Shown here: positions 1-64,000 of the stretch, one piece after another
How positions within the stretch are numbered: position 1 is the stretch's first letter
How the letters are laid out: each line of letters begins with the position of its first letter
Source: Rhizobium brockwellii
GTDB lineage: Bacteria > Pseudomonadota > Alphaproteobacteria > Rhizobiales > Rhizobiaceae
Direction of reading: 5' to 3'
NCBI RefSeq assembly: GCF_000769405.2
Contig: NZ_CP053439.1
Coordinates: forward strand, 3,410,001 to 3,474,000
Length of the DNA stretch: 64,000 nt
Notes under the pieces: generated by a model
Told to the model about the DNA's origin: nothing
Databases searched by the model: none
Seen by the model: only the letters and a program-made list of their open reading frames with translations
Made by a program: the position numbers and the translations under genes

Positions 1-15
1 AAAAGGTGGAATCCA

Positions 16-933
16 TTGGCTGAGCCGGCCCTCCCCCGCGACATCGTTCTGCTCGTCGACGACTCGGCCGAAGCACTCGGCTTTATGACCGACGCGCTCG
101 AACAATCCGGCTTCTCCGTGCTGATCGCCACATCGGGCACGGCGGCACTTGGTATCGTCGAGCGCATCACGCCCGATCTCATCCTGCTCGACGCGTTGAT
201 GCCGGGTATGGATGGCTTCGAGACCTGCCGCCGACTGAAGGCGAATGCCGCGGTAGCTCAGGTGCCTGTCGTCTTCATGACCGGCCTGACCGAGACCGAG
301 CATGTCGTGCACGCGCTGGAATCCGGCGGCGTCGATTATCTCAGCAAGCCGATCAACATCGATGAACTGCGCGCCCGCATCCGCGTCCATCTGCGCAACG
401 CTCGCTCGGCCCAAAGCGCCCGCATCGCCCTGGACGCAGCCGGCCGCCATCTGCTGGCAGTCAAGGGCGATGGCGCCATCCACTGGTCAACGCCGCAAGC
501 GACACGGCTGGTCAATGCCGCCATGGGAAGCGACGACGGCATGGAAATCGTCGTCCGCCATATCGCCGGCTGGATGCACGACCGCGTCGCCGCGGTGCGC
601 GACGGCATCATCTCGATCGCCCATGCCGGCCAGGCGGCGCTGCAGCTCGCTTTCCTCGGCGCAATCGGCCCTGACGAATATCTCTTCCGCCTCACCGCCG
701 CCAGTCAGCGCAGCGACGACGAGGTCCTGCGCCAGCGCTTTTCGCTCACCCAGCGCGAATCCGAAGTGCTGCTCTGGATCGCCAAGGGCAAGGCCAACCG
801 CGACATCGGTGAAATATTGGGACTGTCGGCGCGGACGGTGAACAAACACCTCGAACAGATTTACGTGAAGCTCGGCGTCGAGAACCGGGCCTCGGCCGCC
901 GTGAAAGCCACGCATGTGCTGTACGAGATGTGA
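16..933 (+). CDS. LuxR-family response regulator (REC + HTH)
   Basis: This 305-residue protein is a two-component response regulator. Residues 10-125 form a receiver domain with the acidic pocket D15/D16, the phospho-acceptor D59 in LLDALMPGMDG, and the conserved Lys in SKPIN. Residues 240-300 form a LuxR-type helix-turn-helix (LTQRESEVLLWIAKGKANRDIG, then a recognition helix in SARTVNKHLEQIYVKLGV). The start is a TTG preceded by AGGTGGA at a good distance, so the reading frame is not cut by the window edge. The middle segment (130-235) matches no domain I recognise. The partner kinase is not in the window and is probably encoded just upstream. The regulated genes are unknown. Confidence 0.9.
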   Translation: MAEPALPRDIVLLVDDSAEALGFMTDALEQSGFSVLIATSGTAALGIVERITPDLILLDALMPGMDGFETCRRLKANAAVAQVPVVFMTGLTETEHVVHALESGGVDYLSKPINIDELRARIRVHLRNARSAQSARIALDAAGRHLLAVKGDGAIHWSTPQATRLVNAAMGSDDGMEIVVRHIAGWMHDRVAAVRDGIISIAHAGQAALQLAFLGAIGPDEYLFRLTAASQRSDDEVLRQRFSLTQRESEVLLWIAKGKANRDIGEILGLSARTVNKHLEQIYVKLGVENRASAAVKATHVLYEM

Positions 934-950
934 GATGGTGTTGGCGGCTA

Positions 951-1000
951 GAACAGGATGTCGTCCGAAGACCGCTCACACTTTTCGGCATCATGCTCTA
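951..1000. repeat. Rhizobial intergenic palindromic repeat, family 2
   Basis: This segment between two convergent genes has the core GTCGTCCGAAG-ACCGC-CACAC-TTTTCGG-CATCATGC. The arms CCGAAGA and TTTTCGG can pair. A closely similar sequence lies at 32599-32646 and a fragment at 14798-14830, so it belongs to a dispersed non-coding repeat. Confidence 0.55.
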
Positions 1001-1004
1001 GGCG

Positions 1005-1976
1005 CTAAACCACCCGATCCGGCACATCCCTGCCCTCGAAAAACGCCGTCACGTTGTCGACCACCTTCATGCCCATGGCGGTCCGCGTCTCTTCCGTGGC
1101 GCTGCCAAGATGCGGCAGCACCATGACGTTCTCCATCCGCCGCAGCGTCTCCGGCACATCAGGTTCCGCCTCGTAGACGTCAAGCCCGGCGCCGCGGATC
1201 GTGCCCGCCTTGAGCGCTGCAATCAGCGCCGCCTGATCCACCACGTCGCCACGCGCCGTATTGATGAGAAAGGCGCCCGGCTTCATCGCCGCAAGCCGCG
1301 CCGCATTCATCAGGTGCCGGTTCTCTGCTCCACCTGGACAATGCAGCGAGACGAAATCGGCCACCGCCAGCACGGCCTCGATAGTCGGCAGCTGCCGCGC
1401 GCCGTAACGCGTCGCCTCAGCCGGATCAATCGGTGAACGGTTGAAGAACACCACATCCATGCCGAAGCCGAAATGGCAGCGTTGAGCGAAGGCCTTGCCG
1501 ATTCGGCCGAAACCGATAATGCCGACCGTCTTCCCCGTCACCTTGGTGCCGACCATATGCGTCGGGCACCAGCCCTTCCATTCACCAGCGCGTAGCTGTC
1601 GCTCGCCCTCACCGCCGCGCCGGGCAACGGAGAGCAGCAGCAACATGGCGATATCGGCCGTGCAGTCGGTCAGCACGCCCGGCGTGTTCGTGACCGCAAC
1701 GCCTCTCTCCTTGGCAGCGGATATATCGATGTGATTGTAGCCGACGCCGAAATTGCCAAGGATCTTGGTGACAACCGGCGCGCCGTCGAAGACGGCGGCC
1801 GGCAACCGATCGGAAACCGTCGGCAATACGGCATCATAGGTAGAGAGCGCCAGCCTTAGCTCGTTTTCACCGAGCGGAATATCGCCAGGATTGAACGTCA
1901 CGTCGAAACGTTCGGCAAGGACGGTTTCCACCGTGGCTGGCCAGCGCCGGGTGACGAGAATGCGGGGTTTAGACAT
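1005..1976 (-). CDS. D-isomer-specific 2-hydroxyacid dehydrogenase (glyoxylate/hydroxypyruvate reductase-like)
   Basis: This 323-residue NAD(P)-dependent dehydrogenase probably reduces glyoxylate or hydroxypyruvate to glycolate or glycerate in the cytoplasm. It has the Rossmann motif GFGRIGKAF near residue 155, the substrate-binding Arg in NTARGDVVD, the catalytic Glu in YEAEPDVPE and the catalytic His in LPHLGSATEE. Its length is normal for the family. It converges on the response regulator gene and stands apart from the liv operon, from which a terminator separates it. The substrate cannot be settled from sequence; formate and phosphoglycerate dehydrogenases are longer or differently arranged. 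Confidence 0.9.
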   Translation of the reverse strand: MSKPRILVTRRWPATVETVLAERFDVTFNPGDIPLGENELRLALSTYDAVLPTVSDRLPAAVFDGAPVVTKILGNFGVGYNHIDISAAKERGVAVTNTPGVLTDCTADIAMLLLLSVARRGGEGERQLRAGEWKGWCPTHMVGTKVTGKTVGIIGFGRIGKAFAQRCHFGFGMDVVFFNRSPIDPAEATRYGARQLPTIEAVLAVADFVSLHCPGGAENRHLMNAARLAAMKPGAFLINTARGDVVDQAALIAALKAGTIRGAGLDVYEAEPDVPETLRRMENVMVLPHLGSATEETRTAMGMKVVDNVTAFFEGRDVPDRVV

Positions 1977-2045
1977 GGACGGTTCCGCTCAATGCTTCAA
2001 AACGATGCCAAGAGTTAGACCAGCCGGGCGAAAATTGAAACGTCA

Positions 2046-2080
2046 GCAAAAAGAAAGAAGCCCGGTCGGAACCGGGCTTC
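2046..2080 (-). terminator. Rho-independent terminator of the livK gene
   Basis: A perfect 10-bp inverted repeat (GAAGCCCGGT / ACCGGGCTTC, 4-nt loop) lies 32 bases past the livK stop codon. On the minus strand it is followed by a T-rich tract. Confidence 0.85.
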
Positions 2081-2111
2081 GATAATCATGTCCCATAAAG
2101 GGGGGCGAGGC

Positions 2112-3227
2112 TTACTGCGGGAAGTAGCTGTACTTGCCGTCCGGACCCTTCTTCCATTCGTACATGATGTAGCCAGGAATCTTCGGGTCGCCCTTTTCGT
2201 CGAACGAAATGTCGCCGAGAACGGTCGGGAACGGGCCCTTTTCCTTCATGGCCTTGGCAACGGCCTCAGGATCCAGCGAACCGGCAGCCTTGGCAGCCCC
2301 GGCGATCGTCTGCATGGCAGCGTAGGAATAGAGCGTGTAGGCTTCCGGATTGAAACCAGCGGCCTTGAACTTTTCGACGAGTTCCTTGTTCGCAGGGTTC
2401 GCCGTCGGATCGGGGCCGAAGGTGTTCAGCGTACCGGCGACTGCGTCGCCAGCGATCGAGGCCAGTTCGTTCGAAACGATACCGTCGCCCGAAACCAGCG
2501 TCGCCTTCAGGCCCTGGTCAGCCGCCTGGCGGATGATGAGACCGGCTTCGGTGTGCAGACCACCCCAATAGATGATCGAGACGCCGGCTTCCTTCATCTT
2601 GGCGATGAGGGCCGAGAAGTCCTTGTCGCCGACATTGATGCCTTCGTAAATGACTTCCGTGACGCCGGCGGCGTTCATAGCCTTCTTGGTTTCGTCGGCA
2701 AGGCCCTGACCGTAGGGGGTCTTGTCGTGAACGACAGCGATCTTGGCGTCCTTGAAGTGATCGGCAAGATACTTGCCGGCGATGGCACCCTGCTGGTCGT
2801 CACGGCCGCAGGTGCGGAACGTGTTCCAGAGGCCCCGTTCCGTGAAGGTCGGGTTCGTCGCGGCCGGGGTGATTTCAAGGATGCCGTTTTCGGCATAGAC
2901 TTCCGAAGCCGGGATCGAAACGCCCGAGTTGAAGTGGCCGATGACGAACTTGACGCCGTCAGCAGCGAACTTGTTGGCGACCGAAATGCCCTGCTTCGGG
3001 TCGGAGACGTCGTCGCCGAGTTCGATCTTGATCTGCTCGCCGTTGATGCCGCCAGCCGCGTTGATGTCGGCGGCTGCCTGTTCAGCACCCTTCTGGAGCT
3101 GAGCGCCGAACGCGGCGTTCGGGCCAGTCAGCGGACCAGCGACAGCGATGAGGACGTCGGCCCAAGCGTTGCCGCTGAAGGCGACCATCGCCGTCAGAGC
3201 CACTGCCGACAGAAGAGACTTCTTCAT
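2112..3227 (-). CDS. livK: Branched-chain amino acid ABC transporter substrate-binding protein
   Basis: This 371-residue periplasmic binding protein of the LivK/BraC family captures branched-chain or related amino acids for the LivHMGF importer. A signal peptide ([21 protein letters not shown]) ends near residue 23 at AWA-D. The mature protein opens with [17 protein letters not shown], the usual first strand, and has the conserved FVIGHFNSG and WGGLHTEAG segments. It is the last gene of the minus-strand liv cluster, 120 bases after the small membrane protein gene. A terminator follows it, so it may also have its own promoter, as is common for highly expressed binding proteins. Confidence 0.95.
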
Positions 3228-3347
3228 ATTATTACTCCCAATTTTTGGGCGGGTTCCGGTCCAAGGCCCAGCGCACTACCCACCATTGACTGCGCCAGGA
3301 AAGCTGTTCCACTCGAAAGGCAATTCATGCCTAGTTTCAACGGACTG

Positions 3348-3701
3348 TCAATGTTTGTCCTTCCACGAAAACGCGGAAGTCTTTTCGTACAGCCAGTAAT
3401 AGTTGTTAACCATCTGATTGGTGCGGCGGTAGCGGAAGCCGGCCGTCGAGAACACCAGCAGCGTCACGAAGTCGAGGATATAGTAGAAGGCGTTGAGCAT
3501 CGGACCATTGAACAGGGCATGATGCAGGAACTGCATCGCCCAGGCGAGCAGGAATGTATAGACGATGACCAACGGATAGTCGGCCCAGCCTTCGGCAACC
3601 GCTTTGCCGGCGCGCCAGGCCGTCCAGAAGCCCAAGAGCAAGACGATGACACGGATCGCCACAAGGGGGCCGGCATCCGCTTCGAAGAAAAGTCCCTGCA
3701 T
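3348..3701 (-). CDS. Small membrane protein of liv operons (DUF6867-like)
   Basis: This 117-residue protein has three hydrophobic stretches (about residues 12-30, 42-60 and 68-88) and a conserved-looking C-terminus, FRYRRTNQMVNNYYWLYEK. The reading frame extends further upstream into livF, but I chose the ATG at 3701 because AAAGGAGAG sits just before it. It lies between livF and livK in the same orientation. Small proteins of this kind recur next to liv genes in Alphaproteobacteria. Its function is not known; a role in assembly or stability of the importer is only an inference from position. Confidence 0.75.
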   Translation of the reverse strand: MQGLFFEADAGPLVAIRVIVLLLGFWTAWRAGKAVAEGWADYPLVIVYTFLLAWAMQFLHHALFNGPMLNAFYYILDFVTLLVFSTAGFRYRRTNQMVNNYYWLYEKTSAFSWKDKH

Positions 3702-3720
3702 GTCAAACTCTCCTTTCGAC

Positions 3721-4464
3721 CTAGTGTCTTCCGCCTTCGAGATAGGCGGCGCGGACCTCGGGATTGGCAAGAAGCTCCTTGCCGGAGCCGCTCATCGTCA
3801 CCTTGCCGTTCACCATCACGTAGGCGCGGTGAGAAAGCCTGAGGGCGGCGAATGCGTTCTGCTCGACGAGGAAAACGGTCAGCCCCTCCGCCTCGTTGAG
3901 CTTCTTAATCGCCTCGAAGATGCCCTTGACGATCAGCGGCGCAAGACCGAGCGAGGGTTCGTCGAGAAGCAGCAGCTTCGGGCGCGCCATCAGCGCGCGG
4001 CCGATCGACAGCATCTGCTGCTCACCGCCCGAAAGTGTTCCGCCGCGCTGAGCGTGACGTTCCTTGAGACGCGGGAAGAGCGTGAAGATCTTCTCGACGT
4101 CTTCCGCGAAGTGTTTCAGATTGTCGAGGCCAGCGCCCATCTGAAGGTTTTCCAGAACGGTCATGCGCGGGAAGATGCGGCGGCCTTCCGGTGACTGTGC
4201 AATGCGCAGACGAGCGATTTCATGCGTCGGCATGTGGGTGATGTCGCGGCCCTCGAAGACCACCGAACCGCTGCGGGCCTGCGGGCTGCCGCAGATCGTC
4301 ATCATCAGTGTCGACTTGCCGGCGCCGTTGGCGCCGATCAGGCTGACGATCTCACCCTTGTTGACGTGGACATCGACGCCGGCCAGCGCCCGGATATTGC
4401 CGTAATAGGTTTCGACGCTATTCACCTGAAGGAGCGGTTGACCCGTCATGACTTCATCGCCCAT
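3721..4464 (-). CDS. livF: Branched-chain amino acid ABC transporter ATPase LivF
   Basis: This 247-residue ATPase energises the LivHM permease. It has the Walker A motif GANGAGKST near residue 45, the Q-loop in AQSPEGRRIFP, the ABC signature LSGGEQQML and Walker B LLLLDEPSLGLAP. The EGRRIFPRMTVLENLQMGA segment is typical of LivF rather than LivG. Its ATG overlaps the livG stop by one base (TGATG), which points to translational coupling. It ends 20 bases before the small membrane protein gene. Confidence 0.95.
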   Translation of the reverse strand: MGDEVMTGQPLLQVNSVETYYGNIRALAGVDVHVNKGEIVSLIGANGAGKSTLMMTICGSPQARSGSVVFEGRDITHMPTHEIARLRIAQSPEGRRIFPRMTVLENLQMGAGLDNLKHFAEDVEKIFTLFPRLKERHAQRGGTLSGGEQQMLSIGRALMARPKLLLLDEPSLGLAPLIVKGIFEAIKKLNEAEGLTVFLVEQNAFAALRLSHRAYVMVNGKVTMSGSGKELLANPEVRAAYLEGGRH

Positions 4465-5342
4465 CAGTTTGCGCCTCCTTCGAGCTGCTCGACGGCTGCG
4501 ATCACCTCTTCCACTTCTTCATCCTCGACACCGAGATAGGCCGCGATGACCCGCGGATCGTTCTTCACGTGATCCGGTGTGCCATCGGAAATCTTCTGAC
4601 CGTATTCCAGGACGACGACGTGGTCGGAGATTTCCATGACCACAGACATATCGTGCTCGATCAGCAGGATCGACGTTCCGGTTTCGGCGCGAATGCTTTT
4701 CAGCAGCGCGTTGAGCGTTGCCGATTCCCGTGGGTTGAGGCCGGCAGCCGGTTCATCCAGGCAAAGCAGCTCCGGGCCGGTGCACATGGCGCGGGCGATT
4801 TCGAGACGCCGCTGGGCTCCGTAAGGCAAATCGCCGGCGGGGTCGTCTGCGCGGTCGATCAGGTCCGCCTTCTCGAGCCAGAAACGGGCGAGCTCGATTG
4901 CAGCAGCCGCTTCCCGCCTATAGGGGCCGACACCGATAAGGCCGAGGATCGTATAACCCGATGCCTTCATCAGCTTGTTGTGCTGGGCAACCAACAGGTT
5001 TTCGAGAACGGTCAGGCCGGAGAACAGCCTGATGTTCTGGAAGGTGCGTGCGACCTTGGCTTCCCTGGTGATACGAAAGTCCGGCAGGCGCTCCAGCAGA
5101 TATTGCTTGCCGTTCTTCTGGTTGAACGTGATCATGCCCATCGTCGGCTTGTAGAAGCCGGTGATGCAGTTGAAGACGGTGGTCTTGCCGGCGCCGTTCG
5201 GCCCGATCAGCGCGGTGATATCGCCACGCTTGGCTTCGAAGGAAAAGTCGTTGATGGCCATCAGGCCGCCGAACTTCATCGACAGGTGTTCGACCTTGAG
5301 AAGAGTGTCGTCAGACATCGTATTCGTTACGGGGCTCATCAA
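4464..5342 (-). CDS. livG: Branched-chain amino acid ABC transporter ATPase LivG
   Basis: This 292-residue ATPase is the second nucleotide-binding subunit of the Liv importer. It shows Walker A GPNGAGKTT, the LivG-type segment VARTFQNIRLFSGLTVLENLL, the signature LPYGAQRRLEIARAM, Walker B ELLCLDEPAAGLNP and the H-loop LIEHDMSVVM. The C-terminus carries an acidic extension (EDEEVEEVIAAVEQLEGG) beyond the usual end. The start overlaps the livM stop by four bases. A downstream ATG at MSDDTLL is an alternative start. Confidence 0.95.
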   Translation of the reverse strand: MMSPVTNTMSDDTLLKVEHLSMKFGGLMAINDFSFEAKRGDITALIGPNGAGKTTVFNCITGFYKPTMGMITFNQKNGKQYLLERLPDFRITREAKVARTFQNIRLFSGLTVLENLLVAQHNKLMKASGYTILGLIGVGPYRREAAAAIELARFWLEKADLIDRADDPAGDLPYGAQRRLEIARAMCTGPELLCLDEPAAGLNPRESATLNALLKSIRAETGTSILLIEHDMSVVMEISDHVVVLEYGQKISDGTPDHVKNDPRVIAAYLGVEDEEVEEVIAAVEQLEGGAN

Positions 5343-6730
5343 CCATGGCCCTCCTTGATGAAGCTTCCGGATATCGCCTTGCGCTCTCTGAGGAAGGCTG
5401 TCGGCTCACGCGAGCCGACGAAGCCGCGCGGCTTGAACAGCATGACGACGACCATGGCGAGGCCGAAGATCAACATGCGGTAGAGTTCGGGCGTAAAATC
5501 GGGTCCGAAGATGAGTTTTAGGAAGTCCATGCTGCGCAACAACTCGGTGCCGCCGACCATGACGATCGCGGCAATCGCGATGCCGGTCAACGAACCCATG
5601 CCGCCGAGAACGACGATAGCAAGAATGACGGCCGATTCCAGGAAGACGAAGGATTCCGGCGAGACGAAGCCCTGGCGGGCGGCGAAGAACGAGCCGGCGA
5701 AACCGGCAAACATCGCGCCCGTCGCAAAGGCGGTCAGCTTGGTCGTCACCGTGTTGATGCCGAGCGAACGGCAGGCGATCTCGTCTTCGCGCAAGGCTTC
5801 CCAGGCGCGTCCGATCGGCATGCGGCGCAGCCGGATGGTGACATAGGCCGTCAGCATGCAGAGCATCAGAATGAGATAGAAAAGGAAAATCTTGTAGTAG
5901 GCCGAGGAGATCGGCAGGTGAAAGAGCTTGGCAAAGCCGCCGGCCGTCGCATCGAAGGGAATGCCGAAGAGTGTTGCCTTCGGGATGCTCGAGATACCGA
6001 AGGTACCCTTCGTCACGTCAGTCCAGTTGATGAGGACGAGACGAATGATTTCACCGAAGGCAAGCGTCACGATGGCGAGGTAATCGCCGCGCAGGCGCAG
6101 CACCGGGAAGCCGAGAATGACGCCCCAGAGTGCCGCGAAGATGCCCGAAAGCGGCAGCAGCACCCAGAAGGACAGGCCGAAATAGCTCGAAAGCAGCGCG
6201 TAGGAATAAGCGCCGACGGCATAGAAGGCGACATAGCCAAGGTCGAGCAGGCCGGCGAGGCCGACGACGATGTTCAGCCCCCAGGCCAGCATCACGTAGA
6301 TCAGGATCTGGATGCCGAAATTGTCGACATATGTCAGCGAGCCCTGAGGGCCTTTGATCGCCACCACCACCATGGGATAAAGCAGAAGCGCGATCAGCGC
6401 GATCTTCAGGAAATGCCGGTGGAAGAAGCTCTTCTCGGTTGAGATGTCGAGTTCGCCCTGTCTCGCCTTTGCCAGCTTGCGGCTGTCGAGATGCGGCCGC
6501 AGGAAAACCACTGTGGCGAAGCGGCCGATGGCGGCGACCGCGACGAAGATCGCAAGCAGGCCCCAGCGCTGGACAATGATCAGCTCGTTGCTGATGTTCT
6601 GGTCGGTCTTGAGGCCGACATAGAGAACGAACATGCCGAACGACAGGACAGCGGCGAAAAGAGCTTCGGTAAGGCCTTTGCGGACAAGTCCGGCATCGGG
6701 CTTGCCTGCAGAATTTTCAATGTTTGCCAT
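5339..6730 (-). CDS. livM: Branched-chain amino acid ABC transporter permease LivM
   Basis: This 463-residue inner-membrane permease forms half of the Liv translocation channel. The N-terminal third holds extra membrane segments (about residues 20-40, 50-70 and 100-120) before the family core. The core begins near NFGIQILIYVMLAWGLNIVVGLAGLLDLGYVAFYAVGAY and contains the cytoplasmic EAA-like loop GRAWEALREDEIACRSLGIN. The long N-terminal extension is usual for rhizobial LivM proteins. The gene lies four bases downstream of livH and overlaps livG by four bases. Confidence 0.95.
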   Translation of the reverse strand: MANIENSAGKPDAGLVRKGLTEALFAAVLSFGMFVLYVGLKTDQNISNELIIVQRWGLLAIFVAVAAIGRFATVVFLRPHLDSRKLAKARQGELDISTEKSFFHRHFLKIALIALLLYPMVVVAIKGPQGSLTYVDNFGIQILIYVMLAWGLNIVVGLAGLLDLGYVAFYAVGAYSYALLSSYFGLSFWVLLPLSGIFAALWGVILGFPVLRLRGDYLAIVTLAFGEIIRLVLINWTDVTKGTFGISSIPKATLFGIPFDATAGGFAKLFHLPISSAYYKIFLFYLILMLCMLTAYVTIRLRRMPIGRAWEALREDEIACRSLGINTVTTKLTAFATGAMFAGFAGSFFAARQGFVSPESFVFLESAVILAIVVLGGMGSLTGIAIAAIVMVGGTELLRSMDFLKLIFGPDFTPELYRMLIFGLAMVVVMLFKPRGFVGSREPTAFLRERKAISGSFIKEGHG

Positions 6731-6734
6731 GACG

Positions 6735-7637
6735 TTATACCTTCTCGACTTCCGGCCGCCCGAGGATGCCGGTCGGCTTGAAGATCAACACGAAAGCCAG
6801 GATCGCAAAGGTCGCGACGTCTTTGTAGGCGATGGTGAAGTATGCCGACCACAGCGACTCGATAAGGCCGATAAGCAGGCCGCCGAAGACGGCGCCGGGT
6901 AACGAACCGATACCGCCGAGAACGGCTGCCGTGAAGGCCTTCACACCAGGCGTGAAGCCGTCGTTAAACGAGGCGACGCCATAATACATCAGGTACATCG
7001 TGCCGGCGACGGCTGCGAGAGCCGCACCCATAACGAAAGTGATCGAGATCGTCTGGTCGACGTTGACGCCGAGCAGCGCCGCCATCTTGCGATCCTGCTC
7101 TGTAGCGCGCTGGGCACGGCCGAGTGCGGTGCGGTTGACGATGTACCAGAAGATCGTCAGCAGCACTGCCGTGATCACGATGATGATAATCTGTTTCAGC
7201 GACACCGAGATGTTGCCGAACTGGTAGACCGTGCTCACCATCGGTGGAATCGGCTTGTTGCGCGGGCCCTGCGTCACCTGGATGAAGTTGGACAGCGTGA
7301 TCGACATGCCGATCGCGGTAATCAGCGGCGCCAGGCGGAAGGAACCGCGCAGGGGACGGTATGCGACGCGCTCAATCGTCCAGTTCCACAAACTCGTCAT
7401 CAACATCGCAACGACAAGCATCGCCAGCAGCAGCACGGCCACCGGGAGACCTGCGAAGATGGATGTGAGGACGAGGAAGACGATAAGAGCGGCGAAACCA
7501 CCAAGCATGAAGATGTCGCCATGGGCGAAATTGATCATACCGATAATGCCGTAAACCATCGTATAGCCAATAGCCACGAGGCCATAGATGGATCCGAGCG
7601 TCAGCCCGTTTAAGAGCTGCTGGACGAAATACTCCAT
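6735..7637 (-). CDS. livH: Branched-chain amino acid ABC transporter permease LivH
   Basis: This 300-residue permease is the LivM partner and the first gene of the minus-strand cluster. It opens with MEYFVQQLLNGLTLGSIYGL and GYTMVYGIIGMINFAHGD, both classic LivH sequences, and has the loop GRAQRATEQDRKMAALLGV. The frame is open 13 codons further upstream, but the ATG at 7637 is preceded by AGGGGAAA and matches the family start. The promoter should lie in the following 520-base gap. Confidence 0.93.
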   Translation of the reverse strand: MEYFVQQLLNGLTLGSIYGLVAIGYTMVYGIIGMINFAHGDIFMLGGFAALIVFLVLTSIFAGLPVAVLLLAMLVVAMLMTSLWNWTIERVAYRPLRGSFRLAPLITAIGMSITLSNFIQVTQGPRNKPIPPMVSTVYQFGNISVSLKQIIIIVITAVLLTIFWYIVNRTALGRAQRATEQDRKMAALLGVNVDQTISITFVMGAALAAVAGTMYLMYYGVASFNDGFTPGVKAFTAAVLGGIGSLPGAVFGGLLIGLIESLWSAYFTIAYKDVATFAILAFVLIFKPTGILGRPEVEKV

Positions 7638-8158
7638 ATGTCGTTTTCCCCTGGATGCGAGCCGAAAATGCTGCATCTCTTTTTGGTTCTTCAGTTCTCC
7701 GTTTCAGAGAACCTCATAGGCCGAATGCATAGCGGTTTCGTTGGAAATGTGAAGACAAAAAGGATTTACTCCGACAGATTCTTGTCAGAACAGGCCTAAC
7801 TGGCGCGTTTTGAACCAAAATCCACAGAAAAACGGCAGAGCAGGGCCTATTTTTAGCCAGAAACTGCCACTGGGTTAACCATCCGGAGGTATCGCCGTCG
7901 ATTTCCTGCTCGGCTTGCTGCGTAAGCTATTCCACAGAATTGGAAGATGGAGCAAATTCAGACCCCAAGGCAGCCTCTTTGACGAATGCCATTTCACGAG
8001 CGATGCCCCATCTTCGTCTGACAAGGCCGAAAACTTATGGTAGCATCATCAAGCTGTGTATTGAGGGATGCAGAGCACGACGGGGAACACCATATAGCTT
8101 AAGTATCGGGTTGTAATAGGGATGGTTTGCGGACGAGCGACAGCGGGGTGCTCGCCGC
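7638..8158. other. Intergenic region upstream of livH and cysQ
   Basis: This 521-base gap separates divergent genes and should contain the liv promoter. I find no convincing open reading frame. A TTAACCAT sequence, like a CtrA half-site, lies at 7874-7881, but a single 8-mer is weak evidence. No clear minus-35/minus-10 pair stands out. Confidence 0.5.
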
Positions 8159-8977
8159 GTGGCGAATGGCAAAAGGACGATGCTGAGGACATTTGAAAAG
8201 GCGGCGCTCGAAGCCGGCAGGGCCATCATCACGGTCCTGCGCGAAGGCTTCCCCGTCGCCATGAAGGCGGATGCAAGTCCGGTCACGGTCGCCGACGAGG
8301 AGGCCGAGCGCATCATCCTCGCTCATCTCGCCAGAGATTATCCCGAAATACCCGTCGTGGCGGAAGAATCGGTCGCCGCCGGCAAGGTGCCCGACATCGG
8401 CGGCCGAGGCTTCTTCCTGGTCGACCCTCTCGACGGCACCCGTGAATTCGTCGACGGACGACAGGAATTCACCGTCAACATCGCCTATATCGAGAACGGC
8501 GCCCCGGTGGCCGGCATCGTTTATGCGCCGGCGCTGGGGCTTGCCTTCTCCGGAGAACGCGGCCACGCCGAAAGGCTCGTCGTCATGGACGATTTCACGG
8601 TCGGCGCACGCAGCGCGATCACGGTGCGCGAACAGCCGGACGACAGGCTGGCGCTTGCAAGCCTTCGCCACAACAGTCCGGAGACTGGAAGCTTCCTCGC
8701 CGATCAAGCGATCTTCAAATGCACCAATATCGGCTCCTCGCTGAAATTCTGCCTGCTGGCCGAAGGCAAGGCCGACGTCTATCCGCGTTTCACCCGCACG
8801 ATGGAATGGGACACCGCAGCCGGCGATGCGGTGCTACGCGCCGCCGGCGGTTCGACGGTGACGCTGGACGGGACGCCACTAACCTACGGCAAAACGGGAA
8901 CGGCCGCCGATTTCGACTTCGCCAACCCGAACTTCATCTCCTGGGGCGGCAGGAAACGCGTCCTCGAACCGGCGTGA
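8159..8977 (+). CDS. cysQ: 3'(2'),5'-bisphosphate nucleotidase CysQ-like
   Basis: This 272-residue member of the inositol monophosphatase superfamily probably hydrolyses 3'-phosphoadenosine 5'-phosphate formed in sulfate assimilation. It has the metal-binding sites VVAEES near residue 62, DPLDGTREF near residue 90 and the C-terminal WDTAAGDAVLRAAGG. The phrase FFLVDPLDGTREFVDG favours CysQ over true inositol monophosphatases. I use the GTG at 8159; an ATG at 8180 after AAAAGG is a possible alternative. Other sulfur genes are not adjacent. Confidence 0.85.
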   Translation: MANGKRTMLRTFEKAALEAGRAIITVLREGFPVAMKADASPVTVADEEAERIILAHLARDYPEIPVVAEESVAAGKVPDIGGRGFFLVDPLDGTREFVDGRQEFTVNIAYIENGAPVAGIVYAPALGLAFSGERGHAERLVVMDDFTVGARSAITVREQPDDRLALASLRHNSPETGSFLADQAIFKCTNIGSSLKFCLLAEGKADVYPRFTRTMEWDTAAGDAVLRAAGGSTVTLDGTPLTYGKTGTAADFDFANPNFISWGGRKRVLEPA

Positions 8978-9113
8978 CGATCCGCGGGAATCGCTGAAGA
9001 CCGGCGCAAGCGGCGCAATCCTTTGCATCGCCGCCACGTGTTCAGGCCCGCCGCTACGATCCGCGGTCGACCTCAGGTCAGCGCGCCATCCGAGCGGGTC
9101 GTCCCTTTACCTG

Positions 9114-9314
9114 TCAAATATCCTTCCTCTGCGCATCAGGAAGCGTGTCCACGATCCCATTCCGGCTGTGGAGTGATTCGCACGATCGGGCGTCATCAAG
9201 TGATTCTGGCCGGAACTCGTCGCTCTGCAGCCTTTTAAGACGCTGCGCCGCCACCAATCTCGCCTTGATTTTGTCACATTCTGACACGACTTCGGCGATG
9301 ATCGAGATCTTCAT
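9114..9314 (-). CDS. Possible small protein, unrecognised
   Basis: This 66-codon frame begins MKISIIAEVVSECDKIKARL and is hydrophilic after a short hydrophobic start. It lacks a clear ribosome binding site and resembles nothing I know. It is listed because it lies in an otherwise empty gap; it may well be chance. Confidence 0.2.
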   Translation of the reverse strand: MKISIIAEVVSECDKIKARLVAAQRLKRLQSDEFRPESLDDARSCESLHSRNGIVDTLPDAQRKDI

Positions 9315-9426
9315 CAGAAAAATTTCGCATCGTCTTCCGTTAAGAAATACGCTTAAGAGCCACGGGCCACGTGTCGAAACGGCACGTCGCCAGCCCGCGG
9401 CGAACCCCTCCAAAGGCCTAAAAACT

Positions 9427-9456
9427 TTGACAAAATTCCAATTATTAACGAAATAT
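9427..9456 (+). promoter_or_regulatory. Candidate sigma-70 promoter for the sugar transferase
   Basis: TTGACA at 9427-9432 is a perfect minus-35 hexamer, followed after 18 bases by AAATAT at 9451-9456. The surroundings are AT-rich and the gene starts about 195 bases downstream. The minus-10 match is only fair. Confidence 0.35.
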
Positions 9457-9650
9457 CATGAGCTTGCCTCAACTTAACGCAAATGCGAAAGATTTGCTGC
9501 GATGCGATATTTCTCTGGACACCATTACACAATTGTCGCATTTTTCCGTTCTAGTAGGGTTACCAAGACCTAAGTGCAGCCCTGGTGACAGGGTAAACCA
9601 TTGATCGCCTATTGCCGCCGCGCCCCCTCGAAGACAACAGAGTACGATCC

Positions 9651-10376
9651 TTGAGCATCACGGAACTAAACAACAGCATTTCGACAGAGTCCTTCCGGCC
9701 GAGCCGCCGCCAGCAGCCGAGCCTGAAGATCCAGACCCCTGTTATCCACAGCGATGCGCCGCAGGCGCCGTTGCTGGATCTGGTCCTGAAGCGGGCGTTC
9801 GACATTGTTTCGTCGTTGAGCGCCCTCCTCGTCCTCGCCCCTTTCCTTCTGTTCGTCGCCCTGCTGATCAAGATCGACAGCCCGGGGCCGGTGCTCTTCA
9901 AGCAGACCCGCTGGGGCAAGAACTGTAAGGCCATCAAGGTCTACAAGTTCCGTTCCATGCGCACCGACCTCTGCGACGTCTCCGGCGTTGCCCAGACGGT
10001 AATGAACGATCCGCGCGTCACGCGCATCGGCGCCATCCTGCGCCGTACGAATGTCGATGAGTTGCCGCAGCTGCTGAACGTGCTGCTGGGCCACATGTCG
10101 GTCGTCGGTCCGCGCTGCCATGCGATCGGCATGCGCGCCGGCGGCGTGCTCTACGAAGAACTCGTACCGGAATACCATCAGCGCCATGCGATGCGCCCCG
10201 GCATGACGGGCCTTGCCCAGATGCGCGGCCTGCGCGGCCCGACCGATCGTCCGGCCAAGGCGCGCGCCCGCATCGCCAGCGATCTCTACTACGTCGGGAA
10301 TTTTTCGATCTTGATGGACATGCGCATCATTTTCGGAACCGTCGTGTCGGAGCTGACCCGCGGAAAAGGCTTCTAA
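9651..10376 (+). CDS. Exopolysaccharide sugar transferase (ExoY/PssA-like)
   Basis: This protein of about 241 residues belongs to the bacterial sugar transferase family, which loads the first sugar-phosphate onto undecaprenyl phosphate at the inner membrane. It has one hydrophobic helix (LLVLAPFLLFVALLI), the PGPVLFKQTRWGKN and KVYKFRSMR motifs, TNVDELPQLLNVLLGHMSVVGPR and RPGMTGLAQMRG, in the expected order. I chose the TTG at 9651; a TTG at 9612 would add 13 residues. It stands alone without other polysaccharide genes, so which polymer it starts cannot be told. A hairpin repeat follows the gene. Confidence 0.88.
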   Translation: MSITELNNSISTESFRPSRRQQPSLKIQTPVIHSDAPQAPLLDLVLKRAFDIVSSLSALLVLAPFLLFVALLIKIDSPGPVLFKQTRWGKNCKAIKVYKFRSMRTDLCDVSGVAQTVMNDPRVTRIGAILRRTNVDELPQLLNVLLGHMSVVGPRCHAIGMRAGGVLYEELVPEYHQRHAMRPGMTGLAQMRGLRGPTDRPAKARARIASDLYYVGNFSILMDMRIIFGTVVSELTRGKGF

Positions 10377-10412
10377 GCTTTAAGCTTTGTGAGAAGAGAC
10401 CGGCCGCCTTGT

Positions 10413-10496
10413 GCATGTCGCCCAAAAGTGTGCAACGGTTTTAGGAAATCGACATGCATAAAACAAAGACCTAAAGCGCGATGCCACGCGCTTTAG
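10413..10496. repeat. Rhizobial palindromic repeat family 1, with terminator-like hairpin
   Basis: The element starts GCATGTCGCCCAAAAGTGTG, has the paired arm CGACATGC at 10450-10457, and continues with CAAAGACCTAAAGCGC. Its last part, 10471-10496, is a perfect 10-bp inverted repeat (CTAAAGCGCG / CGCGCTTTAG) that overlaps the stop codon of the decayed LuxR gene. It lies between convergent genes and could stop transcription from both sides. Related copies are at 12836-12884 and 14682-14782. Confidence 0.7.
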
Positions 10497-11178
10497 AGCA
10501 GCCGGTACCGGAATGCTCTGGCGACCGCCTGCATGCGGTTGACCCAATCGAGCTTGCGCATCGCGCTCTTCAGATAACCTGCCACCGTATGCGACGAGAG
10601 ATCGAGAATGATCGCGATCTCGTCGCTGTTCTTGCCGGCCGCCGACCAGCGCAGGCATTCGATTTCGCGACGGGTGAGCATCTCCAACCGACCATCCTCC
10701 ACGCCGCCGCCACGCGAAACCTTGTCCAGAAGCTCCATGCAGCCGTAAAGCAGCGCCATCGCCTGCTCTCGCGTGGGCATAGGACAGCTGCCTGAGAACC
10801 GAAGATGTATTGTTTCAGGTCAGCGTCGTGCTACGCGAAGGCGAAGGTATTCTTCAGCCCGTGCATCTGAAAGAGACTGTCGAGTTTGCGGTTTTCCCGG
10901 TTGGCGGCGCTGCCCGCAAACGACCCCTCCTCGCAGAAGACCGGCATGATCGTCCGCTTCATCGCAGTCACCAGTCTGCTGCAATAGAAGAGATCGGCGG
11001 CCTCGTAAAAGCCGACAAGGCTTTGCGGCCAGTTACTGATCAGTCGGTTTTCGATGAAAGCCGTACGGTCGCCGCGCGGGAAAACCGAGAGCAGATAGAA
11101 ATCGAAGCCCACAAGCTTCGCCATCGCCCCGAGCCGTTCCTTACCGTCGTTAAACAAAACCCCGACGCCATCGGCCTA
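10493..11178 (-). pseudogene. Decayed LuxR-type regulator (autoinducer-domain-like plus HTH)
   Basis: Two adjacent minus-strand frames look like the halves of one regulator. The upstream part (to 10831) reads GAMAKLVGFDFYLLSVFPRGD ... LFQMHGLKNTFAFA and resembles the N-terminal sensing domain of LuxR-type proteins. The downstream part (10493-10780) has the LuxR helix-turn-helix LTRREIECLRWSAAGKNSDE. An in-frame TAG at 10831-10833 ends the first part. Reading on gives HDADLKQYIF, and after a one-base shift near 10803 the second frame continues FSGSCPMPTREQAMALLYGC. A second in-frame TAG lies at 11176-11178 with protein-like sequence (GDCAEDAAFSCS) before it. The 95-residue HTH part might still be made on its own from the ATG at 10780. 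Confidence 0.75.
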
Positions 11179-11570
11179 CGAACACGAAAATGCAGCATCC
11201 TCAGCGCAGTCGCCGACTGCGCGTCCACGTCTTTGCATCTTCGTATCGTCGAATCGCCAGCTTCGGCTCGGCCTTGCTGCCGGCGGCGAAAAGTTCGCGC
11301 CGGGCCATCGGCAAAGACGGCTTCTTCCCCGCATCCCGAGGACAAGAAGCATCCGAGTGCGAACTGGATTGATACAGCGGGAAGAACGGAGACGAAGTCT
11401 TGCGCTCATTCTTATGTTGCCGCACGTATCAGATCGTCCCGGGAAATCAGCTAATATTTATTCCGCATGACTCCCATGCAGGCGCTGCAAATTGACGTAG
11501 CAGCAGGCCGCCGCCCCACATCACCCGCCGGGCGGGCGTCTAAATTTGTTATCAAAGTCTTACGATGGGT

Positions 11571-11585
11571 TTAGGCAATTTTTAA
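11571..11585 (+). promoter_or_regulatory. CtrA-box-like motif upstream of sciP
   Basis: TTAG-N7-TTAA differs in one base from the CtrA consensus TTAA-N7-TTAA and ends 51 bases before the sciP ATG. A GANTC methylation site (GAGTC) is at 11630-11634. In Caulobacter sciP is activated by CtrA, which fits, but the match is short. Confidence 0.4.
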
Positions 11586-11636
11586 ATGTGGCAGGCTAGA
11601 GTGGGGCTCGTGGTCTTGCGTTGTGTAGAGAGTCCA

Positions 11637-11912
11637 ATGACCGAAATGATACGTCCCCGAGTAAAATATGTCATCGGCCCCGATGGCAGCCCCCTGACGA
11701 TCGCGGATCTTCCGCCGCCCAATACGCGGCGCTGGGTGATTCGCCGGAAGGCAGAGGTTGTCGCGGCTGTTCGCGGTGGCTTGTTGAGCTTGGAAGAGGC
11801 CTGCGAGCGTTACACGCTCACGGTCGAAGAATTCCTCTCCTGGCAGTCGTCGATCAACAGCCACGGTCTTGCCGGCCTGCGCACCACGCGCATCCAGCAA
11901 TATCGTCACTGA
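11637..11912 (+). CDS. sciP: CtrA inhibitor SciP (DUF1153)
   Basis: This 91-residue basic DNA-associated protein belongs to the DUF1153 family. In Caulobacter, SciP binds and restrains the cell-cycle regulator CtrA. The sequence has the family features RPRVKYVIGPDGSPLTIADLP at the N-terminus, RRWVIRRKAEVVAAV and a helix-turn-helix-like middle (LSLEEACERYTLTVEEFLSW). The frame is open further upstream, but the ATG at 11637 gives the family start and length. It sits two kilobases from ctrA and carries a CtrA-box-like motif upstream. Confidence 0.92.
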   Translation: MTEMIRPRVKYVIGPDGSPLTIADLPPPNTRRWVIRRKAEVVAAVRGGLLSLEEACERYTLTVEEFLSWQSSINSHGLAGLRTTRIQQYRH

Positions 11913-11935
11913 TCACACCCCAGCATTGACGACAT

Positions 11936-12424
11936 TTATTTCGGGCCGGACGCATCTCCCATGAGGGAATGAAGAAGGCCCGAAATCATTGACGAGGCTG
12001 CGTAGCACCAAAGGCCCGGCTGCGTGAAGGCATCCGCCAGCCCCGTCGTCTTCGCCGCCGCAATGACGATCGCGACCAGCAGCACATCCATCATCGACCA
12101 CTTGGACAGATGCGGTACGACGCGACGATAGAACAGGCTGCCGGCCCCACCGCCGGCGGCCGTCGCTTCTGCGGTGATCCCTGTCGCCTCCACGGTGATG
12201 CCGACCATCTTCACAAACGGGAGCAGGATCGAAACCAGGGCGACGATTGCCGCCAGCAGCCCGTCCCCGCCTTGCCATAGCGAGACGATGATTTCGATCA
12301 GCGACGGCGTCTTGTCGAAGAAATACAGCGTCTCGAAACGGACCAGCGGCAAGACGAGGCCGAGCGCCAGGAAGAACGGCGCGGCCACGAGAAGCACGGG
12401 GCGAGCCATCGAAAGCGCACTCAT
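11936..12424 (-). CDS. Paraquat-inducible protein A-like membrane protein
   Basis: This 162-residue protein has about four membrane segments (near residues 10-30, 45-70, 105-125 and 130-150) and resembles the membrane half of PqiA proteins, with LVLPLVRFETLYFF and SKWSMMDVLLVAI. PqiA proteins act in envelope lipid homeostasis with MCE-domain partners, which are not present here. It lacks the zinc-ribbon cysteines of full-length PqiA. The start at 12424 follows GAGAGG; a longer frame extends upstream. It converges on sciP, 23 bases apart. Confidence 0.7.
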   Translation of the reverse strand: MSALSMARPVLLVAAPFFLALGLVLPLVRFETLYFFDKTPSLIEIIVSLWQGGDGLLAAIVALVSILLPFVKMVGITVEATGITAEATAAGGGAGSLFYRRVVPHLSKWSMMDVLLVAIVIAAAKTTGLADAFTQPGLWCYAASSMISGLLHSLMGDASGPK

Positions 12425-12557
12425 TGCATTGAACCTCTCATCGATCCGACATTTTGCATGAACACTCTGTCTCCTGCCTGTATTGCCTCCACGGCTTGGC
12501 ACGACCGCGCCGCCATGTCACGGTCCGCTACGACAATATCGGTTATGAGGAAAGACA

Positions 12558-12836
12558 ATGGACATTCGAAGTGAGGAAGGCGTCTCCGGCGGCCGCTATG
12601 CGGCCGAGATCGAAGGGCACGAGGCTGAGATGACCTATTCGCGCACATCGCCGAAGCTCGTCATCATCGATCACACGGCCGTTCCCGATGCGCTGCGCGG
12701 CAAAGGTGTCGGCCAGGCACTGGCGCTCCACGCCGTGGAGGCAGCCCGAACCGGCGGCTGGAAGATCATCCCGCTCTGCCCTTTCTTCAAGGCGCAGGCG
12801 CAACGCCATCCGGAATGGAAGGATGTCGTGAATTAA
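12558..12836 (+). CDS. Small GNAT-type N-acetyltransferase
   Basis: This 92-residue protein matches the short GNAT family typified by YjdJ-like proteins. The acetyl-CoA loop is visible as VPDALRGKGVGQALALHAVEAA, followed by GWKIIPLCPFFKAQAQRHPEW, the typical end of this group. The substrate is unknown. The gene stands alone, divergent from the PqiA-like gene, and a family 1 repeat begins at its stop codon. Confidence 0.85.
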   Translation: MDIRSEEGVSGGRYAAEIEGHEAEMTYSRTSPKLVIIDHTAVPDALRGKGVGQALALHAVEAARTGGWKIIPLCPFFKAQAQRHPEWKDVVN

Positions 12837-12884
12837 TGCATGTCGCCAAAAGCGCACAGGGGGTTTTGGGATAAGGACATGCAT
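12836..12884. repeat. Rhizobial palindromic repeat family 1, short copy
   Basis: ATGCATGTC at 12836-12844 pairs with GACATGCAT at 12876-12884; the middle reads GCCAAAAGCGCAC-GGGTTTT. It matches the left part of the copies at 10413 and 14682 but lacks the CTAAAGCG hairpin. Confidence 0.65.
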
Positions 12885-12953
12885 GAGACAAATCGTCCCC
12901 GTGGGTGACGAATCTCGTCTCCGATGGGAGCGACACCGTAAGGCAAACACCAA

Positions 12954-12994
12954 AAGCCATGTATGACGGACGGCGCGCCCATCATACATGGCTT
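12954..12994 (-). terminator. Hairpin between GNAT and fliJ, probable fliJ terminator
   Basis: A perfect 13-bp inverted repeat (AAGCCATGTATGA / TCATACATGGCTT, 15-base loop) lies between convergent genes. On the minus strand the second arm is followed by TTTTGGTGTTT, so it fits a terminator for the gene ending at 13042. Confidence 0.6.
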
Positions 12995-13041
12995 CTCAGT
13001 GGCGATCCCAGGGCGCCGAAGCCGGCACCCAGCCGTTTCTG

Positions 13042-13392
13042 TTACGCCCTTGCTCTGGCGCCGCCGTCACGCTCTTCCAGCGCTGTGGCCCTTGCATATT
13101 CCGCCTGCATCTCCTCGAGCGCCATTTCCAGCGTCTCTTCCTGCATCTTCAGTTCCTTGATCGAAACCTGCAGGTTGTCGGCCCGCTGACGCGCGGCCTT
13201 GGCGAAGGTCGGATAAGCAAAGTGATTCGGGTCGGAAATACCGGACTTCTTTTCCTCGACGACGATCTGGCTCTCCAGATCCTTCGTCATCCGTTCGAAT
13301 TCGGACATCATCATCTGCAACTGCTGCAACTGACGTCGTTTTTCGTTCACCTGAAATTCCTTCAGGCGAACGAGACTTTCTCGCGACTTCAT
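13042..13392 (-). CDS. fliJ: Flagellar export protein FliJ-like coiled-coil protein
   Basis: This 116-residue, highly charged protein is predicted to be almost entirely coiled coil. It starts MKSRESLVRLKEFQVNEKRRQLQQLQ, the usual FliJ opening, and ends in EETLEMALEEMQAEYARATALEE. FliJ escorts export substrates and stimulates the FliI ATPase of the flagellar exporter. I chose the ATG at 13392 because GGGAG lies eight bases upstream. Other flagellar genes are absent, and the family is defined mainly by coiled coils, so the name is likely rather than certain. It is divergent from ctrA. Confidence 0.7.
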   Translation of the reverse strand: MKSRESLVRLKEFQVNEKRRQLQQLQMMMSEFERMTKDLESQIVVEEKKSGISDPNHFAYPTFAKAARQRADNLQVSIKELKMQEETLEMALEEMQAEYARATALEERDGGARARA

Positions 13393-13828
13393 ACGCATTA
13401 CTCCCGTGATGCGAGACCCCGGCTCAACTTGAAACTGCCCTGCGCGCCGCTTTGACACGGTTTGCTAAAAAATTTCCCACGATATTAACAAATACCTACC
13501 GCTGGTAACCTTTCGTTTACGGGCATCGTTAATGATAGGCCCGATGATTTAAGGGTCGGTAAATGCCGCGGCATTAAGTTCGAACCTTTTCATTGGCGAG
13601 TCGGATGAATCACTTAGCGCTGTTTCCTAATGTTAAAGTTGAGGAGCACCTTTTTGAGATTCCTATTGGAAAACAGAGAAATGGAAAAATTGTTTAATAA
13701 ATTCGATACTCCTTGCCAGAGTGAATTAGAATTTGTTAACCATTTCGTGGCAGCTTTCAAATCACGTAACGTGTTCGGTATCGTGTAGGGGGCCAGACCA
13801 CCTTTCGGCGGCGGTAAAGGGGATAATT
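13393..13828 (+). promoter_or_regulatory. ctrA upstream regulatory region
   Basis: This 436-base AT-rich region precedes ctrA. It contains a CtrA-box-like TTAA-N7-TAAA at 13549-13563, two CcrM sites (GAGTC at 13598-13602 and GAATC at 13607-13611) and a TTAACCAT half-site at 13736-13743. This arrangement suits methylation-sensitive promoters with CtrA autoregulation, as in Caulobacter and Sinorhizobium. No ORF was found in it. Confidence 0.5.
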
Positions 13829-14530
13829 ATGCGGGTACTTCTAATCGAGGATGACAGCGCAACGGCGCAGAGCATCGAGTTGATGCTGAAATCAGAGAGT
13901 TTTAATGTTTATACCACCGATCTCGGTGAAGAAGGCGTCGATCTGGGCAAGCTGTATGATTATGATATCATCCTTCTCGATCTGAACCTGCCCGACATGT
14001 CCGGATATGAAGTGCTTCGCACTCTTCGGCTGTCCAAGGTCAAGACACCGATCCTCATCCTGTCGGGCATGGCCGGCATCGAAGACAAGGTTCGCGGCCT
14101 CGGTTTCGGCGCTGACGACTACATGACCAAGCCGTTCCACAAGGACGAGCTCGTCGCCCGCATCCACGCTATCGTCCGTCGCTCCAAGGGCCACGCACAA
14201 TCGGTCATCATGACCGGCGAACTGATCGTCAACCTCGATGCCAAGACTGTCGAAGTCGGCGGCCAGCGCGTCCACCTGACGGGCAAGGAATATCAGATGC
14301 TGGAGCTGCTTTCGCTCCGCAAGGGCACCACCCTCACCAAGGAAATGTTCCTGAACCACCTCTACGGCGGCATGGACGAACCGGAACTGAAGATCATCGA
14401 CGTCTTCATCTGCAAGCTCCGCAAGAAGCTCGCCAACGCTGCAGGCGGCGCCAACTACATCGAGACCGTCTGGGGCCGTGGTTACGTTCTTCGCGAGCCG
14501 GATGGTGCCGAATACGCCGAAACCGCCTGA
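13829..14530 (+). CDS. ctrA: Cell-cycle master regulator CtrA
   Basis: This 233-residue OmpR-type response regulator is CtrA, which controls DNA replication, division, motility and envelope genes in Alphaproteobacteria. The receiver has E7/D8/D9, the phospho-acceptor D51 in [19 protein letters not shown], and K in [23 protein letters not shown]. The C-terminal winged helix includes [20 protein letters not shown] and [14 protein letters not shown]. The frame is open upstream, but AAAGGGG before the ATG at 13829 and the family length fix the start. A terminator follows. Phosphate reaches CtrA through ChpT, whose probable gene is 1.5 kb away. Confidence 0.97.
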
Positions 14531-14566
14531 TATTTTTTTCCGATCCCCCTTATCGGACAAACGAAG

Positions 14567-14593
14567 ATCCCGCCTTTTCGGCGGGATTTTTCG
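14567..14593 (+). terminator. Rho-independent terminator of ctrA
   Basis: ATCCCGCC and GGCGGGAT pair perfectly around a 5-base loop and are followed by TTTTT. Confidence 0.9.
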
Positions 14594-14681
14594 TTTCTGC
14601 CTGCGGGCAATAAGAACCCGCCTTCACAACACATGATCTCAGGCCGGATCGGCTTGAGATGCTCTGTCATTTCGATCTAGA

Positions 14682-14830
14682 GCATGTCTCGCAAATGTGT
14701 GCAGCGGTTCTGCGATAAAGACATGCGGAAAAGCAAAGACCTAAAGCGTGGCAAGCGAATCTGAAAGATCGCGACGCTTTAGGAAATAGCGTAGGGCGGC
14801 CGAAACCGCTTGCACTCGGCATCATGCGCC
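14682..14830. repeat. Mosaic of rhizobial repeats, families 1 and 2
   Basis: GCATGTCTCGCAAATGTGTGC opens a family 1 copy. Its arm GACATGC, the shared CAAAGACCTAAAGCG and a hairpin CTAAAGCGT (14741-14749) / ACGCTTTAG (14774-14782) follow. Directly after, 14798-14830 (CCGAAACCGCTTGCACTCGGCATCATGC) is a fragment of family 2. The whole fills the gap between ctrA and the convergent receiver gene. Confidence 0.65.
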
Positions 14831-14865
14831 AGTGATGCCGATATCGGCAAAAAGAGATCTGCCGG

Positions 14866-15228
14866 TCAGGCGGCGATCGCGCGGTTTCCGAAAACGGCGG
14901 TCAGGATCTTACGATCGAACGGCTTCAGCAGGAAGTCGGTAGCACCGGCCCGTTTGCCCGCCATCAGTTTCTTCAGATCCGCCTCGACGACGCAGTAATA
15001 AATCTTGACCTCTTTGCCGCCTTCCATGGCACGGATGGCGGCGATGAGGTCGAGGGCGCCTTCCATGCCGGAATCGACGATCAGATATTCCGGCAGCTCC
15101 GCCTGGCAGCGCTGCAGCGCCTCGCCGGCGTTGGAGGCTTCGCTGACGAGAAAGTCGAGTTCGGAGAGAATGCGCTTGCCGACCTTGCGGACGATGTCCG
15201 AATTATCGGTGATCATGAACCTTTGCAT
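14866..15228 (-). CDS. Single-domain response regulator (CheY-like)
   Basis: This 120-residue protein is a lone receiver domain. It has D8, the phospho-acceptor in YLIVDSGMEG near residue 52 and the conserved Lys in LLKPFDRKIL. The acidic pair is reduced to DN (residues 8-9), and residues around the active site differ from DivK and CpdR, so I do not give it either name. It lies in the same orientation as the chpT gene, 120 bases downstream of it. A function within the CtrA pathway is suggested by position only. Confidence 0.85.
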   Translation of the reverse strand: MQRFMITDNSDIVRKVGKRILSELDFLVSEASNAGEALQRCQAELPEYLIVDSGMEGALDLIAAIRAMEGGKEVKIYYCVVEADLKKLMAGKRAGATDFLLKPFDRKILTAVFGNRAIAA

Positions 15229-15349
15229 GGCCGCTCCTTTGCCCCCGCATTCGTCGCAGCAAGAGGCCTCTTACAACCCTGGAGAATAGGTCCATCAGGC
15301 TAACGAATCGTTACCGGACAGAGCGCCGACGCACGTCTGCGCTCCGAAA

Positions 15350-15997
15350 TCAGGCTGCCGCAGCCACTGCCGTGAACACCAGTTCGTCGGCGCTGGCGCT
15401 GTGATCAAGCGTCATTCCGCACTCCTGCGCCAGAAGCACGGTGTAATAGGGCTGGATCGAATGGGCATCGATGGCCTCCTCGATCGTGCCGGTCGATATC
15501 TCGACGAATTTCGGCGGCAAGCGCATCAACTTGCCTTTGGACGTGAGCTTGAACTTGGCATCGAACTCGGGATTTTCGAGCGTTACCTCGAGCACGCCGC
15601 CGCGCGGAATGGCGGAATAGGCAACGAGGAAGAGGTTGAGCAGCAGCTTGACACGGTTCTTGGCGACGATCGCGCGCGGTCCGTTCCAGATCACCTCGGT
15701 CTTCTTCTCGGCGACGGCGAAATCCTTGGCTGCACGCTCGGCCTCGCCGGTGTCGATCGATGCGCCGACGGAACCCGACGCGCCGAAAGCGAGGCGTGCG
15801 AATTTCAGGCGGACGGAAGCGTTGAGCGCGCTGGTGCGGATCAGGTCCATTGCATCGGCATCGGCGCCGCCCTCATCCAGGAGTTCCAGTCCGTTATTGA
15901 TCGCGCCGACGGGCGAGATGACATCGTGGCAAACTCGGCTGCAAAGAAGCGCGGCCAGATCTGGGCCGGACAGGGTGAGATTGGGGTTCTTGGACAT
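15350..15997 (-). CDS. chpT: Histidine phosphotransferase ChpT
   Basis: This 215-residue protein resembles ChpT, the dimeric phosphotransferase that passes phosphate from the kinase CckA to CtrA and CpdR. The phosphorylated histidine is H24 in SRVCHDVISPVGAINNGLELL, and the C-terminal half has a degenerate kinase ATPase-like fold (KNRVKLLLNLFLVAYSAIPRGG). The ATG at 15997 is the second of two tandem ATGs after AGGAGA; the frame is open further upstream but without a better start. It is divergent from eipA, with a shared upstream region containing a CtrA-box-like motif. Confidence 0.88.
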   Translation of the reverse strand: MSKNPNLTLSGPDLAALLCSRVCHDVISPVGAINNGLELLDEGGADADAMDLIRTSALNASVRLKFARLAFGASGSVGASIDTGEAERAAKDFAVAEKKTEVIWNGPRAIVAKNRVKLLLNLFLVAYSAIPRGGVLEVTLENPEFDAKFKLTSKGKLMRLPPKFVEISTGTIEEAIDAHSIQPYYTVLLAQECGMTLDHSASADELVFTAVAAAA

Positions 15998-16102
15998 CAT
16001 TGTCTCCTGATGGGCGGCAATTTCATTGCGCCCGGAATATGCTTCATCAAAATTGCGCGAAGTTTGCGATCGTACTCGATGCCATAATGACACCATATTT
16101 GG

Positions 16103-16117
16103 TAAACCGATTGTTAA
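16103..16117. promoter_or_regulatory. CtrA-box-like motif between chpT and eipA
   Basis: TAAA-N7-TTAA differs in one base from TTAA-N7-TTAA. It lies 75 bases upstream of eipA and 105 bases upstream of chpT, so it could serve either. Brucella eipA is reported to be under CtrA control, which supports the site. Confidence 0.45.
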
Positions 16118-16191
16118 GATCATCGGCGCAAAATGCACCAATCGCCGCGAGCGGTTGCCCGCTCCTAGCCAAACGACGAACGGATGACACC

Positions 16192-16779
16192 ATGCGCCCT
16201 CGATTTCCGCACCGATTCATCGGCTTCTGCAGGTTACTTTCGGCCCTCATCTTCTCCTCGCTGATGGTTGCCGGGCCGGCCGCCGCCCAGGACAACGGCC
16301 AGTATACGATGCAGGAAATCGTCGACGCCGGCCACTCCTTCTTCGGCTCCGCCAGCGGCGGACTTGCCAAAGTGGTCGAGAGTGCCTTCCAGAAATACGG
16401 CCTGCCAAACGGCTATATCCTCGGACAGGAAGGCGGCGGCGCCTTCATCGCCGGCCTGACCTATGGCGAAGGCCAGTTGAACACCAAGAACGCCGGCGAA
16501 CATAATCTCTACTGGCAGGGACCCTCGCTCGGCCTCGATTACGGTGGCCAGGGCTCGCGCGTGATGATGCTGGTCTACGACCTGCCTTCCGTCAACGGCA
16601 TCTATGACCGCTTCGGCGGCGTCAGCGGTTCGGCCTATGTGATCGCCGGCTTCGGCATGACGCTGCTCAAGAACAACGACGTGCTAGTCGTGCCGATCCG
16701 CACCGGCGTCGGTGCTCGCCTCGGCGTCAATGTCGGCTATCTCAAGATCACCCAGGCGCCGACCTGGAACCCCTTCTGA
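16192..16779 (+). CDS. eipA: Envelope integrity protein EipA (DUF1134)
   Basis: This 195-residue periplasmic protein belongs to the DUF1134 family. In Brucella EipA maintains envelope integrity and cell division and is controlled by CtrA. A signal peptide ends near residue 32 (VAGPAAA-Q). The mature part has the glycine-rich core typical of the family: GHSFFGSASGGLAKVVESAF, GLDYGGQGSRVMMLVYDLP and GVGARLGVNVGYLKIT. I start at the ATG at 16192, which places the signal peptide correctly; the frame is open upstream. It lies divergent from chpT. Confidence 0.9.
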   Translation: MRPRFPHRFIGFCRLLSALIFSSLMVAGPAAAQDNGQYTMQEIVDAGHSFFGSASGGLAKVVESAFQKYGLPNGYILGQEGGGAFIAGLTYGEGQLNTKNAGEHNLYWQGPSLGLDYGGQGSRVMMLVYDLPSVNGIYDRFGGVSGSAYVIAGFGMTLLKNNDVLVVPIRTGVGARLGVNVGYLKITQAPTWNPF

Positions 16780-16895
16780 GGCCTCAAAGCCGCTGGAATC
16801 TGCCGCCGTCCCCACCGGCGGCCTTGCCATGCGCGTCACGCGTGCTTAATCATCGCGGCTGACCTCGTATCAACCTTCTTACCGATGGCCGCGCC

Positions 16896-18062
16896 GTGAT
16901 CGAATATGCTCTCTTGTTCGGATTGGGCTTCCTGACCGCGGCCTTCCTCGTCTTTCTGGTCTCGCCCGCCGTCCACCGCCGCATCGTCTGGTATACCGAG
17001 AACCGGCTGAAAGCGACGATGCCGCTGAGCCCGCAGGAGGTTCGCGCCCAGAAGGATATGGTGCGCGCGCTCTATGCCGCCGAAAACGCCCGCACCGCCC
17101 AGGACCTTCTGCGTGAGCGCGAGAAATCTCTGTCACTCCAGCTTCGCCACGACGCCCTCGCCGTCGACGCTGGCAGGTTTGCCGCCGAGATCGGCGAATT
17201 GCAGGCCCAGATCGGCGAGATGCATGTCGAGGCGGCCGACCAACGCTCGCATCTTCGCAAGGACGAGAACTATATCAGCCAGTTGAAGACCAATCTGCAT
17301 ATTGCCGAGCAGTCCGCTGCCAATAAGGAGAGCGAACTGACGACGATGAGGACGCGGCTGAGCAAACTCGGTGAACAGGCCGATGGGCTGAGGATAGACC
17401 TGGCCGCGCGCGAGACCGAGGCAGAGAGCCTGAAATTCCGGGTCAACGCGCTGCGCGACGAACGCGACACGCTGCGCCAGGACGTCAGCCTGCTGCAGAA
17501 GCGCGCCAAGGATGCCGAACAGAAACTGACGCAGCAGCAGCATATGGTGATCCGCCTGGAGGATAAGGCCGCGCGCGACAGCGCTTCCGCCACCGAAAAG
17601 GAAAACCTGGTCGCTCGTCGGCAGCAGGAGATAGCCAAATTGAAGGAGCAATTGAAGGCCGCCAACGCCGAGATCCGCAAGGTCAACCGGGTGCTGCGCG
17701 ACGCCGGCCTTGCCGGGATGGTCGCGGAGATGCCGGCGGAAATGACGGCCGAAGACACAACCACATCCACGCTCGACACCGCCATGATCACGGCTGAGAT
17801 GGGCGAGGATGTCCGCAAGCGCAGCGCCGCCCTTGCTGAGCGTCTGCAAAAGGCAAAGGCCGTAACCGGACGCGATGGTGCGATCCGTGAGGAGATCGCC
17901 TCGATCGCCGCCAATATGGTGGCGCTGACCGCACTCAGCGAGGGTCCCGCCTCGCCGATCCGCACGTTGCTCGTCGAAGCTGCGGAAAAGAACACGAACG
18001 ATCGTGTCAGCCTTGCCGACAGGGCAACCGCGATCATCGCCGATCCCCCGAGCGTCCGATAG
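16896..18062 (+). CDS. Membrane-anchored coiled-coil protein, function unknown
   Basis: This 388-residue protein has one N-terminal membrane helix (LLFGLGFLTAAFLVFLVSPAV, residues 6-26), then a long coiled coil (about residues 50-270) rich in Gln, Glu and Arg. A less structured region rich in Met and Thr (MVAEMPAEMTAEDTTTSTLD) and a short C-terminal helical domain follow. The start is a GTG. I recognise no enzymatic motif. The topology resembles membrane-tethered organisers or RmuC-like proteins, but the RmuC nuclease domain is absent. It converges on the SPOUT methyltransferase gene. Confidence 0.8.
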   Translation: MIEYALLFGLGFLTAAFLVFLVSPAVHRRIVWYTENRLKATMPLSPQEVRAQKDMVRALYAAENARTAQDLLREREKSLSLQLRHDALAVDAGRFAAEIGELQAQIGEMHVEAADQRSHLRKDENYISQLKTNLHIAEQSAANKESELTTMRTRLSKLGEQADGLRIDLAARETEAESLKFRVNALRDERDTLRQDVSLLQKRAKDAEQKLTQQQHMVIRLEDKAARDSASATEKENLVARRQQEIAKLKEQLKAANAEIRKVNRVLRDAGLAGMVAEMPAEMTAEDTTTSTLDTAMITAEMGEDVRKRSAALAERLQKAKAVTGRDGAIREEIASIAANMVALTALSEGPASPIRTLLVEAAEKNTNDRVSLADRATAIIADPPSVR

Positions 18063-18149
18063 GACGCGCGGCGCGCCATCATGTTCGACCATCATGTTTG
18101 AATTCACGCAGAACCCTGAAAATCGATTCCGATTTGAGAGGGATATGCG

Positions 18150-18974
18150 TTAGATCCGGCCCATCGCCGAGGCCATGGAAAATAACGCGATCCCCGTCGC
18201 CGTCGCGGCATTGAGGCTGTCGAGTTCCTCCGACTGCGGAATGCGCGCGCTCTGGAACCGTGCAAGCAGCGCCTGCGGCAACCCCTCGCCTTCGGTGCCG
18301 ACGACGAGCGCCATGCGCGTCGAGGCCGGAATGGCGCGGATATCGGTCTTGCCGTGAGGCGAAAGCGTCCAGATAGCAAAGCCCCGTTCGGCGAGCGCCA
18401 GGAGCACATCCAGCGCCCTGCGGCCGCGACGGTGCGGAACGCTCAGCACCGAACCGACAGAGACACGCAACGCCTTGCGGTAGAGTGGATCACAGGAGGT
18501 TTCGTCGAGCAGCACTGCGTCCGCCCGGAAGGCGGCCGCATTTCGGAACATCGAGCCGGCATTGTCGTGATTGGAAATGCCGCAACCGACGAGCACCAGC
18601 GCCCGTTCCGGCAGCGCGTCGAGAAGGGCCGCCTCGCCGCGATCCTCCCGCCGGCCAAGCCCGAGAACACCGCGGTGCAGATGGAAACCGACGACGCCGT
18701 CGAGCACATCCGCCTCGGCGACATAGACCGGCACATCGGCCGGAAGCCGCTCCAGGATGGGCAGAACGCCCTCGACGCGGTTGCGCAGCAGCAAGATCTT
18801 CTCGGCGGAAAAGCCGCGGCCTGCCGCATGCGCCTCGGCGAGCATGCGCAGCACGACGGTGCCTTCGGCGATGAAGCGGTTCTCTCGGCCTGTCAGGTCG
18901 CGCTCGCGGATCTCGCGGAATTCAGCGACGCGCGGATCGTCGGCGCTGTCGATGTCGATCGGGACGGCGGCCAT
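18150..18974 (-). CDS. TrmH/SpoU-family RNA 2'-O-methyltransferase
   Basis: This 274-residue SPOUT-class enzyme methylates a ribose 2'-hydroxyl in rRNA or tRNA using S-adenosylmethionine. An N-terminal substrate-binding domain (REIRERDLTGRENRFIAEGTVVL) is followed by the knotted domain with motif 1 ISNHDNAGSMFRNAAAF, motif 2 LVVGTEGEGLP and motif 3 IPQSEELDSLNAATATGIALF. The start at 18974 gives the usual opening; an upstream extension is a shadow of the neighbouring gene. It follows the small membrane protein gene by seven bases in one operon. The target nucleotide is unknown. Confidence 0.9.
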   Translation of the reverse strand: MAAVPIDIDSADDPRVAEFREIRERDLTGRENRFIAEGTVVLRMLAEAHAAGRGFSAEKILLLRNRVEGVLPILERLPADVPVYVAEADVLDGVVGFHLHRGVLGLGRREDRGEAALLDALPERALVLVGCGISNHDNAGSMFRNAAAFRADAVLLDETSCDPLYRKALRVSVGSVLSVPHRRGRRALDVLLALAERGFAIWTLSPHGKTDIRAIPASTRMALVVGTEGEGLPQALLARFQSARIPQSEELDSLNAATATGIALFSMASAMGRI

Positions 18975-18981
18975 GCCGGCC

Positions 18982-19368
18982 TCAATTGCCCGTAACAGTG
19001 ACGTCCGCGACGGTGCGGCCGGTCCTGAGATCGTAAACCAGCGCCTTGTTCTTGCCCTCGGCCGTTTCGCCGTAGAACAGGATCTGCCCGGCCGAAAACG
19101 AGGTGGACTGCACCTTGAAGCCGAGCGGCAAGGAAACGGTCGCCGCAAGCGGCGCATCCGAGGGCACGCCGGAGGCAGCAACAGCGGACACCGGCTCCTT
19201 CGGTTCGCTGTGCATCACCTTGTAGACAACCGCGCCGAAGACCGCCATAAGGCTCACGAACATGATGGCGCCGGAAACGATCTGCAGGCGGACCATCTTG
19301 CGCCGGACACTTTCCATCGCCGGATCAAGGGGCTTCTCTTCCTGGTCGTCTGGCTCGATTGCTGTCAT
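18982..19368 (-). CDS. Small single-pass membrane protein, function unknown
   Basis: This 128-residue protein has an acidic N-terminus (MTAIEPDDQEEKPLDPAM), one membrane helix (QIVSGAIMFVSLMAVFGAVVYKV, residues 28-50) and a C-terminal domain likely in the periplasm, ending TAEGKNKALVYDLRTGRTVADVTVTGN, which has a beta-strand look. It has no recognised name. It lies directly before the SPOUT methyltransferase and divergent from rluD (43 bases apart). Confidence 0.75.
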   Translation of the reverse strand: MTAIEPDDQEEKPLDPAMESVRRKMVRLQIVSGAIMFVSLMAVFGAVVYKVMHSEPKEPVSAVAASGVPSDAPLAATVSLPLGFKVQSTSFSAGQILFYGETAEGKNKALVYDLRTGRTVADVTVTGN

Positions 19369-19411
19369 CTGTGCGTCCCGTTCTAAAAAAATTCGTCGGA
19401 GAAGAAGCGTC

Positions 19412-20437
19412 TTGAGCGACCCCTTTAAACAAGCAGCCGGCAATAGAAAAGTCCTGACCGCCGATGAAAGCGCCGAAGGCCGGCTGGACGCCTGGCTGAC
19501 GGCGCAGGTCGGCGAGGAATTTTCGCGCAGCCGCATCAAGGCGTTGATCAAGGACGGCCAGGTTTTTCTCCGCGGCGAACCCGTCACCGACCCGCAGCGC
19601 AAGGTGCGCACCGGCGATAGTTTTGAACTCACGCTGCCCGAGCCGGAAGATCCGACGCCGCAGGGCGAGGACATCCCGCTGGATATCCTCCATGAGGATG
19701 ACGACGTCATCGTCATCTCCAAGCCTTCCGGCCTCGTCGTCCATCCCGGCGCCGGCAACTGGACAGGGACGCTGGTCAACGCGCTGATCCACCATTGCAG
19801 CGATACGCTCTCCGGTATCGGCGGCGTGCGCCGCCCCGGCATCGTCCACCGTCTCGACAAGGACACGACAGGCGTCATGGTCGTCGCCAAAAACGACATT
19901 GCCCATCGCCACCTGTCACTGCAATTTGCCGACCATGGCCGCACCATGCCGCTGGAGCGGGCCTATCAGGCAGTCGTCTGGGGCCGGCCCCGCTCACTGT
20001 CCGGCATGGTCGACGCCCCGCTCGGCCGCGCCACCGGCGACCGCACGCGCCGCGCCGTCAAGCGCCCCGACAGTCAGGACGCCGACGAGGCTATCACGCA
20101 TTACCAGGTGATCGAGCGCTTCCATGAGAAGCCGGATGCGACCGCGTTCGCCTCGCTGGTCGAGTGCCGCCTCGAAACCGGCCGCACCCATCAGATCCGT
20201 GTCCATATGGCCCATATCGGCCATCCGCTACTGGGCGACACGGTTTACGGCGCCGGCTTCAAGACCAAGGCCAATCTCCTGCCCGAAGAGATCCGCAAGA
20301 TCGTCAACGGTTTCGGCCGCCAGGCGCTGCATGCCTTCATGCTGCAGTTCGAGCATCCCCGCACCGGCGAAATCATGCATTTCGAGGTGCCGCTGCCGGA
20401 TGATATGGTCGAACTGGTCGAAGCGCTGCGGCGATAA
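19412..20437 (+). CDS. rluD: RluA/RluD-family 23S rRNA pseudouridine synthase
   Basis: This 341-residue enzyme isomerises uridines to pseudouridine in rRNA. Residues 15-75 form an S4 RNA-binding domain (GRLDAWLTAQVGEEFSRSR). The catalytic domain holds HRLDKDTTGVMVVAK with the catalytic Asp at residue 149, and LETGRTHQIRVHMAHIGHPLLGD near residue 255. An S4 domain plus this core fits RluD better than RluA or RluC, but specificity is inferred. I chose the TTG at 19412, preceded by GGAGAAGAAG, because an ATG further upstream would overlap the divergent gene. Confidence 0.88.
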   Translation: MSDPFKQAAGNRKVLTADESAEGRLDAWLTAQVGEEFSRSRIKALIKDGQVFLRGEPVTDPQRKVRTGDSFELTLPEPEDPTPQGEDIPLDILHEDDDVIVISKPSGLVVHPGAGNWTGTLVNALIHHCSDTLSGIGGVRRPGIVHRLDKDTTGVMVVAKNDIAHRHLSLQFADHGRTMPLERAYQAVVWGRPRSLSGMVDAPLGRATGDRTRRAVKRPDSQDADEAITHYQVIERFHEKPDATAFASLVECRLETGRTHQIRVHMAHIGHPLLGDTVYGAGFKTKANLLPEEIRKIVNGFGRQALHAFMLQFEHPRTGEIMHFEVPLPDDMVELVEALRR

Positions 20438-20487
20438 AGCCGGGCTCCGAATGCCGCCTGCCCAACTCACACCTGCGTGAGCGGCAC

Positions 20488-20516
20488 CTTGAACCGCGGT
20501 TTCGCCACACTTATCT
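20488..20516 (+). promoter_or_regulatory. Sigma-32-type (RpoH) promoter candidate for rpoH
   Basis: CTTGAA starts at 20488 and CTTATCT lies at 20510-20516, giving CTTG-N18-CYTATNT, the heat-shock promoter pattern described for Alphaproteobacteria. It is about 110 bases before the rpoH start and would make rpoH autoregulated. A sigma-70 reading of the same bases (TTGAAC-N17-TATCTG) is also possible. Confidence 0.5.
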
Positions 20517-20626
20517 GTACATTGACTTAGTGCGGGCTCGGACAGAGCCGCACGTCCCGGTTCGCCTTTTTTAACGCGAGGATGCGTTTCCATCGGGAAC
20601 CGGAATTCACTTTAGGAGGGTGCACT

Positions 20627-21535
20627 ATGGCCCGAAATACCTTGCCGTCCATTACCGCCGGTGAAGCCGGTCTCAATCGTTACCTCGACGAAATCCGCAA
20701 GTTTCCGATGCTGGAGCCGCAGCAGGAATACATGCTCGCCAAGCGTTATGCCGAGCATGGTGATCGCGATGCCGCCCACAAGCTCGTCACCAGCCACCTT
20801 CGCCTCGTCGCGAAGATCGCGATGGGTTATCGCGGCTACGGCCTGCCGATCGGCGAAGTCGTCTCCGAAGGCAATGTCGGCCTGATGCAGGCCGTCAAGA
20901 AATTCGATGCCGAGCGCGGCTTCCGCCTCGCCACCTATGCCATGTGGTGGATCAAGGCCTCGATCCAGGAATATATCCTGCGTTCGTGGTCGCTGGTGAA
21001 GATGGGCACGACCGCCAACCAGAAGCGCCTGTTCTTCAACCTGCGCCGGCTGAAAGGCCGCATCCAGGCAATCGATGACGGCGACCTGAAGCCGGAGCAC
21101 GTCTCGGAGATCGCCACCAAGCTGAAGGTCTCGGAGGAGGAGGTCATTTCGATGAACCGCCGCCTCTCCGGCGACGCCTCGCTGAACGCGCCGATCAAGG
21201 CGGCCGAAGGTGACGGCGGTCAATGGCAAGATTGGCTGGTGGACGACCATGACAGCCAGGAAGACGTGCTGATCGAACAGGATGAGCTCGACACCCGCCG
21301 GCGCATGCTGGCGAAAGCGATGAGCGTGCTGAACGAGCGCGAACGCCGCATCTTCGAGGCTCGCCGCCTCGCCGAGGATCCAGTGACCCTGGAAGACCTC
21401 TCGACCGAATTCGACATCAGTCGCGAACGTGTTCGCCAGATCGAGGTTCGCGCCTTCGAAAAGGTGCAAGACGCGGTTCGCAAGGAAGCCCTGGAACGGG
21501 CCAAGGCCGTCCGCGTCGTTGAAGCAACGGCGTAA
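20627..21535 (+). CDS. rpoH: RNA polymerase sigma-32 factor RpoH
   Basis: This 302-residue heat-shock sigma factor directs RNA polymerase to stress promoters. Region 2 spans about residues 45-120 (HLRLVAKIAMGYRGYGLP, GNVGLMQAVKKFD, ATYAMWWIKASIQEYILRSWSLVK). The RpoH box NQKRLFFNLRRLK, absent from other sigma factors, is at about residues 130-142. Region 4 has FDISRERVRQIEVRAFEKV. The ATG at 20627 follows a strong TAGGAGGG. Rhizobia usually have two rpoH genes; this one looks like a standard full-length copy. A strong terminator follows. Confidence 0.96.
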   Translation: MARNTLPSITAGEAGLNRYLDEIRKFPMLEPQQEYMLAKRYAEHGDRDAAHKLVTSHLRLVAKIAMGYRGYGLPIGEVVSEGNVGLMQAVKKFDAERGFRLATYAMWWIKASIQEYILRSWSLVKMGTTANQKRLFFNLRRLKGRIQAIDDGDLKPEHVSEIATKLKVSEEEVISMNRRLSGDASLNAPIKAAEGDGGQWQDWLVDDHDSQEDVLIEQDELDTRRRMLAKAMSVLNERERRIFEARRLAEDPVTLEDLSTEFDISRERVRQIEVRAFEKVQDAVRKEALERAKAVRVVEATA

Positions 21536-21559
21536 ACCTGCCGCGTGATACAATTGAAG

Positions 21560-21593
21560 AAGGCGGGCCCTTGCGGCCCGCCTTTTCTTTTTC
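21560..21593 (+). terminator. Rho-independent terminator of rpoH
   Basis: AAGGCGGGCC pairs with GGCCCGCCTT around a 5-base loop, followed by TTCTTTTTC. It may also slow transcripts from the convergent 830-residue gene. Confidence 0.9.
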
Positions 21594-21658
21594 ATTCATC
21601 TTTATCCGCAGCCTCGGCACCGCGCCAAGATCCGGGAACGCTGGCGTTGCCGAAACCG

Positions 21659-24151
21659 TCACTGGCTCGTCGACACATCTCCGAGCGCAGTCCATTCCTT
21701 GATCGCGGTATTGAAGGCGTCCGTTCCCGTACCGCCCTTTTCCATCGTCAGCAGCGCGCGGCGGCCGTTGCGGTAGGTGATCGGAATATCGATCCAGTTG
21801 CGGGTCGACATCAGGTCGAGATTGGCCTTGCGCGCATCAGGGTAGTCGTTGAGCGCGATCATGTGGAAATCGTCGGTGATCTTGGCCGGAACCGCGATCA
21901 GCGCGTCACCGCGGTCCTGCTCCGTGCGCTTCATCGAAATGCGCTGGACGCTGTCGATGCTGCCGCCTTCGAAATTCGGCGGCACTGAGAAGACGATCTC
22001 GACGAGATGGCTTGCCGGCAGCGACGGATCGGAATTGCGTTTGAAGGTGACGAGAGCCGAGAGATTGCGCTCGGGAACCGTGACATTGCCCTGCACCGTC
22101 GCCTCCTGCCGACCGCCCTGGCCGGCCTCGTGCTGCACGCTCCATACGACCGATCCTTCGATCGCCGTCGGCGAACTCTGGCCGATGCGCTCCTCATAGA
22201 GGAACATCTTTTGCGACGAACCGACGGGCACGGCCTGCGGCGGCGATGCCGCCGCACCGTTCGGCGGCGGCGTCTCGGCGGGTGCCGCATCGCCCTGCGC
22301 GCTGGCAGGCGGCGTATCGGCTGCCGCGACATTCTGTTCGGCCACCGATTTTCCTTCAGCAGTCGGCGTTCCAGGCACGGTCGCCGGTCCGCTGTCGACC
22401 TCGGTTCCATCGGTCAGCAGCCGCTGGGTGAATTTCGAATTGGCCGCAGCGCCGTCATTGTTCACTGACGCTACCTGCGGGTTCGGCTGCGCCGGCGTCG
22501 CTGGAGAGTTCTGCGCTCCTGGTGCGGTCGGCTGGGCTGGCGTCACCGCGCCCGGCTGGGCAGGCGTCGACGAGCCATCCGGCGGCGGCGTTGCCGCCTC
22601 GTTCCTGGTCGCCTGCGACGGTGCCGAGCTGACGAGCCCGTCGACCATCGCCACCAGTGCCTCTCTGTTCGTCCAGCCGGCATAGGCGCCGCCACCGATC
22701 AGGATGAGTGCGAAGATGAGCGTGATCACGGTGCCGATGCCGAAGCGGCGGCGCTTCGGCTCCATACGGAAGCTTTTGCCCTGCAGCTTGGAGGCGACAA
22801 TCTGATCGATATCCATCGACGGATTGGCGTCATCGTCGTCAGCGGCGACCGAGCCGCGGCGGTCGTAGCCGCGCAGTGCTTTCGCTTCTCGCCAGTCCTC
22901 GCTCGGCGCGCCGCTGGCAGGCGCCGGCTTGCCATTGTGCACTTCCGCGAAAATATCGACATCGTCGAAATGAGAGGCAACCGGTGCCTTCTTAGCGCTG
23001 TCGGCCTCGATCGGCGGTAGATCGTCGAAGGCGGCCGTCTCCCAGGAAAAACTTTCCTTGGCGGCCGGCATGACGGCGGCGGGTGCCACTTTTTCGAGGC
23101 TCGATATCACCTCCTCGAAGGCGCGCGCCGAGGCATCGGCGGTAATCGGCGCCGGCGCCGTCTCCGAATATTGCCGGAGCTCCTCTTCCGCCCATTCGGT
23201 CTCCGCATCCCTGGGCGCCGGAGCCGGCGTTTCGGCAACGGGCTCGGTCCAGACGGGGTCGAAATGCGCCGCAGCTTCGGCCTGCAACGGCTCCTCGCGG
23301 CTGTGCTCGACGAACTCCTGCGGACGATCGAAATCGGCAACCGGCTCTACAAGGCGGTTGGATGCATGGTCTATGCCGCGGGTGATCGGCTGCAACGGCT
23401 CGACGGGCTCGTAAGCCTCCTCGGCCTCCGGCTCCACGCTTTCCACCGCCGCCGGTTCGGCCGCAATCTTGTCGGCTTCCAGGGGATGCTGCTCGTCGGC
23501 ACGCTGTTCGTCGGCTTGCTCGCTGCGATGCGCGGCAGGCGGCTCCCAGCCGCCATGTTCGGCCGGCAGGTCTTCAGCAGCGACATCGCGCGCCTCGCTG
23601 GCATGCCATTCCTCGGCCGGCGCTTCCTCCTCGTGCGAGGGATGCCAGTATGTTTCGGCCGGACCGGATGTCTCCGGCGAAACAGGGGTTTCCGCGGAAA
23701 CGAGTGCTTCCTGGGGAAGAGGCTCTTCGACAGCGACCTCTTCCTCAGCCTCCTCAGGCGCGGCGGCTTCAACGTGATCGGGCTCGTCGACGGCCTCGGC
23801 CGCCTGCGGTTCTGCAGAGGCTTCGTATACCGGTTCCTCGACAGCCGTCTCCGGCGCCGGTTCGCTTTCGTCGTGAACCGCTTGTTCTTCGAAGGATTCC
23901 GCCGCGGTGACGACCGCAACCGGCTCATCGAGCGGCATCGCCTCGGAGTGTTCGCCTTCCACTTCGCGGATGGCAGCCTCGAGCTTTTCGAGCTGGCGTT
24001 GCAGCATGGCTTCCGGCGGACGCGGCTTCATGTTCTCGAGCTGCCGCTGCACTGCGCCGCGGGCACGTTCGTAGACCTTCACCCGCATCTCGGGGGTATT
24101 TTCAGCCAGGCCGTCGACGGCCCGCCGAATGACTGCAATAAAATCCGCCAT
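21659..24151 (-). CDS. Large acidic single-pass membrane protein, function unknown
   Basis: This 830-residue protein has a helical N-terminus (residues 1-65, MADFIAVIRRAVDGLAENTPEMRVKVYERARGAV). A long Ala/Glu/Pro-rich, probably disordered stretch runs to about residue 440. One membrane helix follows (about 470-490, GTVITLIFALILIGGGAYAGW) after a basic RRRFG. A Pro/Ala/Gln-rich linker comes next, then a folded C-terminal domain (about 620-830) with VVWSVQHEAG, VEIVFSVPPNFEGGSI and NWIDIPITYRNGRRALLTMEKG. Topology puts the acidic part in the cytoplasm and the C-terminal domain outside. It follows purA by 60 bases. I cannot name it; linkage of cytoplasmic partners to the envelope is only a guess. 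Confidence 0.85.
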   Translation of the reverse strand: MADFIAVIRRAVDGLAENTPEMRVKVYERARGAVQRQLENMKPRPPEAMLQRQLEKLEAAIREVEGEHSEAMPLDEPVAVVTAAESFEEQAVHDESEPAPETAVEEPVYEASAEPQAAEAVDEPDHVEAAAPEEAEEEVAVEEPLPQEALVSAETPVSPETSGPAETYWHPSHEEEAPAEEWHASEARDVAAEDLPAEHGGWEPPAAHRSEQADEQRADEQHPLEADKIAAEPAAVESVEPEAEEAYEPVEPLQPITRGIDHASNRLVEPVADFDRPQEFVEHSREEPLQAEAAAHFDPVWTEPVAETPAPAPRDAETEWAEEELRQYSETAPAPITADASARAFEEVISSLEKVAPAAVMPAAKESFSWETAAFDDLPPIEADSAKKAPVASHFDDVDIFAEVHNGKPAPASGAPSEDWREAKALRGYDRRGSVAADDDDANPSMDIDQIVASKLQGKSFRMEPKRRRFGIGTVITLIFALILIGGGAYAGWTNREALVAMVDGLVSSAPSQATRNEAATPPPDGSSTPAQPGAVTPAQPTAPGAQNSPATPAQPNPQVASVNNDGAAANSKFTQRLLTDGTEVDSGPATVPGTPTAEGKSVAEQNVAAADTPPASAQGDAAPAETPPPNGAAASPPQAVPVGSSQKMFLYEERIGQSSPTAIEGSVVWSVQHEAGQGGRQEATVQGNVTVPERNLSALVTFKRNSDPSLPASHLVEIVFSVPPNFEGGSIDSVQRISMKRTEQDRGDALIAVPAKITDDFHMIALNDYPDARKANLDLMSTRNWIDIPITYRNGRRALLTMEKGGTGTDAFNTAIKEWTALGDVSTSQ

Positions 24152-24211
24152 CAGTACTTTCTCAAGAAGTCCGGTACTCTACCGAACCATCCTCCACAGT
24201 GACCCGTGAGC

Positions 24212-25510
<1,299 letters not shown>

Positions 25511-25703
25511 CCAACTCTTCCTGTTACCGGCGCGGAACCGCGCACCTGCTCAAACCCGCGCATCTATAAAGCTTTGTTTTTTGGAAAGCGACCCTGTTGT
25601 CACAGCAGATTGGGCTTTTTACGTGACAAATCAGCAGCCGGCAGGCTATTTCCCGTCACAAAACGCCGCGCTCGGCGATCTCGGAAAGACGGGAAGAACG
25701 CTC

Positions 25704-26621
25704 TTGCAAGCCACGGCCTATATCTGCCTCGTTATTGCCACCCTCTGCTGGGGCGGCAACTCCGTCGCCGGCAAGCTCGCGCTCGGGCATATCAGCCCGA
25801 TGATGCTGACCTTCCTGCGCTGGTTCCTCGCCGTGGCGATGATCGCCGCAATTTCGCTACCGCAACTGCGGAAGGACTGGCCGGTGGTGAGGAAGAACCT
25901 GCCGCTGCTCATCTTCTACGGCGTCATCGGCTACACCCTTTTCAACGCTATGCTTTACTCGGCCGTGCAATATACGACGGCGATCAACGTCGCCATCGAG
26001 CAGGCCGGCATCCCGATGCTGATCTTCCTGCTGAATTTCATGTTCTTCCGTACCGGCATCTCGCTGGCGCAATGTCTCGGCTTCGGCATGACGCTGATCG
26101 GCGTCGCTCTGACCGCCGCGCATGGCGACCTCGCAACGCTGCTGCAACTCAGCCTCAACCGCGGCGACGGGCTGATGCTGATCGCCATTGCCGCCTATTC
26201 GGTCTACACGATCTTCCTGCGCTGGAAGCCGCCGCTCGACTGGCGCACGCTGATGGCGGTCCCGGCGCTCGGCGCCATGCTGACCTCGCTGCCGCTGCTC
26301 CTCTGGGAGGCCGGCCGGGGTGCCGCGCAGTGGCCGGACCAGGCCGGCTGGGTCATCACTCTCTACACGGCGATCTTCCCCTCGCTGGTGGCGCAGATCC
26401 TCTATATCAAGGGCGTCGTCGCAATCGGCGCCAACCGGGCCGGCCTCTTCATCAATCTCGTGCCGGTGTTCGGAACGCTGCTCTCCGTCGCCCTGATCGG
26501 CGAGCAGCTGCAGTCTTTCCATGTAATCGCACTGGTGCTGACCTTAGGCGGCATTGCGATCGCCGAAAAGGGCCGTCCGAAAGCTTCGTCGCCGACCGTG
26601 CCCGCCTCACCCGTGGATTAA
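25704..26621 (+). CDS. EamA/DMT-family transporter
   Basis: This protein of about 305 residues has ten predicted membrane segments in two EamA repeats, with the usual opening YICLVIATLCWGGNSVAGKLA and the second repeat ending FHVIALVLTLGGIAIAEKG. Such proteins export metabolites or amino acids; the substrate is unknown. I chose the TTG at 25704, preceded by GGGAAGA and giving a standard N-terminus. A GTG at 25623 would add 27 residues. It is divergent from purA and convergent with a GNAT gene. Confidence 0.85.
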   Translation: MQATAYICLVIATLCWGGNSVAGKLALGHISPMMLTFLRWFLAVAMIAAISLPQLRKDWPVVRKNLPLLIFYGVIGYTLFNAMLYSAVQYTTAINVAIEQAGIPMLIFLLNFMFFRTGISLAQCLGFGMTLIGVALTAAHGDLATLLQLSLNRGDGLMLIAIAAYSVYTIFLRWKPPLDWRTLMAVPALGAMLTSLPLLLWEAGRGAAQWPDQAGWVITLYTAIFPSLVAQILYIKGVVAIGANRAGLFINLVPVFGTLLSVALIGEQLQSFHVIALVLTLGGIAIAEKGRPKASSPTVPASPVD

Positions 26622-26650
26622 AGCCTTCCCGGTAGGGAAAGGTTTTAACC
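26622..26650. terminator. Imperfect hairpin between convergent genes
   Basis: CCTTCCC and GGGAAAGG pair around GGTA with one bulged base, followed on the plus strand by TTTT. It lies between the EamA stop and the GNAT stop and could serve both. Confidence 0.4.
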
Positions 26651-27493
26651 AAGCTCCAGCGTCGTCACGCCGAAGACGTGCTTCAGCGGAATGGCCGGCG
26701 CCGACCCGCGATACATGCGTGTCGTCTCGAACACCGGTTGAAGACCGATGCCTTCGGCAAGCGCGACCGCCTCGTGGTTCTCTGCGGGAATATCGATGAA
26801 GACCGCGGCCCCCTTCGCCTCGGGGATCAATTCGGCAAGCAACGCCGCGGCGCTGGCGGCATCATTGGCAAAGAGCGGGCCGATCTTGTAGCCCTCGTAG
26901 CAGCGGCGGATCGTGCCGTAACCGCGGATCTTGCCGCTCTTGCGCACCACCGCCGAACGGCGGCCCTTGCGGCCGGTGCACCAAGAGGTGAGGAAGGCAT
27001 CCCGCGGCTGCGGAAAGATCGCCGAATCATAACGCTGCAGGCCTTCAAGGCGTGAATCCAGCACCGGCTGCGCGACAAGCGTCGAGACCGGCAAGGAGGT
27101 GGCGACGCCACCGTAGCGAATGGTGGAATAGGCGGGCTCGAAACCGGCCTTGCGGTAGTTGTCCTGCTGTGCGGCGACGCCGTCGAGACCGATCGTGCGG
27201 TCTCCCGCGCTGGCAACGCCCGTCTCCCAGATCGCCTTGCCATAACCCTTGCCGCGAAAATCGGGATGGACGATGTAGAGGCCCAGGAAGGCGAAACTCT
27301 CGCCATATTTGACGACCGAGATCGAACCGACGGGGACTTCGCCGATGGAGCCGACGAAAAATCCTGACGGATCGGCCTCGTTGAATGCAAGCGAATCGTC
27401 GAGGCCGGGGTTCCAGCCTTCTTGACGCGCCCATTCGAGCACGAGTTCCAGTTCGCCGGGCCGCATCGAACGAACGGCAAATTCCGAATTCAT
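26645..27493 (-). CDS. GNAT N-acetyltransferase with C-terminal second domain
   Basis: This 282-residue protein starts with a GNAT domain (residues 5-130) holding the acetyl-CoA loop HPDFRGKGYGKAIWETG. Its C-terminal half (about 150-280, SWCTGRKGRRSAVVRKSGKIRGYGTIRRC, YKIGPLFANDA) resembles the second acetyltransferase-like domain of YitH/Acetyltransf_18 proteins. The substrate is unknown. It is a single gene on the minus strand. Confidence 0.85.
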   Translation of the reverse strand: MNSEFAVRSMRPGELELVLEWARQEGWNPGLDDSLAFNEADPSGFFVGSIGEVPVGSISVVKYGESFAFLGLYIVHPDFRGKGYGKAIWETGVASAGDRTIGLDGVAAQQDNYRKAGFEPAYSTIRYGGVATSLPVSTLVAQPVLDSRLEGLQRYDSAIFPQPRDAFLTSWCTGRKGRRSAVVRKSGKIRGYGTIRRCYEGYKIGPLFANDAASAAALLAELIPEAKGAAVFIDIPAENHEAVALAEGIGLQPVFETTRMYRGSAPAIPLKHVFGVTTLELG

Positions 27494-27865
27494 GCGACTT
27501 TCCTAGATTGAATGTCCCGCAAGTCCATCCCGGCAACGTCAAAGCAATTGTCAGGCCCCAGTTCCCCGATTGCACCTGCGAATGATGGAGAGCCGCGCTC
27601 ATGGACTTGACGACGCGTATAATCATTTTTTTCGATGCAATGCAGAAAGCTACGTTTCCGGATTACCATGAAACAATGCCGTTGCAAGCTCAAGAAAATT
27701 ACTTGCGCGCCAATTATCTTCCTGCTGATGCAAATAAAACGCCGCGCCGAAAAGAGACAGCCTGCCAATTTGAAAGGCGAGAAAAGCATTCGTCCGAAAT
27801 TACCTCCGCGACGCGGCAAAAAACCGGGAGCGACGGCAGTCGCCAGCGGACGGATCACCGGCCGT
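27494..27865. other. AT-richer intergenic region without recognised gene
   Basis: This gap of 372 bases between a GNAT gene and the GGDEF-EAL gene is richer in A and T than its neighbours. A plus-strand frame with basic, Cys-containing codons exists but overlaps the end of the next gene and has no recognisable features. It may hold the GNAT promoter. Confidence 0.4.
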
Positions 27866-29683
27866 TCAACTGCCCATTGCGGTCTTCTGCTTTTCGATTC
27901 GGCTCGTCATCGATGAGAAGAGACGGTCTGTCTCCGCCGCCGGTGCGGGATAACCGAACGCATAACCCTGCAGGCCGTCGCAGCCGAGCTGCGCCAGCAC
28001 GACGGCATGCGCCTCGGTCTCGATGCCCTCGGCGATCACCTCGACATCGAGCGCCTTGGCGATTTCCACGATCGAACCCACCACGCGCCGCTGCTCGGCG
28101 GAGCTGACGACCTCGGTGACGAGCTGCCGGTCGATCTTCAGCCGCTTCGGCCGCAGCCTGACGAGACCGATGAGCGAGGCATGGCCCGATCCGAAGTCGT
28201 CGATCTCGATGTCGATGCCCATCTGTTTGATATCGCCGATATGATCGAGCAGTTTTTCGTCGCTGTCGTCGAGGAAAATCGTCTCGACCAGTTCGAAGAC
28301 GATCACGCCGGGCGGGATGTCGAGTTTCCTCAGCTTGTCGAGCAGCGCCGGATCGGCAAGCCGCGAGGCCGAGATATTGACAGCGATGCGCGGAACCGCA
28401 AGGCCGCGCAACAGCCAGAATAGCCGGTCTTCGAGAACGCTTTTGAGGATCGCCGCGTCGATCTCCGCCGCAAGTCCGTGTTCGTCGGCAATCTTCAGGA
28501 ACACCCCTGGGGCTAGCACGCCCTTCTCCGGATGTTTCCAGCGCGCCAACGCCTCAAAGCCGATGACCTCCCGCGTTCGGGCGTCGAGCTGCACCTGATA
28601 ATAGGGAAGGATCTCACCGCGCTCCAGTCCAAGCTTCAGCTCTTCGGCGAGGCGACGCTTGGAACGCAGATCCTCCTGCAATTGCCGCGTGAAGAATTCG
28701 ACGCGGTTGCGCCCGAGCTTCTTGGCCTGGTAGAGCGCCAGATCGGATTCCGCAAGCAGGTTGCGCGCCCGCCGATCGCCGCTCCAGGAAACGCCGATCG
28801 AGGCGCCGGATTGCAGCATCTCCTGGCCGAAGCGGATCTTCTTCCGCAGCCGGCGCTGGACATCCTCGGTGATCAGCTTCAGCTCAGTGAGATCGGTGAA
28901 ATTGACCAGCACGATGACGAATTCATCGCCACCGACGCGGGCGACCACGCCATCTGCAGGAATGGCGGCGGTGATTCGAAGTGCTGCGGCCCTGAGAACG
29001 GCGTCGCCTGCTGCATGACCATGGCTGTCGTTGATCTGCTTGAACTGGTCGAGGTCGAGGTGCAGGACCGCAAGCGTGGTGATGCTTTTGTCGGCCGGCA
29101 ACTCCGCCAGCCGCTTGTCGAGAAGGCGCCGGTTCGGCAGGCCGGTGAGATAGTCATGATCGGCGACATGCTCGATGCGGGCATTGCTTTCCTCGAGTGC
29201 CAGCGCCCTCGCCTCGGCCACCACCTTTTGCCGCGCCAGTTCCGCGTTGAGCAGTATGTCGGCCGTCACATCCCATTCGGCGCCGATGAAGGAAGGCAGA
29301 CCCTCCGCATCGACATAGAAATGCGCGCGCGAACGCAAATGGCGGATTTCACCGCTCGGCAGCACGATGCGGAATTGTGAATTATAGGCGCCGCGCGTCG
29401 TTATCGCCTGCTCGAAGTCGCGTTCGGCCCGCTCGCGATCATCGGGATGAATGGCATTCGACCAAAGCGATGCCGGCACCAGCCGGCACGTCTCGCCGGT
29501 CTCGTAGAGACGATGCATCTGTGCATCCCACAAGATCCCGTCCTGCTCGATGCTGTGCTCCCAGACACCGATCTGGGATGCATCGAGAGCGAGTTCGAGC
29601 CGACGCAGAAGATCCTGAAACTCCCGTTCGGATCGTGTGGCTTTGATCTCTGGCAACGCGGTCCCAGCCTTAGAAGCTTGCAT
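27866..29683 (-). CDS. PAS-GGDEF-EAL cyclic-di-GMP protein
   Basis: This 605-residue protein combines a PAS domain (about 25-150, LDASQIGVWEHSIEQDGILWDAQMHRLYET), a GGDEF domain (about 170-335) with intact VGGDEFVIVL, and an EAL domain (about 345-595) with intact IGFEALARW, NISASRLADP, EIDDFGSGHASL and AEGIETEAH. Both catalytic signatures look complete, so it may both make and hydrolyse c-di-GMP, or one domain may only regulate. No signal peptide or membrane helix is present. It lies 130 bases downstream of the sugar-acid dehydratase. Confidence 0.93.
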   Translation of the reverse strand: MQASKAGTALPEIKATRSEREFQDLLRRLELALDASQIGVWEHSIEQDGILWDAQMHRLYETGETCRLVPASLWSNAIHPDDRERAERDFEQAITTRGAYNSQFRIVLPSGEIRHLRSRAHFYVDAEGLPSFIGAEWDVTADILLNAELARQKVVAEARALALEESNARIEHVADHDYLTGLPNRRLLDKRLAELPADKSITTLAVLHLDLDQFKQINDSHGHAAGDAVLRAAALRITAAIPADGVVARVGGDEFVIVLVNFTDLTELKLITEDVQRRLRKKIRFGQEMLQSGASIGVSWSGDRRARNLLAESDLALYQAKKLGRNRVEFFTRQLQEDLRSKRRLAEELKLGLERGEILPYYQVQLDARTREVIGFEALARWKHPEKGVLAPGVFLKIADEHGLAAEIDAAILKSVLEDRLFWLLRGLAVPRIAVNISASRLADPALLDKLRKLDIPPGVIVFELVETIFLDDSDEKLLDHIGDIKQMGIDIEIDDFGSGHASLIGLVRLRPKRLKIDRQLVTEVVSSAEQRRVVGSIVEIAKALDVEVIAEGIETEAHAVVLAQLGCDGLQGYAFGYPAPAAETDRLFSSMTSRIEKQKTAMGS

Positions 29684-29814
29684 AACGGCAATATGGTCTC
29701 AGGCCGGCATTAATGAAGCCTTGTGCTGATGACCGAACTAATGACTAGGTGAACTGTTCGTTACAACTTTCCCCTTTTGGATCAAAGGACTTGCAGTCTG
29801 CGGCATCTTCAAGA

Positions 29815-31599
29815 TCAGTGGTTGTGCCGGGGCGGGTTTTTTGCGATCTGGCGGAATTCCGCCGCTCCCTCCAGCACCGCACCGTCCGACAATTGCGTAA
29901 CCGAGCGGCGATAGATCTGCTGCCACGGCGTCGCATCCGCCGGCACCGGCGGGATGCCGTCGCCCTTGCGCCGTTCGATCTCGGCGTCCTCGACCAGCAT
30001 GTCGCAGCGCCCGTGATTGAAGTCGATGCGGATGATATCGCCGGTACGAAGCCAGGCGAGGCCGCCGCCAGCGGCACTTTCCGGCGAGGCGTTGAGGATC
30101 GAGGGACTGTCCGCCGTGCCCGACTGGCGGCCGTCGCCGATGGTCGGCAGGCTGCGGATGCCGCGCTTCAGGAGATGATCCGGCGGCTGCATGTTGACGA
30201 CCTCAGCCGAACCCGGCCAGCCGATCGGCCCGGCGCCGCGGATGGCGAGGATTGTATTTTCGTCGATACCGAGTTCGGGATCGTTGATGCGCTTGTGATA
30301 GTCCTCGGAACCGTCGAAAACCACCGCCCTGCCCTCGAAGACGCCTTCGTGCCCGGGTTCCTCAAGGTAGCGCCGGCGGAAATCCTCCGAGACCACGCTC
30401 ATCTTCATGATCGCGAAATCGAAGAGATTACCTTTGAGAACGAGAAAGCCCGCCCGCTCCTTCAGCGGCTCGGCGAACGGCTTGATAACCTCGCGGTCGC
30501 GCGCTTCCTTGCCCTCTAGGTTCTCGGCCATCGTCCTGCCCGTCACCGTGCGACAGTTGCCGTCGAGCTTTCCGGCCTGCAGCAGTTCCCACATGATCGC
30601 TGGCGTGCCGCCGGCGCGATGGAAGCGCTCGCCGAGATAGGCGCCCGCCGGCTGGACATTGGCCAGCAGCGGAATATCGAAACCATGCACCTGCCAGTCG
30701 TCGGGATGGAGTTCGACGCCGGCGTGCTTCGCCATCGCAGCCAGATGCGGCTGAGCGTTGGTCGACCCGCCGATCGCCGAATTGGTGCGGATCGCATTGA
30801 GGAAAGCCTCGCGCGTCAGGATATCCGACGGCTTCAGATCTTCGAATACGATCTCGACGGCGCGCCGCCCAGTGCGGTAGGCCATCTGGCCGCGTTCGCG
30901 GTAAGCGGCCGGAATGGCGCCACAGCCGGTCAGCGAAAGGCCGAGCGCCTCGGCCAGCGCATTCATCGTCGAAGCGGTGCCCATCGTATTGCAGTGGCCA
31001 ACGGAAGGCGCAGAATCGAGCGCCGCCTGAAGAAACTCTTCCCGATCGATCTCGCCTGCCGCATATTTCCGCCGCATCCGCCAGATCACCGTGCCGGAGC
31101 CCGCCAGCTCTCCCTCATGCCAGCCGTCAAGCATCGGCCCGCCGGAGAGCACGATCGCCGGAATATCAACCGTCGAAGCAGCCATGATCGCCGAAGGCGT
31201 GGTCTTGTCGCAGCCGGTGGTCAGCACGACACCGTCGAGCGGATAACCGTAGAGGATTTCGACGAGGCCGAGATAGGCGAGATTGCGGTCCAGTGCCGCC
31301 GTCGGGCGCTTGCAGTTCTCGAAGATCGGATGCGTCGGAAACTCGATCGGAATGCCGCCGGCATCGCGAATGCCGTCGCGCACGCGCTTGGCAAGCTCGA
31401 CGTGCACCCTGTTGCAGGGCGTGAGATCGCTGCCGCTCTGGGCAATCCCGATGATCGGCTTGCCGGAGCGTAGCTCTTCCGGCGTGATGCCGTAATTCAT
31501 GAAGCGCTCCAGATAAAGCGCTGCCATGTCGATATGATCGGGATTGTCAAACCAATCCTGCGAACGCAGGCGCCGCTTCGGCGAATGGCTGTCCGTCAC
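29815..31599 (-). CDS. IlvD/Edd-family sugar-acid dehydratase (L-arabinonate/D-xylonate dehydratase-like)
   Basis: This 594-residue Fe-S enzyme dehydrates a dihydroxy acid to a 2-keto-3-deoxy acid. Cluster cysteines are C62 (LTPCNRVH), C130 (TTGCDKTTPS) and C203 (GHCNTMGTAST). The catalytic Ser segment is GDGRQSGTADS. The cysteine spacing matches that known for L-arabinonate dehydratase of R. leguminosarum, and the opening RSQDWFDNPDHIDMAALYLERFMNYGIT is typical of sugar-acid rather than branched-chain dehydratases. Its start overlaps the preceding dehydrogenase gene by four bases, so the two act in one pathway. The exact sugar acid is inferred, not shown. Confidence 0.88.
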   Translation of the reverse strand: MTDSHSPKRRLRSQDWFDNPDHIDMAALYLERFMNYGITPEELRSGKPIIGIAQSGSDLTPCNRVHVELAKRVRDGIRDAGGIPIEFPTHPIFENCKRPTAALDRNLAYLGLVEILYGYPLDGVVLTTGCDKTTPSAIMAASTVDIPAIVLSGGPMLDGWHEGELAGSGTVIWRMRRKYAAGEIDREEFLQAALDSAPSVGHCNTMGTASTMNALAEALGLSLTGCGAIPAAYRERGQMAYRTGRRAVEIVFEDLKPSDILTREAFLNAIRTNSAIGGSTNAQPHLAAMAKHAGVELHPDDWQVHGFDIPLLANVQPAGAYLGERFHRAGGTPAIMWELLQAGKLDGNCRTVTGRTMAENLEGKEARDREVIKPFAEPLKERAGFLVLKGNLFDFAIMKMSVVSEDFRRRYLEEPGHEGVFEGRAVVFDGSEDYHKRINDPELGIDENTILAIRGAGPIGWPGSAEVVNMQPPDHLLKRGIRSLPTIGDGRQSGTADSPSILNASPESAAGGGLAWLRTGDIIRIDFNHGRCDMLVEDAEIERRKGDGIPPVPADATPWQQIYRRSVTQLSDGAVLEGAAEFRQIAKNPPRHNH

Positions 31600-32507
31600 T
31601 GTTTTTCTCCCGGCCGGGCATTCTTCTCTTCGAGATGGAGGAGCAGGCCACTGTGATCCTTTTCGCCATTGCCATTGGCGACGAATTCGCTGAATTCGGC
31701 ATGCACCGCCGCTGTCAGCGGTAGCGACAGCGATAGAGCGTTCGCCGTCTCCATGGCGGCGTTCAGATCCTTCAGCTGGTTGCTGGACGAACCGCCTGGG
31801 GTAAATTGCCGCTCGACCATGCGCTTGCCGTGCAGTTCCAGGATACGGCTCTCGGCAAAGCCGCCGCGAATGGCGTCGCGGAATGCCGCCTGCGAGCCGC
31901 CGCCTGCTTCGATCAGCATCATCGCTTCGGCGACGGCGCCGATCGTCACCGCGACGATCTGCTGGTTGGCAAGCTTGGCGAGCTGGCCTGCCCCGCTCGG
32001 ACCGACGCGGGTCACCCGCCCCATCGGCGCAAAGATATCCGCAAGCCCGTCGATCACGTCCTTGTCACCGCCCGCCATGATCGCAAGCGTACCCGCTTCC
32101 GCCCCGACGACGCCGCCTGATACCGGCGCATCGACGTGATCGACGCCGCGTTCGGCAAGCCTTGCAGAATGGTCGTGGGCGAAATGCGGGGCAATCGAAC
32201 TCATGTCGATGACCGTTGTGCCAGGCGTCATCGCATCGGCCGCTCCGCGGTCGAACAACACGTCCTTCACCGCCTCGGCGTTGGTCAACATGGTGATGAC
32301 GACATCGGCGCCTGAAACGGCATCATCAGGTGTTTCCGCGCGGACCGCACCATCTCCCGCAAGCGCCTCGGCCTTGCCGGGATCGCGATTCCAGACAGTG
32401 ACGGCAAAACCCGCGCCTAGCAGCCGGCGAGCCATCGGCGCGCCCATCAGGCCGGTGCCGAGAAAGGCGATCCGCCTGCCCTCATCACCTTTTCTCGAAC
32501 CTGTCAT
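31596..32507 (-). CDS. Beta-hydroxyacid dehydrogenase (HIBADH/tartronate-semialdehyde reductase-like)
   Basis: This 303-residue NAD(P)-dependent enzyme has the family motifs FLGTGLMGAPMARRL (coenzyme), DAPVSGGVVGAEAGTLAIMAGG (substrate) and GQLAKLANQQIV with the catalytic Lys near residue 180. Likely substrates are 3-hydroxyisobutyrate, tartronate semialdehyde or a related acid. It forms a two-gene operon with the sugar-acid dehydratase downstream, which favours a sugar-acid role. The C-terminus is slightly extended and charged. Confidence 0.88.
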   Translation of the reverse strand: MTGSRKGDEGRRIAFLGTGLMGAPMARRLLGAGFAVTVWNRDPGKAEALAGDGAVRAETPDDAVSGADVVITMLTNAEAVKDVLFDRGAADAMTPGTTVIDMSSIAPHFAHDHSARLAERGVDHVDAPVSGGVVGAEAGTLAIMAGGDKDVIDGLADIFAPMGRVTRVGPSGAGQLAKLANQQIVAVTIGAVAEAMMLIEAGGGSQAAFRDAIRGGFAESRILELHGKRMVERQFTPGGSSSNQLKDLNAAMETANALSLSLPLTAAVHAEFSEFVANGNGEKDHSGLLLHLEEKNARPGEKQ

Positions 32508-32598
32508 TCAGTCCTCCCAACTGTTGTCCGTCTTTGATAGTCCCCTCGCCCACCGTTGCAAACCGTTTTGACGGACGTAACGCATATTTGTCACATGC

Positions 32599-32646
32599 CC
32601 TCGAGGGCGTCGTCCGAAGGCCGCGCGCACTTCGGCCTCATGCCCT
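32599..32646. repeat. Rhizobial intergenic repeat, family 2 copy
   Basis: GGGCGTCGTCCGAAGGCCGC-GCGCAC-TTCGG-CCTCATGCCCT matches the element at 951-1000 with a shorter stem. It lies between the hydroxyacid dehydrogenase and the end of the RND pump gene. Confidence 0.55.
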
Positions 32647-32713
32647 GAAAACGATACGGGCGAGAACCGAAGTTCCCGCCCGATTTACCCGACAAAGGAA
32701 GGTTGAATTCCGT

Positions 32714-35700
32714 TTATTCCGCCGCGAGCCGGATGACCTCCGCCTCTTCTTCCTTGTGTTCGTCCGGCTTGTGCTGGACGAGCGGACGGTTGCCCGTCAA
32801 CCGCCGCAGCAGCACGTAGAACACCGGCGTCATGAAGATGCCGAAGAAGGTCACGCCGATCATGCCCGAGAAGACCGCGACACCCATGGCCGCGCGCATT
32901 TCCGCGCCGGCGCCGGTGGAGATGACGAGCGGCACGACGCCCATGATGAAGGCGAGCGAGGTCATGAGGATCGGGCGAAGGCGAAGGCGGCTGGCCTCGA
33001 TCGCGGCCTCCCGCGGTGTCCTTCCCTCGAACTCCAGTTCGCGGGCGAATTCCACGATCAGGATCGCGTTCTTCGCCGATAGACCGACAAGCACCACAAG
33101 TCCGATCTGGGTGAAGATGTTGTTGTCTCCACCGGTGAGCCAGACGCCGGTCAGCGCGGCCAGTACGCCCATAGGCACGATCATGATGATCGCAAGCGGC
33201 AACGTCAGGCTTTCATACTGGGCGGCCAACACGAGGAAGACGAGCAGCAGCGCCAGCGGGAAGACGACGATGCTCGAATTGCCGGCCAGGATCTGCTGAT
33301 AGGTCAGATCCGTCCATTCGAAGTCGATGCCCGCAGGCAGGGTCTCGTGAAGGATCTTCTCGATTGCCGCCTGCGCCTGGCCGGACGAGAAGCCCGGTGC
33401 CGGACCGCCGTTGATATCGGCGGCAAGGAAGCCGTTATAGCGGTTCGCGCGTTCCGGACCGGTGCTCGGCTCCACCTTCAAGAGGGCCGAAAGCGGGATC
33501 ATCTCACCCGATGCCGAACGGACCTTCAACTGGCCGATATCTTCCGGCTGGGCGCGGAATTTCGCATCGGCCTGAACGCGGACGCTGTAGGTGCGGCCGA
33601 AAGCGTTGAAGTCGTTCACATAGAGCGAACCGAGATAGATCTGCAGCGTCTGGAAGACGTCGGTGACGGAAACTCCGAGCTGCTCGGCCTTGGCACGGTC
33701 GAGATCGGCGTAGAGCTGCGGCACGTTGATCTGGAAGCTGGAGAACAGCCCGGCGAGCTCAGGCGTCTGATAGGCCTTTGCAAGCACTGCCTTAGTCGCC
33801 TCGTCGAGTGCCTGGTTGCCGAGGCCGGCACGATCCTCGATCTGCAACTTGAAACCGCCCGTCGTGCCGAGACCATTGACCGGCGGCGGCGGGAACATGG
33901 CGATGAAGGCATCCTGGATGACGCCGAACTTCTGGTTCAGCGCCATGGCGATTGCGCCGCCGGAGAGATCAGGCGTCTTGCGCTCCTCGAAGTCCTTCAG
34001 CGTCACGAAGACGATGCCGGCATTCGAGGAATTGGTGAAGCCGTTGATCGACAGGCCTGGGAAGGCGATCGCATTGGCAACGCCCGGCTGCGCCAGCGCG
34101 ATGTCGGTCATGCGCTTGATGACGTCCTCCGTGCGGTCGAGGCTTGCGGCATCCGGCAACTGGGCGAAGCCGATCAGATACTGCTTGTCCTGCGACGGCA
34201 CGAAGCCGCCGGGAACCGTGCTGAACAGGCTGTAGGTCGCGCCGACCAGTGCCAGATAGATTACCATGACGATGCTCTTGCGCGACAAGAGCCCGCCCAC
34301 ACCCTTGCCGTAGGCATTCGAGCCCGCGCCGAAGACACGGTTGAAACCGCGGAAGAACCAGCCGAAGATGGCGTCCATGAACCGCGTCAGCCAGTCCTTC
34401 GGCTGATCATGGCCCTTCAGGAGAAGGGCTGCCAGCGCCGGAGACAGGGTGAGCGAGTTGAAGGCCGAGATGACGGTCGAGATTGCGATCGTCAGCGCGA
34501 ACTGGCGATAAAACTGACCTGACAGGCCGGAGATGAATGCGAGCGGCACGAAGACCGCGACGAGGACCAGCGCGATCGCGACGATCGGACCGGAAACTTC
34601 CCTCATCGCCTTGTAGGTGGCAGCCCGCGGCGACAGGCCTTGTTCGATATTGCGCTCGACGTTTTCGACCACCACGATCGCGTCGTCGACGACGATACCG
34701 ATCGCCAGCACCAGGCCGAACAGACTGAGCGCGTTGATCGAGAAGCCGAAGACATACATGACCGCGAAGGTGCCGATAATCGATACCGGTACCGCGATCA
34801 GCGGGATGATCGAGGCGCGCCACGTCTGCAGGAACAGGATGACGACGAGGACGACGAGAGCAATGGCTTCGAGCAGCGTGTCGATGACCTTCTCGATCGA
34901 GGCGCGCACGAATTTCGTCGTATCGTAGACGATCTCGTATTTGACGCCGGCAGGCATGGCGAGCTGCAATTGATCCATGGTCGCGTTCACATTGTCCGCG
35001 ATTTCGATCGCGTTTGAACCCGGTGCCTGAAGAACGGCGACGGCGACGGCGGGCTTGCCGTCGAGCAGCGAACGCAGCGTATAGTCCGCAGCACCGAGTT
35101 CGATGCGGGCGACATCGCGAAGGCGGGTGATTTCGCCATTGGCGCCCGTCTTGACGATGATGTTGCCGAATTCCTCAGGCGTGCGCAGGCGGCCCTGGGC
35201 ATTGACGTTGAGCTGCAGGTCCACACCGGGCTGGCTTGGCGATGCGCCGATGATACCAGCGGCGGCCTGGATGTTCTGGGAGCTGATCGCGCTGCTGATG
35301 TCGCTGGCGGCGAGATTGTGCTCGGCGGCCTTCTGTGGGTCGATCCACACACGCATGGAATAGTCGCCGGCGCCGAAGACCTGCACCTGACCGACGCCCG
35401 CGATACGGGCGAGCCGATCCTTGATGTTCAGGGTCGCGTAGTTGCGAAGATAGGTGATGTCGTGATCGCCCCCGTCAGAGACGAGGTTCACCACCATGAT
35501 GAAGTTGGGCGAGCTCTTGACTGTCGTGATGCCGAGCGAACGGACTTCCGCCGGCAGGCGCGGTTCGGCCTGCGATACGCGGTTCTGCACGAGCTGCTGC
35601 GCCTTGTCCGGGTCGGTGCCGAGCTTGAAGGTGACGGTGACGTTGAGCACGCCGTCCGACGTCGCCTGGCTGGCCATGTAGAGCATGCCCTCGACGCCGT

Positions 35701-35914
35701 TGATCTGCTCTTCGAGCGGCGTCGCCACTGTTTCAGCGATGACGCTTGGGTTGGCGCCGGGATAGGTGGCGCGCACGACGATCGACGGCGGCACGACCTC
35801 CGGATATTCGGAAATCGGCAGCGCGCGCAGGCCGATCAGGCCGGCAACCAAGATGAGGACCGAAAGAACGCCGGCAAAGACCGGGCGGTCGACAAAGAAT
35901 CTGGAGATGTTCAT
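32714..35914 (-). CDS. RND multidrug efflux pump, HAE1 family (AcrB/MexF-like)
   Basis: This 1066-residue inner-membrane proton antiporter expels hydrophobic compounds through a periplasmic adaptor. It opens MNISRFFVDRPVFAGVLSVLI, as HAE1 pumps do, and has two large periplasmic loops and 12 membrane helices. The proton-relay Asp pair is in LAIGIVVDDAIVVVENVER near residue 400. Close sequence features such as YPEVVPPSIVVRATYPGANPSV recall MexF/BepE types. The adaptor gene precedes it by about 117 bases, with a hairpin between. No outer-membrane channel gene adjoins. Confidence 0.95.
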   Translation of the reverse strand: MNISRFFVDRPVFAGVLSVLILVAGLIGLRALPISEYPEVVPPSIVVRATYPGANPSVIAETVATPLEEQINGVEGMLYMASQATSDGVLNVTVTFKLGTDPDKAQQLVQNRVSQAEPRLPAEVRSLGITTVKSSPNFIMVVNLVSDGGDHDITYLRNYATLNIKDRLARIAGVGQVQVFGAGDYSMRVWIDPQKAAEHNLAASDISSAISSQNIQAAAGIIGASPSQPGVDLQLNVNAQGRLRTPEEFGNIIVKTGANGEITRLRDVARIELGAADYTLRSLLDGKPAVAVAVLQAPGSNAIEIADNVNATMDQLQLAMPAGVKYEIVYDTTKFVRASIEKVIDTLLEAIALVVLVVILFLQTWRASIIPLIAVPVSIIGTFAVMYVFGFSINALSLFGLVLAIGIVVDDAIVVVENVERNIEQGLSPRAATYKAMREVSGPIVAIALVLVAVFVPLAFISGLSGQFYRQFALTIAISTVISAFNSLTLSPALAALLLKGHDQPKDWLTRFMDAIFGWFFRGFNRVFGAGSNAYGKGVGGLLSRKSIVMVIYLALVGATYSLFSTVPGGFVPSQDKQYLIGFAQLPDAASLDRTEDVIKRMTDIALAQPGVANAIAFPGLSINGFTNSSNAGIVFVTLKDFEERKTPDLSGGAIAMALNQKFGVIQDAFIAMFPPPPVNGLGTTGGFKLQIEDRAGLGNQALDEATKAVLAKAYQTPELAGLFSSFQINVPQLYADLDRAKAEQLGVSVTDVFQTLQIYLGSLYVNDFNAFGRTYSVRVQADAKFRAQPEDIGQLKVRSASGEMIPLSALLKVEPSTGPERANRYNGFLAADINGGPAPGFSSGQAQAAIEKILHETLPAGIDFEWTDLTYQQILAGNSSIVVFPLALLLVFLVLAAQYESLTLPLAIIMIVPMGVLAALTGVWLTGGDNNIFTQIGLVVLVGLSAKNAILIVEFARELEFEGRTPREAAIEASRLRLRPILMTSLAFIMGVVPLVISTGAGAEMRAAMGVAVFSGMIGVTFFGIFMTPVFYVLLRRLTGNRPLVQHKPDEHKEEEAEVIRLAAE

Positions 35915-36003
35915 ATCAAAGCCCTCTCCGGGGTGAACATGGATGCAACGTCCCTCTCCGGCGATTGGGGAGCCGCCGGCGGGTCATATCATTTCGGGTA
36001 TTG

Positions 36004-36025
36004 GCCTTCCCCCGGAGGGGAAGGC
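36004..36025 (-). promoter_or_regulatory. Hairpin between RND adaptor and pump genes
   Basis: GCCTTCCCC and GGGGAAGGC form a perfect 9-bp stem with a 4-base loop a few bases after the adaptor stop codon. No U-tract follows. It may tune mRNA stability or partial termination between adaptor and pump. Confidence 0.45.
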
Positions 36026-36031
36026 AAAGTC

Positions 36032-37222
36032 TTACTGCGCGGTCGCGACCTTCTCTTCCATCTGAGGCGCGACGACTGCACCAGGACGGATACGCTGCAG
36101 ACCGTTGACGACGATCTTTTCGCCGACGTTCAGGCCGCTTTCGACAACCCGCTGGCCGTCAGCCAGCGTGCCGAGCTGGACCTGCCGATAGGCGACCTTG
36201 TTCTCGCCGTCGACGACGAAGACGAACTTCTTGTCCTGGTCCGTGCCGACGGCGCGGTCACTGATGACGATCTTGTTCTCTGCCTTCGGCTGGCCCATCC
36301 GCACCCGCACGAATTGGCCGGGGATGAGACGCCCGCCCGGGTTATCGAAGACGGCGCGCACGCCGATCGTGCCGCTTGATGCATCGACCTCGTTGTCGAT
36401 CAGTTGCAGCTTGCCCTTGATCGGTGTGCCGCTGTCGGTCAGCGTACCGACCTCGACCGGGATCTGCTCGACGGCCGGCACGGCGCTATCCGTCTGCGGA
36501 AGCTGGGCAAGCGCGCGCGTCACCATCTCTTCGCTGGCATTGAAGCTCGCATAGATCGGATCGACCGAAACGAGCGTCGTCAGCGCCGGCGAGGTGGATC
36601 CGGCGGCGACAAGGTTACCGGCAGTCACTTCGATCTTGCCGATGCGGCCGGAAACCGGAGCCCGCACTGCAGTGTAATCGAGATCGAGCTGGGCCGACTG
36701 CAGTGCAGCCTGCGCCGAACGCAGCCCCGCCTGAGCCTCGGCCAGCGAACTCTGGCGCTGATCGAGATCACTCTGGGAGATGGTGCGGTTGTCGGAAAGC
36801 CTGCGGCCGCGGTCGAGTTCGGTCTGCGCCAGGCTGACCTTGGCTTCGGCCGAAGCGACCTGGCCTTGCGCCTGCGCCACGCTCGCCTGGTAGGGAGCCG
36901 GGTCGATGCTGAAGAGCAGGTCGCCCTGCTTGACCAGCGCCCCTTCGCGGAACGCCACCGACAGGATGGCGCCGGCGACACGGGAACGCACCTGCACACG
37001 GTCGACAGCTTCCAGACGGCCGGAGAAATTCTCCCAGGCCGTCACATCACGCGCCGCAACGACGGCGACCGTCACCGGCACAGCGGGAGCCTGTGCGGGG
37101 GCGGAAGCGGCCGTAGCGGTCGTGCTCATCGGCAGTTCGAAAAACAATGCGGCGCCGGAAACGGACGCAACAAGCCCTATGCCGGCGCCCACAAGGGCCC
37201 AGCGCTTCTTTCTGGACGTCAT
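36032..37222 (-). CDS. RND efflux periplasmic adaptor (AcrA/MexE-like)
   Basis: This 396-residue membrane fusion protein links the RND pump to an outer-membrane channel. An N-terminal helix (WALVGAGIGLVASVSGAALFF) anchors or exports it. The lipoyl half-motifs FREGALVKQGDLLFSIDP and APVSGRIGKIEVTAGNLV flank an alpha-hairpin (about residues 100-165). A beta-barrel and the C-terminal KIVVNGLQRIRPGAVV follow. It lies between the hydrolase-like gene (46 bases upstream) and the pump, all on the minus strand. Confidence 0.95.
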   Translation of the reverse strand: MTSRKKRWALVGAGIGLVASVSGAALFFELPMSTTATAASAPAQAPAVPVTVAVVAARDVTAWENFSGRLEAVDRVQVRSRVAGAILSVAFREGALVKQGDLLFSIDPAPYQASVAQAQGQVASAEAKVSLAQTELDRGRRLSDNRTISQSDLDQRQSSLAEAQAGLRSAQAALQSAQLDLDYTAVRAPVSGRIGKIEVTAGNLVAAGSTSPALTTLVSVDPIYASFNASEEMVTRALAQLPQTDSAVPAVEQIPVEVGTLTDSGTPIKGKLQLIDNEVDASSGTIGVRAVFDNPGGRLIPGQFVRVRMGQPKAENKIVISDRAVGTDQDKKFVFVVDGENKVAYRQVQLGTLADGQRVVESGLNVGEKIVVNGLQRIRPGAVVAPQMEEKVATAQ

Positions 37223-37268
37223 CGGTACTCTCCTTGCGGCTCAAGGCCGCCGAAATATCAGGTCTTCT

Positions 37269-38081
37269 TCAATGCAATTGCGGTTGAACGCTTACGTCCC
37301 GAAGGAAGCTTTCGAAATGGTGGCTGACGTTTTCCTGCCAGTCCGGCGCTCCCTCGGATTTCCCACCATAAATCGAGGGCCAGCCCGTCCCGGCGGGAAG
37401 GACATGCTGGCGCACACCGACGCCGGCCTGTTTCAGGCGGGCACCGTAACCAATTGTTTCGTCGTGCAGAGGATCGTCCTCCGCGGTGAATATCAGCGCC
37501 GGCGCAACGCCTGAAATACGCGAACAGAGGCAAGGCGCCGCATAAGGGTGGCAACCGCCGCCGCTCAGATAGTGGCTCCAGCCCTCCGTCCAGCGCTGGC
37601 GCATGCCGATGGCATCGGCCTTGCGGATCGAGGACGTGCCCATGAAGGGATCGAGCAGCGGCGAAATCAGGACCTGGCCGTCGAGCGCGTCCGGCATCTG
37701 GTCGCGCGCCTTCAGCGCCACGCCGGCGGCAACATTGCCGCCTGCTTCTTCGCCGGCGACGAAGAGCAGCGACTTGCGGTCGCCGAGACCGGCGCGTTTG
37801 TTGGCGAGATAGGTGAAAACGGAGAAGGAGACTTCCAGCGCCTTCGGAAATACATTGCCGGAAAGGCTGCTGTAATCGGCGGCAACGACGATGGCGCCGG
37901 CTTTGGCGAGACTCATCGCTACCGGCCGGTCGACGTGCCTGTCGCTGTCCAGAAACGCGCCGCCATGCAGGTAAAGCACGATCGGCGGACCCTTGCCGTA
38001 GTCGGCGCCCTGGTAGATGCGTGCCGAAACGGGGCCGATGGCCACCTTATCCAGCATCATATCTTTCCATTCCACCGTCAT
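37269..38081 (-). CDS. Alpha/beta-hydrolase-fold protein with missing nucleophile
   Basis: This 270-residue protein resembles hormone-sensitive-lipase-type esterases: it has LYLHGGAFLDSDRH (oxyanion HGGA, residues 39-42) and the later Asp region TAEDDPLHDE. The nucleophile elbow GxSxG reads GEEAGG (residues 110-115), so Ser is replaced by Glu at 112. The usual catalytic His-Gly-Phe segment reads AGTGWPSIYG. It therefore probably lacks esterase activity. It is the first gene of a probable three-gene unit with the RND adaptor and pump, and divergent from a LysR gene. A sensor or binding role is possible. Confidence 0.8.
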   Translation of the reverse strand: MTVEWKDMMLDKVAIGPVSARIYQGADYGKGPPIVLYLHGGAFLDSDRHVDRPVAMSLAKAGAIVVAADYSSLSGNVFPKALEVSFSVFTYLANKRAGLGDRKSLLFVAGEEAGGNVAAGVALKARDQMPDALDGQVLISPLLDPFMGTSSIRKADAIGMRQRWTEGWSHYLSGGGCHPYAAPCLCSRISGVAPALIFTAEDDPLHDETIGYGARLKQAGVGVRQHVLPAGTGWPSIYGGKSEGAPDWQENVSHHFESFLRDVSVQPQLH

Positions 38082-38153
38082 GCTTCGGTCTCTTTTGCAC
38101 CTGCGAAAAGCAGACAACACCTGTCGCTTGCATTTTGTACAAAAAAGATATTG

Positions 38154-38173
38154 TTATTCCAACCAAGGAATAA
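38154..38173. promoter_or_regulatory. Palindromic operator candidate for the LysR regulator
   Basis: TTATTCC-N6-GGAATAA is a perfect dyad in the 163-base gap between the divergent LysR gene and the hydrolase-RND unit. It contains the T-N11-A pattern that LysR regulators bind. Confidence 0.5.
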
Positions 38174-38244
38174 GAAGCTATAACGCGATAACACTGTTCC
38201 AGATCTCGAACAATGGTGCAACGCAAACTGCGGATTTGAAACCG

Positions 38245-39156
38245 ATGGATCAGCTCTCGGCAATGCGCGTCTTCATTCGCGTCGTGGAGACGGGCAATTT
38301 CACCCGCGCCGCCGACATGCTCGCCATGCCCAAGGCGACGGTGACCAATCTCATCCAGGGTCTTGAGGCGCATTTGCGCACCAAGCTTTTGAACCGTACC
38401 ACACGCCGGGTGATGGTGACCACGGACGGCGCGCTTTATTACGAACGCGCCGCCCAGATCATTTCGGAACTGGAAGAGCTCGACGGCAGTCTCTCCAATT
38501 CGCAGAGCCTGCCGAGCGGACGGCTGCGTGTCGAGATGGCCGGCGCTTTCGCCGATTGGATCGTCGTTCCGGCACTTTGCGATTTCTACCAGCGTTATCC
38601 CGATATCCGTATCGACCTCGGTGTCGGCGACCGCACGGTCGATTATCTTGCGGAAAATGTCGATTGCGCGCTGCGGGCCGGCACGCCGGCCGACCAGTCG
38701 CTGATTGCGCGGCGCGTCTCCGAAGTCGAGATGATCACCTGTGCTTCGCCGAGCTACATCCAGAAATTCGGCATGCCCGAGCGGCCGGAGGATCTGGAGG
38801 CGGATCATTACTCCGTCAACTATTTCCGCGCCCAGAACAACCGGACGCTGCCCTTCGAATTTCGCCGGCACAACGAGGTGATCGAGACCAGTCCGCGTTA
38901 CATCGCCTCGGTCAACGATAGCCGCACCTATCTGACGGCTGCGCTGACGGGTCTCGGCATTGCGCAGGTGCCGATCTTCATGGCGCGCGAGCCGATGGCA
39001 AGAGGCGAACTCGTTCGCGTGCTGCCGGATTGGCGTCGCGATCCGCTGCCGCTTTACGTCGTCTACCCCCCGAACCGCCATCTCAGCAACAAGGTCCGTG
39101 TCTTCGTCGACTGGCTGGTGAAGCTTCTGGTCGAGGCGAGATTGAACGACGTCTGA
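38245..39156 (+). CDS. LysR-family transcriptional regulator
   Basis: This 303-residue regulator has an N-terminal winged helix (residues 1-62, MDQLSAMRVFIRVVETGNFTRAADMLAMPKATVTNLIQGLE) and a LysR substrate-binding domain from about residue 90. It ends VRVFVDWLVKLLVEARL, the pattern of the PA0477/DsdC-like subgroup. The ATG at 38245 starts the conserved domain; a longer open frame upstream is not needed. It is divergent from the hydrolase-adaptor-pump genes and probably controls them. A closely similar regulator lies at 41260. Confidence 0.93.
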   Translation: MDQLSAMRVFIRVVETGNFTRAADMLAMPKATVTNLIQGLEAHLRTKLLNRTTRRVMVTTDGALYYERAAQIISELEELDGSLSNSQSLPSGRLRVEMAGAFADWIVVPALCDFYQRYPDIRIDLGVGDRTVDYLAENVDCALRAGTPADQSLIARRVSEVEMITCASPSYIQKFGMPERPEDLEADHYSVNYFRAQNNRTLPFEFRRHNEVIETSPRYIASVNDSRTYLTAALTGLGIAQVPIFMAREPMARGELVRVLPDWRRDPLPLYVVYPPNRHLSNKVRVFVDWLVKLLVEARLNDV

Positions 39157-39171
39157 GCGCCAAGACAAATA

Positions 39172-39206
39172 CGGCCCGGAAGGCAGGGGAAACCTTCGAC
39201 GGGCCG
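39172..39206 (+). terminator. Hairpin after the LysR gene
   Basis: CGGCCCGGAAGG and CCTTC-GA-CGGGCCG pair with a two-base bulge. It lies 15 bases after the LysR stop. A U-tract is lacking, so the terminator role is tentative. Confidence 0.4.
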
Positions 39207-39421
39207 CAATGTACAACTTTGAACATCAAGGCTGTCGCACCGTGGAAAGGGCGCGGCAGGCTTTGGAGGTCGGAAGAGAGCGGCAGGGAATTCCACTCTC
39301 TCGCTCTAAACAGATATATGCACTCCCCACAGGATTGTAAGGAAAAATTCCGCAATCACGTTCACATAATTGCGATGACGGCTTGGCGCCCATGGTCCCG
39401 CGCGCGGTGGCGGGCCAGATT

Positions 39422-40324
39422 TCAATTCCCGACAACCGGCTTCAGCAAATCCTCGAGGCCGATGCGGCGGAACAATTCTGCCCGGACACGGTCAGCGACG
39501 CCGTTGACGATCTCCGCGCCGTCCTCGGATGGATCGATATGGACGCGGAACGGTCTCGTACCAAATGGCTTGCCGACGACATCGACGATGGCCGCGGCAA
39601 CCGCGCCGGCATCGGCGTCGGCAGGTTCGAGTGCTGCTAGGCCCTGCAGCGCCTGTTCCGGCAAGCCCTTGTAGGGTCCTTCATTATATTCGGCGGCGCG
39701 GGCAGTATCATCAGGCGAGCCGGAATGGGCGAAATGGTTGGTGCCCTTGGTGAAGGCGCCGGGCACGATGATCGAGGTCTCGATGCCCCAGCGGGTAAGC
39801 TCGCCGGCATAGGAGACGGCAAGTGAATCCATCGCCGCCTTGGCGGCGAAATAGGGCGAGAGATAGGGAGGGGTGCCGCCGCGGCTGCTCGATGACGACA
39901 CCCAGACCACCAGGCCCCTGCCCTGCCTGCGCAGATACGGAAGTGCCGCACGATTGACGCGCTGGGTGGAGAGCACGTTGATGTCGAAGAGCTCGGCGAA
40001 CTGTTCCGGCGTGAAGGCTTCGGCCGGGCCGAAGGACATATGGCCGGCATTGTGAATGATGACATCGAGGCGGCCCGCATCGGCGATGATCCTGGCGATG
40101 CCTGATACAACCGAAGCGTCGGAGGCGACATCGAGTTCGACAGAGCGCAGATCGACATTGTTCTCCCTGGCGAATTCAGCCGCATCGGCGACGGCCGGAG
40201 CGTTGCGGCCTTCCGTGGCGCGCATGCCGGCACAGACGGTATGGCCGGCCTTGGCGAGGGCGCGGGCGGTGAGCGCGCCGAAACCGCTGGAAGCGCCGGT
40301 GATGACGATGACTTGTTTGCTCAT
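39422..40324 (-). CDS. Short-chain dehydrogenase/reductase (300 aa)
   Basis: This 300-residue Rossmann-fold oxidoreductase has the coenzyme motif TGASSGFGALTARAL, the NAG motif IIHNAGHMSFGP and the catalytic tetrad with Ser in VVWVSSSSSRGG and Tyr-Lys in SPYFAAKAAMD. The extended C-terminus is normal for the subgroup acting on unknown carbonyl compounds. It lies 87 bases downstream of a second SDR gene in the same direction; the pair is flanked by two LysR regulators. Confidence 0.9.
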   Translation of the reverse strand: MSKQVIVITGASSGFGALTARALAKAGHTVCAGMRATEGRNAPAVADAAEFARENNVDLRSVELDVASDASVVSGIARIIADAGRLDVIIHNAGHMSFGPAEAFTPEQFAELFDINVLSTQRVNRAALPYLRRQGRGLVVWVSSSSSRGGTPPYLSPYFAAKAAMDSLAVSYAGELTRWGIETSIIVPGAFTKGTNHFAHSGSPDDTARAAEYNEGPYKGLPEQALQGLAALEPADADAGAVAAAIVDVVGKPFGTRPFRVHIDPSEDGAEIVNGVADRVRAELFRRIGLEDLLKPVVGN

Positions 40325-40411
40325 GGTCCTATTCCTTCTGGATTCGATTGGGGTTGCTTGAAGTGGAAACTTTGAGTTGGCGGCAGCCTGGAGACTGCCG
40401 CCGGTCTTTCG

Positions 40412-41155
40412 TCAGATCACGCCGCCATTGGCGCGCAGCGTCTGGCCGTTGATCCAGCCACCATCAGGGCCGGCGAGGAAAGCAACCGCAGATGCGATGT
40501 CTTCCGGTGTGCCGAGGCGTTCCAGCGGGTTCATTTTCGCCGTGCGGGCGATGAGTTCGTCCGACTTGCCGTTAAGGAAAAGGTCGGTGGCGACTGGACC
40601 GGGCGCGACGGCGTTGACGGTGATGTTGCGGCCCCGCATCTCCTTGGCCATGATCGCCGTCAGCGTTTCCACCGCAGCTTTGGTAGCGGCATAGACGCCG
40701 TAGGTTTCGAGCTTCAGGCCGACGACTGAGGTCGAGAAGTTGACGACCCGGCCGCCGTCGCGCAGACGCTTGGCTGCCTCGCGCAACGTATTGAAGGTGC
40801 CCTTCAGATTGACGCCGATCTGCCGATCGAAATTGGCGTCATCGGCCTCGGCGAGCGGGGAGAGCATCATGATGCCGGCGTTGTTGACCAGCACGTCGAC
40901 GCCGCCGAAGGCGGTTTCCGCGGCATCGAACATGCGGCGGACGGCTTCGGCATCGCTGACATCGGCTTTCGCCGTCAGCGCCTTGCCGCCGGCCTGCTCG
41001 ATCTCCTTTACCAGTTCCTCGGCCGGAGCGGCATTGCCGGAATAGTTGATGACGACGGTGAAACCGTCATTGGCGAGGCGTCGGGCGACTGCCGCTCCGA
41101 TGCCGCGGGAAGCGCCGGTGACCAGTGCCACCTTGCCGTTTTCTGTGGAAGCCAT
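40412..41155 (-). CDS. Short-chain dehydrogenase/reductase (247 aa, FabG-like)
   Basis: This 247-residue classical SDR has TGASRGIGAAVARRL, VLVNNAGIMMLSPL, the catalytic Ser in VVNFSTSVVGL and YAATKAAVETL, and ends GWINGQTLRANGGVI. It resembles glucose-1-dehydrogenase/FabG-type reductases, but the substrate is unknown. It is the first gene of a two-SDR unit and lies divergent from the LysR gene at 41260, which is its likely regulator. Confidence 0.92.
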   Translation of the reverse strand: MASTENGKVALVTGASRGIGAAVARRLANDGFTVVINYSGNAAPAEELVKEIEQAGGKALTAKADVSDAEAVRRMFDAAETAFGGVDVLVNNAGIMMLSPLAEADDANFDRQIGVNLKGTFNTLREAAKRLRDGGRVVNFSTSVVGLKLETYGVYAATKAAVETLTAIMAKEMRGRNITVNAVAPGPVATDLFLNGKSDELIARTAKMNPLERLGTPEDIASAVAFLAGPDGGWINGQTLRANGGVI

Positions 41156-41259
41156 TGTCCTTCTCCTTCATCCTGCGCCGCAGCGCGTTTTCGATGAGGA
41201 GAAGATAAACCTGTTCATTCTGCGGATAATCGTGCATTCTTCGGCGTCACTATCCGGGA

Positions 41260-42183
41260 ATGACGAACAAACAGATGGACAGATTTGATGCCATGCGCGT
41301 GTTTTGCCGTGTCGTGGAACGCCGCAGCTTCACGCTTGCCGCCGAAGACACCGGCCTGCCGCGCTCGACCGTCACCGATGCGGTGAAGCAACTCGAAGCC
41401 CGCCTCGGTGTGCGCCTGCTCCAGCGCACGACGCGCCATGTCAGCCCGACGCTCGACGGCGAAGCCTATTACCAGCGCTGCCTGTCTATCCTCGCCGATA
41501 TCGAGGATGCCGAAGGCGCCTTTGCCGGCGCCAAGCCGAAAGGTATGCTGCGCGTCGACGTGCACGGCACGCTTGCCCGCCATTTCGTGCTGCCGAGCCT
41601 GCCGTCCTTCCTTGAAAACTATCCCGACATCGAATTCTACATGAGCGAGGGCGACCGGCTGGTCGATCTGGTGCGCGAAGGCATCGACTGCGTGCTGCGC
41701 GTCGGCACGCCGCAAGACAGCGACATGGTCGCCCGGCGCGTCGCCATGCTTGATGAGGTGACACTCGCCTCTCCCGATTATATCGCCACCCACGGTTTGC
41801 CGCAGCATCCCGACGGGCTTGCTGGCCATCGCATGGTCGGCTTCCGTTCAAGCAGCACCGGCAGTCTGTTGCCGCTCGAATTCATCGTCGACGGCACAGT
41901 GCGTGACGTCACCATTCCCGCTACCGTCGCGGTCAACGCCGCCGAAAGCTATATTTCAGCGGCGAGGATAGGCCTCGGCATGATTCAGATCCCGCGCTAT
42001 CACGCTGAAAAAGACCTTGCCGAGGGAACGCTGATCCATGTGCTCAAGGATTTTCCGCTGACTCCGACACCGGTTTCCCTGCTCTACCCCCGCAACCGCC
42101 AGCTTTCGCCGCGCGTGCGCGTCTTCATCGACTGGCTGGTGAAGGTCTTCGCTCGACAAAATTCCGAAAACGCGCTTCACTAA
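41260..42183 (+). CDS. LysR-family transcriptional regulator
   Basis: This 307-residue regulator has the winged helix MDRFDAMRVFCRVVERRSFTLAAEDTGLPRSTVTDAVKQLEARLG and a substrate-binding domain, ending VRVFIDWLVKVFARQ. It is clearly related to the LysR at 38245, sharing AMRVF-RVVE at the start and the same C-terminal RVRVF-DWLVK. It is divergent from the SDR pair and likely controls it. The second Met (41275) is an alternative start. Confidence 0.93.
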   Translation: MTNKQMDRFDAMRVFCRVVERRSFTLAAEDTGLPRSTVTDAVKQLEARLGVRLLQRTTRHVSPTLDGEAYYQRCLSILADIEDAEGAFAGAKPKGMLRVDVHGTLARHFVLPSLPSFLENYPDIEFYMSEGDRLVDLVREGIDCVLRVGTPQDSDMVARRVAMLDEVTLASPDYIATHGLPQHPDGLAGHRMVGFRSSSTGSLLPLEFIVDGTVRDVTIPATVAVNAAESYISAARIGLGMIQIPRYHAEKDLAEGTLIHVLKDFPLTPTPVSLLYPRNRQLSPRVRVFIDWLVKVFARQNSENALH

Positions 42184-42198
42184 AATGCGCCTTGCTAA

Positions 42199-42537
<339 letters not shown>

Positions 42538-42544
42538 TGTCTGT

Positions 42545-42576
42545 GGCCGAAAACATGAAGCGGTTTCGGGATGACG
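42545..42576. repeat. Possible degenerate family 2 repeat fragment
   Basis: GGCCGAAAACATGAAGCGGTTTCGGGATGACG has the CCGAAAA / TTTCGG arms and GCGGTTT word seen in rhizobial repeats. The match is loose. Confidence 0.3.
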
Positions 42577-42589
42577 GCGAGCGCGCTGA

Positions 42590-43207
42590 ATGTTATCTGC
42601 GTCTGATATGACCGACGGTGGAACGATATCAGGCGCGGTCGGCGCCGGCCCCCTTACGGGCGAAAGCCTCAGGAAATTTTTCGAGCGCGATGCGGTCACC
42701 GTCTCTCGCGACCTGCTCGGCTGCCATCTGACCGTGGATGACGTCGGCGGACGCATCACCGAGACCGAAGCCTATTATCCCGACGACGAGGCCTCGCACA
42801 GTTTCCGCGGCCCGACAAAACGCAACGGCGCCATGTATGGCAAGCCGGGCAACGTCTATATCTACCGCATCTACGGCATGTACTGGTGCCTGAATTTCGT
42901 CTGCCATCCGGGCTCGGCTGCACTCATCCGCGCCCTGGAGCCGGAAACGGGAATCCCTCAGATGATGGAGCGGCGCGCCACCGATATGCTGACGTCGCTC
43001 TGCAGCGGCCCCGGCAAGCTCTGCCAGGCGCTTGGCGTCGATATCGCGATCAACGACCGGCTGCTCGATCGCCCGCCCTATGCGATCGCGCCGTCGGCAC
43101 CTGTGCCGATCGTCTCGGGAAAACGCATCGGCATCACGAAAAATGCCGAAGCACCATGGCGCTTCGGCATTCAGGGGTCGCGTTTTCTCAGCAAGCCGTT
43201 TCGCTAA
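42590..43207 (+). CDS. DNA-3-methyladenine glycosylase (AAG/MPG family)
   Basis: This 205-residue base-excision enzyme removes alkylated purines from DNA. It shows the family core VGGRITETEAYYPDDEASHSFRGPTKRN with the catalytic Glu, MYGKPGNVYIYRIYGMYWCLNFV and GPGKLCQALGVD. The ATG at 42608 is an alternative start; neither has a clear ribosome binding site. It stands between a small hypothetical gene and the convergent emrB, with a hairpin repeat after it. Confidence 0.92.
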   Translation: MLSASDMTDGGTISGAVGAGPLTGESLRKFFERDAVTVSRDLLGCHLTVDDVGGRITETEAYYPDDEASHSFRGPTKRNGAMYGKPGNVYIYRIYGMYWCLNFVCHPGSAALIRALEPETGIPQMMERRATDMLTSLCSGPGKLCQALGVDIAINDRLLDRPPYAIAPSAPVPIVSGKRIGITKNAEAPWRFGIQGSRFLSKPFR

Positions 43208-43253
43208 AGCAATTCCAGGAAAAGTGCGAAGCGGTTTTCCGTCCGGAATTGCG
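43204..43253. repeat. Rhizobial palindromic repeat, family 3
   Basis: GCAATTCC at 43209-43216 pairs exactly with GGAATTGC at 43245-43252; inside are GGAAAAGTGCGAAGCGGTTTTCC, itself with GGAAAA / TTTTCC arms. It lies between convergent genes and overlaps the glycosylase stop codon, so it may also terminate transcription. Confidence 0.65.
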
Positions 43254-43267
43254 GCAACGCCTGGAGT

Positions 43268-44809
43268 TCATTCCATGACGGCGCTGTGGTCGACGGCGGG
43301 TGCTGCTTTCGGCTTGCGCAGCAGCAGAACCAGCGGAATGACCGCAAGCGACATCAGCATCAGCAGCTTGAAATCGTCCATATAGGCGATGATCGTCGCT
43401 TGCAGCGTGATGATCTCGTTGAGCGAGGCGCGGCCGGCCGCCGTCACCGGGCTGAGCCCCTGCGCAGCCACCGCATTGAAGGCGTGGTTGAACGGCGTCA
43501 CATAGGCCGCGATCGATTCATGATTGCTCTGCGTGTTCTCGACGATCAGCGCCGAGACGATCGAGATGCCGACCGCCGAGCCGATGTTTCGCGACAGGTT
43601 GTAGAGACCGGTGCCGTCGCCACGCATATGGGCGGGCAACGTGGAAAAAGCGATCGTCGTCAGCGGCACGAACAGAAAGCCGAGGCCGGCACCCTGGATG
43701 AAGCCGACCGAGACGATCGTCCATTGCGAGACGTCGGGTGTCCAGCCGGTCATGTCGTACATCGCCCATGCGGTGAGGCCCAAGCCGAGCGCCAGCAATG
43801 CGCGCGTATCGACCTTGCCGACCAGCCGCCCGACGATGAACATGCAGAGCATGGTGCCGAGCCCGCGCGGCCCCATGACGATGCCGGCAGTGATGACGGG
43901 ATAGCCCATCAGCGTCTGCAGATAGGGCGTCATCAGCGCCAGTGAGGCGAGATAGGTGATGCCGACCACGAAGATGAAGATCATGCTGATCGAGAAGTTC
44001 TGGTCGAGGAACAGCTTCGGATTCACGAAGGATTTCTCCGCCGTCAGCGTATGCACGATCAGCAGATAGAAGGCTGAGGCGCAGATCAACGCCTCGAGCA
44101 TGATCTCACCGGAAGAGAACCAGTCGAGCTGCTCGCCGCGGTCGAGGAAGAGCTGCAGCGCGGCGATGCCGAGGCTCATCATCCCGAAGCCGAACCAGTC
44201 CAGTTTGGCGAGCAGATCCCTCTTGGTCTCGGTGACGTAGACGACAATGCCCATGAAGGCCAGCGCGCCGATCGGCACGTTGATATAAAACACCCAGCGC
44301 CAGCTGATATTGTCGGTCAGCCAACCGCCGATGACAGGCCCAAGCACCGGCCCGACCATGACTGAGACGCCGAAAAGGGCCATCGCCGAGCCGCGCTCCT
44401 CGACCGTGTAGATGTCGAGGAGGATGCCCTGGGAAAGCGGCACCAGCGATGCCCCAAACAGGCCCTGCAGCAGACGGAAGGCGACGATCTGGTTCAGCGA
44501 TTGCGCCAGGCCACAGAGAACGGAGGCCGCCACGAAGCCGGCAATGGCGACGAGCAGCACGCGTTTGCGGCCGAACTTAGCGGCAAGGAAGCCCGACGGC
44601 GGCGTCATGATTGCCGCCGCGACGATATAGGAGGTCAGCACCCAGTTGATCTGGTCGGCAGAGGCCGACACGCTGCCCTGGATATAGGGCAGCGCCACGT
44701 TGGCAATCGTCGTGTCCAGCGCCTGCATGATGACGGCGAGAATGACGCAGGCCGTGATCGCACCGCGATTGGCAATCGGCGTCGCCGGAGAAGCGGGAGC
44801 GTTACTCAT
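43268..44809 (-). CDS. emrB: DHA2-family multidrug MFS transporter EmrB
   Basis: This 513-residue inner-membrane antiporter has 14 predicted helices. Typical elements are VILAVIMQALDTTIANVALPYI (helix 1), PPSGFLAAKFGRKRVLL (motif A), FRLLQGLFGASLVPLSQG and the motif C region VMVGPVLGPVIGGWL. With EmrA it pumps drugs across both membranes through a TolC-type channel. The ATG at 44809 gives the standard N-terminus and overlaps the emrA stop by eight bases. It is the last gene of marR-emrA-emrB. It resembles the R. etli RmrAB flavonoid/phytoalexin pump in type. Confidence 0.95.
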   Translation of the reverse strand: MSNAPASPATPIANRGAITACVILAVIMQALDTTIANVALPYIQGSVSASADQINWVLTSYIVAAAIMTPPSGFLAAKFGRKRVLLVAIAGFVAASVLCGLAQSLNQIVAFRLLQGLFGASLVPLSQGILLDIYTVEERGSAMALFGVSVMVGPVLGPVIGGWLTDNISWRWVFYINVPIGALAFMGIVVYVTETKRDLLAKLDWFGFGMMSLGIAALQLFLDRGEQLDWFSSGEIMLEALICASAFYLLIVHTLTAEKSFVNPKLFLDQNFSISMIFIFVVGITYLASLALMTPYLQTLMGYPVITAGIVMGPRGLGTMLCMFIVGRLVGKVDTRALLALGLGLTAWAMYDMTGWTPDVSQWTIVSVGFIQGAGLGFLFVPLTTIAFSTLPAHMRGDGTGLYNLSRNIGSAVGISIVSALIVENTQSNHESIAAYVTPFNHAFNAVAAQGLSPVTAAGRASLNEIITLQATIIAYMDDFKLLMLMSLAVIPLVLLLRKPKAAPAVDHSAVME

Positions 44810-46037
44810 GATCCTTGCCCTGAGGCCGGCCCAGAAGCTTGTTGACGAAATCAGGCAGGCCGCGGGCATGGCCGGTCTCGACATCGACCACCGTGCTCAT
44901 GCCGACGCGCAGCGGCGGCTTGCCGTCGGTGTCCTCGATGCTAACGCGCATCGGAATGCGCTGGACGACCTTCACCCAGTTGCCCGTCGTGTTCTGCGCC
45001 GGCAGCAGCGAGAAGCTGGAGCCGGAGGCCGGGCTGATGCTCTCGACCTTGCCCTTCCATGTCACGCCGGGATAGGTGTCGACATAGATATCGGCCGTCT
45101 GGCCGGGCTTGACGTAGGTAAGTTCGGTTTCCTTCGGGCTGGCGGCGATCCACAGATGGTCGGTGGCAACAAGCGAGAAGGCCTGTTGCGAAGCCTGCAG
45201 GTAGGAGTCGACCTGCAGCGCGTTGACATTGGTGACGATGCCGTCGAACGGCGCCTTGACGACGCTGTGGTCGAGTTCGCGCTGGGCATTGTCGACCTGC
45301 GACTTGGCCTGCAGATAGAGCGGGTTTTCCTCGGCCGGCTGCTCGGCATTGCCGCCGAGCTGGGCGAGTGTCGTTGCGGCTTCCGCCTTGGCGACGGCAA
45401 CCTTCTGCTGCGCGGCTTCTAGATTGTGCTTGGCTTCGTCATAGGCCGACTGCGTCGCGCTGCCGTTGTTGACGAGGTTCTGTTGCCGGTCGAACTGATC
45501 CTGATGATAGGGCAGATCGGCTTGCGCCTGCGTGATCTCGGCAAGCGACTGCTGATAGCTGGCCTTGAGATTCATGATCTGGTTGCGCTGCGCGCCGAGC
45601 TGCGCCTTGGCGCCATCAAGCGCGATCTTGAAAGAATCCGACCGCAGGCTGAAGAGCACCTGTCCCGCCTTGACCGCCTCGTTCTCATGCACGTTGATCT
45701 GGTCGACGATGCCCGAGACGTCGGTGGTAAGTCCGACCATGTCGGCCTGGATATAGGCGTTGTCGGTCGACATCACCTGGCCGCCATTTACGTAATAATA
45801 ACCGCCGACGACGAGCGCCACCGGCAGCACGGCAAACAGGATCGGCCGCGTGAGACTGCGCCGGCGGCGGACCTTGTTGCCGCCAGGCGCAGCCACGGCG
45901 GCAGCCGGCGCTGAATTGGATGAAGGCGCTTCGGCTACCGTTTCCTGCTGTTTCGCTTCATTGTCTTCGACAGGAGTCTTGGTCTTGGTCTTGGCATTGG
46001 CGTCGGCAACGACACGGAGGGGGGATTGATCAGCCAT
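44802..46037 (-). CDS. emrA: EmrA-type membrane fusion protein
   Basis: This 411-residue adaptor has a disordered Lys/Thr/Ala-rich N-terminus, one membrane helix (ILFAVLPVALVVGGYYYVNGG, about residues 72-92), the lipoyl segment VHENEAVKAGQVLFSLRSDSF, a long alpha-hairpin (about 150-250) and HSVVKAPFDGIVTNVNALQVDSYL. This arrangement is that of EmrA. It bridges EmrB to an outer-membrane channel. Its start overlaps the marR stop by eight bases and its stop overlaps the emrB start, so the three genes are translationally coupled. Confidence 0.95.
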   Translation of the reverse strand: MADQSPLRVVADANAKTKTKTPVEDNEAKQQETVAEAPSSNSAPAAAVAAPGGNKVRRRRSLTRPILFAVLPVALVVGGYYYVNGGQVMSTDNAYIQADMVGLTTDVSGIVDQINVHENEAVKAGQVLFSLRSDSFKIALDGAKAQLGAQRNQIMNLKASYQQSLAEITQAQADLPYHQDQFDRQQNLVNNGSATQSAYDEAKHNLEAAQQKVAVAKAEAATTLAQLGGNAEQPAEENPLYLQAKSQVDNAQRELDHSVVKAPFDGIVTNVNALQVDSYLQASQQAFSLVATDHLWIAASPKETELTYVKPGQTADIYVDTYPGVTWKGKVESISPASGSSFSLLPAQNTTGNWVKVVQRIPMRVSIEDTDGKPPLRVGMSTVVDVETGHARGLPDFVNKLLGRPQGKDHE

Positions 46038-46494
46038 CGTTCGTCTCATTCTCGTCAACCGGGCTCCGGCATGCCTGAACCAGGTTCGTCTTCATTACGG
46101 ATAGGATGTGGAAAAGCAGCTCGCGCTGCTCTGGCGAAACGCCTTGCAACGCTTCTGCGCGGGTGGTGTCGCCGAGCTCGCGCATTTCGGCGAGCAACGG
46201 GTGCGCCTCGTCGCGCATATAGAGCAGCCAGATGCGCCGGTCGGTCGGGTGCTGGCGGCGCTCGATCAGCCCGCGCTCGGCGAGCTTGTCGAGAATGCGA
46301 ACCAGCGTGATCGGCTCGACTTCGAGGATTTCGGCAAGGCCGCCCTGATGGATGCCTTCATTGTTCGAGAGATAGGCAAGCGTTTGCCATTGCGACCGGG
46401 TCAGCCCAAGGCACTTCGCGCGCTGCTCGAACCGCTTGCGCAGCAACCGTGCGACGTCGTGGAGAAGGAAACCGAGGGTCGGAGTGGCATTCAT
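46030..46494 (-). CDS. MarR-family repressor of emrAB
   Basis: This 154-residue regulator has the MarR winged helix: LTRSQWQTLAYLSNNEGIHQGGLAEILEVEPITLVRILDKLAERGLIERRQHPTDRR-type sequence, including the wing with the DRR motif (about residues 84-95). It is the first gene of marR-emrA-emrB and very probably represses the operon until an inducer binds. A perfect palindrome 20 bases before its ATG is the likely operator. Confidence 0.93.
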   Translation of the reverse strand: MNATPTLGFLLHDVARLLRKRFEQRAKCLGLTRSQWQTLAYLSNNEGIHQGGLAEILEVEPITLVRILDKLAERGLIERRQHPTDRRIWLLYMRDEAHPLLAEMRELGDTTRAEALQGVSPEQRELLFHILSVMKTNLVQACRSPVDENETNDG

Positions 46495-46509
46495 GAAAAC
46501 CTATGACTG

Positions 46510-46797
46510 TTATTTATAAGCACCCTTATAATATCGGTAGATATATTGAGCATGTCCACTGCGCAAGGGCATGGATGGCAGATTCAACGGCAGCGGCCAA
46601 AATGCCGCAGACCGGGTCAAGCATTTCTGCGGTTCCTCCCTTTGTCTCGCACCGACGAGATCGACGGTGATGTCTTTCACATGCTGGAACAGGAGCTCGA
46701 CTGGGCCGAACTCGCCGCCCTGCCACCTGGCAGAGACGAGATCGTCGAGAGCTGATGCCCTCTGTGACGTTTTGATGGATTCCAGAATCGTTACCAA
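46510..46797 (-). CDS. Possible small protein upstream of marR, unrecognised
   Basis: A 95-codon frame opens with TTG and reads SALDDLVSARWQGGEFGPVE and FQHVKDITVDLVGARQREEP, which look protein-like. It lacks a clear ribosome binding site, its C-terminal codons cover the marR operator, and a competing plus-strand frame also looks plausible. Treat as doubtful. Confidence 0.2.
   Translation of the reverse strand: MVTILESIKTSQRASALDDLVSARWQGGEFGPVELLFQHVKDITVDLVGARQREEPQKCLTRSAAFWPLPLNLPSMPLRSGHAQYIYRYYKGAYK
46514..46531. promoter_or_regulatory. MarR operator candidate (perfect palindrome)
   Basis: TTATAAG-CACC-CTTATAA is a perfect 18-base dyad located 20 bases before the marR start codon. Its size and symmetry suit a MarR dimer site that would autoregulate marR-emrAB. 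Confidence 0.65.
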
Positions 46798-46804
46798 TTG
46801 GCAT

Positions 46805-46834
46805 TTGCAATTTTTCGCCGCTGCCGTTTATAGT
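46805..46834 (+). promoter_or_regulatory. Candidate promoter for the second RND operon
   Basis: TTGCAA at 46805-46810 and TATAGT at 46829-46834 (18-base spacing) resemble a sigma-70 promoter. It lies about 185 bases before the adaptor ATG, so the leader would be long. Confidence 0.35.
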
Positions 46835-47017
46835 CCAATTCCATAGGGTTACGATTTTTCGGATGTGCATTGCGTGCCGGCCTTCCTTTTCCAAGGGATT
46901 GAACGCCGGGGGAATCATGGGGGCAGAGGCCCTCGTTCAAAGCAGCAAGACATGAACAGCATCACTTCATCTTGAGGTTGGCGGCAGTGAATCGGCCGTC
47001 GAGATTGGAGGACCGGT

Positions 47018-48193
47018 ATGACTTACGCGCTTCGACAGATGGTGGTGCTTGGCTGTATTGCCGCATTCATGCCTCTCCCCGCGCTGGCCCAGAGCGCCCC
47101 ACCACCCCCGCCCGTCACCGTTGCCAAGCCGGTCGTTCGCGATGTTGTCGACAGCGACGAGTTCATCGGCCGCTTCGAGCCGGTCGACGAGGTCTCGGTT
47201 CGCTCGCGCGTCGGTGGTTACCTGCAGGAAATTCATTTCCAGGACGGCGCATTGGTCAAGCAGGGCGACCTGCTCTTCGTCATCGATCAGCGGCCGTTCG
47301 TAACCGCGCTCAATCAGGCAAAGGCCACACTCGAATCGGCGCAATCCGCCCTGGTCTTTGCCGACGCGCAATATAAGCGCACGCAATCGCTAACTTCGAG
47401 CGGCAGCCAGTCAGCCCAGACGCTGGATGATCGCCGCCGCGAATTCGATTCGGCCGAGGCCAATGTCCGCGGCGCACAGGCCGCAGCCGACCGCGCCTCT
47501 CTCGACATGGAATATACCGAGATCAAGGCGCCCCTCAGCGGCCGCATCGACCGCCGGCTGATCTCGGCCGGCAACCTCGTGCAGACCGACCAGACTGTGC
47601 TGACGACGATCGTTTCGCTCGATCCGATCGATTTCTATTTCGACGTCGACGAGCGCCGGCTGCTGAATTTCGCCGACACGGCGCGCAAACTGGGCAAGGA
47701 TCTACAGCAGGGCGGTGGCGGACTGGATGTGTCCGTCACGATCTCGGATCCCAGTGCCAAACCGTTCAAGGGAAAGCTCGATTTCGCCGAGAACCGGGTC
47801 GACAATGAGAGTGGCACCATTCGTCTGCGTGCCCGCTTCCCCAATCCTGATCTCGTCCTTCAGCCCGGCCTGTTCGGTCGCATACAGGTCGAAGCCTCCA
47901 ACACCTACCAGGCCATTCTCGTCCCCGACGAGGCCATCGGCTCGGACCAGAATGAGCGCGTCGTTTATGTCGTCGCCGAAGATGGCACGGTGTCGACCAA
48001 GCCTGTGAGACCCGGGCCGCGCCTCTACGGCTACCGCGTCATACGCGAGGGCCTTGATGGCACCGAGACGATCATCGTCAATGGCCTGATGCGCGCCCGG
48101 CCGGGCGCAAAGATCACGCCTCAGATGACCGAACTGCCGCAGGAGCGGCAGGACGCTCCGCCGGAAACTGCCGGCGCGGAGAGCGGACAATGA
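47018..48193 (+). CDS. RND efflux periplasmic adaptor (second system)
   Basis: This 391-residue membrane fusion protein has a signal peptide ending at ALA-Q near residue 25, followed by a proline run (SAPPPPPVTV). Lipoyl halves FQDGALVKQGDLLFVIDQRPF and APLSGRIDRRLISAGNLVQ flank an alpha-hairpin, and the end INGLMRARPGAKI-like sequence (VNGLMRARPGAKITPQM) is standard. It overlaps the pump gene by four bases (ATGA), so the two are coupled. It is transcribed away from marR; the two share a 520-base upstream gap. Confidence 0.95.
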   Translation: MTYALRQMVVLGCIAAFMPLPALAQSAPPPPPVTVAKPVVRDVVDSDEFIGRFEPVDEVSVRSRVGGYLQEIHFQDGALVKQGDLLFVIDQRPFVTALNQAKATLESAQSALVFADAQYKRTQSLTSSGSQSAQTLDDRRREFDSAEANVRGAQAAADRASLDMEYTEIKAPLSGRIDRRLISAGNLVQTDQTVLTTIVSLDPIDFYFDVDERRLLNFADTARKLGKDLQQGGGGLDVSVTISDPSAKPFKGKLDFAENRVDNESGTIRLRARFPNPDLVLQPGLFGRIQVEASNTYQAILVPDEAIGSDQNERVVYVVAEDGTVSTKPVRPGPRLYGYRVIREGLDGTETIIVNGLMRARPGAKITPQMTELPQERQDAPPETAGAESGQ

Positions 48194-51100
48194 GATTTGC
48201 TCATTTTTTCGTGGACCGGCCGATCTTTGCGGCCGTCATCTCGATCCTTTTCCTCGTCGTCGGCAGCATTGCCTACACGCAATTGCCGGTATCGCAGTAT
48301 CCGGAGATAGCGCCGCCGACCATCGTCGTGCGCACCTCCTATCCGGGTGCCGACCCGCAGACGATCGCCGATACCGTTTCGACGCCGCTCGAACAACAGA
48401 TCAACGGCGTCGAAGACATGCTTTATATGTCTTCTTACTCCAGCGCCGACGGCGCCATGTCGCTGACGATCACCTTCAAGCTCGGTACCGATCTCGACAA
48501 GGTCCAGGTGCTCGTCCAGAACCGCGTTTCCATCGCCCTTCCCCGTCTTCCCGAGGAAGTCCAGCGGCTTGGCGTGACCACCGACAAAAGTTCACCGGAT
48601 CTGATGATGGTGGTGCACCTGCTTTCGCCATCGCACCGCTATGACCAGCTTTACGTCTCGAATTACGCCCGCAACCGCATCCGAGACGTTCTCGTGCGCC
48701 TTGACGGCGTCGGCGACGTGCAGATCTTTGGCGAGCGCCAGTATTCGATGCGAATCTGGCTGGATCCGGAAAAGCTCTCCGCTTACGGGATGACATCCGA
48801 TGACGTCGTCTCCGCGTTGAGAGATCAGAACGTCCAGGTGTCGGGCGGCAAGATCGGGGCTCCACCCGTCACCGGCAAGAATGCTTTCGAATATACGGTG
48901 CGAACGGACGGCCGCTTCTCCGACGTGCGCGAGTTCCGATATGTCATTGTGAAATCGACGACATCGGGCCGGCTCGTGCAGTTGCAGGATGTCGCCCGGA
49001 TAGAACTCGGAGCACAGGATTACGTCACTAACAGTTATCTCAACAACGATCCCGCGGTTGCTCTCGGCATCTTCGCCCGGCCGGGAACCAACGCCCTGGA
49101 CACGGCCCACCAAGTCCAGACGCTCATGAAGGACATATCCCAGAATTTCCCGCCTGGTCTGGAATATCGTATCGTCTACGACACGACCGAATTCATCTCC
49201 GATTCGATCAATGAGGTCTACAGAACCATTGCAGAAGCGGCCATACTGGTAGCAATCGTCGTTCTTGTCTTCCTGCAATCCTGGCGAACCGCGATCATTC
49301 CGATCATTGCCATCCCGGTATCGCTGATCGGCACCTTCGCCGTCCTGCTCGCCTTCGGCTTCTCGCTCAACATGCTCACGCTGTTCGGTCTCGTGCTGGC
49401 GATCGGTATCGTCGTCGACGACGCGATCGTGGTGGTGGAAAACGTCGAGCGCAATCTGGCACGTGGCATGACGCCGAAGCAGGCGTCCCATGTCACGATG
49501 GACGAAGTCGGAACCGCCGTCGTCGCCATCTCGCTGGTGCTGATCGCCGTGTTCGTGCCGACAGCCTTCATTCCGGGCATTTCTGGCCAGTTCTACAGGC
49601 AGTTCGCGGTCACGATCTCCGTCACCACTGCAATTTCCGCATTGAATTCGCTCACGCTGTCGCCCGCGCTCGCAGGCATATTGCTGAAAACCCATGACCA
49701 TGAAACCAAGCGCACGAATGTCGCGTCCCGGCTGGGAAGGGGGCTGGCAGACGGCTTCAATCACGGATTCGATCGGCTGAGCTCCGGCTATTCATGGACC
49801 GTTCGGCATCTGGTCAGCAGCTGGGTTGGGTTGACAGCCGCGATGGTCACCTTCGTCTGCCTGCTCGGAGCAACCTGGTACATGGGCACGAAAGTTCCCG
49901 CGGGCTTTATCCCGACCATGGACCAGGGTTACGCCATCATCGTCATACAGCTACCTGATGGAGCCTCGCTCGCCCGCACCGATGCCGTCGTCAAACAGGT
50001 GGGCGATATCGCCCGCACCGTGCCCGGCGTCGGCAATGCCGTTCAGTTTGCCGGCTTCAGCGGAGCGACATTCACCAATGCCTCTAATGCCGGCGTCGTC
50101 TTCGTCCCGTTCAAATCCTTTGCCGAACGCGAAGAAGGCGGCGAGAACGCCAACAAGATCATCGGCGAGCTTTACGGAAAGCTGCAAAGCATCCAGGAAG
50201 CCTTCATCATCGCCATCCCGCCGCCATCCGTGCGTGGCGTCGGCAATTCCGGCGGCTTCAAGATGCAGATCTCCGATCTCGAGAACGCCGACATGACGCG
50301 CGTGCTCGGCCTCGCCCGGCAGATGATGGGCGCGGCGGCTACCACCGAGGGGCTGACCGGCGTCTTTACGACATTCTCCGATGCAAGCCCGCAATATTTC
50401 CTGGCGATCGACCGCGACAAGGCGCGTTTCCTGAATGTGCCGATTCCCAATATCTTCAACGCCCTTTCCATCAATCTCGGCGTCGCTTATGTGAACGATT
50501 TCAATGCGTTCGGCCGCGTTTACCAGGTTCGCGCCCAGGCCGACCGACAATACCGCATGGACAAGGAAGACATCCTCGCCCTGAAGGTCCGGTCGGCGAC
50601 CGGCGCGCTGGTTCCGCTTGGAACCTTGATGGATATCCAGGATGCCAGCGGCCCGGCGCTTGTCCAGCGTTACAACATGTACGTCTCAGTGCCGCTTCAG
50701 GGCAATCCGACGCCGGGCACGTCGACGGGCGATGCCATTGCCAAGATGGAGGCCTTAGCAGCGAAGATCCTGCCGCAGGGGACGACCTTCGAATGGACGG
50801 AACTCGCCTATCAGGAGACCCACACCGGCAACACCGCCATCTACATCTTTGCCCTGTCCGTCGTCTTCGTCTTCCTGGCGCTGGCGGCGCAATATGAAAG
50901 CTGGGTTCTGCCGCTGGCGATCATTCTCATCGTCCCGCTTGCGGTGCTTGCGGCGCTGATCGGGGTCTCGCTGAGGGGAATGGACAACAATGTCATGACG
51001 CAGATCGGCCTGATCGTTCTGATCGGCCTTGCGGCCAAGAACGCCATTCTGATCGTCGAGTTCGCCAGGCAGGCGGAAGACGAGGGCAAATCGCCGGTGG

Positions 51101-51378
51101 AGGCGGCCATCGAGGCCAGCCGTCTTCGCCTGCGCCCGATCCTGATGACGGCATTCGCCTTCATCTTCGGTGTTCTGCCGCTTGCGATCGCCACCGGCCC
51201 CGGCGCCGAAATGCGCCAGTCGCTCGGCACCGCCGTCTTCTCGGGCATGCTCGGCGTGACGATCTTCGGCCTGTTTCTGACGCCGGTCTTCTATGTCGTG
51301 CTGCGCGGCTGGCGCCGCAAGCGGCCGGCTACTGTAGAGCCAGCGAAGACGGAGCCGGTCGAGGAAGGGGTCGTCTGA
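48190..51378 (+). CDS. RND multidrug efflux pump, HAE1 family (second system)
   Basis: This 1062-residue pump begins MRFAHFFVDRPIFAAVISILFL and has the HAE1 landmarks YPEIAPPTIVVRTSYPGADPQ, TPLEQQINGVEDMLYMSS and the proton-relay pair in LAIGIVVDDAIVVVENVERN. Twelve helices and two periplasmic loops are expected. It is related to, but clearly distinct from, the pump at 32714. No channel gene or dedicated regulator follows; a PPP-type phosphatase gene converges on it. Confidence 0.95.
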   Translation: MRFAHFFVDRPIFAAVISILFLVVGSIAYTQLPVSQYPEIAPPTIVVRTSYPGADPQTIADTVSTPLEQQINGVEDMLYMSSYSSADGAMSLTITFKLGTDLDKVQVLVQNRVSIALPRLPEEVQRLGVTTDKSSPDLMMVVHLLSPSHRYDQLYVSNYARNRIRDVLVRLDGVGDVQIFGERQYSMRIWLDPEKLSAYGMTSDDVVSALRDQNVQVSGGKIGAPPVTGKNAFEYTVRTDGRFSDVREFRYVIVKSTTSGRLVQLQDVARIELGAQDYVTNSYLNNDPAVALGIFARPGTNALDTAHQVQTLMKDISQNFPPGLEYRIVYDTTEFISDSINEVYRTIAEAAILVAIVVLVFLQSWRTAIIPIIAIPVSLIGTFAVLLAFGFSLNMLTLFGLVLAIGIVVDDAIVVVENVERNLARGMTPKQASHVTMDEVGTAVVAISLVLIAVFVPTAFIPGISGQFYRQFAVTISVTTAISALNSLTLSPALAGILLKTHDHETKRTNVASRLGRGLADGFNHGFDRLSSGYSWTVRHLVSSWVGLTAAMVTFVCLLGATWYMGTKVPAGFIPTMDQGYAIIVIQLPDGASLARTDAVVKQVGDIARTVPGVGNAVQFAGFSGATFTNASNAGVVFVPFKSFAEREEGGENANKIIGELYGKLQSIQEAFIIAIPPPSVRGVGNSGGFKMQISDLENADMTRVLGLARQMMGAAATTEGLTGVFTTFSDASPQYFLAIDRDKARFLNVPIPNIFNALSINLGVAYVNDFNAFGRVYQVRAQADRQYRMDKEDILALKVRSATGALVPLGTLMDIQDASGPALVQRYNMYVSVPLQGNPTPGTSTGDAIAKMEALAAKILPQGTTFEWTELAYQETHTGNTAIYIFALSVVFVFLALAAQYESWVLPLAIILIVPLAVLAALIGVSLRGMDNNVMTQIGLIVLIGLAAKNAILIVEFARQAEDEGKSPVEAAIEASRLRLRPILMTAFAFIFGVLPLAIATGPGAEMRQSLGTAVFSGMLGVTIFGLFLTPVFYVVLRGWRRKRPATVEPAKTEPVEEGVV

Positions 51379-51407
51379 CACGACCCCACCGGCCGAGGAA
51401 ACGGAAG

Positions 51408-52145
51408 TCAGGTCGAAAACAGATGCACTTGGCCTTGCCACAGGCGGGCGACGGTGAGCTTGCCGCTGCGATAGGCGCGCGTATCGAGATTGAGCCGCTT
51501 TGGCCGTATGTCGGGTTCATCGTTCGGCGTATGACCGTGAACGACGAGTTTCGGCAACGGCACCCGGCTTTCGAGAAACCGCTGGCGGATGATGACCAGA
51601 TCCTCGTCCGTCTGCTCACTGAGCCGCAGCTTCGGATTGATGCCGGCATGCACGAAAATCACGCTCGGGGTCTCCAGCAGGACAGGCATCGCCCGCATGA
51701 AATCGATATGCGTGCGCGGCAGCGACTGGCGGATGAAGGCATCGAGCTTCGCGCCGGAGGGAAAGACCAGCGGTAGATGCTCCGGATCGAGGCCATAGGA
51801 TTTCAGCAGCTCCGCCGACCCCATCTGCATCCAATCGTCATAGGAGATCCAGCCATCGATATAGTCGAGCATGGCGACTTCGTGATTGCCGGCAAGGCAG
51901 ATACGGTCGAATCCATCAGGCGGAGGCTCCATCAGATGGGTGATGACCTGTGCCGATTCAGGGCCGCGGTCGATATAGTCGCCGAGCGTCACGATCAATT
52001 TACGCCCGGGCAACTGCCCGCCATCGCGCAGGATCGCCGCCTCGGCTTTCACGAGCAGATCGTACCGACCGTGAATATCGCCGATCGCATAGGTTGGGAT
52101 AGCGGCAATATCCAGCGTCAGGCGCGGTCTCGGCTGGCGCGCCAT
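51408..52145 (-). CDS. PPP-family metallophosphoesterase (ApaH/protein phosphatase-like)
   Basis: This 245-residue enzyme has the full phosphoesterase signature: YAIGDIHGRYDLL (residues 18-30), VTLGDYIDRGPES, CLAGNHEVAML, IFVHAGINP and VVHGHTPNDEP, which bind two metal ions. It may dephosphorylate Ser/Thr proteins or cleave diadenosine tetraphosphate; sequence cannot decide. I chose the ATG at 52145; an upstream ATG at 52187 would add 14 residues. It converges on the RND pump gene. Confidence 0.9.
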   Translation of the reverse strand: MARQPRPRLTLDIAAIPTYAIGDIHGRYDLLVKAEAAILRDGGQLPGRKLIVTLGDYIDRGPESAQVITHLMEPPPDGFDRICLAGNHEVAMLDYIDGWISYDDWMQMGSAELLKSYGLDPEHLPLVFPSGAKLDAFIRQSLPRTHIDFMRAMPVLLETPSVIFVHAGINPKLRLSEQTDEDLVIIRQRFLESRVPLPKLVVHGHTPNDEPDIRPKRLNLDTRAYRSGKLTVARLWQGQVHLFST

Positions 52146-52348
52146 TTTCGAAACCTCGCTGTTGCGAGCACGAGAGTCGCTCATCATACTTCTCGATTAA
52201 GGAAGCCCCACTTTACCGTAAGTAGCGTGGAGAACAGGGCAATCAAGCTGGTAAGAAAATCCAAACCATTCTGGTTTTGTAGAAAAACCGGCCTTATCAT
52301 TTGAGGGGCAATCCCTCACTCCTATATCCATAGAGAAAAGAGTGACCG

Positions 52349-53476
52349 ATGGGAACGGTATCGCAGTTTCATCAGAGCCTGAGGCCACCCGCGCATCGCA
52401 TCGAAAGCGAAGAGGAGGCGATATCCACGGCCCGCGACCTCGCCGCCGCATTCCGGCATCAGGCGAGCGAACGGGATATCAACCGCATCCTGCCCTTTGC
52501 CGAGCTTGACGCGCTGTCGGTATCGGGGCTGACGGCAATTGCTGTTCCGCCAGACCATGAAGGGCTCGATATGTCGAACGCCCTGCTTGCCGAAATCGTT
52601 GCAATCATCGCCGAGGGCGATGCTTCGATCGGCGAGACGCTGGAAAGTCATTTTTCTGCGCTGGAAACGCTCCGCACCCAGGCTGCCGAGGATTTGAAGG
52701 CATCGCTGTTTGCCCGCGTGCTGCTCGGCGACCGCTTCGCCGGCGCCGCCTTCACCGACGGGGCCGAACTGACCGCCGAAGGTCCGGGCTACCGCCTGAG
52801 CGGGCGCACGCGCCAAGTGCCCGGTATACTCTTCGCCGACTGGATCGCCGCTGCCGCCACCGCCCCGCCCAGCCGCCCGGTGACGCTCTATCTCGCACGC
52901 GCTGAGGAAGGCGTGCAGGTGGTCGACGATTGGGACGGCTTCGGCCAGCGCACCAATGGCTCGGCGACGGCGATCGTCGCCACGCTTCATGTCAATGCCG
53001 ATGCGATTGCCCCTGCCCCCTCGTCCGGACATTCGACCGCCATCTCGCTCGGTCTGCTGCTCAAGGCGGGCGTCAGCCTGGGCATCGCCCGGGCCGCATG
53101 GAGCGACCTCATGATCGCAATTGGCGATCGCAGCACCAGCGTCCTTCCCCGGATCGGCGAACGCGCCATCCGTATCGAAATGGCGGCGGCCGCCTTGGAA
53201 CGGGCTGGCCGCAAACTCGACACTGCCCAGGTCAATCCTGTGGAGGCTGCGATGGCGGACGCGCATTTTTCCGCCTCGGCGGCCGCAATCCTTGCCGGGG
53301 AAACGGCGCTTGCCACCGCAAACGCGTTGTTCGAACTTGCAGGGGAAACATCGGCCGGCATCGGCCTCAATCTCGACCGCCATTGGCGCAATGCCCGCAT
53401 TCATGCGCTATCGCTGCCGCGGGATAAGCTGGTGCACACCGCGGGCGAATATATGTCGAAGGCCGGCGGCGCCTAA
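52349..53476 (+). CDS. Acyl-CoA dehydrogenase-fold flavoprotein (SfnB/DszC-like)
   Basis: This 375-residue protein fits the acyl-CoA dehydrogenase superfamily, subgroup SfnB/dibenzothiophene monooxygenase-like. An N-terminal helical domain (ISTARDLAAAFRHQASERD), a beta middle domain and a C-terminal four-helix region with NALFELAGETSAGIGLNLDRHWRNARIHAL can be followed. The RHWRNAR segment is typical of this group. Members usually oxidise sulfur compounds or act as flavin monooxygenases. Its stop codon abuts that of the convergent Rrf2 gene. Substrate unknown. Confidence 0.82.
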   Translation: MGTVSQFHQSLRPPAHRIESEEEAISTARDLAAAFRHQASERDINRILPFAELDALSVSGLTAIAVPPDHEGLDMSNALLAEIVAIIAEGDASIGETLESHFSALETLRTQAAEDLKASLFARVLLGDRFAGAAFTDGAELTAEGPGYRLSGRTRQVPGILFADWIAAAATAPPSRPVTLYLARAEEGVQVVDDWDGFGQRTNGSATAIVATLHVNADAIAPAPSSGHSTAISLGLLLKAGVSLGIARAAWSDLMIAIGDRSTSVLPRIGERAIRIEMAAAALERAGRKLDTAQVNPVEAAMADAHFSASAAAILAGETALATANALFELAGETSAGIGLNLDRHWRNARIHALSLPRDKLVHTAGEYMSKAGGA

Positions 53477-53941
53477 TCAGCTGGCGGCGGAGATCGGGAA
53501 TTCTTCCTTGGCGCCGTCGATGCTGCCGCCATCGGCGACGAATTGCTCGAGAGTCATGTTGTCGAGAATGGCGGCGATCGCGTCCCGAACATCGGTCATC
53601 GAGCGCCGCACCTGACAGGTCTCGGGATCGGCGCAGTCGTCGCAGGCCTCGTAAGCCGTACGGCTGGCGCAGCGGATCGGCGCCAACGGCCCGTCAAGCG
53701 TGCGAATGACATGGCCGATGCGGATTTCAGTTGCCGGCCGCGACAAAGAATAGCCGCCGCCCGGTCCCTTTTTAGAGCGCAGGATGCCGACATTGCGCAG
53801 TTCCAGCAGGATCGTATCGAGAAACTTCTTCGGGATATTGTTGCGGGCCGCGATGTCATTGATGAAGGCAGTCTCGCCCGGCGCCAGCCGCGCCAAGTCG
53901 ACCAGCGCCTTCAGCCCGTATTTTCCCTTTTTCGTCAACAT
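53477..53941 (-). CDS. Rrf2-family regulator with four cysteines
   Basis: This 154-residue regulator has the Rrf2 winged helix (MLTKKGKYGLKALVDLARL, PKKFLDTILLELRNVGILRSKKGPGGGYSLSRP) and a C-terminal dimer helix. C91, C100, C103 and C109 cluster as in Fe-S or redox-sensing family members such as IscR, though the spacing differs from RirA and IscR. The start at 53941 is the family start; a longer open frame exists. It converges with zero spacing on the SfnB-like gene, which suggests a shared sulfur-related role, but this is inference. Confidence 0.88.
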   Translation of the reverse strand: MLTKKGKYGLKALVDLARLAPGETAFINDIAARNNIPKKFLDTILLELRNVGILRSKKGPGGGYSLSRPATEIRIGHVIRTLDGPLAPIRCASRTAYEACDDCADPETCQVRRSMTDVRDAIAAILDNMTLEQFVADGGSIDGAKEEFPISAAS

Positions 53942-54023
53942 CGTCGTCGCCCTGTAGAAATTGCAGTATTTATCCTGCCAATAGCAGGCAAATAGCGTCA
54001 AAAGCGTGAACATACAACAAAAT

Positions 54024-54040
54024 AGCTATTATTTATAGCT
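54024..54040. promoter_or_regulatory. Dyad upstream of the Rrf2 gene
   Basis: AGCTAT-N5-ATAGCT is a perfect dyad in an AT-rich stretch about 83 bases before the Rrf2 start. It could be an autoregulatory operator, but could also be chance in AT-rich sequence. Confidence 0.35.
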
Positions 54041-54112
54041 TGTATCGGCAACGTCCACAGAAACGCCGGCAGCATCGAGAAAGACCGGCCGCCGCGCGCC
54101 CTGCCGTCTCGG

Positions 54113-54901
54113 TCAGATCGTCTTCAGCATGCCGCCATCGACGAAATAGGTCGAGCCGATGCAATAGCTCGCGCGCTCTGAACTCAGGAAGACGAAGACG
54201 TTTGCCAGTTCCTCCGGCGTGCCGAAGCGTTTAGAGGCGGCGTGCTCATTGGCGACGCTCTGCAGGTAGCCTTCCCAGTTCCCGCCAGTCTCGGCCGTCA
54301 ATTGTTTTGCGGTCTTGATCCAGTCGGGCGTCAGGATCAGACCGGCATTGACGCAGTTGACACGGATATTGTCCTTGATGAGCTCGGTCGAGAGCGTCTT
54401 CGAAAACATCATCAGCGCCGACTTGCTGACATTGTAGATCGGCTCGTACCAGAGTGGTTGAACGGCACAGATCGAGGCGTTGTGCAGGATCACACCGCCG
54501 CCGCGCTCCTTCATCTGCGGCGCGATGCCGCGCGCCAGCCGCACGGCGGCCATCACATGCAAGTCCCAATAGTCCTGCCACTTCTCGTCGGGCGCCTCCA
54601 TCACCGTCTCGTTCGAGCCGGTGCCGGCATTGTTGATGAGGATATCGGCGCCGCCTTTTTCGGCCGCCGCCGCAATGATCGCCTCGGTTCCCGCAACCGT
54701 CGCCACATCGGCCGCGACAGCGGTGGCGCTGACGCCGTACGTCTTGGCGATACGGGCGGCTTCCGCCTCGAGCCGTTCGCCGCCGCGCGCTGCCAGCACG
54801 AGGTCGGCGCCCTCAGCCGCCAGTCCTTCGGCGATTGCCAGCCCGATGCCGACCGACGCACCTGTTATGACGGCAATCTTTCCCTTCAATCCGAGATCCA
54901 T
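54113..54901 (-). CDS. Short-chain dehydrogenase/reductase (sugar-locus SDR)
   Basis: This 262-residue SDR has TGASVGIGLAIAEGL, ILINNAGTGSNETV, the catalytic Ser in LHNASICAVQPL and YNVSKSALMMF, and ends YCIGSTYFVDGGML. The ATG at 54901 follows GGAGGAAG; longer frames upstream are unlikely. It is divergent from the hydroxypyruvate-isomerase-like gene (142 bases apart) and probably belongs to the same catabolic locus, perhaps oxidising a sugar or sugar acid. Confidence 0.9.
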   Translation of the reverse strand: MDLGLKGKIAVITGASVGIGLAIAEGLAAEGADLVLAARGGERLEAEAARIAKTYGVSATAVAADVATVAGTEAIIAAAAEKGGADILINNAGTGSNETVMEAPDEKWQDYWDLHVMAAVRLARGIAPQMKERGGGVILHNASICAVQPLWYEPIYNVSKSALMMFSKTLSTELIKDNIRVNCVNAGLILTPDWIKTAKQLTAETGGNWEGYLQSVANEHAASKRFGTPEELANVFVFLSSERASYCIGSTYFVDGGMLKTI

Positions 54902-55043
54902 GTCTTCCTCCGCAAACGGCCGGAGATTCCGGCCTGATTGCCGAGTGTTCCGCCAATGAACCCGGGCGTCAAGCGCCTGAACTCCTCTTGCGGCAGTCTC
55001 CAATCTGTCGCATGCCTGCATCAACAGGATGGGAGGAGTTTTC

Positions 55044-55814
55044 ATGCGACGTTATTCAGCCTGCATAGAGTGGCTGTTTGCCGAAGAGGGCGACAGCTTT
55101 CCCGATCGCATCCGCCGCGCCCATGCGGCCGGCCTGACGGCGATCGAATTCTGGCGCTGGACCGACAAGGATCTGGACGCAATCGAGGCGGCGCTGAAGG
55201 AAACCGGCCTTGCCGTCACCAGCCTCGTCGCCGAACCGATGATCGCGCTGACCGACGCCGCCAACCGGCAGGCCTGGCTGAAAGGCCTTGCCGAATCCGT
55301 CAGTGTCGCGAAGCGTCTCGGCGCGCCAGTGCTGATTGCCCAGGCGGGCGACGATCTCCCAGGCTTGACCCGCAAAGAACAGCGCAGGGCACTCACCGAA
55401 ACGCTGAGAGCCGGCGCCGATATCCTCAAAGGCAGCGGTGTCCGCCTCGGCGTCGAGCCGCTCAACATCCGCATCGACCATGTCGGCTATTTCCTCGATT
55501 CGACCCGCGAAGGTCTCGACATCATCGATGACGTCGCTCGCCCCGAGATCGGTATCGTCTACGACATCTACCATTCCGCCGTGATGGACGAGCGCACCGA
55601 GGAGGTACTGAACGGCCGTCTCGACCGTATCATCCACGTCCATGTCGCCGATCACCCCGGCCGCAACGAACCGGGCTCCGGCGATATCGACCTTGCCCGA
55701 CGCCTCGGCTGGATCTTTGCCAACGGTTACGACGGCGCCGTCGGTCTGGAATACCGGCCGACCAAGTCCGGCGCGGACGCAGTCAAGGCTGCGATTGCTT
55801 CGCTCGGCGGTTAA
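55044..55814 (+). CDS. Hydroxypyruvate-isomerase-like sugar isomerase (TIM barrel)
   Basis: This 256-residue protein belongs to the AP-endonuclease-2/xylose-isomerase-like TIM-barrel group, close to Hyi. It shows ACIEWLFAEEGDSFPDRIRRAHAAG at the start, GVEPLNIRIDHVGYFL, IVYDIYHSAVMDE and HVHVADHPGRNEPGSGDID with the metal-binding Glu, Asp and His residues, then AVGLEYRPTKSG. The ATG at 55044 follows GGGAGGAG. It may interconvert a hydroxypyruvate-type or keto-sugar substrate. Its 3' end overlaps the convergent lacI-type gene by four bases. Confidence 0.88.
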   Translation: MRRYSACIEWLFAEEGDSFPDRIRRAHAAGLTAIEFWRWTDKDLDAIEAALKETGLAVTSLVAEPMIALTDAANRQAWLKGLAESVSVAKRLGAPVLIAQAGDDLPGLTRKEQRRALTETLRAGADILKGSGVRLGVEPLNIRIDHVGYFLDSTREGLDIIDDVARPEIGIVYDIYHSAVMDERTEEVLNGRLDRIIHVHVADHPGRNEPGSGDIDLARRLGWIFANGYDGAVGLEYRPTKSGADAVKAAIASLGG

Positions 55815-56830
55815 ACCTCGGCGGCATCGACGCTCGCCGCCGCCTTGCAGGGTCCGGCCGAGCGGCGCTCGATAATGCGGGAGGCAATCATGATGCGCCG
55901 CGCCGGCATTCCGGGCAGGCGTGGATTCTCGATGCGCTCGAGCAAGAGCCGCAGCCCGACCGCCCCGCATTCCTGCCCCTCCATCCTCACCGTCGTCAGC
56001 GCCGGCGAGATCTGCGTTGCGGGCGAGTAGTCGCCGAACCCGACGACCGAAATATCGTCGGGAATGCGGTATCCCTGACCGAGCAACTCGGAAACCACGG
56101 TCAGTGCCAGCCCGTCATGGGCGCAGAAAAAAGCCGTCGGCTGGATGCCTTTTTCCACGAGCGCTCGGAAGGCCGCTCTGAAGCCATTCTCTTCGTCGAA
56201 CTGCATAACATGAAGCGCAACGTCAGGATAACGTTCGGCGACTTCGCGGGCGCCGTAGTGCCGCTCTTGGCGTCCCCGCAGGCCCGGCATGCCATAGACG
56301 TAAACAATGGACCGATGGCCGAGCCCGACCAGATACTCCACCACCGCCTGCCCTGCCTCATGGTCGGTGCCACCCACATGGTCGATCTGTTCGAGCGCAT
56401 CGACCCAGCCGAAACGCACGATCGGAACGCCGGTGGCACTCACCGCCGCCACTGCCTCACGGGCATGCGGACCGACGAGCATCAGCCCGTCGCAGGTGCG
56501 CGCCAGCTCTTCCAACTGGCCCGAATCATGGGTCCAGCGTACCCGCAGCGTCATACCAAGCAGATGAGCCTCGCGCTGCACACCGTTCTGCACTTGCATA
56601 TAGAGCTCACTGTTAACGGCATCGAGATCGTGAAAGACAACCGCGACCTCGCCCGCACCACCCTGCCCAGCGGGCTTGGTATAGCCAAGGCGCTGCGCCG
56701 TCTCGCGGATCAGCGCGCGCGTTTCCTCGCTGACGCCGCTCTTGCCGGCAAGCGAGCGCGACACCGCATATTTCGACAGGCCGACCTCCCTTGCGATGGT
56801 CTGCAATGTAACCCGGCCTCTGCTTCCCAC
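55811..56830 (-). CDS. LacI-family transcriptional repressor
   Basis: This 339-residue regulator has the LacI helix-turn-helix VTLQTIAREVGLSKYAVSRSLAGKSGVSEETR (residues 7-38), hinge, and a periplasmic-binding-protein-like sugar domain (GLMLVGPHAREAV, FGWVDALEQIDHVGGTDHEAG, DDISVVGFGDYSPATQISPALTTV). It lies divergent from the ABC importer operon, which it very probably represses in the absence of its sugar ligand. A dyad lies just upstream of it. Confidence 0.93.
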   Translation of the reverse strand: MGSRGRVTLQTIAREVGLSKYAVSRSLAGKSGVSEETRALIRETAQRLGYTKPAGQGGAGEVAVVFHDLDAVNSELYMQVQNGVQREAHLLGMTLRVRWTHDSGQLEELARTCDGLMLVGPHAREAVAAVSATGVPIVRFGWVDALEQIDHVGGTDHEAGQAVVEYLVGLGHRSIVYVYGMPGLRGRQERHYGAREVAERYPDVALHVMQFDEENGFRAAFRALVEKGIQPTAFFCAHDGLALTVVSELLGQGYRIPDDISVVGFGDYSPATQISPALTTVRMEGQECGAVGLRLLLERIENPRLPGMPARRIMIASRIIERRSAGPCKAAASVDAAEV

Positions 56831-56846
56831 CTGGCACCCCTACATT

Positions 56847-56876
56847 CGGTTGATGGGACGCTGGCTATATCAACCG
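56847..56876. promoter_or_regulatory. Dyad near the LacI gene start
   Basis: CGGTTGAT at 56847-56854 and ATCAACCG at 56869-56876 form a perfect 8-bp inverted repeat 16 bases upstream of the lacI start codon. The 14-base spacer is long for a LacI operator, so this is only a candidate. Confidence 0.35.
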
Positions 56877-57010
56877 CATCCCAAAAGCAAATTTTCGCAC
56901 TAACGAAAACATAACGCTTTACCTAACAATATCCAAATGTAATCTTTCCCTCATCCCAAGCCCAATAGCAAAATAATGAATAAGGGCACGGTTTTTGGAG
57001 GAGATCCCCT

Positions 57011-58936
57011 ATGATCAAGCTGAAACGACGTGCGTTTCTGGCCGGGACGTCGGCCGCCCTGATATTGCCGGCCCTGCCGGTTTTCGCCGCTGACTTCAAG
57101 GAAGCGGATATTCTGAAAACGAAGGTGTCGAGCGGCGCCCTGCCGGGTCTGAAGGACCGGCTTCCTGAAAATCCGCTCGTCGTCAAACCAGTCGAAAGCG
57201 TCGGCAAATACGGCGGCGACTGGAACATGGCGCTGGTCGGCGGCGGGTCGCTGTCGATGCTGTTCCGCTACCAGGCCTACGAGCCGCTGCTGCGCTATAC
57301 GCCCGACTGGTCTGGCGTGACGTTGAACGTCGCCGAGTCCTTCGAGGGCGATGCCGACTCCAAGGTCTATACGATCCGCCTGCGCAAGGGCATGAAATGG
57401 TCGGACGGCCATCCCTACACCACCGCCGACATCAAGTTCTGGTACGACACCGTTTTCACCGACAAGCGCGTCGCCTTCGTCGGTCAGGATCATTGGAAGT
57501 CTGGCGGCAAGCCGGCCAAGCTGGAGATCGTCGACGAACAGACCTTCAAGGTCATCTTCGACAAGCCGAACGGCCTGTTCCCGCTGCAGGTCGCCTGGGC
57601 AAACAACGACCAGACGACGCGCACGCCGAAGCATTATCTGGAGCAGTTCCACATCGACCACAATCCGAAGGCCGATGAACTCGCCAAGCAACGCGGCTTC
57701 GAAAGCTGGATCGCCTCCTTCCAAGCTGCCGCCGGTTTCCAGGACGACAATGCCTTCTTCCTCAACTCCTCGAAGAAGCCCTGCGTCCATGCCTGGATGT
57801 TCACGATAGCGCCCGGCGAAAACACCGAACGCGCCGTTGCCGAGCGCAATCCCTACTATTGGAAGGTCGACACCGAGGGCAACCAGCTGCCCTATATGGA
57901 CCGTATCGTCTACCAGATGGTCGCCGACCCGCAGGTTCTATTGCTGAAGGCCATGCAGGGCGAAGTCGACCTGATGGACCAGTATATCGCCACACCGAAC
58001 AACAAGTCGGTTCTCTACGATGCGCGTGAGCAGGGCGGCTATGATTTCTACACACTGACCTCGACCGAAGCCAATGTGATGAATTTCATCTTCAACCTGA
58101 ACCACAATGACGAGACCAAGCGGAAGCTCTTCCGAAACAAGGATTTCCGCGCGGCACTCTCGACAGCACTCGACCGGCAGTCGCTGATCGATGCGGTGCT
58201 CGTTGGCCAGGGCGCACCTGCTCAGCCGTCGATCAAGAAGGAAGATCCGCTTTACAACGAGCAGCTCGCCACGCAGTTCACGGCCTATGACGTCGACAAG
58301 GCGAATGCCATGCTCGACCAGCTCGTGCCGAAGCGCGACGACCAGAACTTCCGCCTCGACGAAAAAGGCCGCCGCCTGACGATCATCTTCGAGATCGACC
58401 AGGCGCGCGCCGTCTTCCTCGATCTCTTCCAACTTGTCATTCCGATGTTCCAGGCGGTCGGCATCGATGCGCAGATGCGCTCGATGGACCGTTCGCTCTG
58501 GGAGACGCGCGTCCGCCAGGGCCGTGATTTCGACGCAACCGCCCACCAGTTCGGCGCAAATGGCGGCGTCGCTGCCATGCTCGACCCGCGCTATTACGTG
58601 CCGACCGATGCCAACGCCATGTATGCCCCGGCTTGGCAGCTCTGGTATCGCGACCGCGCCAATGCCAATGCCGAGGAACCGCCGGAAAGCACGAAGAACC
58701 AGCTTGCGCTCTACGACAAGCTGAAGGCGACCTCCGACGCATCAGGCCAGCGCGAGGTCATGAAGCAGATCCTGCAAGGCGCCGCCGACAATTTTTATGT
58801 CTTCGGCATCTCGCTGCCGCCTGATGGCTACGGCATCGTCAAGAATAACATGAAGAACATCACCAAGATCATGCCGAACTCCTTCGGCTGGCCGACGCCC
58901 GCTCCGACCATGCCGGAGCAGTTCTACAAGGCCTGA
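57011..58936 (+). CDS. ABC transporter substrate-binding protein, oligopeptide family (SBP_bac_5)
   Basis: This 641-residue periplasmic protein belongs to the Dpp/Opp-type binding proteins. The N-terminus KLKRRAFLAGTSAALILPALPVFA resembles a Tat signal (RRxFLxG) with cleavage near residue 26. Typical elements are LRKGMKWSDGHPYTTADIKFWYD, ERNPYYWKVDTEGNQLPYMDRIVY and FRNKDFRAALSTALDR. At over 600 residues it is of the longer group that includes AgpA, which carries alpha-galactosides in Sinorhizobium. With a LacI repressor and a glycosidase-like gene beside it, a carbohydrate ligand is more likely than a peptide. Confidence 0.92.
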   Translation: MIKLKRRAFLAGTSAALILPALPVFAADFKEADILKTKVSSGALPGLKDRLPENPLVVKPVESVGKYGGDWNMALVGGGSLSMLFRYQAYEPLLRYTPDWSGVTLNVAESFEGDADSKVYTIRLRKGMKWSDGHPYTTADIKFWYDTVFTDKRVAFVGQDHWKSGGKPAKLEIVDEQTFKVIFDKPNGLFPLQVAWANNDQTTRTPKHYLEQFHIDHNPKADELAKQRGFESWIASFQAAAGFQDDNAFFLNSSKKPCVHAWMFTIAPGENTERAVAERNPYYWKVDTEGNQLPYMDRIVYQMVADPQVLLLKAMQGEVDLMDQYIATPNNKSVLYDAREQGGYDFYTLTSTEANVMNFIFNLNHNDETKRKLFRNKDFRAALSTALDRQSLIDAVLVGQGAPAQPSIKKEDPLYNEQLATQFTAYDVDKANAMLDQLVPKRDDQNFRLDEKGRRLTIIFEIDQARAVFLDLFQLVIPMFQAVGIDAQMRSMDRSLWETRVRQGRDFDATAHQFGANGGVAAMLDPRYYVPTDANAMYAPAWQLWYRDRANANAEEPPESTKNQLALYDKLKATSDASGQREVMKQILQGAADNFYVFGISLPPDGYGIVKNNMKNITKIMPNSFGWPTPAPTMPEQFYKA

Positions 58937-58963
58937 TGGCCTTCAACCTCATGAGCCATACCA

Positions 58964-58988
58964 GGCGCCGGCCTCTCCGGTTGGCGCC
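58964..58988 (+). promoter_or_regulatory. Intercistronic hairpin after the binding protein gene
   Basis: GGCGCC at 58964-58969 pairs with GGCGCC at 58983-58988, with CCGG/CCGG pairing inside; GAGGCCCTTCTTTT follows. Such hairpins between binding protein and downstream genes often leave more binding protein mRNA than permease mRNA. Confidence 0.5.
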
Positions 58989-59014
58989 GAGGCCCTTCTT
59001 TTGCCAATGATTGG

Positions 59015-61132
59015 ATGAAGACGATGCTCGACGCCAGAAAACAGAACACCCACACGCTGAGGACGCCGGACTGGTTCAAGACCGCGACCCGATGGACCCA
59101 GCTGACCTTCGTGGAAGACGACCCGGAGAAATACGACCCGGCATTCTGGATCGATGTCTTCAAACGCACCAAATCGAACGCGGTCTGCCTCAGCGCCGGC
59201 GGCTATATCGCCTATTATCCGAGCGACGTGCCCTACCACTATGTGAGCAAATATCTCGGCGACAAGGATATCTTCGGCGCGCTCGTCGACGCCGCCCGCA
59301 AGCTCGACATGCATGTCATGGCCCGCGTCGACCCGCATGCGATCCATGACGATGCCGCCAAAGCCCATCCGGAATGGGTGATGATCAATGCCGACGGCAC
59401 GCCGCGCCGCCACTGGGCCTATCCCGATGTCTGGGTCACCAATGCCTATGGCGACTACAACAGCATCTTCATGCCTGAGGTGGTCAAGGAGATCGTCCGC
59501 AAATACGATATCGATGCGGTCTTCGCCAATCGCTGGCAGGGCCACGGCGTCGATTATAGCGAAGACAGCGCCCGCCGCTTCAAGGATATGTCCGGCCACG
59601 CCCTGCCGGTAAAACCCGATGCCGAGGATCCGGCCTGGCAGGCTTGGGTGCAATGGCGCCGCCGCGTGCTGACAGACATGATCGCGCAATGGGACGATGC
59701 CGTCAAAGCGATCCGCCCGCATGCGAGCTTCATTCCGAACATGGGCGGCGCGTCGCTGATGGAATTCGACCTCTCGGTCATCGCCAGGCACTGCCCCTTC
59801 CTCGTCGTCGACCATCAGGGCCGCAAGGGCCTCGAGCTCGGCTGGTCGGCTGGCCGCAACGGCAAGCGCATCCGCGCCACCTTCCCCGACCGCCCGGTCG
59901 TGCTGATCACCTCGATCGGCCCAGAGGAGGAATATCGCTGGAAGGATGCCGTCACCTCGGGTGAGGAGATGCAGCTCTGGATCAATGACGGCACCGCCCA
60001 CGGCCTCTACGCCTGGTTCACCAAGTTCAACGGTGTCGTGCCCGACAAACGCTGGGTCGAGCCGGTGGCCGACGCCTTCGGCCTGCAGGCAGCCGTAGAG
60101 CCGGTGCTGGAAAGCATGAAGCCGACCGCTGAAATCGCCGTCATCGATCCATCGACAACGCTGCGCCACTGGGCGCCGGAAGAGCGGCATTCCGCCGAGA
60201 AGCACGATCTCGGTCTCTATCACGCCCTCGTCGAAGCCCGGCTGCCCTTCGAGCTGCTCTCGGACCAGGTGCTGACCGAGGAAAACCTCGATCGCTTCAA
60301 GCTGATCATTCTCGCCAACGCCTCCTGCCTTTCGGATGCGCAGAACGCCGCGATCCGCGCCTATGTCGATGGTGGCGGCAGCGTGATTGCCTCTTATGAG
60401 ACCTCGCTGCGTGACGAATTCGGCAAGAGGCGTGCCGACTTCGGCCTGGCCGACGTGCTCGGCGCCAGATACGTCTCCGGCCCGCGCGGCATCGTCAAGA
60501 ACACCTATGTCGCCCTTTCCGGCGATCACCCGATCAATCGGGATTTCGACGGCGCCGAACGCATCATGGGCGGCACCCGCCTGATCCACGCCGAACCGTC
60601 GGCCGATGCCAAGACGCCCTTCCTCTATGTCCCCGATTTTCCCGATCTGCCGATGGAAGAGGTCTATCCGCGTGAAGAGCCGAAAGGTGCTGCCGTCATC
60701 GCCCGCGAAACCGGCAAGGGTGGCCGCACGGTCTATATTCCCTGGAATATCGGCGAGATCTTCTGGGAGGTCTTTGCCGTTGACCACGCCCGTCTCATCG
60801 CCAACGCCGTCCATTGGGCACTCGGCAAGACGCCGCGCGTCACCGTCAAAGGCAAGGGCGTCGTCGATCTGGCGTTGCGCGAAAACGGTGAGGGCCTGGC
60901 GCTCAGCCTCTTCAACCTCAACAATCCGATGATGATGAAAGGTCCGATCCGCGACAATTACCCCCTGGCAGCGCAGACCGTTTCGGTGGAGATTCCGGAG
61001 GGCCGATCGGTGGCGAAGGCATGGCTCGTCGTAGCCGACCGCGCCGCAAGCTTCAGCTTCGGGAATGGCCGCGCCCAGGTGGAGGTGCCTGGTATCGATC
61101 GGCTGGAGGTCCTGCATCTCACCTGGAAATGA
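59015..61132 (+). CDS. TIM-barrel glycosidase-like protein with GH42-type trimerisation domain
   Basis: This 705-residue protein lacks a signal peptide, so it should act in the cytoplasm. Residues about 30-370 look like a TIM barrel of the hypothetical glycosyl hydrolase (GHL6-like) type: FWIDVFKRTKSNAVCLSAGGYIAYYPSDVPYHYV, MHVMARVDPHAIHDDAAKAHPEWVM, DAVFANRWQGHG. Residues about 375-500 match the beta-galactosidase (GH42) trimerisation domain: IAVIDPSTTLRHW, LPFELLSDQVLTEENLDRFKLIILANASCLSDAQNAAIRAYVDGGGSVIASYETS. A beta-rich tail follows. It sits between binding protein and permease genes. It probably cleaves or modifies the imported saccharide, but no activity is known to me. Confidence 0.82.
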   Translation: MKTMLDARKQNTHTLRTPDWFKTATRWTQLTFVEDDPEKYDPAFWIDVFKRTKSNAVCLSAGGYIAYYPSDVPYHYVSKYLGDKDIFGALVDAARKLDMHVMARVDPHAIHDDAAKAHPEWVMINADGTPRRHWAYPDVWVTNAYGDYNSIFMPEVVKEIVRKYDIDAVFANRWQGHGVDYSEDSARRFKDMSGHALPVKPDAEDPAWQAWVQWRRRVLTDMIAQWDDAVKAIRPHASFIPNMGGASLMEFDLSVIARHCPFLVVDHQGRKGLELGWSAGRNGKRIRATFPDRPVVLITSIGPEEEYRWKDAVTSGEEMQLWINDGTAHGLYAWFTKFNGVVPDKRWVEPVADAFGLQAAVEPVLESMKPTAEIAVIDPSTTLRHWAPEERHSAEKHDLGLYHALVEARLPFELLSDQVLTEENLDRFKLIILANASCLSDAQNAAIRAYVDGGGSVIASYETSLRDEFGKRRADFGLADVLGARYVSGPRGIVKNTYVALSGDHPINRDFDGAERIMGGTRLIHAEPSADAKTPFLYVPDFPDLPMEEVYPREEPKGAAVIARETGKGGRTVYIPWNIGEIFWEVFAVDHARLIANAVHWALGKTPRVTVKGKGVVDLALRENGEGLALSLFNLNNPMMMKGPIRDNYPLAAQTVSVEIPEGRSVAKAWLVVADRAASFSFGNGRAQVEVPGIDRLEVLHLTWK

Positions 61133-61154
61133 GGTGATACGCGACGAAGGAGCG

Positions 61155-61177
61155 CTTTCGGCCTGGAGGGCCGAAGG
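61155..61177 (+). promoter_or_regulatory. Intercistronic hairpin before the permease genes
   Basis: TTCGGCC and GGCCGAA form a perfect 7-bp stem with a 5-base loop in the 104-base gap before the first permease gene. No U-tract follows, so processing or mRNA protection is more likely than full termination. Confidence 0.4.
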
Positions 61178-61236
61178 CGGGTGAAGATCCGGGGGAAGCG
61201 CGTCACAGCGTTCCCGACGGGAGGAGAAACGTTTCG

Positions 61237-62223
61237 ATGCTTGGCTATATCTTCAAGCGCGTGCTCTACATGATCCCGACCTTGTTTGGCATGTCGCTGA
61301 TCTCGTTCCTGATCATTCAGCTGCCGCCGGGTGACTATCTGACGTCGATGATCGCCACCATGAGCGACAGCGGCCAGACCGTCGATCCCGCGCAGATCGA
61401 GCGGCTGAAGGAAATCTACGGCTTCGACGACCCCTTCTATGTGCAATATCTGAAATGGATCTGGGGCATCGTCAGCCGCGGCGACTTCGGCTACTCCTTC
61501 GAGTGGGGCCAGCCCGTCTCCGGGCTGATCTGGGCGCGCATGGGCTCGACGCTAGTAATCTCGCTCTTGAGCCTGCTCTTCGTCTGGATCGTGGCTTTGC
61601 CGATCGGCATCTATTCCGCTGTCCGCCGCCACTCCATCGGCGACCACGTCTTCACCTTTCTCGGCTTCATCGGCCTTGCCGTGCCGAACTTCATCCTGGC
61701 GCTGACGCTGATGTACGTCGCCTATAAATATCTCGGCCAGAGCGTCGGCGGGCTGATCTCGCCGGAATATGCCGAGGCGCCCTGGAGCCTCGCCAAGGTC
61801 GGCGATTTCCTCGCCCATCTCTGGATCCCGATCATCATCATCGGCGCATCCGGAACGGCAGCGATGATCCGCATCCTGCGCGCCAACCTGACCGACGAAC
61901 TGCATAAGCCCTATGTCGTCACCGCCCGCGCCAAGGGACTGCCGGAATACAAGGTCATCTTGAAATATCCGGTCAGAATCGCCCTCAATCCCTTCGTCTC
62001 GGCGATCGGCTGGGTGCTGCCGCATCTCGTCTCCGGCGTGACGATCACCGCCATCGTGCTGAACCTTCCGACCGCAGGTCCCCTGCTTTTCCGCGCGCTG
62101 ATCTCGCAGGACATGTATCTCGCCGGCAGTTTCATCCTGCTTTTGAGCGCGCTGACCCTTGTCGGCATGCTGCTGTCGGATCTGCTGCTGGCGCTGCTCG
62201 ATCCGCGCATCCGGTTCAATTGA
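61237..62223 (+). CDS. ABC transporter permease, DppB/OppB type
   Basis: This 328-residue inner-membrane permease begins MLGYIFKRVLYMIPTLFGMSLISFLIIQLPPGDYL, the standard DppB start, and has six helices and the EAA loop LHKPYVVTARAKGLPEYKVILKYPVR. It pairs with the next gene's product to form the channel for the imported solute. It follows GGGAGGAG and lies 10 bases before the next permease gene. Confidence 0.95.
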   Translation: MLGYIFKRVLYMIPTLFGMSLISFLIIQLPPGDYLTSMIATMSDSGQTVDPAQIERLKEIYGFDDPFYVQYLKWIWGIVSRGDFGYSFEWGQPVSGLIWARMGSTLVISLLSLLFVWIVALPIGIYSAVRRHSIGDHVFTFLGFIGLAVPNFILALTLMYVAYKYLGQSVGGLISPEYAEAPWSLAKVGDFLAHLWIPIIIIGASGTAAMIRILRANLTDELHKPYVVTARAKGLPEYKVILKYPVRIALNPFVSAIGWVLPHLVSGVTITAIVLNLPTAGPLLFRALISQDMYLAGSFILLLSALTLVGMLLSDLLLALLDPRIRFN

Positions 62224-62233
62224 GGGGAATGCG

Positions 62234-63424
62234 ATGAGCACGCACGAAACCTTCGGAAACCACGCTGGTCCGCTTCACACTGTTGCCGATGGCCCCTCGA
62301 TCAGCCCGCTGAAACAGGGCAAGACCGTCTCGACCGCCGCGATCGGCCCCTGGCGGCTGGTCGCCGGCAAACTGGTCCGCCAGAAGGTGGCGATGGTGGC
62401 CGGGGCAATCATTCTCTTCCTCTATCTGGTCGGTCTCTTCGCCGAATTCCTGGCACCGGCTTTGCCGATGACCTCGCGGCCGCAATATACCTATGCTCCG
62501 CCGCAGGGCTTCAGCTTCTTCGTCGAAAAACCGGACGGCAGCTCGGAGTTCAATTTCCATGTGAAGGGCTACAAGGTCGAGATCGACAAGGTGGCGCTGC
62601 GCCGCACCTTCGTCGTCGACGACACCAAGGTCGTCCCGATCGGCTTCTTCGTCAAAGGCGCGGCCTACGATCTCTGGGGCCTGATCCCGATGAACCGCCA
62701 CCTGATCGGCCCCCTCAACCAGAACGACCCGATGTATCTGCTCGGTGCCGACCGGCTCGGCCGCGACGTCTTCTCGCGCCTCGTCTACGGCACCCGCGTA
62801 TCCATGTCGATCGGCCTCGTCGGCGTCGCCATGTCGCTGATCCTGGGCGTCGTGCTCGGATCCATCTCCGGCTTCTACGGCGGCTGGGTCGATACGCTGA
62901 TCCAGCGCGTCATCGAGGTCGTCAGCGCCATGCCGACCATCCCCCTATGGCTCGGCCTGGCGGCGGCGATCCCGCTGACATGGTCGCCGGTCAATGTCTA
63001 TTTCGTTATAACGATTATCGTCTCGCTGCTCGGCTGGACCAGCCTCGCGCGAGAGGTGCGCGGCAGGTTCCTGGCGCTGCGCAGCGAGGATTTCGTCGTC
63101 GCCGCCCGGCTCGACGGATCGAGCGAAGCACGGCTGATCTTCCGCCACATCCTGCCGTCGCTGACGAGCCACATCCTTGCGGTCGTGACACTGGCCGTGC
63201 CGACCATGATCGTCGCCGAAACCTCGCTTTCCTTCCTCGGCATCGGTCTCAAACCACCGGTCGTCAGCTGGGGCGTGCTGCTGCAGGACGCCCAGAACAT
63301 CCGCACCGTCGCGACCGCGCCGTGGCTGTTGATCTGGCCGTCGCTCGCGGTCGTCGTCGCCGTCCTGTCCTTCAATTTCTTCGGCGACGGCCTCCGCGAT
63401 GCCGCCGACCCCTACGACAATTGA
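62234..63424 (+). CDS. ABC transporter permease, DppC/OppC type, with large insertion
   Basis: This 396-residue permease has the DppC core: LGADRLGRDVFSRLVYGTRVSMSIGLVGV, the EAA loop RSEDFVVAARLDGSSEARLIFRHILPS, and ETSLSFLGIGLKPPVVSWGVLLQDAQN. Between helix 1 (about residues 55-75) and the core lies a periplasmic segment of about 95 residues (RPQYTYAPPQGFSFFVEKPDGSSEFNFH and following), absent from standard DppC. The ATG at 62234 follows GAGGGG. The insertion resembles that in other long rhizobial sugar-type permeases and may contact the binding protein. Confidence 0.93.
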   Translation: MSTHETFGNHAGPLHTVADGPSISPLKQGKTVSTAAIGPWRLVAGKLVRQKVAMVAGAIILFLYLVGLFAEFLAPALPMTSRPQYTYAPPQGFSFFVEKPDGSSEFNFHVKGYKVEIDKVALRRTFVVDDTKVVPIGFFVKGAAYDLWGLIPMNRHLIGPLNQNDPMYLLGADRLGRDVFSRLVYGTRVSMSIGLVGVAMSLILGVVLGSISGFYGGWVDTLIQRVIEVVSAMPTIPLWLGLAAAIPLTWSPVNVYFVITIIVSLLGWTSLAREVRGRFLALRSEDFVVAARLDGSSEARLIFRHILPSLTSHILAVVTLAVPTMIVAETSLSFLGIGLKPPVVSWGVLLQDAQNIRTVATAPWLLIWPSLAVVVAVLSFNFFGDGLRDAADPYDN

Positions 63425-63434
63425 GGAGGAAACC

Positions 63435-64000
63435 ATGACCGATCTTTCAGACGACGTCGTTCTCTCCGTCGAAAACCTTTCGATCGATTTCAGGCTGCGC
63501 ACCCACATCCTGCACGCCGTCGAAAATGTCAGCTTCGAGCTGAAACGCGGTCAGACGCTCTGTCTCGTCGGCGAAAGCGGCTCCGGTAAGAGCGTCACCG
63601 CCCGCTCGCTCCTGCAGATCGTCGACAGCCCCGGCAGCATCGTTTCCGGCCGCATCCTGCTCAACAACGGCGACGGGGTCACCGGGAGTAACGGCATCAC
63701 CGATATCGCCGCGCTGAAACCGTCAGACCGGGCGATGCGCGCCATCCGCGGCCGTCGTATCGGCCTGATCTTCCAGGAGCCGATGAGCTCGCTGTCACCG
63801 GTCCATACCATTGGCTCGCAGATCATCGAGGCCGTGCGCCTGCACAGCAATCTCGATCAGCGTGCCGCCCGCGAAAGGACCATCGAACTGCTGCGCCAGG
63901 TCGAAATTCCGAACCCGGACAAGATGGCCGACCGCTACACCTTCGAGTTCTCCGGCGGCATGCGCCAGCGCGCCATGATCGCCATGGCACTTGCCGGCAA
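63435..64000 (+). CDS. ABC transporter ATP-binding protein, DppD/OppD type (partial)
   Basis: The gene starts with ATG after GAGGAGGAAACC and runs off the right edge, leaving about 188 residues. It shows Walker [12 protein letters not shown], the Q-loop [20 protein letters not shown] and the signature [15 protein letters not shown]. It energises the two permeases just upstream. A second ATPase or a fused double ATPase should follow outside the window. Confidence 0.93.

Follow-up and report, generated by a model that had tools for sequence, protein, structure and literature searches.

The alpha-galactoside importer Agp of rhizobia, which we take to be an Opp-type sugar importer, is partnered with alpha-galactosidases. 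Sphingomonas sp. A1 carries an Opp-like importer whose pectin-binding protein, SPH1118, forms hydrogen bonds to unsaturated trigalacturonate through Arg57, Arg438, Arg466, and Arg496 (PMC9314435), and its authors considered that oligopeptides may also be bound (PMC7055323). Among glycosidases, the GH151 alpha-L-fucosidases ALfuk2 (PDB 6tvk), Mfuc3, and Blon_0346 combine a TIM barrel, a Rossmann-like domain, and a C-terminal beta domain, with a nucleophilic Asp after strand beta4 (D154 of ALfuk2) and an acid/base Glu on beta6 (E235 of ALfuk2).

A locus of Rhizobium brockwellii (NZ_CP053439.1) was analyzed at positions 54113..64000 of the window, that is, the whole stretch of 64,000 nucleotides. 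An earlier note on this DNA had proposed that the locus imports and breaks down a saccharide, with the gene for a cytoplasmic, glycosidase-like enzyme placed inside the transporter operon. That proposal is supported by the present data, saccharide import being well supported; the substrate and the chemistry are putative. The LacI repressor, Opp-type importer with a long solute-binding protein (SBP), 705-residue protein, isomerase-like enzyme, and SDR listed there were all found intact by Pfam and ORF checks (Table 1). No account of the locus was found in the open-access listings, abstracts, and excerpts examined.

Table 1. Features of the locus, in window coordinates; an L002 coordinate equals the window position minus 52000.
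Feature	Coordinates	Strand	Remarks
SDR dehydrogenase	54113..54892	-	adh_short over cut-off; neighbor, outside conserved unit
Hydroxypyruvate-isomerase-like TIM-barrel protein	55029..55814	+	AP_endonuc_2 over cut-off; neighbor, outside conserved unit
LacI-family repressor	55811..56830	-	Divergent from operon; Pfam LacI and Peripla_BP_3 over cut-off
Putative operator/regulatory motif ATAACGCTTTACCTAACA	56911..56928	+	Between LacI and SBP; regulatory function predicted
Long SBP_bac_5 solute-binding protein, 641 aa	57011..58936	+	Pfam 177.5 bits
705-aa protein, TIM-barrel + Rossmann + beta, probably cytoplasmic	59015..61132	+	Asn-type GHL6 relative of GH151 alpha-L-fucosidases
OppB-type permease	61237..62223	+	BPD_transp_1 over cut-off
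OppC-type permease	62234..63424	+	Start by eye; BPD_transp_1 and OppC_N over cut-off
Fused OppD-OppF-type ATPase	from ~63435, past window end (64000)	+	Start by eye; ORF L002:11399-13162
HYI (hydroxypyruvate isomerase)	L002:13173-13967		Beyond window
GARR (tartronate-semialdehyde reductase)	L002:13961-14839		Beyond window
GH42	L002:14948-17050		Last gene of operon, beyond window

The operon extends ~5 kb past the window end, through the rest of the ATPase gene, HYI, GARR, and GH42, and the full ATPase ORF contains two ABC_tran and two oligo_HPY stretches. The eight genes for the SBP, the 705-residue protein, two permeases, the ATPase, HYI, GARR, and GH42 are probably carried on one transcript. 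A scan of L002:2000-18500 returned 2 promoters and 12 terminators, compared with 3.7 and 12.3 in shuffled sequences. The isomerase-like protein upstream of LacI reached 150 bits with TIGR03234 against a cut-off of 353, and no NCBIfam model was over cut-off for the SDR among the matches listed (25 of 228).

The comparison of neighborhoods suggested in the earlier note was run on 61 fetched loci encoding a 705-aa homologue of at least 60% identity, with near-identical strains counted in. Counts of upstream genes refer to the 57 loci in which the fetched sequence reached 5 kb or more upstream, and those of downstream genes to the 59 in which it reached 7 kb or more downstream. An SBP homologue was present in 57/57 relatives, LacI in 56/57, and both permeases together with the ATPase in 59/59. 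The LacI-SBP-705-aa-importer core is near-constant, and the gene arrangement is beyond chance; in one of the 57 loci (L037) the SBP and importer genes lie on the opposite strand. HYI was found in 50, GARR in 41, and GH42 in 46 of the 59 relatives, with neither HYI nor GARR in nine (45% identity threshold). The SDR and first isomerase-like gene occurred in only 16 of the 57; together with an Rrf2-type regulator they form a block that has its own distribution. The core of the gene set proposed earlier is thus retained but not this block, and in place of its two products as pathway enzymes the commoner accessories are HYI, GARR, and GH42, joined by a glycerate kinase in a subset of relatives. At E 1e-30 the 705-residue protein was detected in 2/385 genomes of the class and 4/247 of the family, own genome included, and from these low counts it is patchily distributed; it was absent from the three same-genus genomes listed in the family survey.

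The 18-bp motif ATAACGCTTTACCTAACA has a single exact match in the window, where 0.01 matches with up to three mismatches would be expected. With at most two mismatches it lies inside the LacI-SBP intergenic region of all 59 fetched loci having such a region, and it was found in none of the remaining 22 of the 81 fetched loci. Across the genome there is one exact copy, plus one with three mismatches. Given this single exact copy, the LacI repressor looks dedicated to its own gene set, with the motif as its putative binding site. In Rhizobium sp. NFR07 the motif is present upstream of two LacI-SBP units, one with GH42 and the other with the 705-residue enzyme, indicating that the two enzymes probably respond to a common signal.

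The 705-residue protein scored over the Pfam gathering cut-offs for GHL6 (PF14871; 53.7 versus 35 bits) and GHL10 (43.5 versus 27.9 bits), and under those for the GH42 trimerisation domain (19.5 versus 25.8) and ThuA (25.4 versus 33.4). Its fold is nearest to GH151, with GH42 second, and all three GH151 domains are shared. The TIM barrel predicted earlier was confirmed but the GH42 trimerisation domain was not, and profile searches placed the protein in no characterized non-glycosidase family, but in no characterized glycosidase family either. The GH151 nucleophile is replaced by Asn172, a column on which HMMER, hhalign, and MAFFT in three modes all agree. Asn occupies this position in 119 of the 120 best homologues (one is gapped) and in 12/12 rows of an alignment reaching down to 22% identity, compared with Asp in 120/120 of the GH151 group. 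In a 26-row tree the Asn-type proteins form a clade apart from GH151 with 100/100 support. With the nucleophile gone, hydrolysis by the 705-residue protein is putative. Candidates for the acid/base position are Asp266 and Gln268, the latter two residues further on and present in 120/120 homologues; the alignments of beta6 are unreliable or conflict, and a firm assignment was dropped for this reason. His503, supplied by the neighboring subunit in GH151 and conserved in 120/120 of that group, was aligned with Arg553 by hhalign in a locally uncertain stretch (counted by eye). The conserved pocket comprises Arg104, Asp106, Asn172-Arg-Trp, Asp266-x-Gln-x-Arg270, and Arg-Trp-Lys-Asp 308-311, each kept in 119 or 120 of 120 homologues.

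SPH1118 was the best PDB match to the SBP (E 9.6e-94, 318 bits), followed by 5IPW, annotated as oligopeptide-binding (272 bits); 6epy, named as a periplasmic alpha-galactoside-binding protein, matched far more weakly (E 2e-23 versus 1e-93). The four ligand-contacting arginines of SPH1118 correspond to Arg86, Arg466, Arg494, and Arg527, and all four are present in 63 of 65 alignment rows and only one in 5IPW. Because the nearest solved relative is SPH1118 and these arginines are kept, the imported solute may well be anionic, as judged from sequence. Of the eleven hydrogen-bonding residues of SPH1118, four are identical in the window SBP and seven are not (Asn53 to Ser, Glu216 to Asp, Leu295 to Tyr, Ser298 to Ala, Asn324 to Glu, Asp483 to His, and Glu505 to Asn), and Arg47 and Arg294, which contact MES, are Val and Gln. 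For the stacking residues Phe592 and Trp594, HMMER pairs FGWP with FGWP and MAFFT is offset by two.

Both sugar-acid enzymes passed their cut-offs, GARR with TIGR01505 (392.1 versus 340.75) and HYI with TIGR03234 (356.1 versus 353.45), each being the only such protein over cut-off in the genome; HYI also passed the 2-oxo-tetronate isomerase model NF043033 (364.7 versus 325). The GH42 protein reached 152.8 bits in Pfam against 21 and keeps, in the alignment with 9ta3, Glu164 and Glu318, which we take to be the GH42 motif positions. Several sources of the substrate for HYI and GARR were considered and rejected. No glyoxylate carboligase was over cut-off in the genome, and so glyoxylate assimilation does not explain a C3 acid. 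A tetronate pathway was set aside because the pair has no DUF1537-type kinase neighbor, although the isomerase model fits HYI; two other HYI/GARR-like pairs in the genome (L092, L093) adjoin such kinase genes, as read by eye. A GarL aldolase was under cut-off in the genome (302.8 versus 406.75), and the operon contains no uronate dehydrogenase, aldarate dehydratase, or aldolase. A glycerate kinase (MOFRL) lies near the unit in NFR07 (L033), L044-L049, L051, and L065, and a 38% relative in Sphingobium is adjoined by genes with the annotations hyi, glxR, and D-glycerate 2-kinase; the glycerate kinase of the present genome sits away from the unit.

The interpretation of these data that we favor, with an about even chance, is that an anionic plant oligosaccharide, probably one that bears uronic acid, is taken up and cleaved in the cytoplasm, with a C3 acid processed by HYI and GARR. 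The LacI-controlled eight-gene unit would import the oligosaccharide by its ABC transporter of the Opp type; once inside the cell, it would lose one sugar to the 705-residue enzyme and a beta-galactoside-type sugar to GH42. The acidic sugar would later yield tartronate semialdehyde or hydroxypyruvate by a putative route, the C3 acid would be interconverted by HYI and reduced to glycerate by GARR, and a glycerate kinase would then pass the glycerate to glycolysis. For the 705-residue enzyme the most likely chemistry is hydrolysis without a covalent intermediate, in which Asn172 would position the water and an acidic residue, with Asp266 as candidate, would donate the proton. Asparagines are described as the base in GH95 fucosidases (review PMC10154630). 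It could be, and here our confidence falls a little short of even, that the Asn-type GHL6 proteins are an uncharacterized glycoside-cleaving family on a GH151 scaffold that lacks a carboxylate nucleophile and works with Asn-positioned water or by some other non-covalent route. In rhizobia they would act on imported acidic plant oligosaccharides, the acidic sugar of which would end up as tartronate semialdehyde and glycerate, and the repressor in control would have one operator in the genome.

The main rival, which we consider unlikely, is a fucoside system in which a plant oligosaccharide, for example a xyloglucan or arabinogalactan fragment, would first lose an L-fucose-type sugar (fucose, L-galactose, or a methylated form) to the 705-residue enzyme and then the exposed galactose to GH42. 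Fucosylated plant side chains do bear beta-galactose, GH151 alpha-L-fucosidases are the closest characterized family, and L-fucose-type genes lie beside distant relatives. Relatives of 38-40% identity (L066, L067, L068, and L070) have a fucP-class transporter and UxaA-type dehydratase nearby, with a fuconolactonase-like amidohydrolase near L066 and L070 and a RhaM-type mutarotase and SDR near L067, and in Sinorhizobium sp. B11 a relative of 26% identity is near genes annotated alpha-L-fucosidase and GH95. However, fuconolactonase and galactarate dehydratase models were under cut-off for these distant neighbors, no fucose-pathway gene was seen in the operon, the SBP arginines favor an anion, and the nucleophile is replaced. 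A true GH151 is encoded elsewhere in the same genome, in a cluster of its own with a GH95-like gene (read by eye). Pointing instead to the acidic reading, the L070 locus also encodes a 5-dehydro-4-deoxyglucarate dehydratase over cut-off and a Pect-lyase_RHGA_epim protein with a 79% match in L067. An oligogalacturonate lyase was rejected for the gene beside a Shinella relative, in which a PD40 domain alone was found. The Sphingobium relatives had suggested a connection with the breakdown of tomatine, which was likewise dropped: the main text of PMC10653915 contains none of the words hydroxypyruvate, oxopropionate, GHL6, glycerate, and galacturon.

The Asn at the nucleophile position, together with a Gln268 that could fill the acid/base position, would also suit a 705-residue protein that is no hydrolase but a lyase, a hydrating enzyme, or a non-catalytic sugar sensor on the GH151 scaffold, leaving GH42 alone to cut. 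This is doubtful, as the strongly conserved pocket suggests catalysis and, by eye, the N-terminus of a relative in Sphingobium resembles a Tat export signal, which fits a cofactor-free exported enzyme. It is very improbable that the importer carries an oligopeptide or peptide-like solute and the adjoining enzymes are unrelated. Opp and Gsi models do give the highest scores for the permeases and for as much of the ATPase as lies inside the window, under the cut-offs of those models, and 5IPW is the second-best SBP structure. Note, however, that SPH1118 is the slightly closer structure and that the SBP has four of its arginines where 5IPW has one, that enzymes of glycosidase fold and sugar-acid enzymes are found in the unit again and again, and that no peptidase domain was found in it. 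In the literature excerpts examined, no homologue shown to import peptides was encountered.

If the reading of an imported acidic oligosaccharide is true, plant-associated Rhizobiaceae, along with some Devosia, Microvirga, Martelella, and others, have a defined and testable way of taking up acidic fragments of the cell wall, and there is a large clade with an amide in place of the residue accepted as catalytic in a glycosidase family. The compact unit with its operator-like motif makes for straightforward reporter and deletion tests.

Compared with known systems, the locus shares with the Agp importer a long SBP_bac_5 protein but not the partner enzymes. The 705-residue protein resembles ALfuk2, Mfuc3, and Blon_0346 in fold and differs from them in its Asn and its separate clade. 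The GH42 protein, like the beta-galactosidases Gan42B (4oif) and BiBga42A (8ibr), passes the Pfam cut-off with both motif Glu residues; unlike them it is encoded alongside HYI and GARR in the operon of an Opp-type importer, and its activity is predicted. The nearest solved relative of the SBP is SPH1118 of Sphingomonas sp. A1, with the four arginines and the FGWP segment (by HMMER) in common, but seven of the eleven SPH1118 hydrogen-bonding contacts are not identical. The excerpts of PMC7055323 name the importer genes as sph1114-sph1118 with no glycosidase among them, whereas here the gene for the 705-residue protein lies inside the operon.

The locus is a real, compact and conserved saccharide uptake operon, probably self-regulated, and an uncharacterised enzyme clade, represented by the 705-aa enzyme, is at its centre. 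Every gene named in the earlier note was borne out by open reading frames and by Pfam and NCBIfam scans, and the saccharide import locus proposed there stood, except that its extent had been drawn too small and the operon runs past the window end. In the own-genome DNA beyond (L002), it adds an ATPase with two ABC domains, a hydroxypyruvate isomerase (HYI), a tartronate-semialdehyde reductase (GARR), the start of which overlaps the HYI stop, and a closing 700-aa GH42 protein. The window corresponds to G000:C1:3410001-3474000. Most of the closest named relatives belong to the Rhizobium leguminosarum complex, their best segments matching at 97-99%.

Coordinates of the operon, its neighbours and related loci
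Feature	Coordinates	Strand	Remarks
Acyl-CoA-dehydrogenase-like gene and Rrf2-type regulator	window 52349-54013		named by eye; accompany SDR and first isomerase in 16 relatives
SDR	window 54113-54892	-
First isomerase	window 55029-55814	+
ATAACGCTTTACCTAACA	window 56911-56928		LacI-SBP intergenic region
Binding protein (SBP)	window 57011-58936		641 aa, SBP_bac_5
705-aa enzyme	window 59015-61132	+	GHL6-type
183-aa protein	L002:17055-17606	-	downstream of GH42; only in closest relatives L003-L006, L036, L039, L050; Pfam and NCBIfam gave nothing at E 0.001
Rhizobium sp. NFR07 locus	L033:1423-21282		LacI-SBP units duplicated, then second GHL6 gene (22% identical) at 19207-21282
Devosia locus (L058 similar)	L057:1-7579		second divergent Opp importer adjoins the system, with two BNR-repeat (sialidase-like) proteins
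Sphingobium plasmid locus	L074:5978-26082		two 705-aa relatives, cyclase-family protein, glxR, hyi, glycerate kinase, lactate-permease-family transporter
True GH151-type alpha-L-fucosidase relative, own genome	G000:C2:652238-654289 (L091:10238-12289)		E 8e-142 to 6tvk; nucleophile Asp present; its cluster also has UgpC-like genes and, by eye, a GH95-like one

A total of 81 loci were scanned (71 relatives, with ten more taken from plasmid records and searches), and the main comparison used the 61 in which the 705-aa protein was at least 60% identical, 57 of these extending at least 5 kb upstream and 59 at least 7 kb downstream. Presence required at least 45% identity for LacI and the accessory genes and at least 40% for the others; the counts record presence in a locus, near-identical strains included, and so are not independent events. 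The SBP was present in 57/57 loci and LacI in 56, while both permeases and the ATPase were found in 59/59, followed by HYI (50/59), GH42 (46/59) and GARR (41/59); in L037 the importer genes lie on the opposite strand. The first isomerase, SDR and Rrf2-like regulator were each present in 16/57, and the block at the left of the unit possibly has a separate function. Four loci fell at 50-60% identity, and those with enough DNA carried SBP and importer in 3/3 and HYI, GARR or GH42 in 0/3. Below 50% identity (16 loci), the SBP was found in 0/10 with enough upstream DNA, and HYI with GARR in 1/11, a Sphingobium. The 705-aa protein is rare, occurring in 4/247 genomes of the family and 2/385 of the class, own genome counted.

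The LacI-SBP intergenic region, by the criteria used, was found in 59/81 loci, and all 59 contained the motif (42 exact, 13 with one mismatch and four with two); the remaining 22 had none at up to three mismatches. It occurs once in the window, against 0.01 expected. Genome-wide it has one exact copy and a second that differs at three positions; the second does not rise above background, because a reversed control pattern, allowed up to three mismatches, likewise matched twice. In NFR07 the motif lies 5' of two units, LacI-SBP-GH42 and LacI-SBP-705-aa enzyme-importer-HYI-GARR-glycerate kinase. This distribution fits a dedicated local repressor, with LacI presumably binding the motif.

The operon HYI and GARR were the sole proteins of the genome above their cut-offs, no glyoxylate carboligase scored above its cut-off in the genome, and the single MOFRL glycerate kinase sits outside the operon. 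Such a kinase lies 3' of GARR in L033, L044-L049 and L051; in L065 it lies downstream of GH42. Sphingobium sp. TomTYG74 has two relatives of the 705-aa protein, one above the GHL6 cut-off and the other 38.6% identical, flanking genes annotated glxR, hyi and D-glycerate 2-kinase. Conversion of a uronic acid by way of an aldarate should yield tartronate semialdehyde as the C3 product, and this route, not encoded at the locus, would feed the operon.

The main rival reading is that the substrate is a fucose-type sugar, as the neighbours of distant relatives point both ways. A UxaA-type dehydratase and a fucP-class MFS transporter lie near the 705-aa relative in the alphaproteobacterial loci L066, L067, L068 and L070, and were not found in L069. 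In L067 the transporter is accepted by one fucP model but not by another, and the dehydratase does not reach the cut-off for galactarate dehydratase; a RhaM-type mutarotase and an SDR are also encoded there, and an amidohydrolase that resembles fuconolactonase but scores below its cut-off occurs in L066 and L070. We take this set to recall non-phosphorylating L-fucose pathways. One relative at 26-28% identity is, moreover, accompanied by annotated alpha-L-fucosidase and GH95 genes. However, L070 also encodes a 5-dehydro-4-deoxyglucarate dehydratase, above cut-off, and a pectate-lyase-like protein, which suit acidic sugars. Annotated mandelate-racemase-type enzymes occur near the 26-28% relatives, one adjacent and others some 5-11 kb off.

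An anionic ligand is favoured from comparison of the SBP with known binding proteins. The best PDB match was SPH1118 of Sphingomonas sp. A1 (E 9.6e-94), then 5IPW, annotated oligopeptide-binding (E 1.2e-79), with the alpha-galactoside binder AgpA far lower (E 2e-23). Chemotaxis towards pectin and its full assimilation depend on SPH1118, whose mutant still shows some growth (PMC7055323), and the SPH1118 cleft is positive (PMC9314435). Arg47 and Arg294 of SPH1118, which contact MES, are lost in the window SBP; of the eleven hydrogen-bonding contacts, Glu216 is replaced by Asp and six others are changed. The 4/11 hydrogen-bonding contacts that are kept are all arginines, and these four were retained in 63/65 alignment rows (63 distinct sequences, the window's own protein standing twice), the two exceptions being second, 32% identical binding proteins of Devosia loci.
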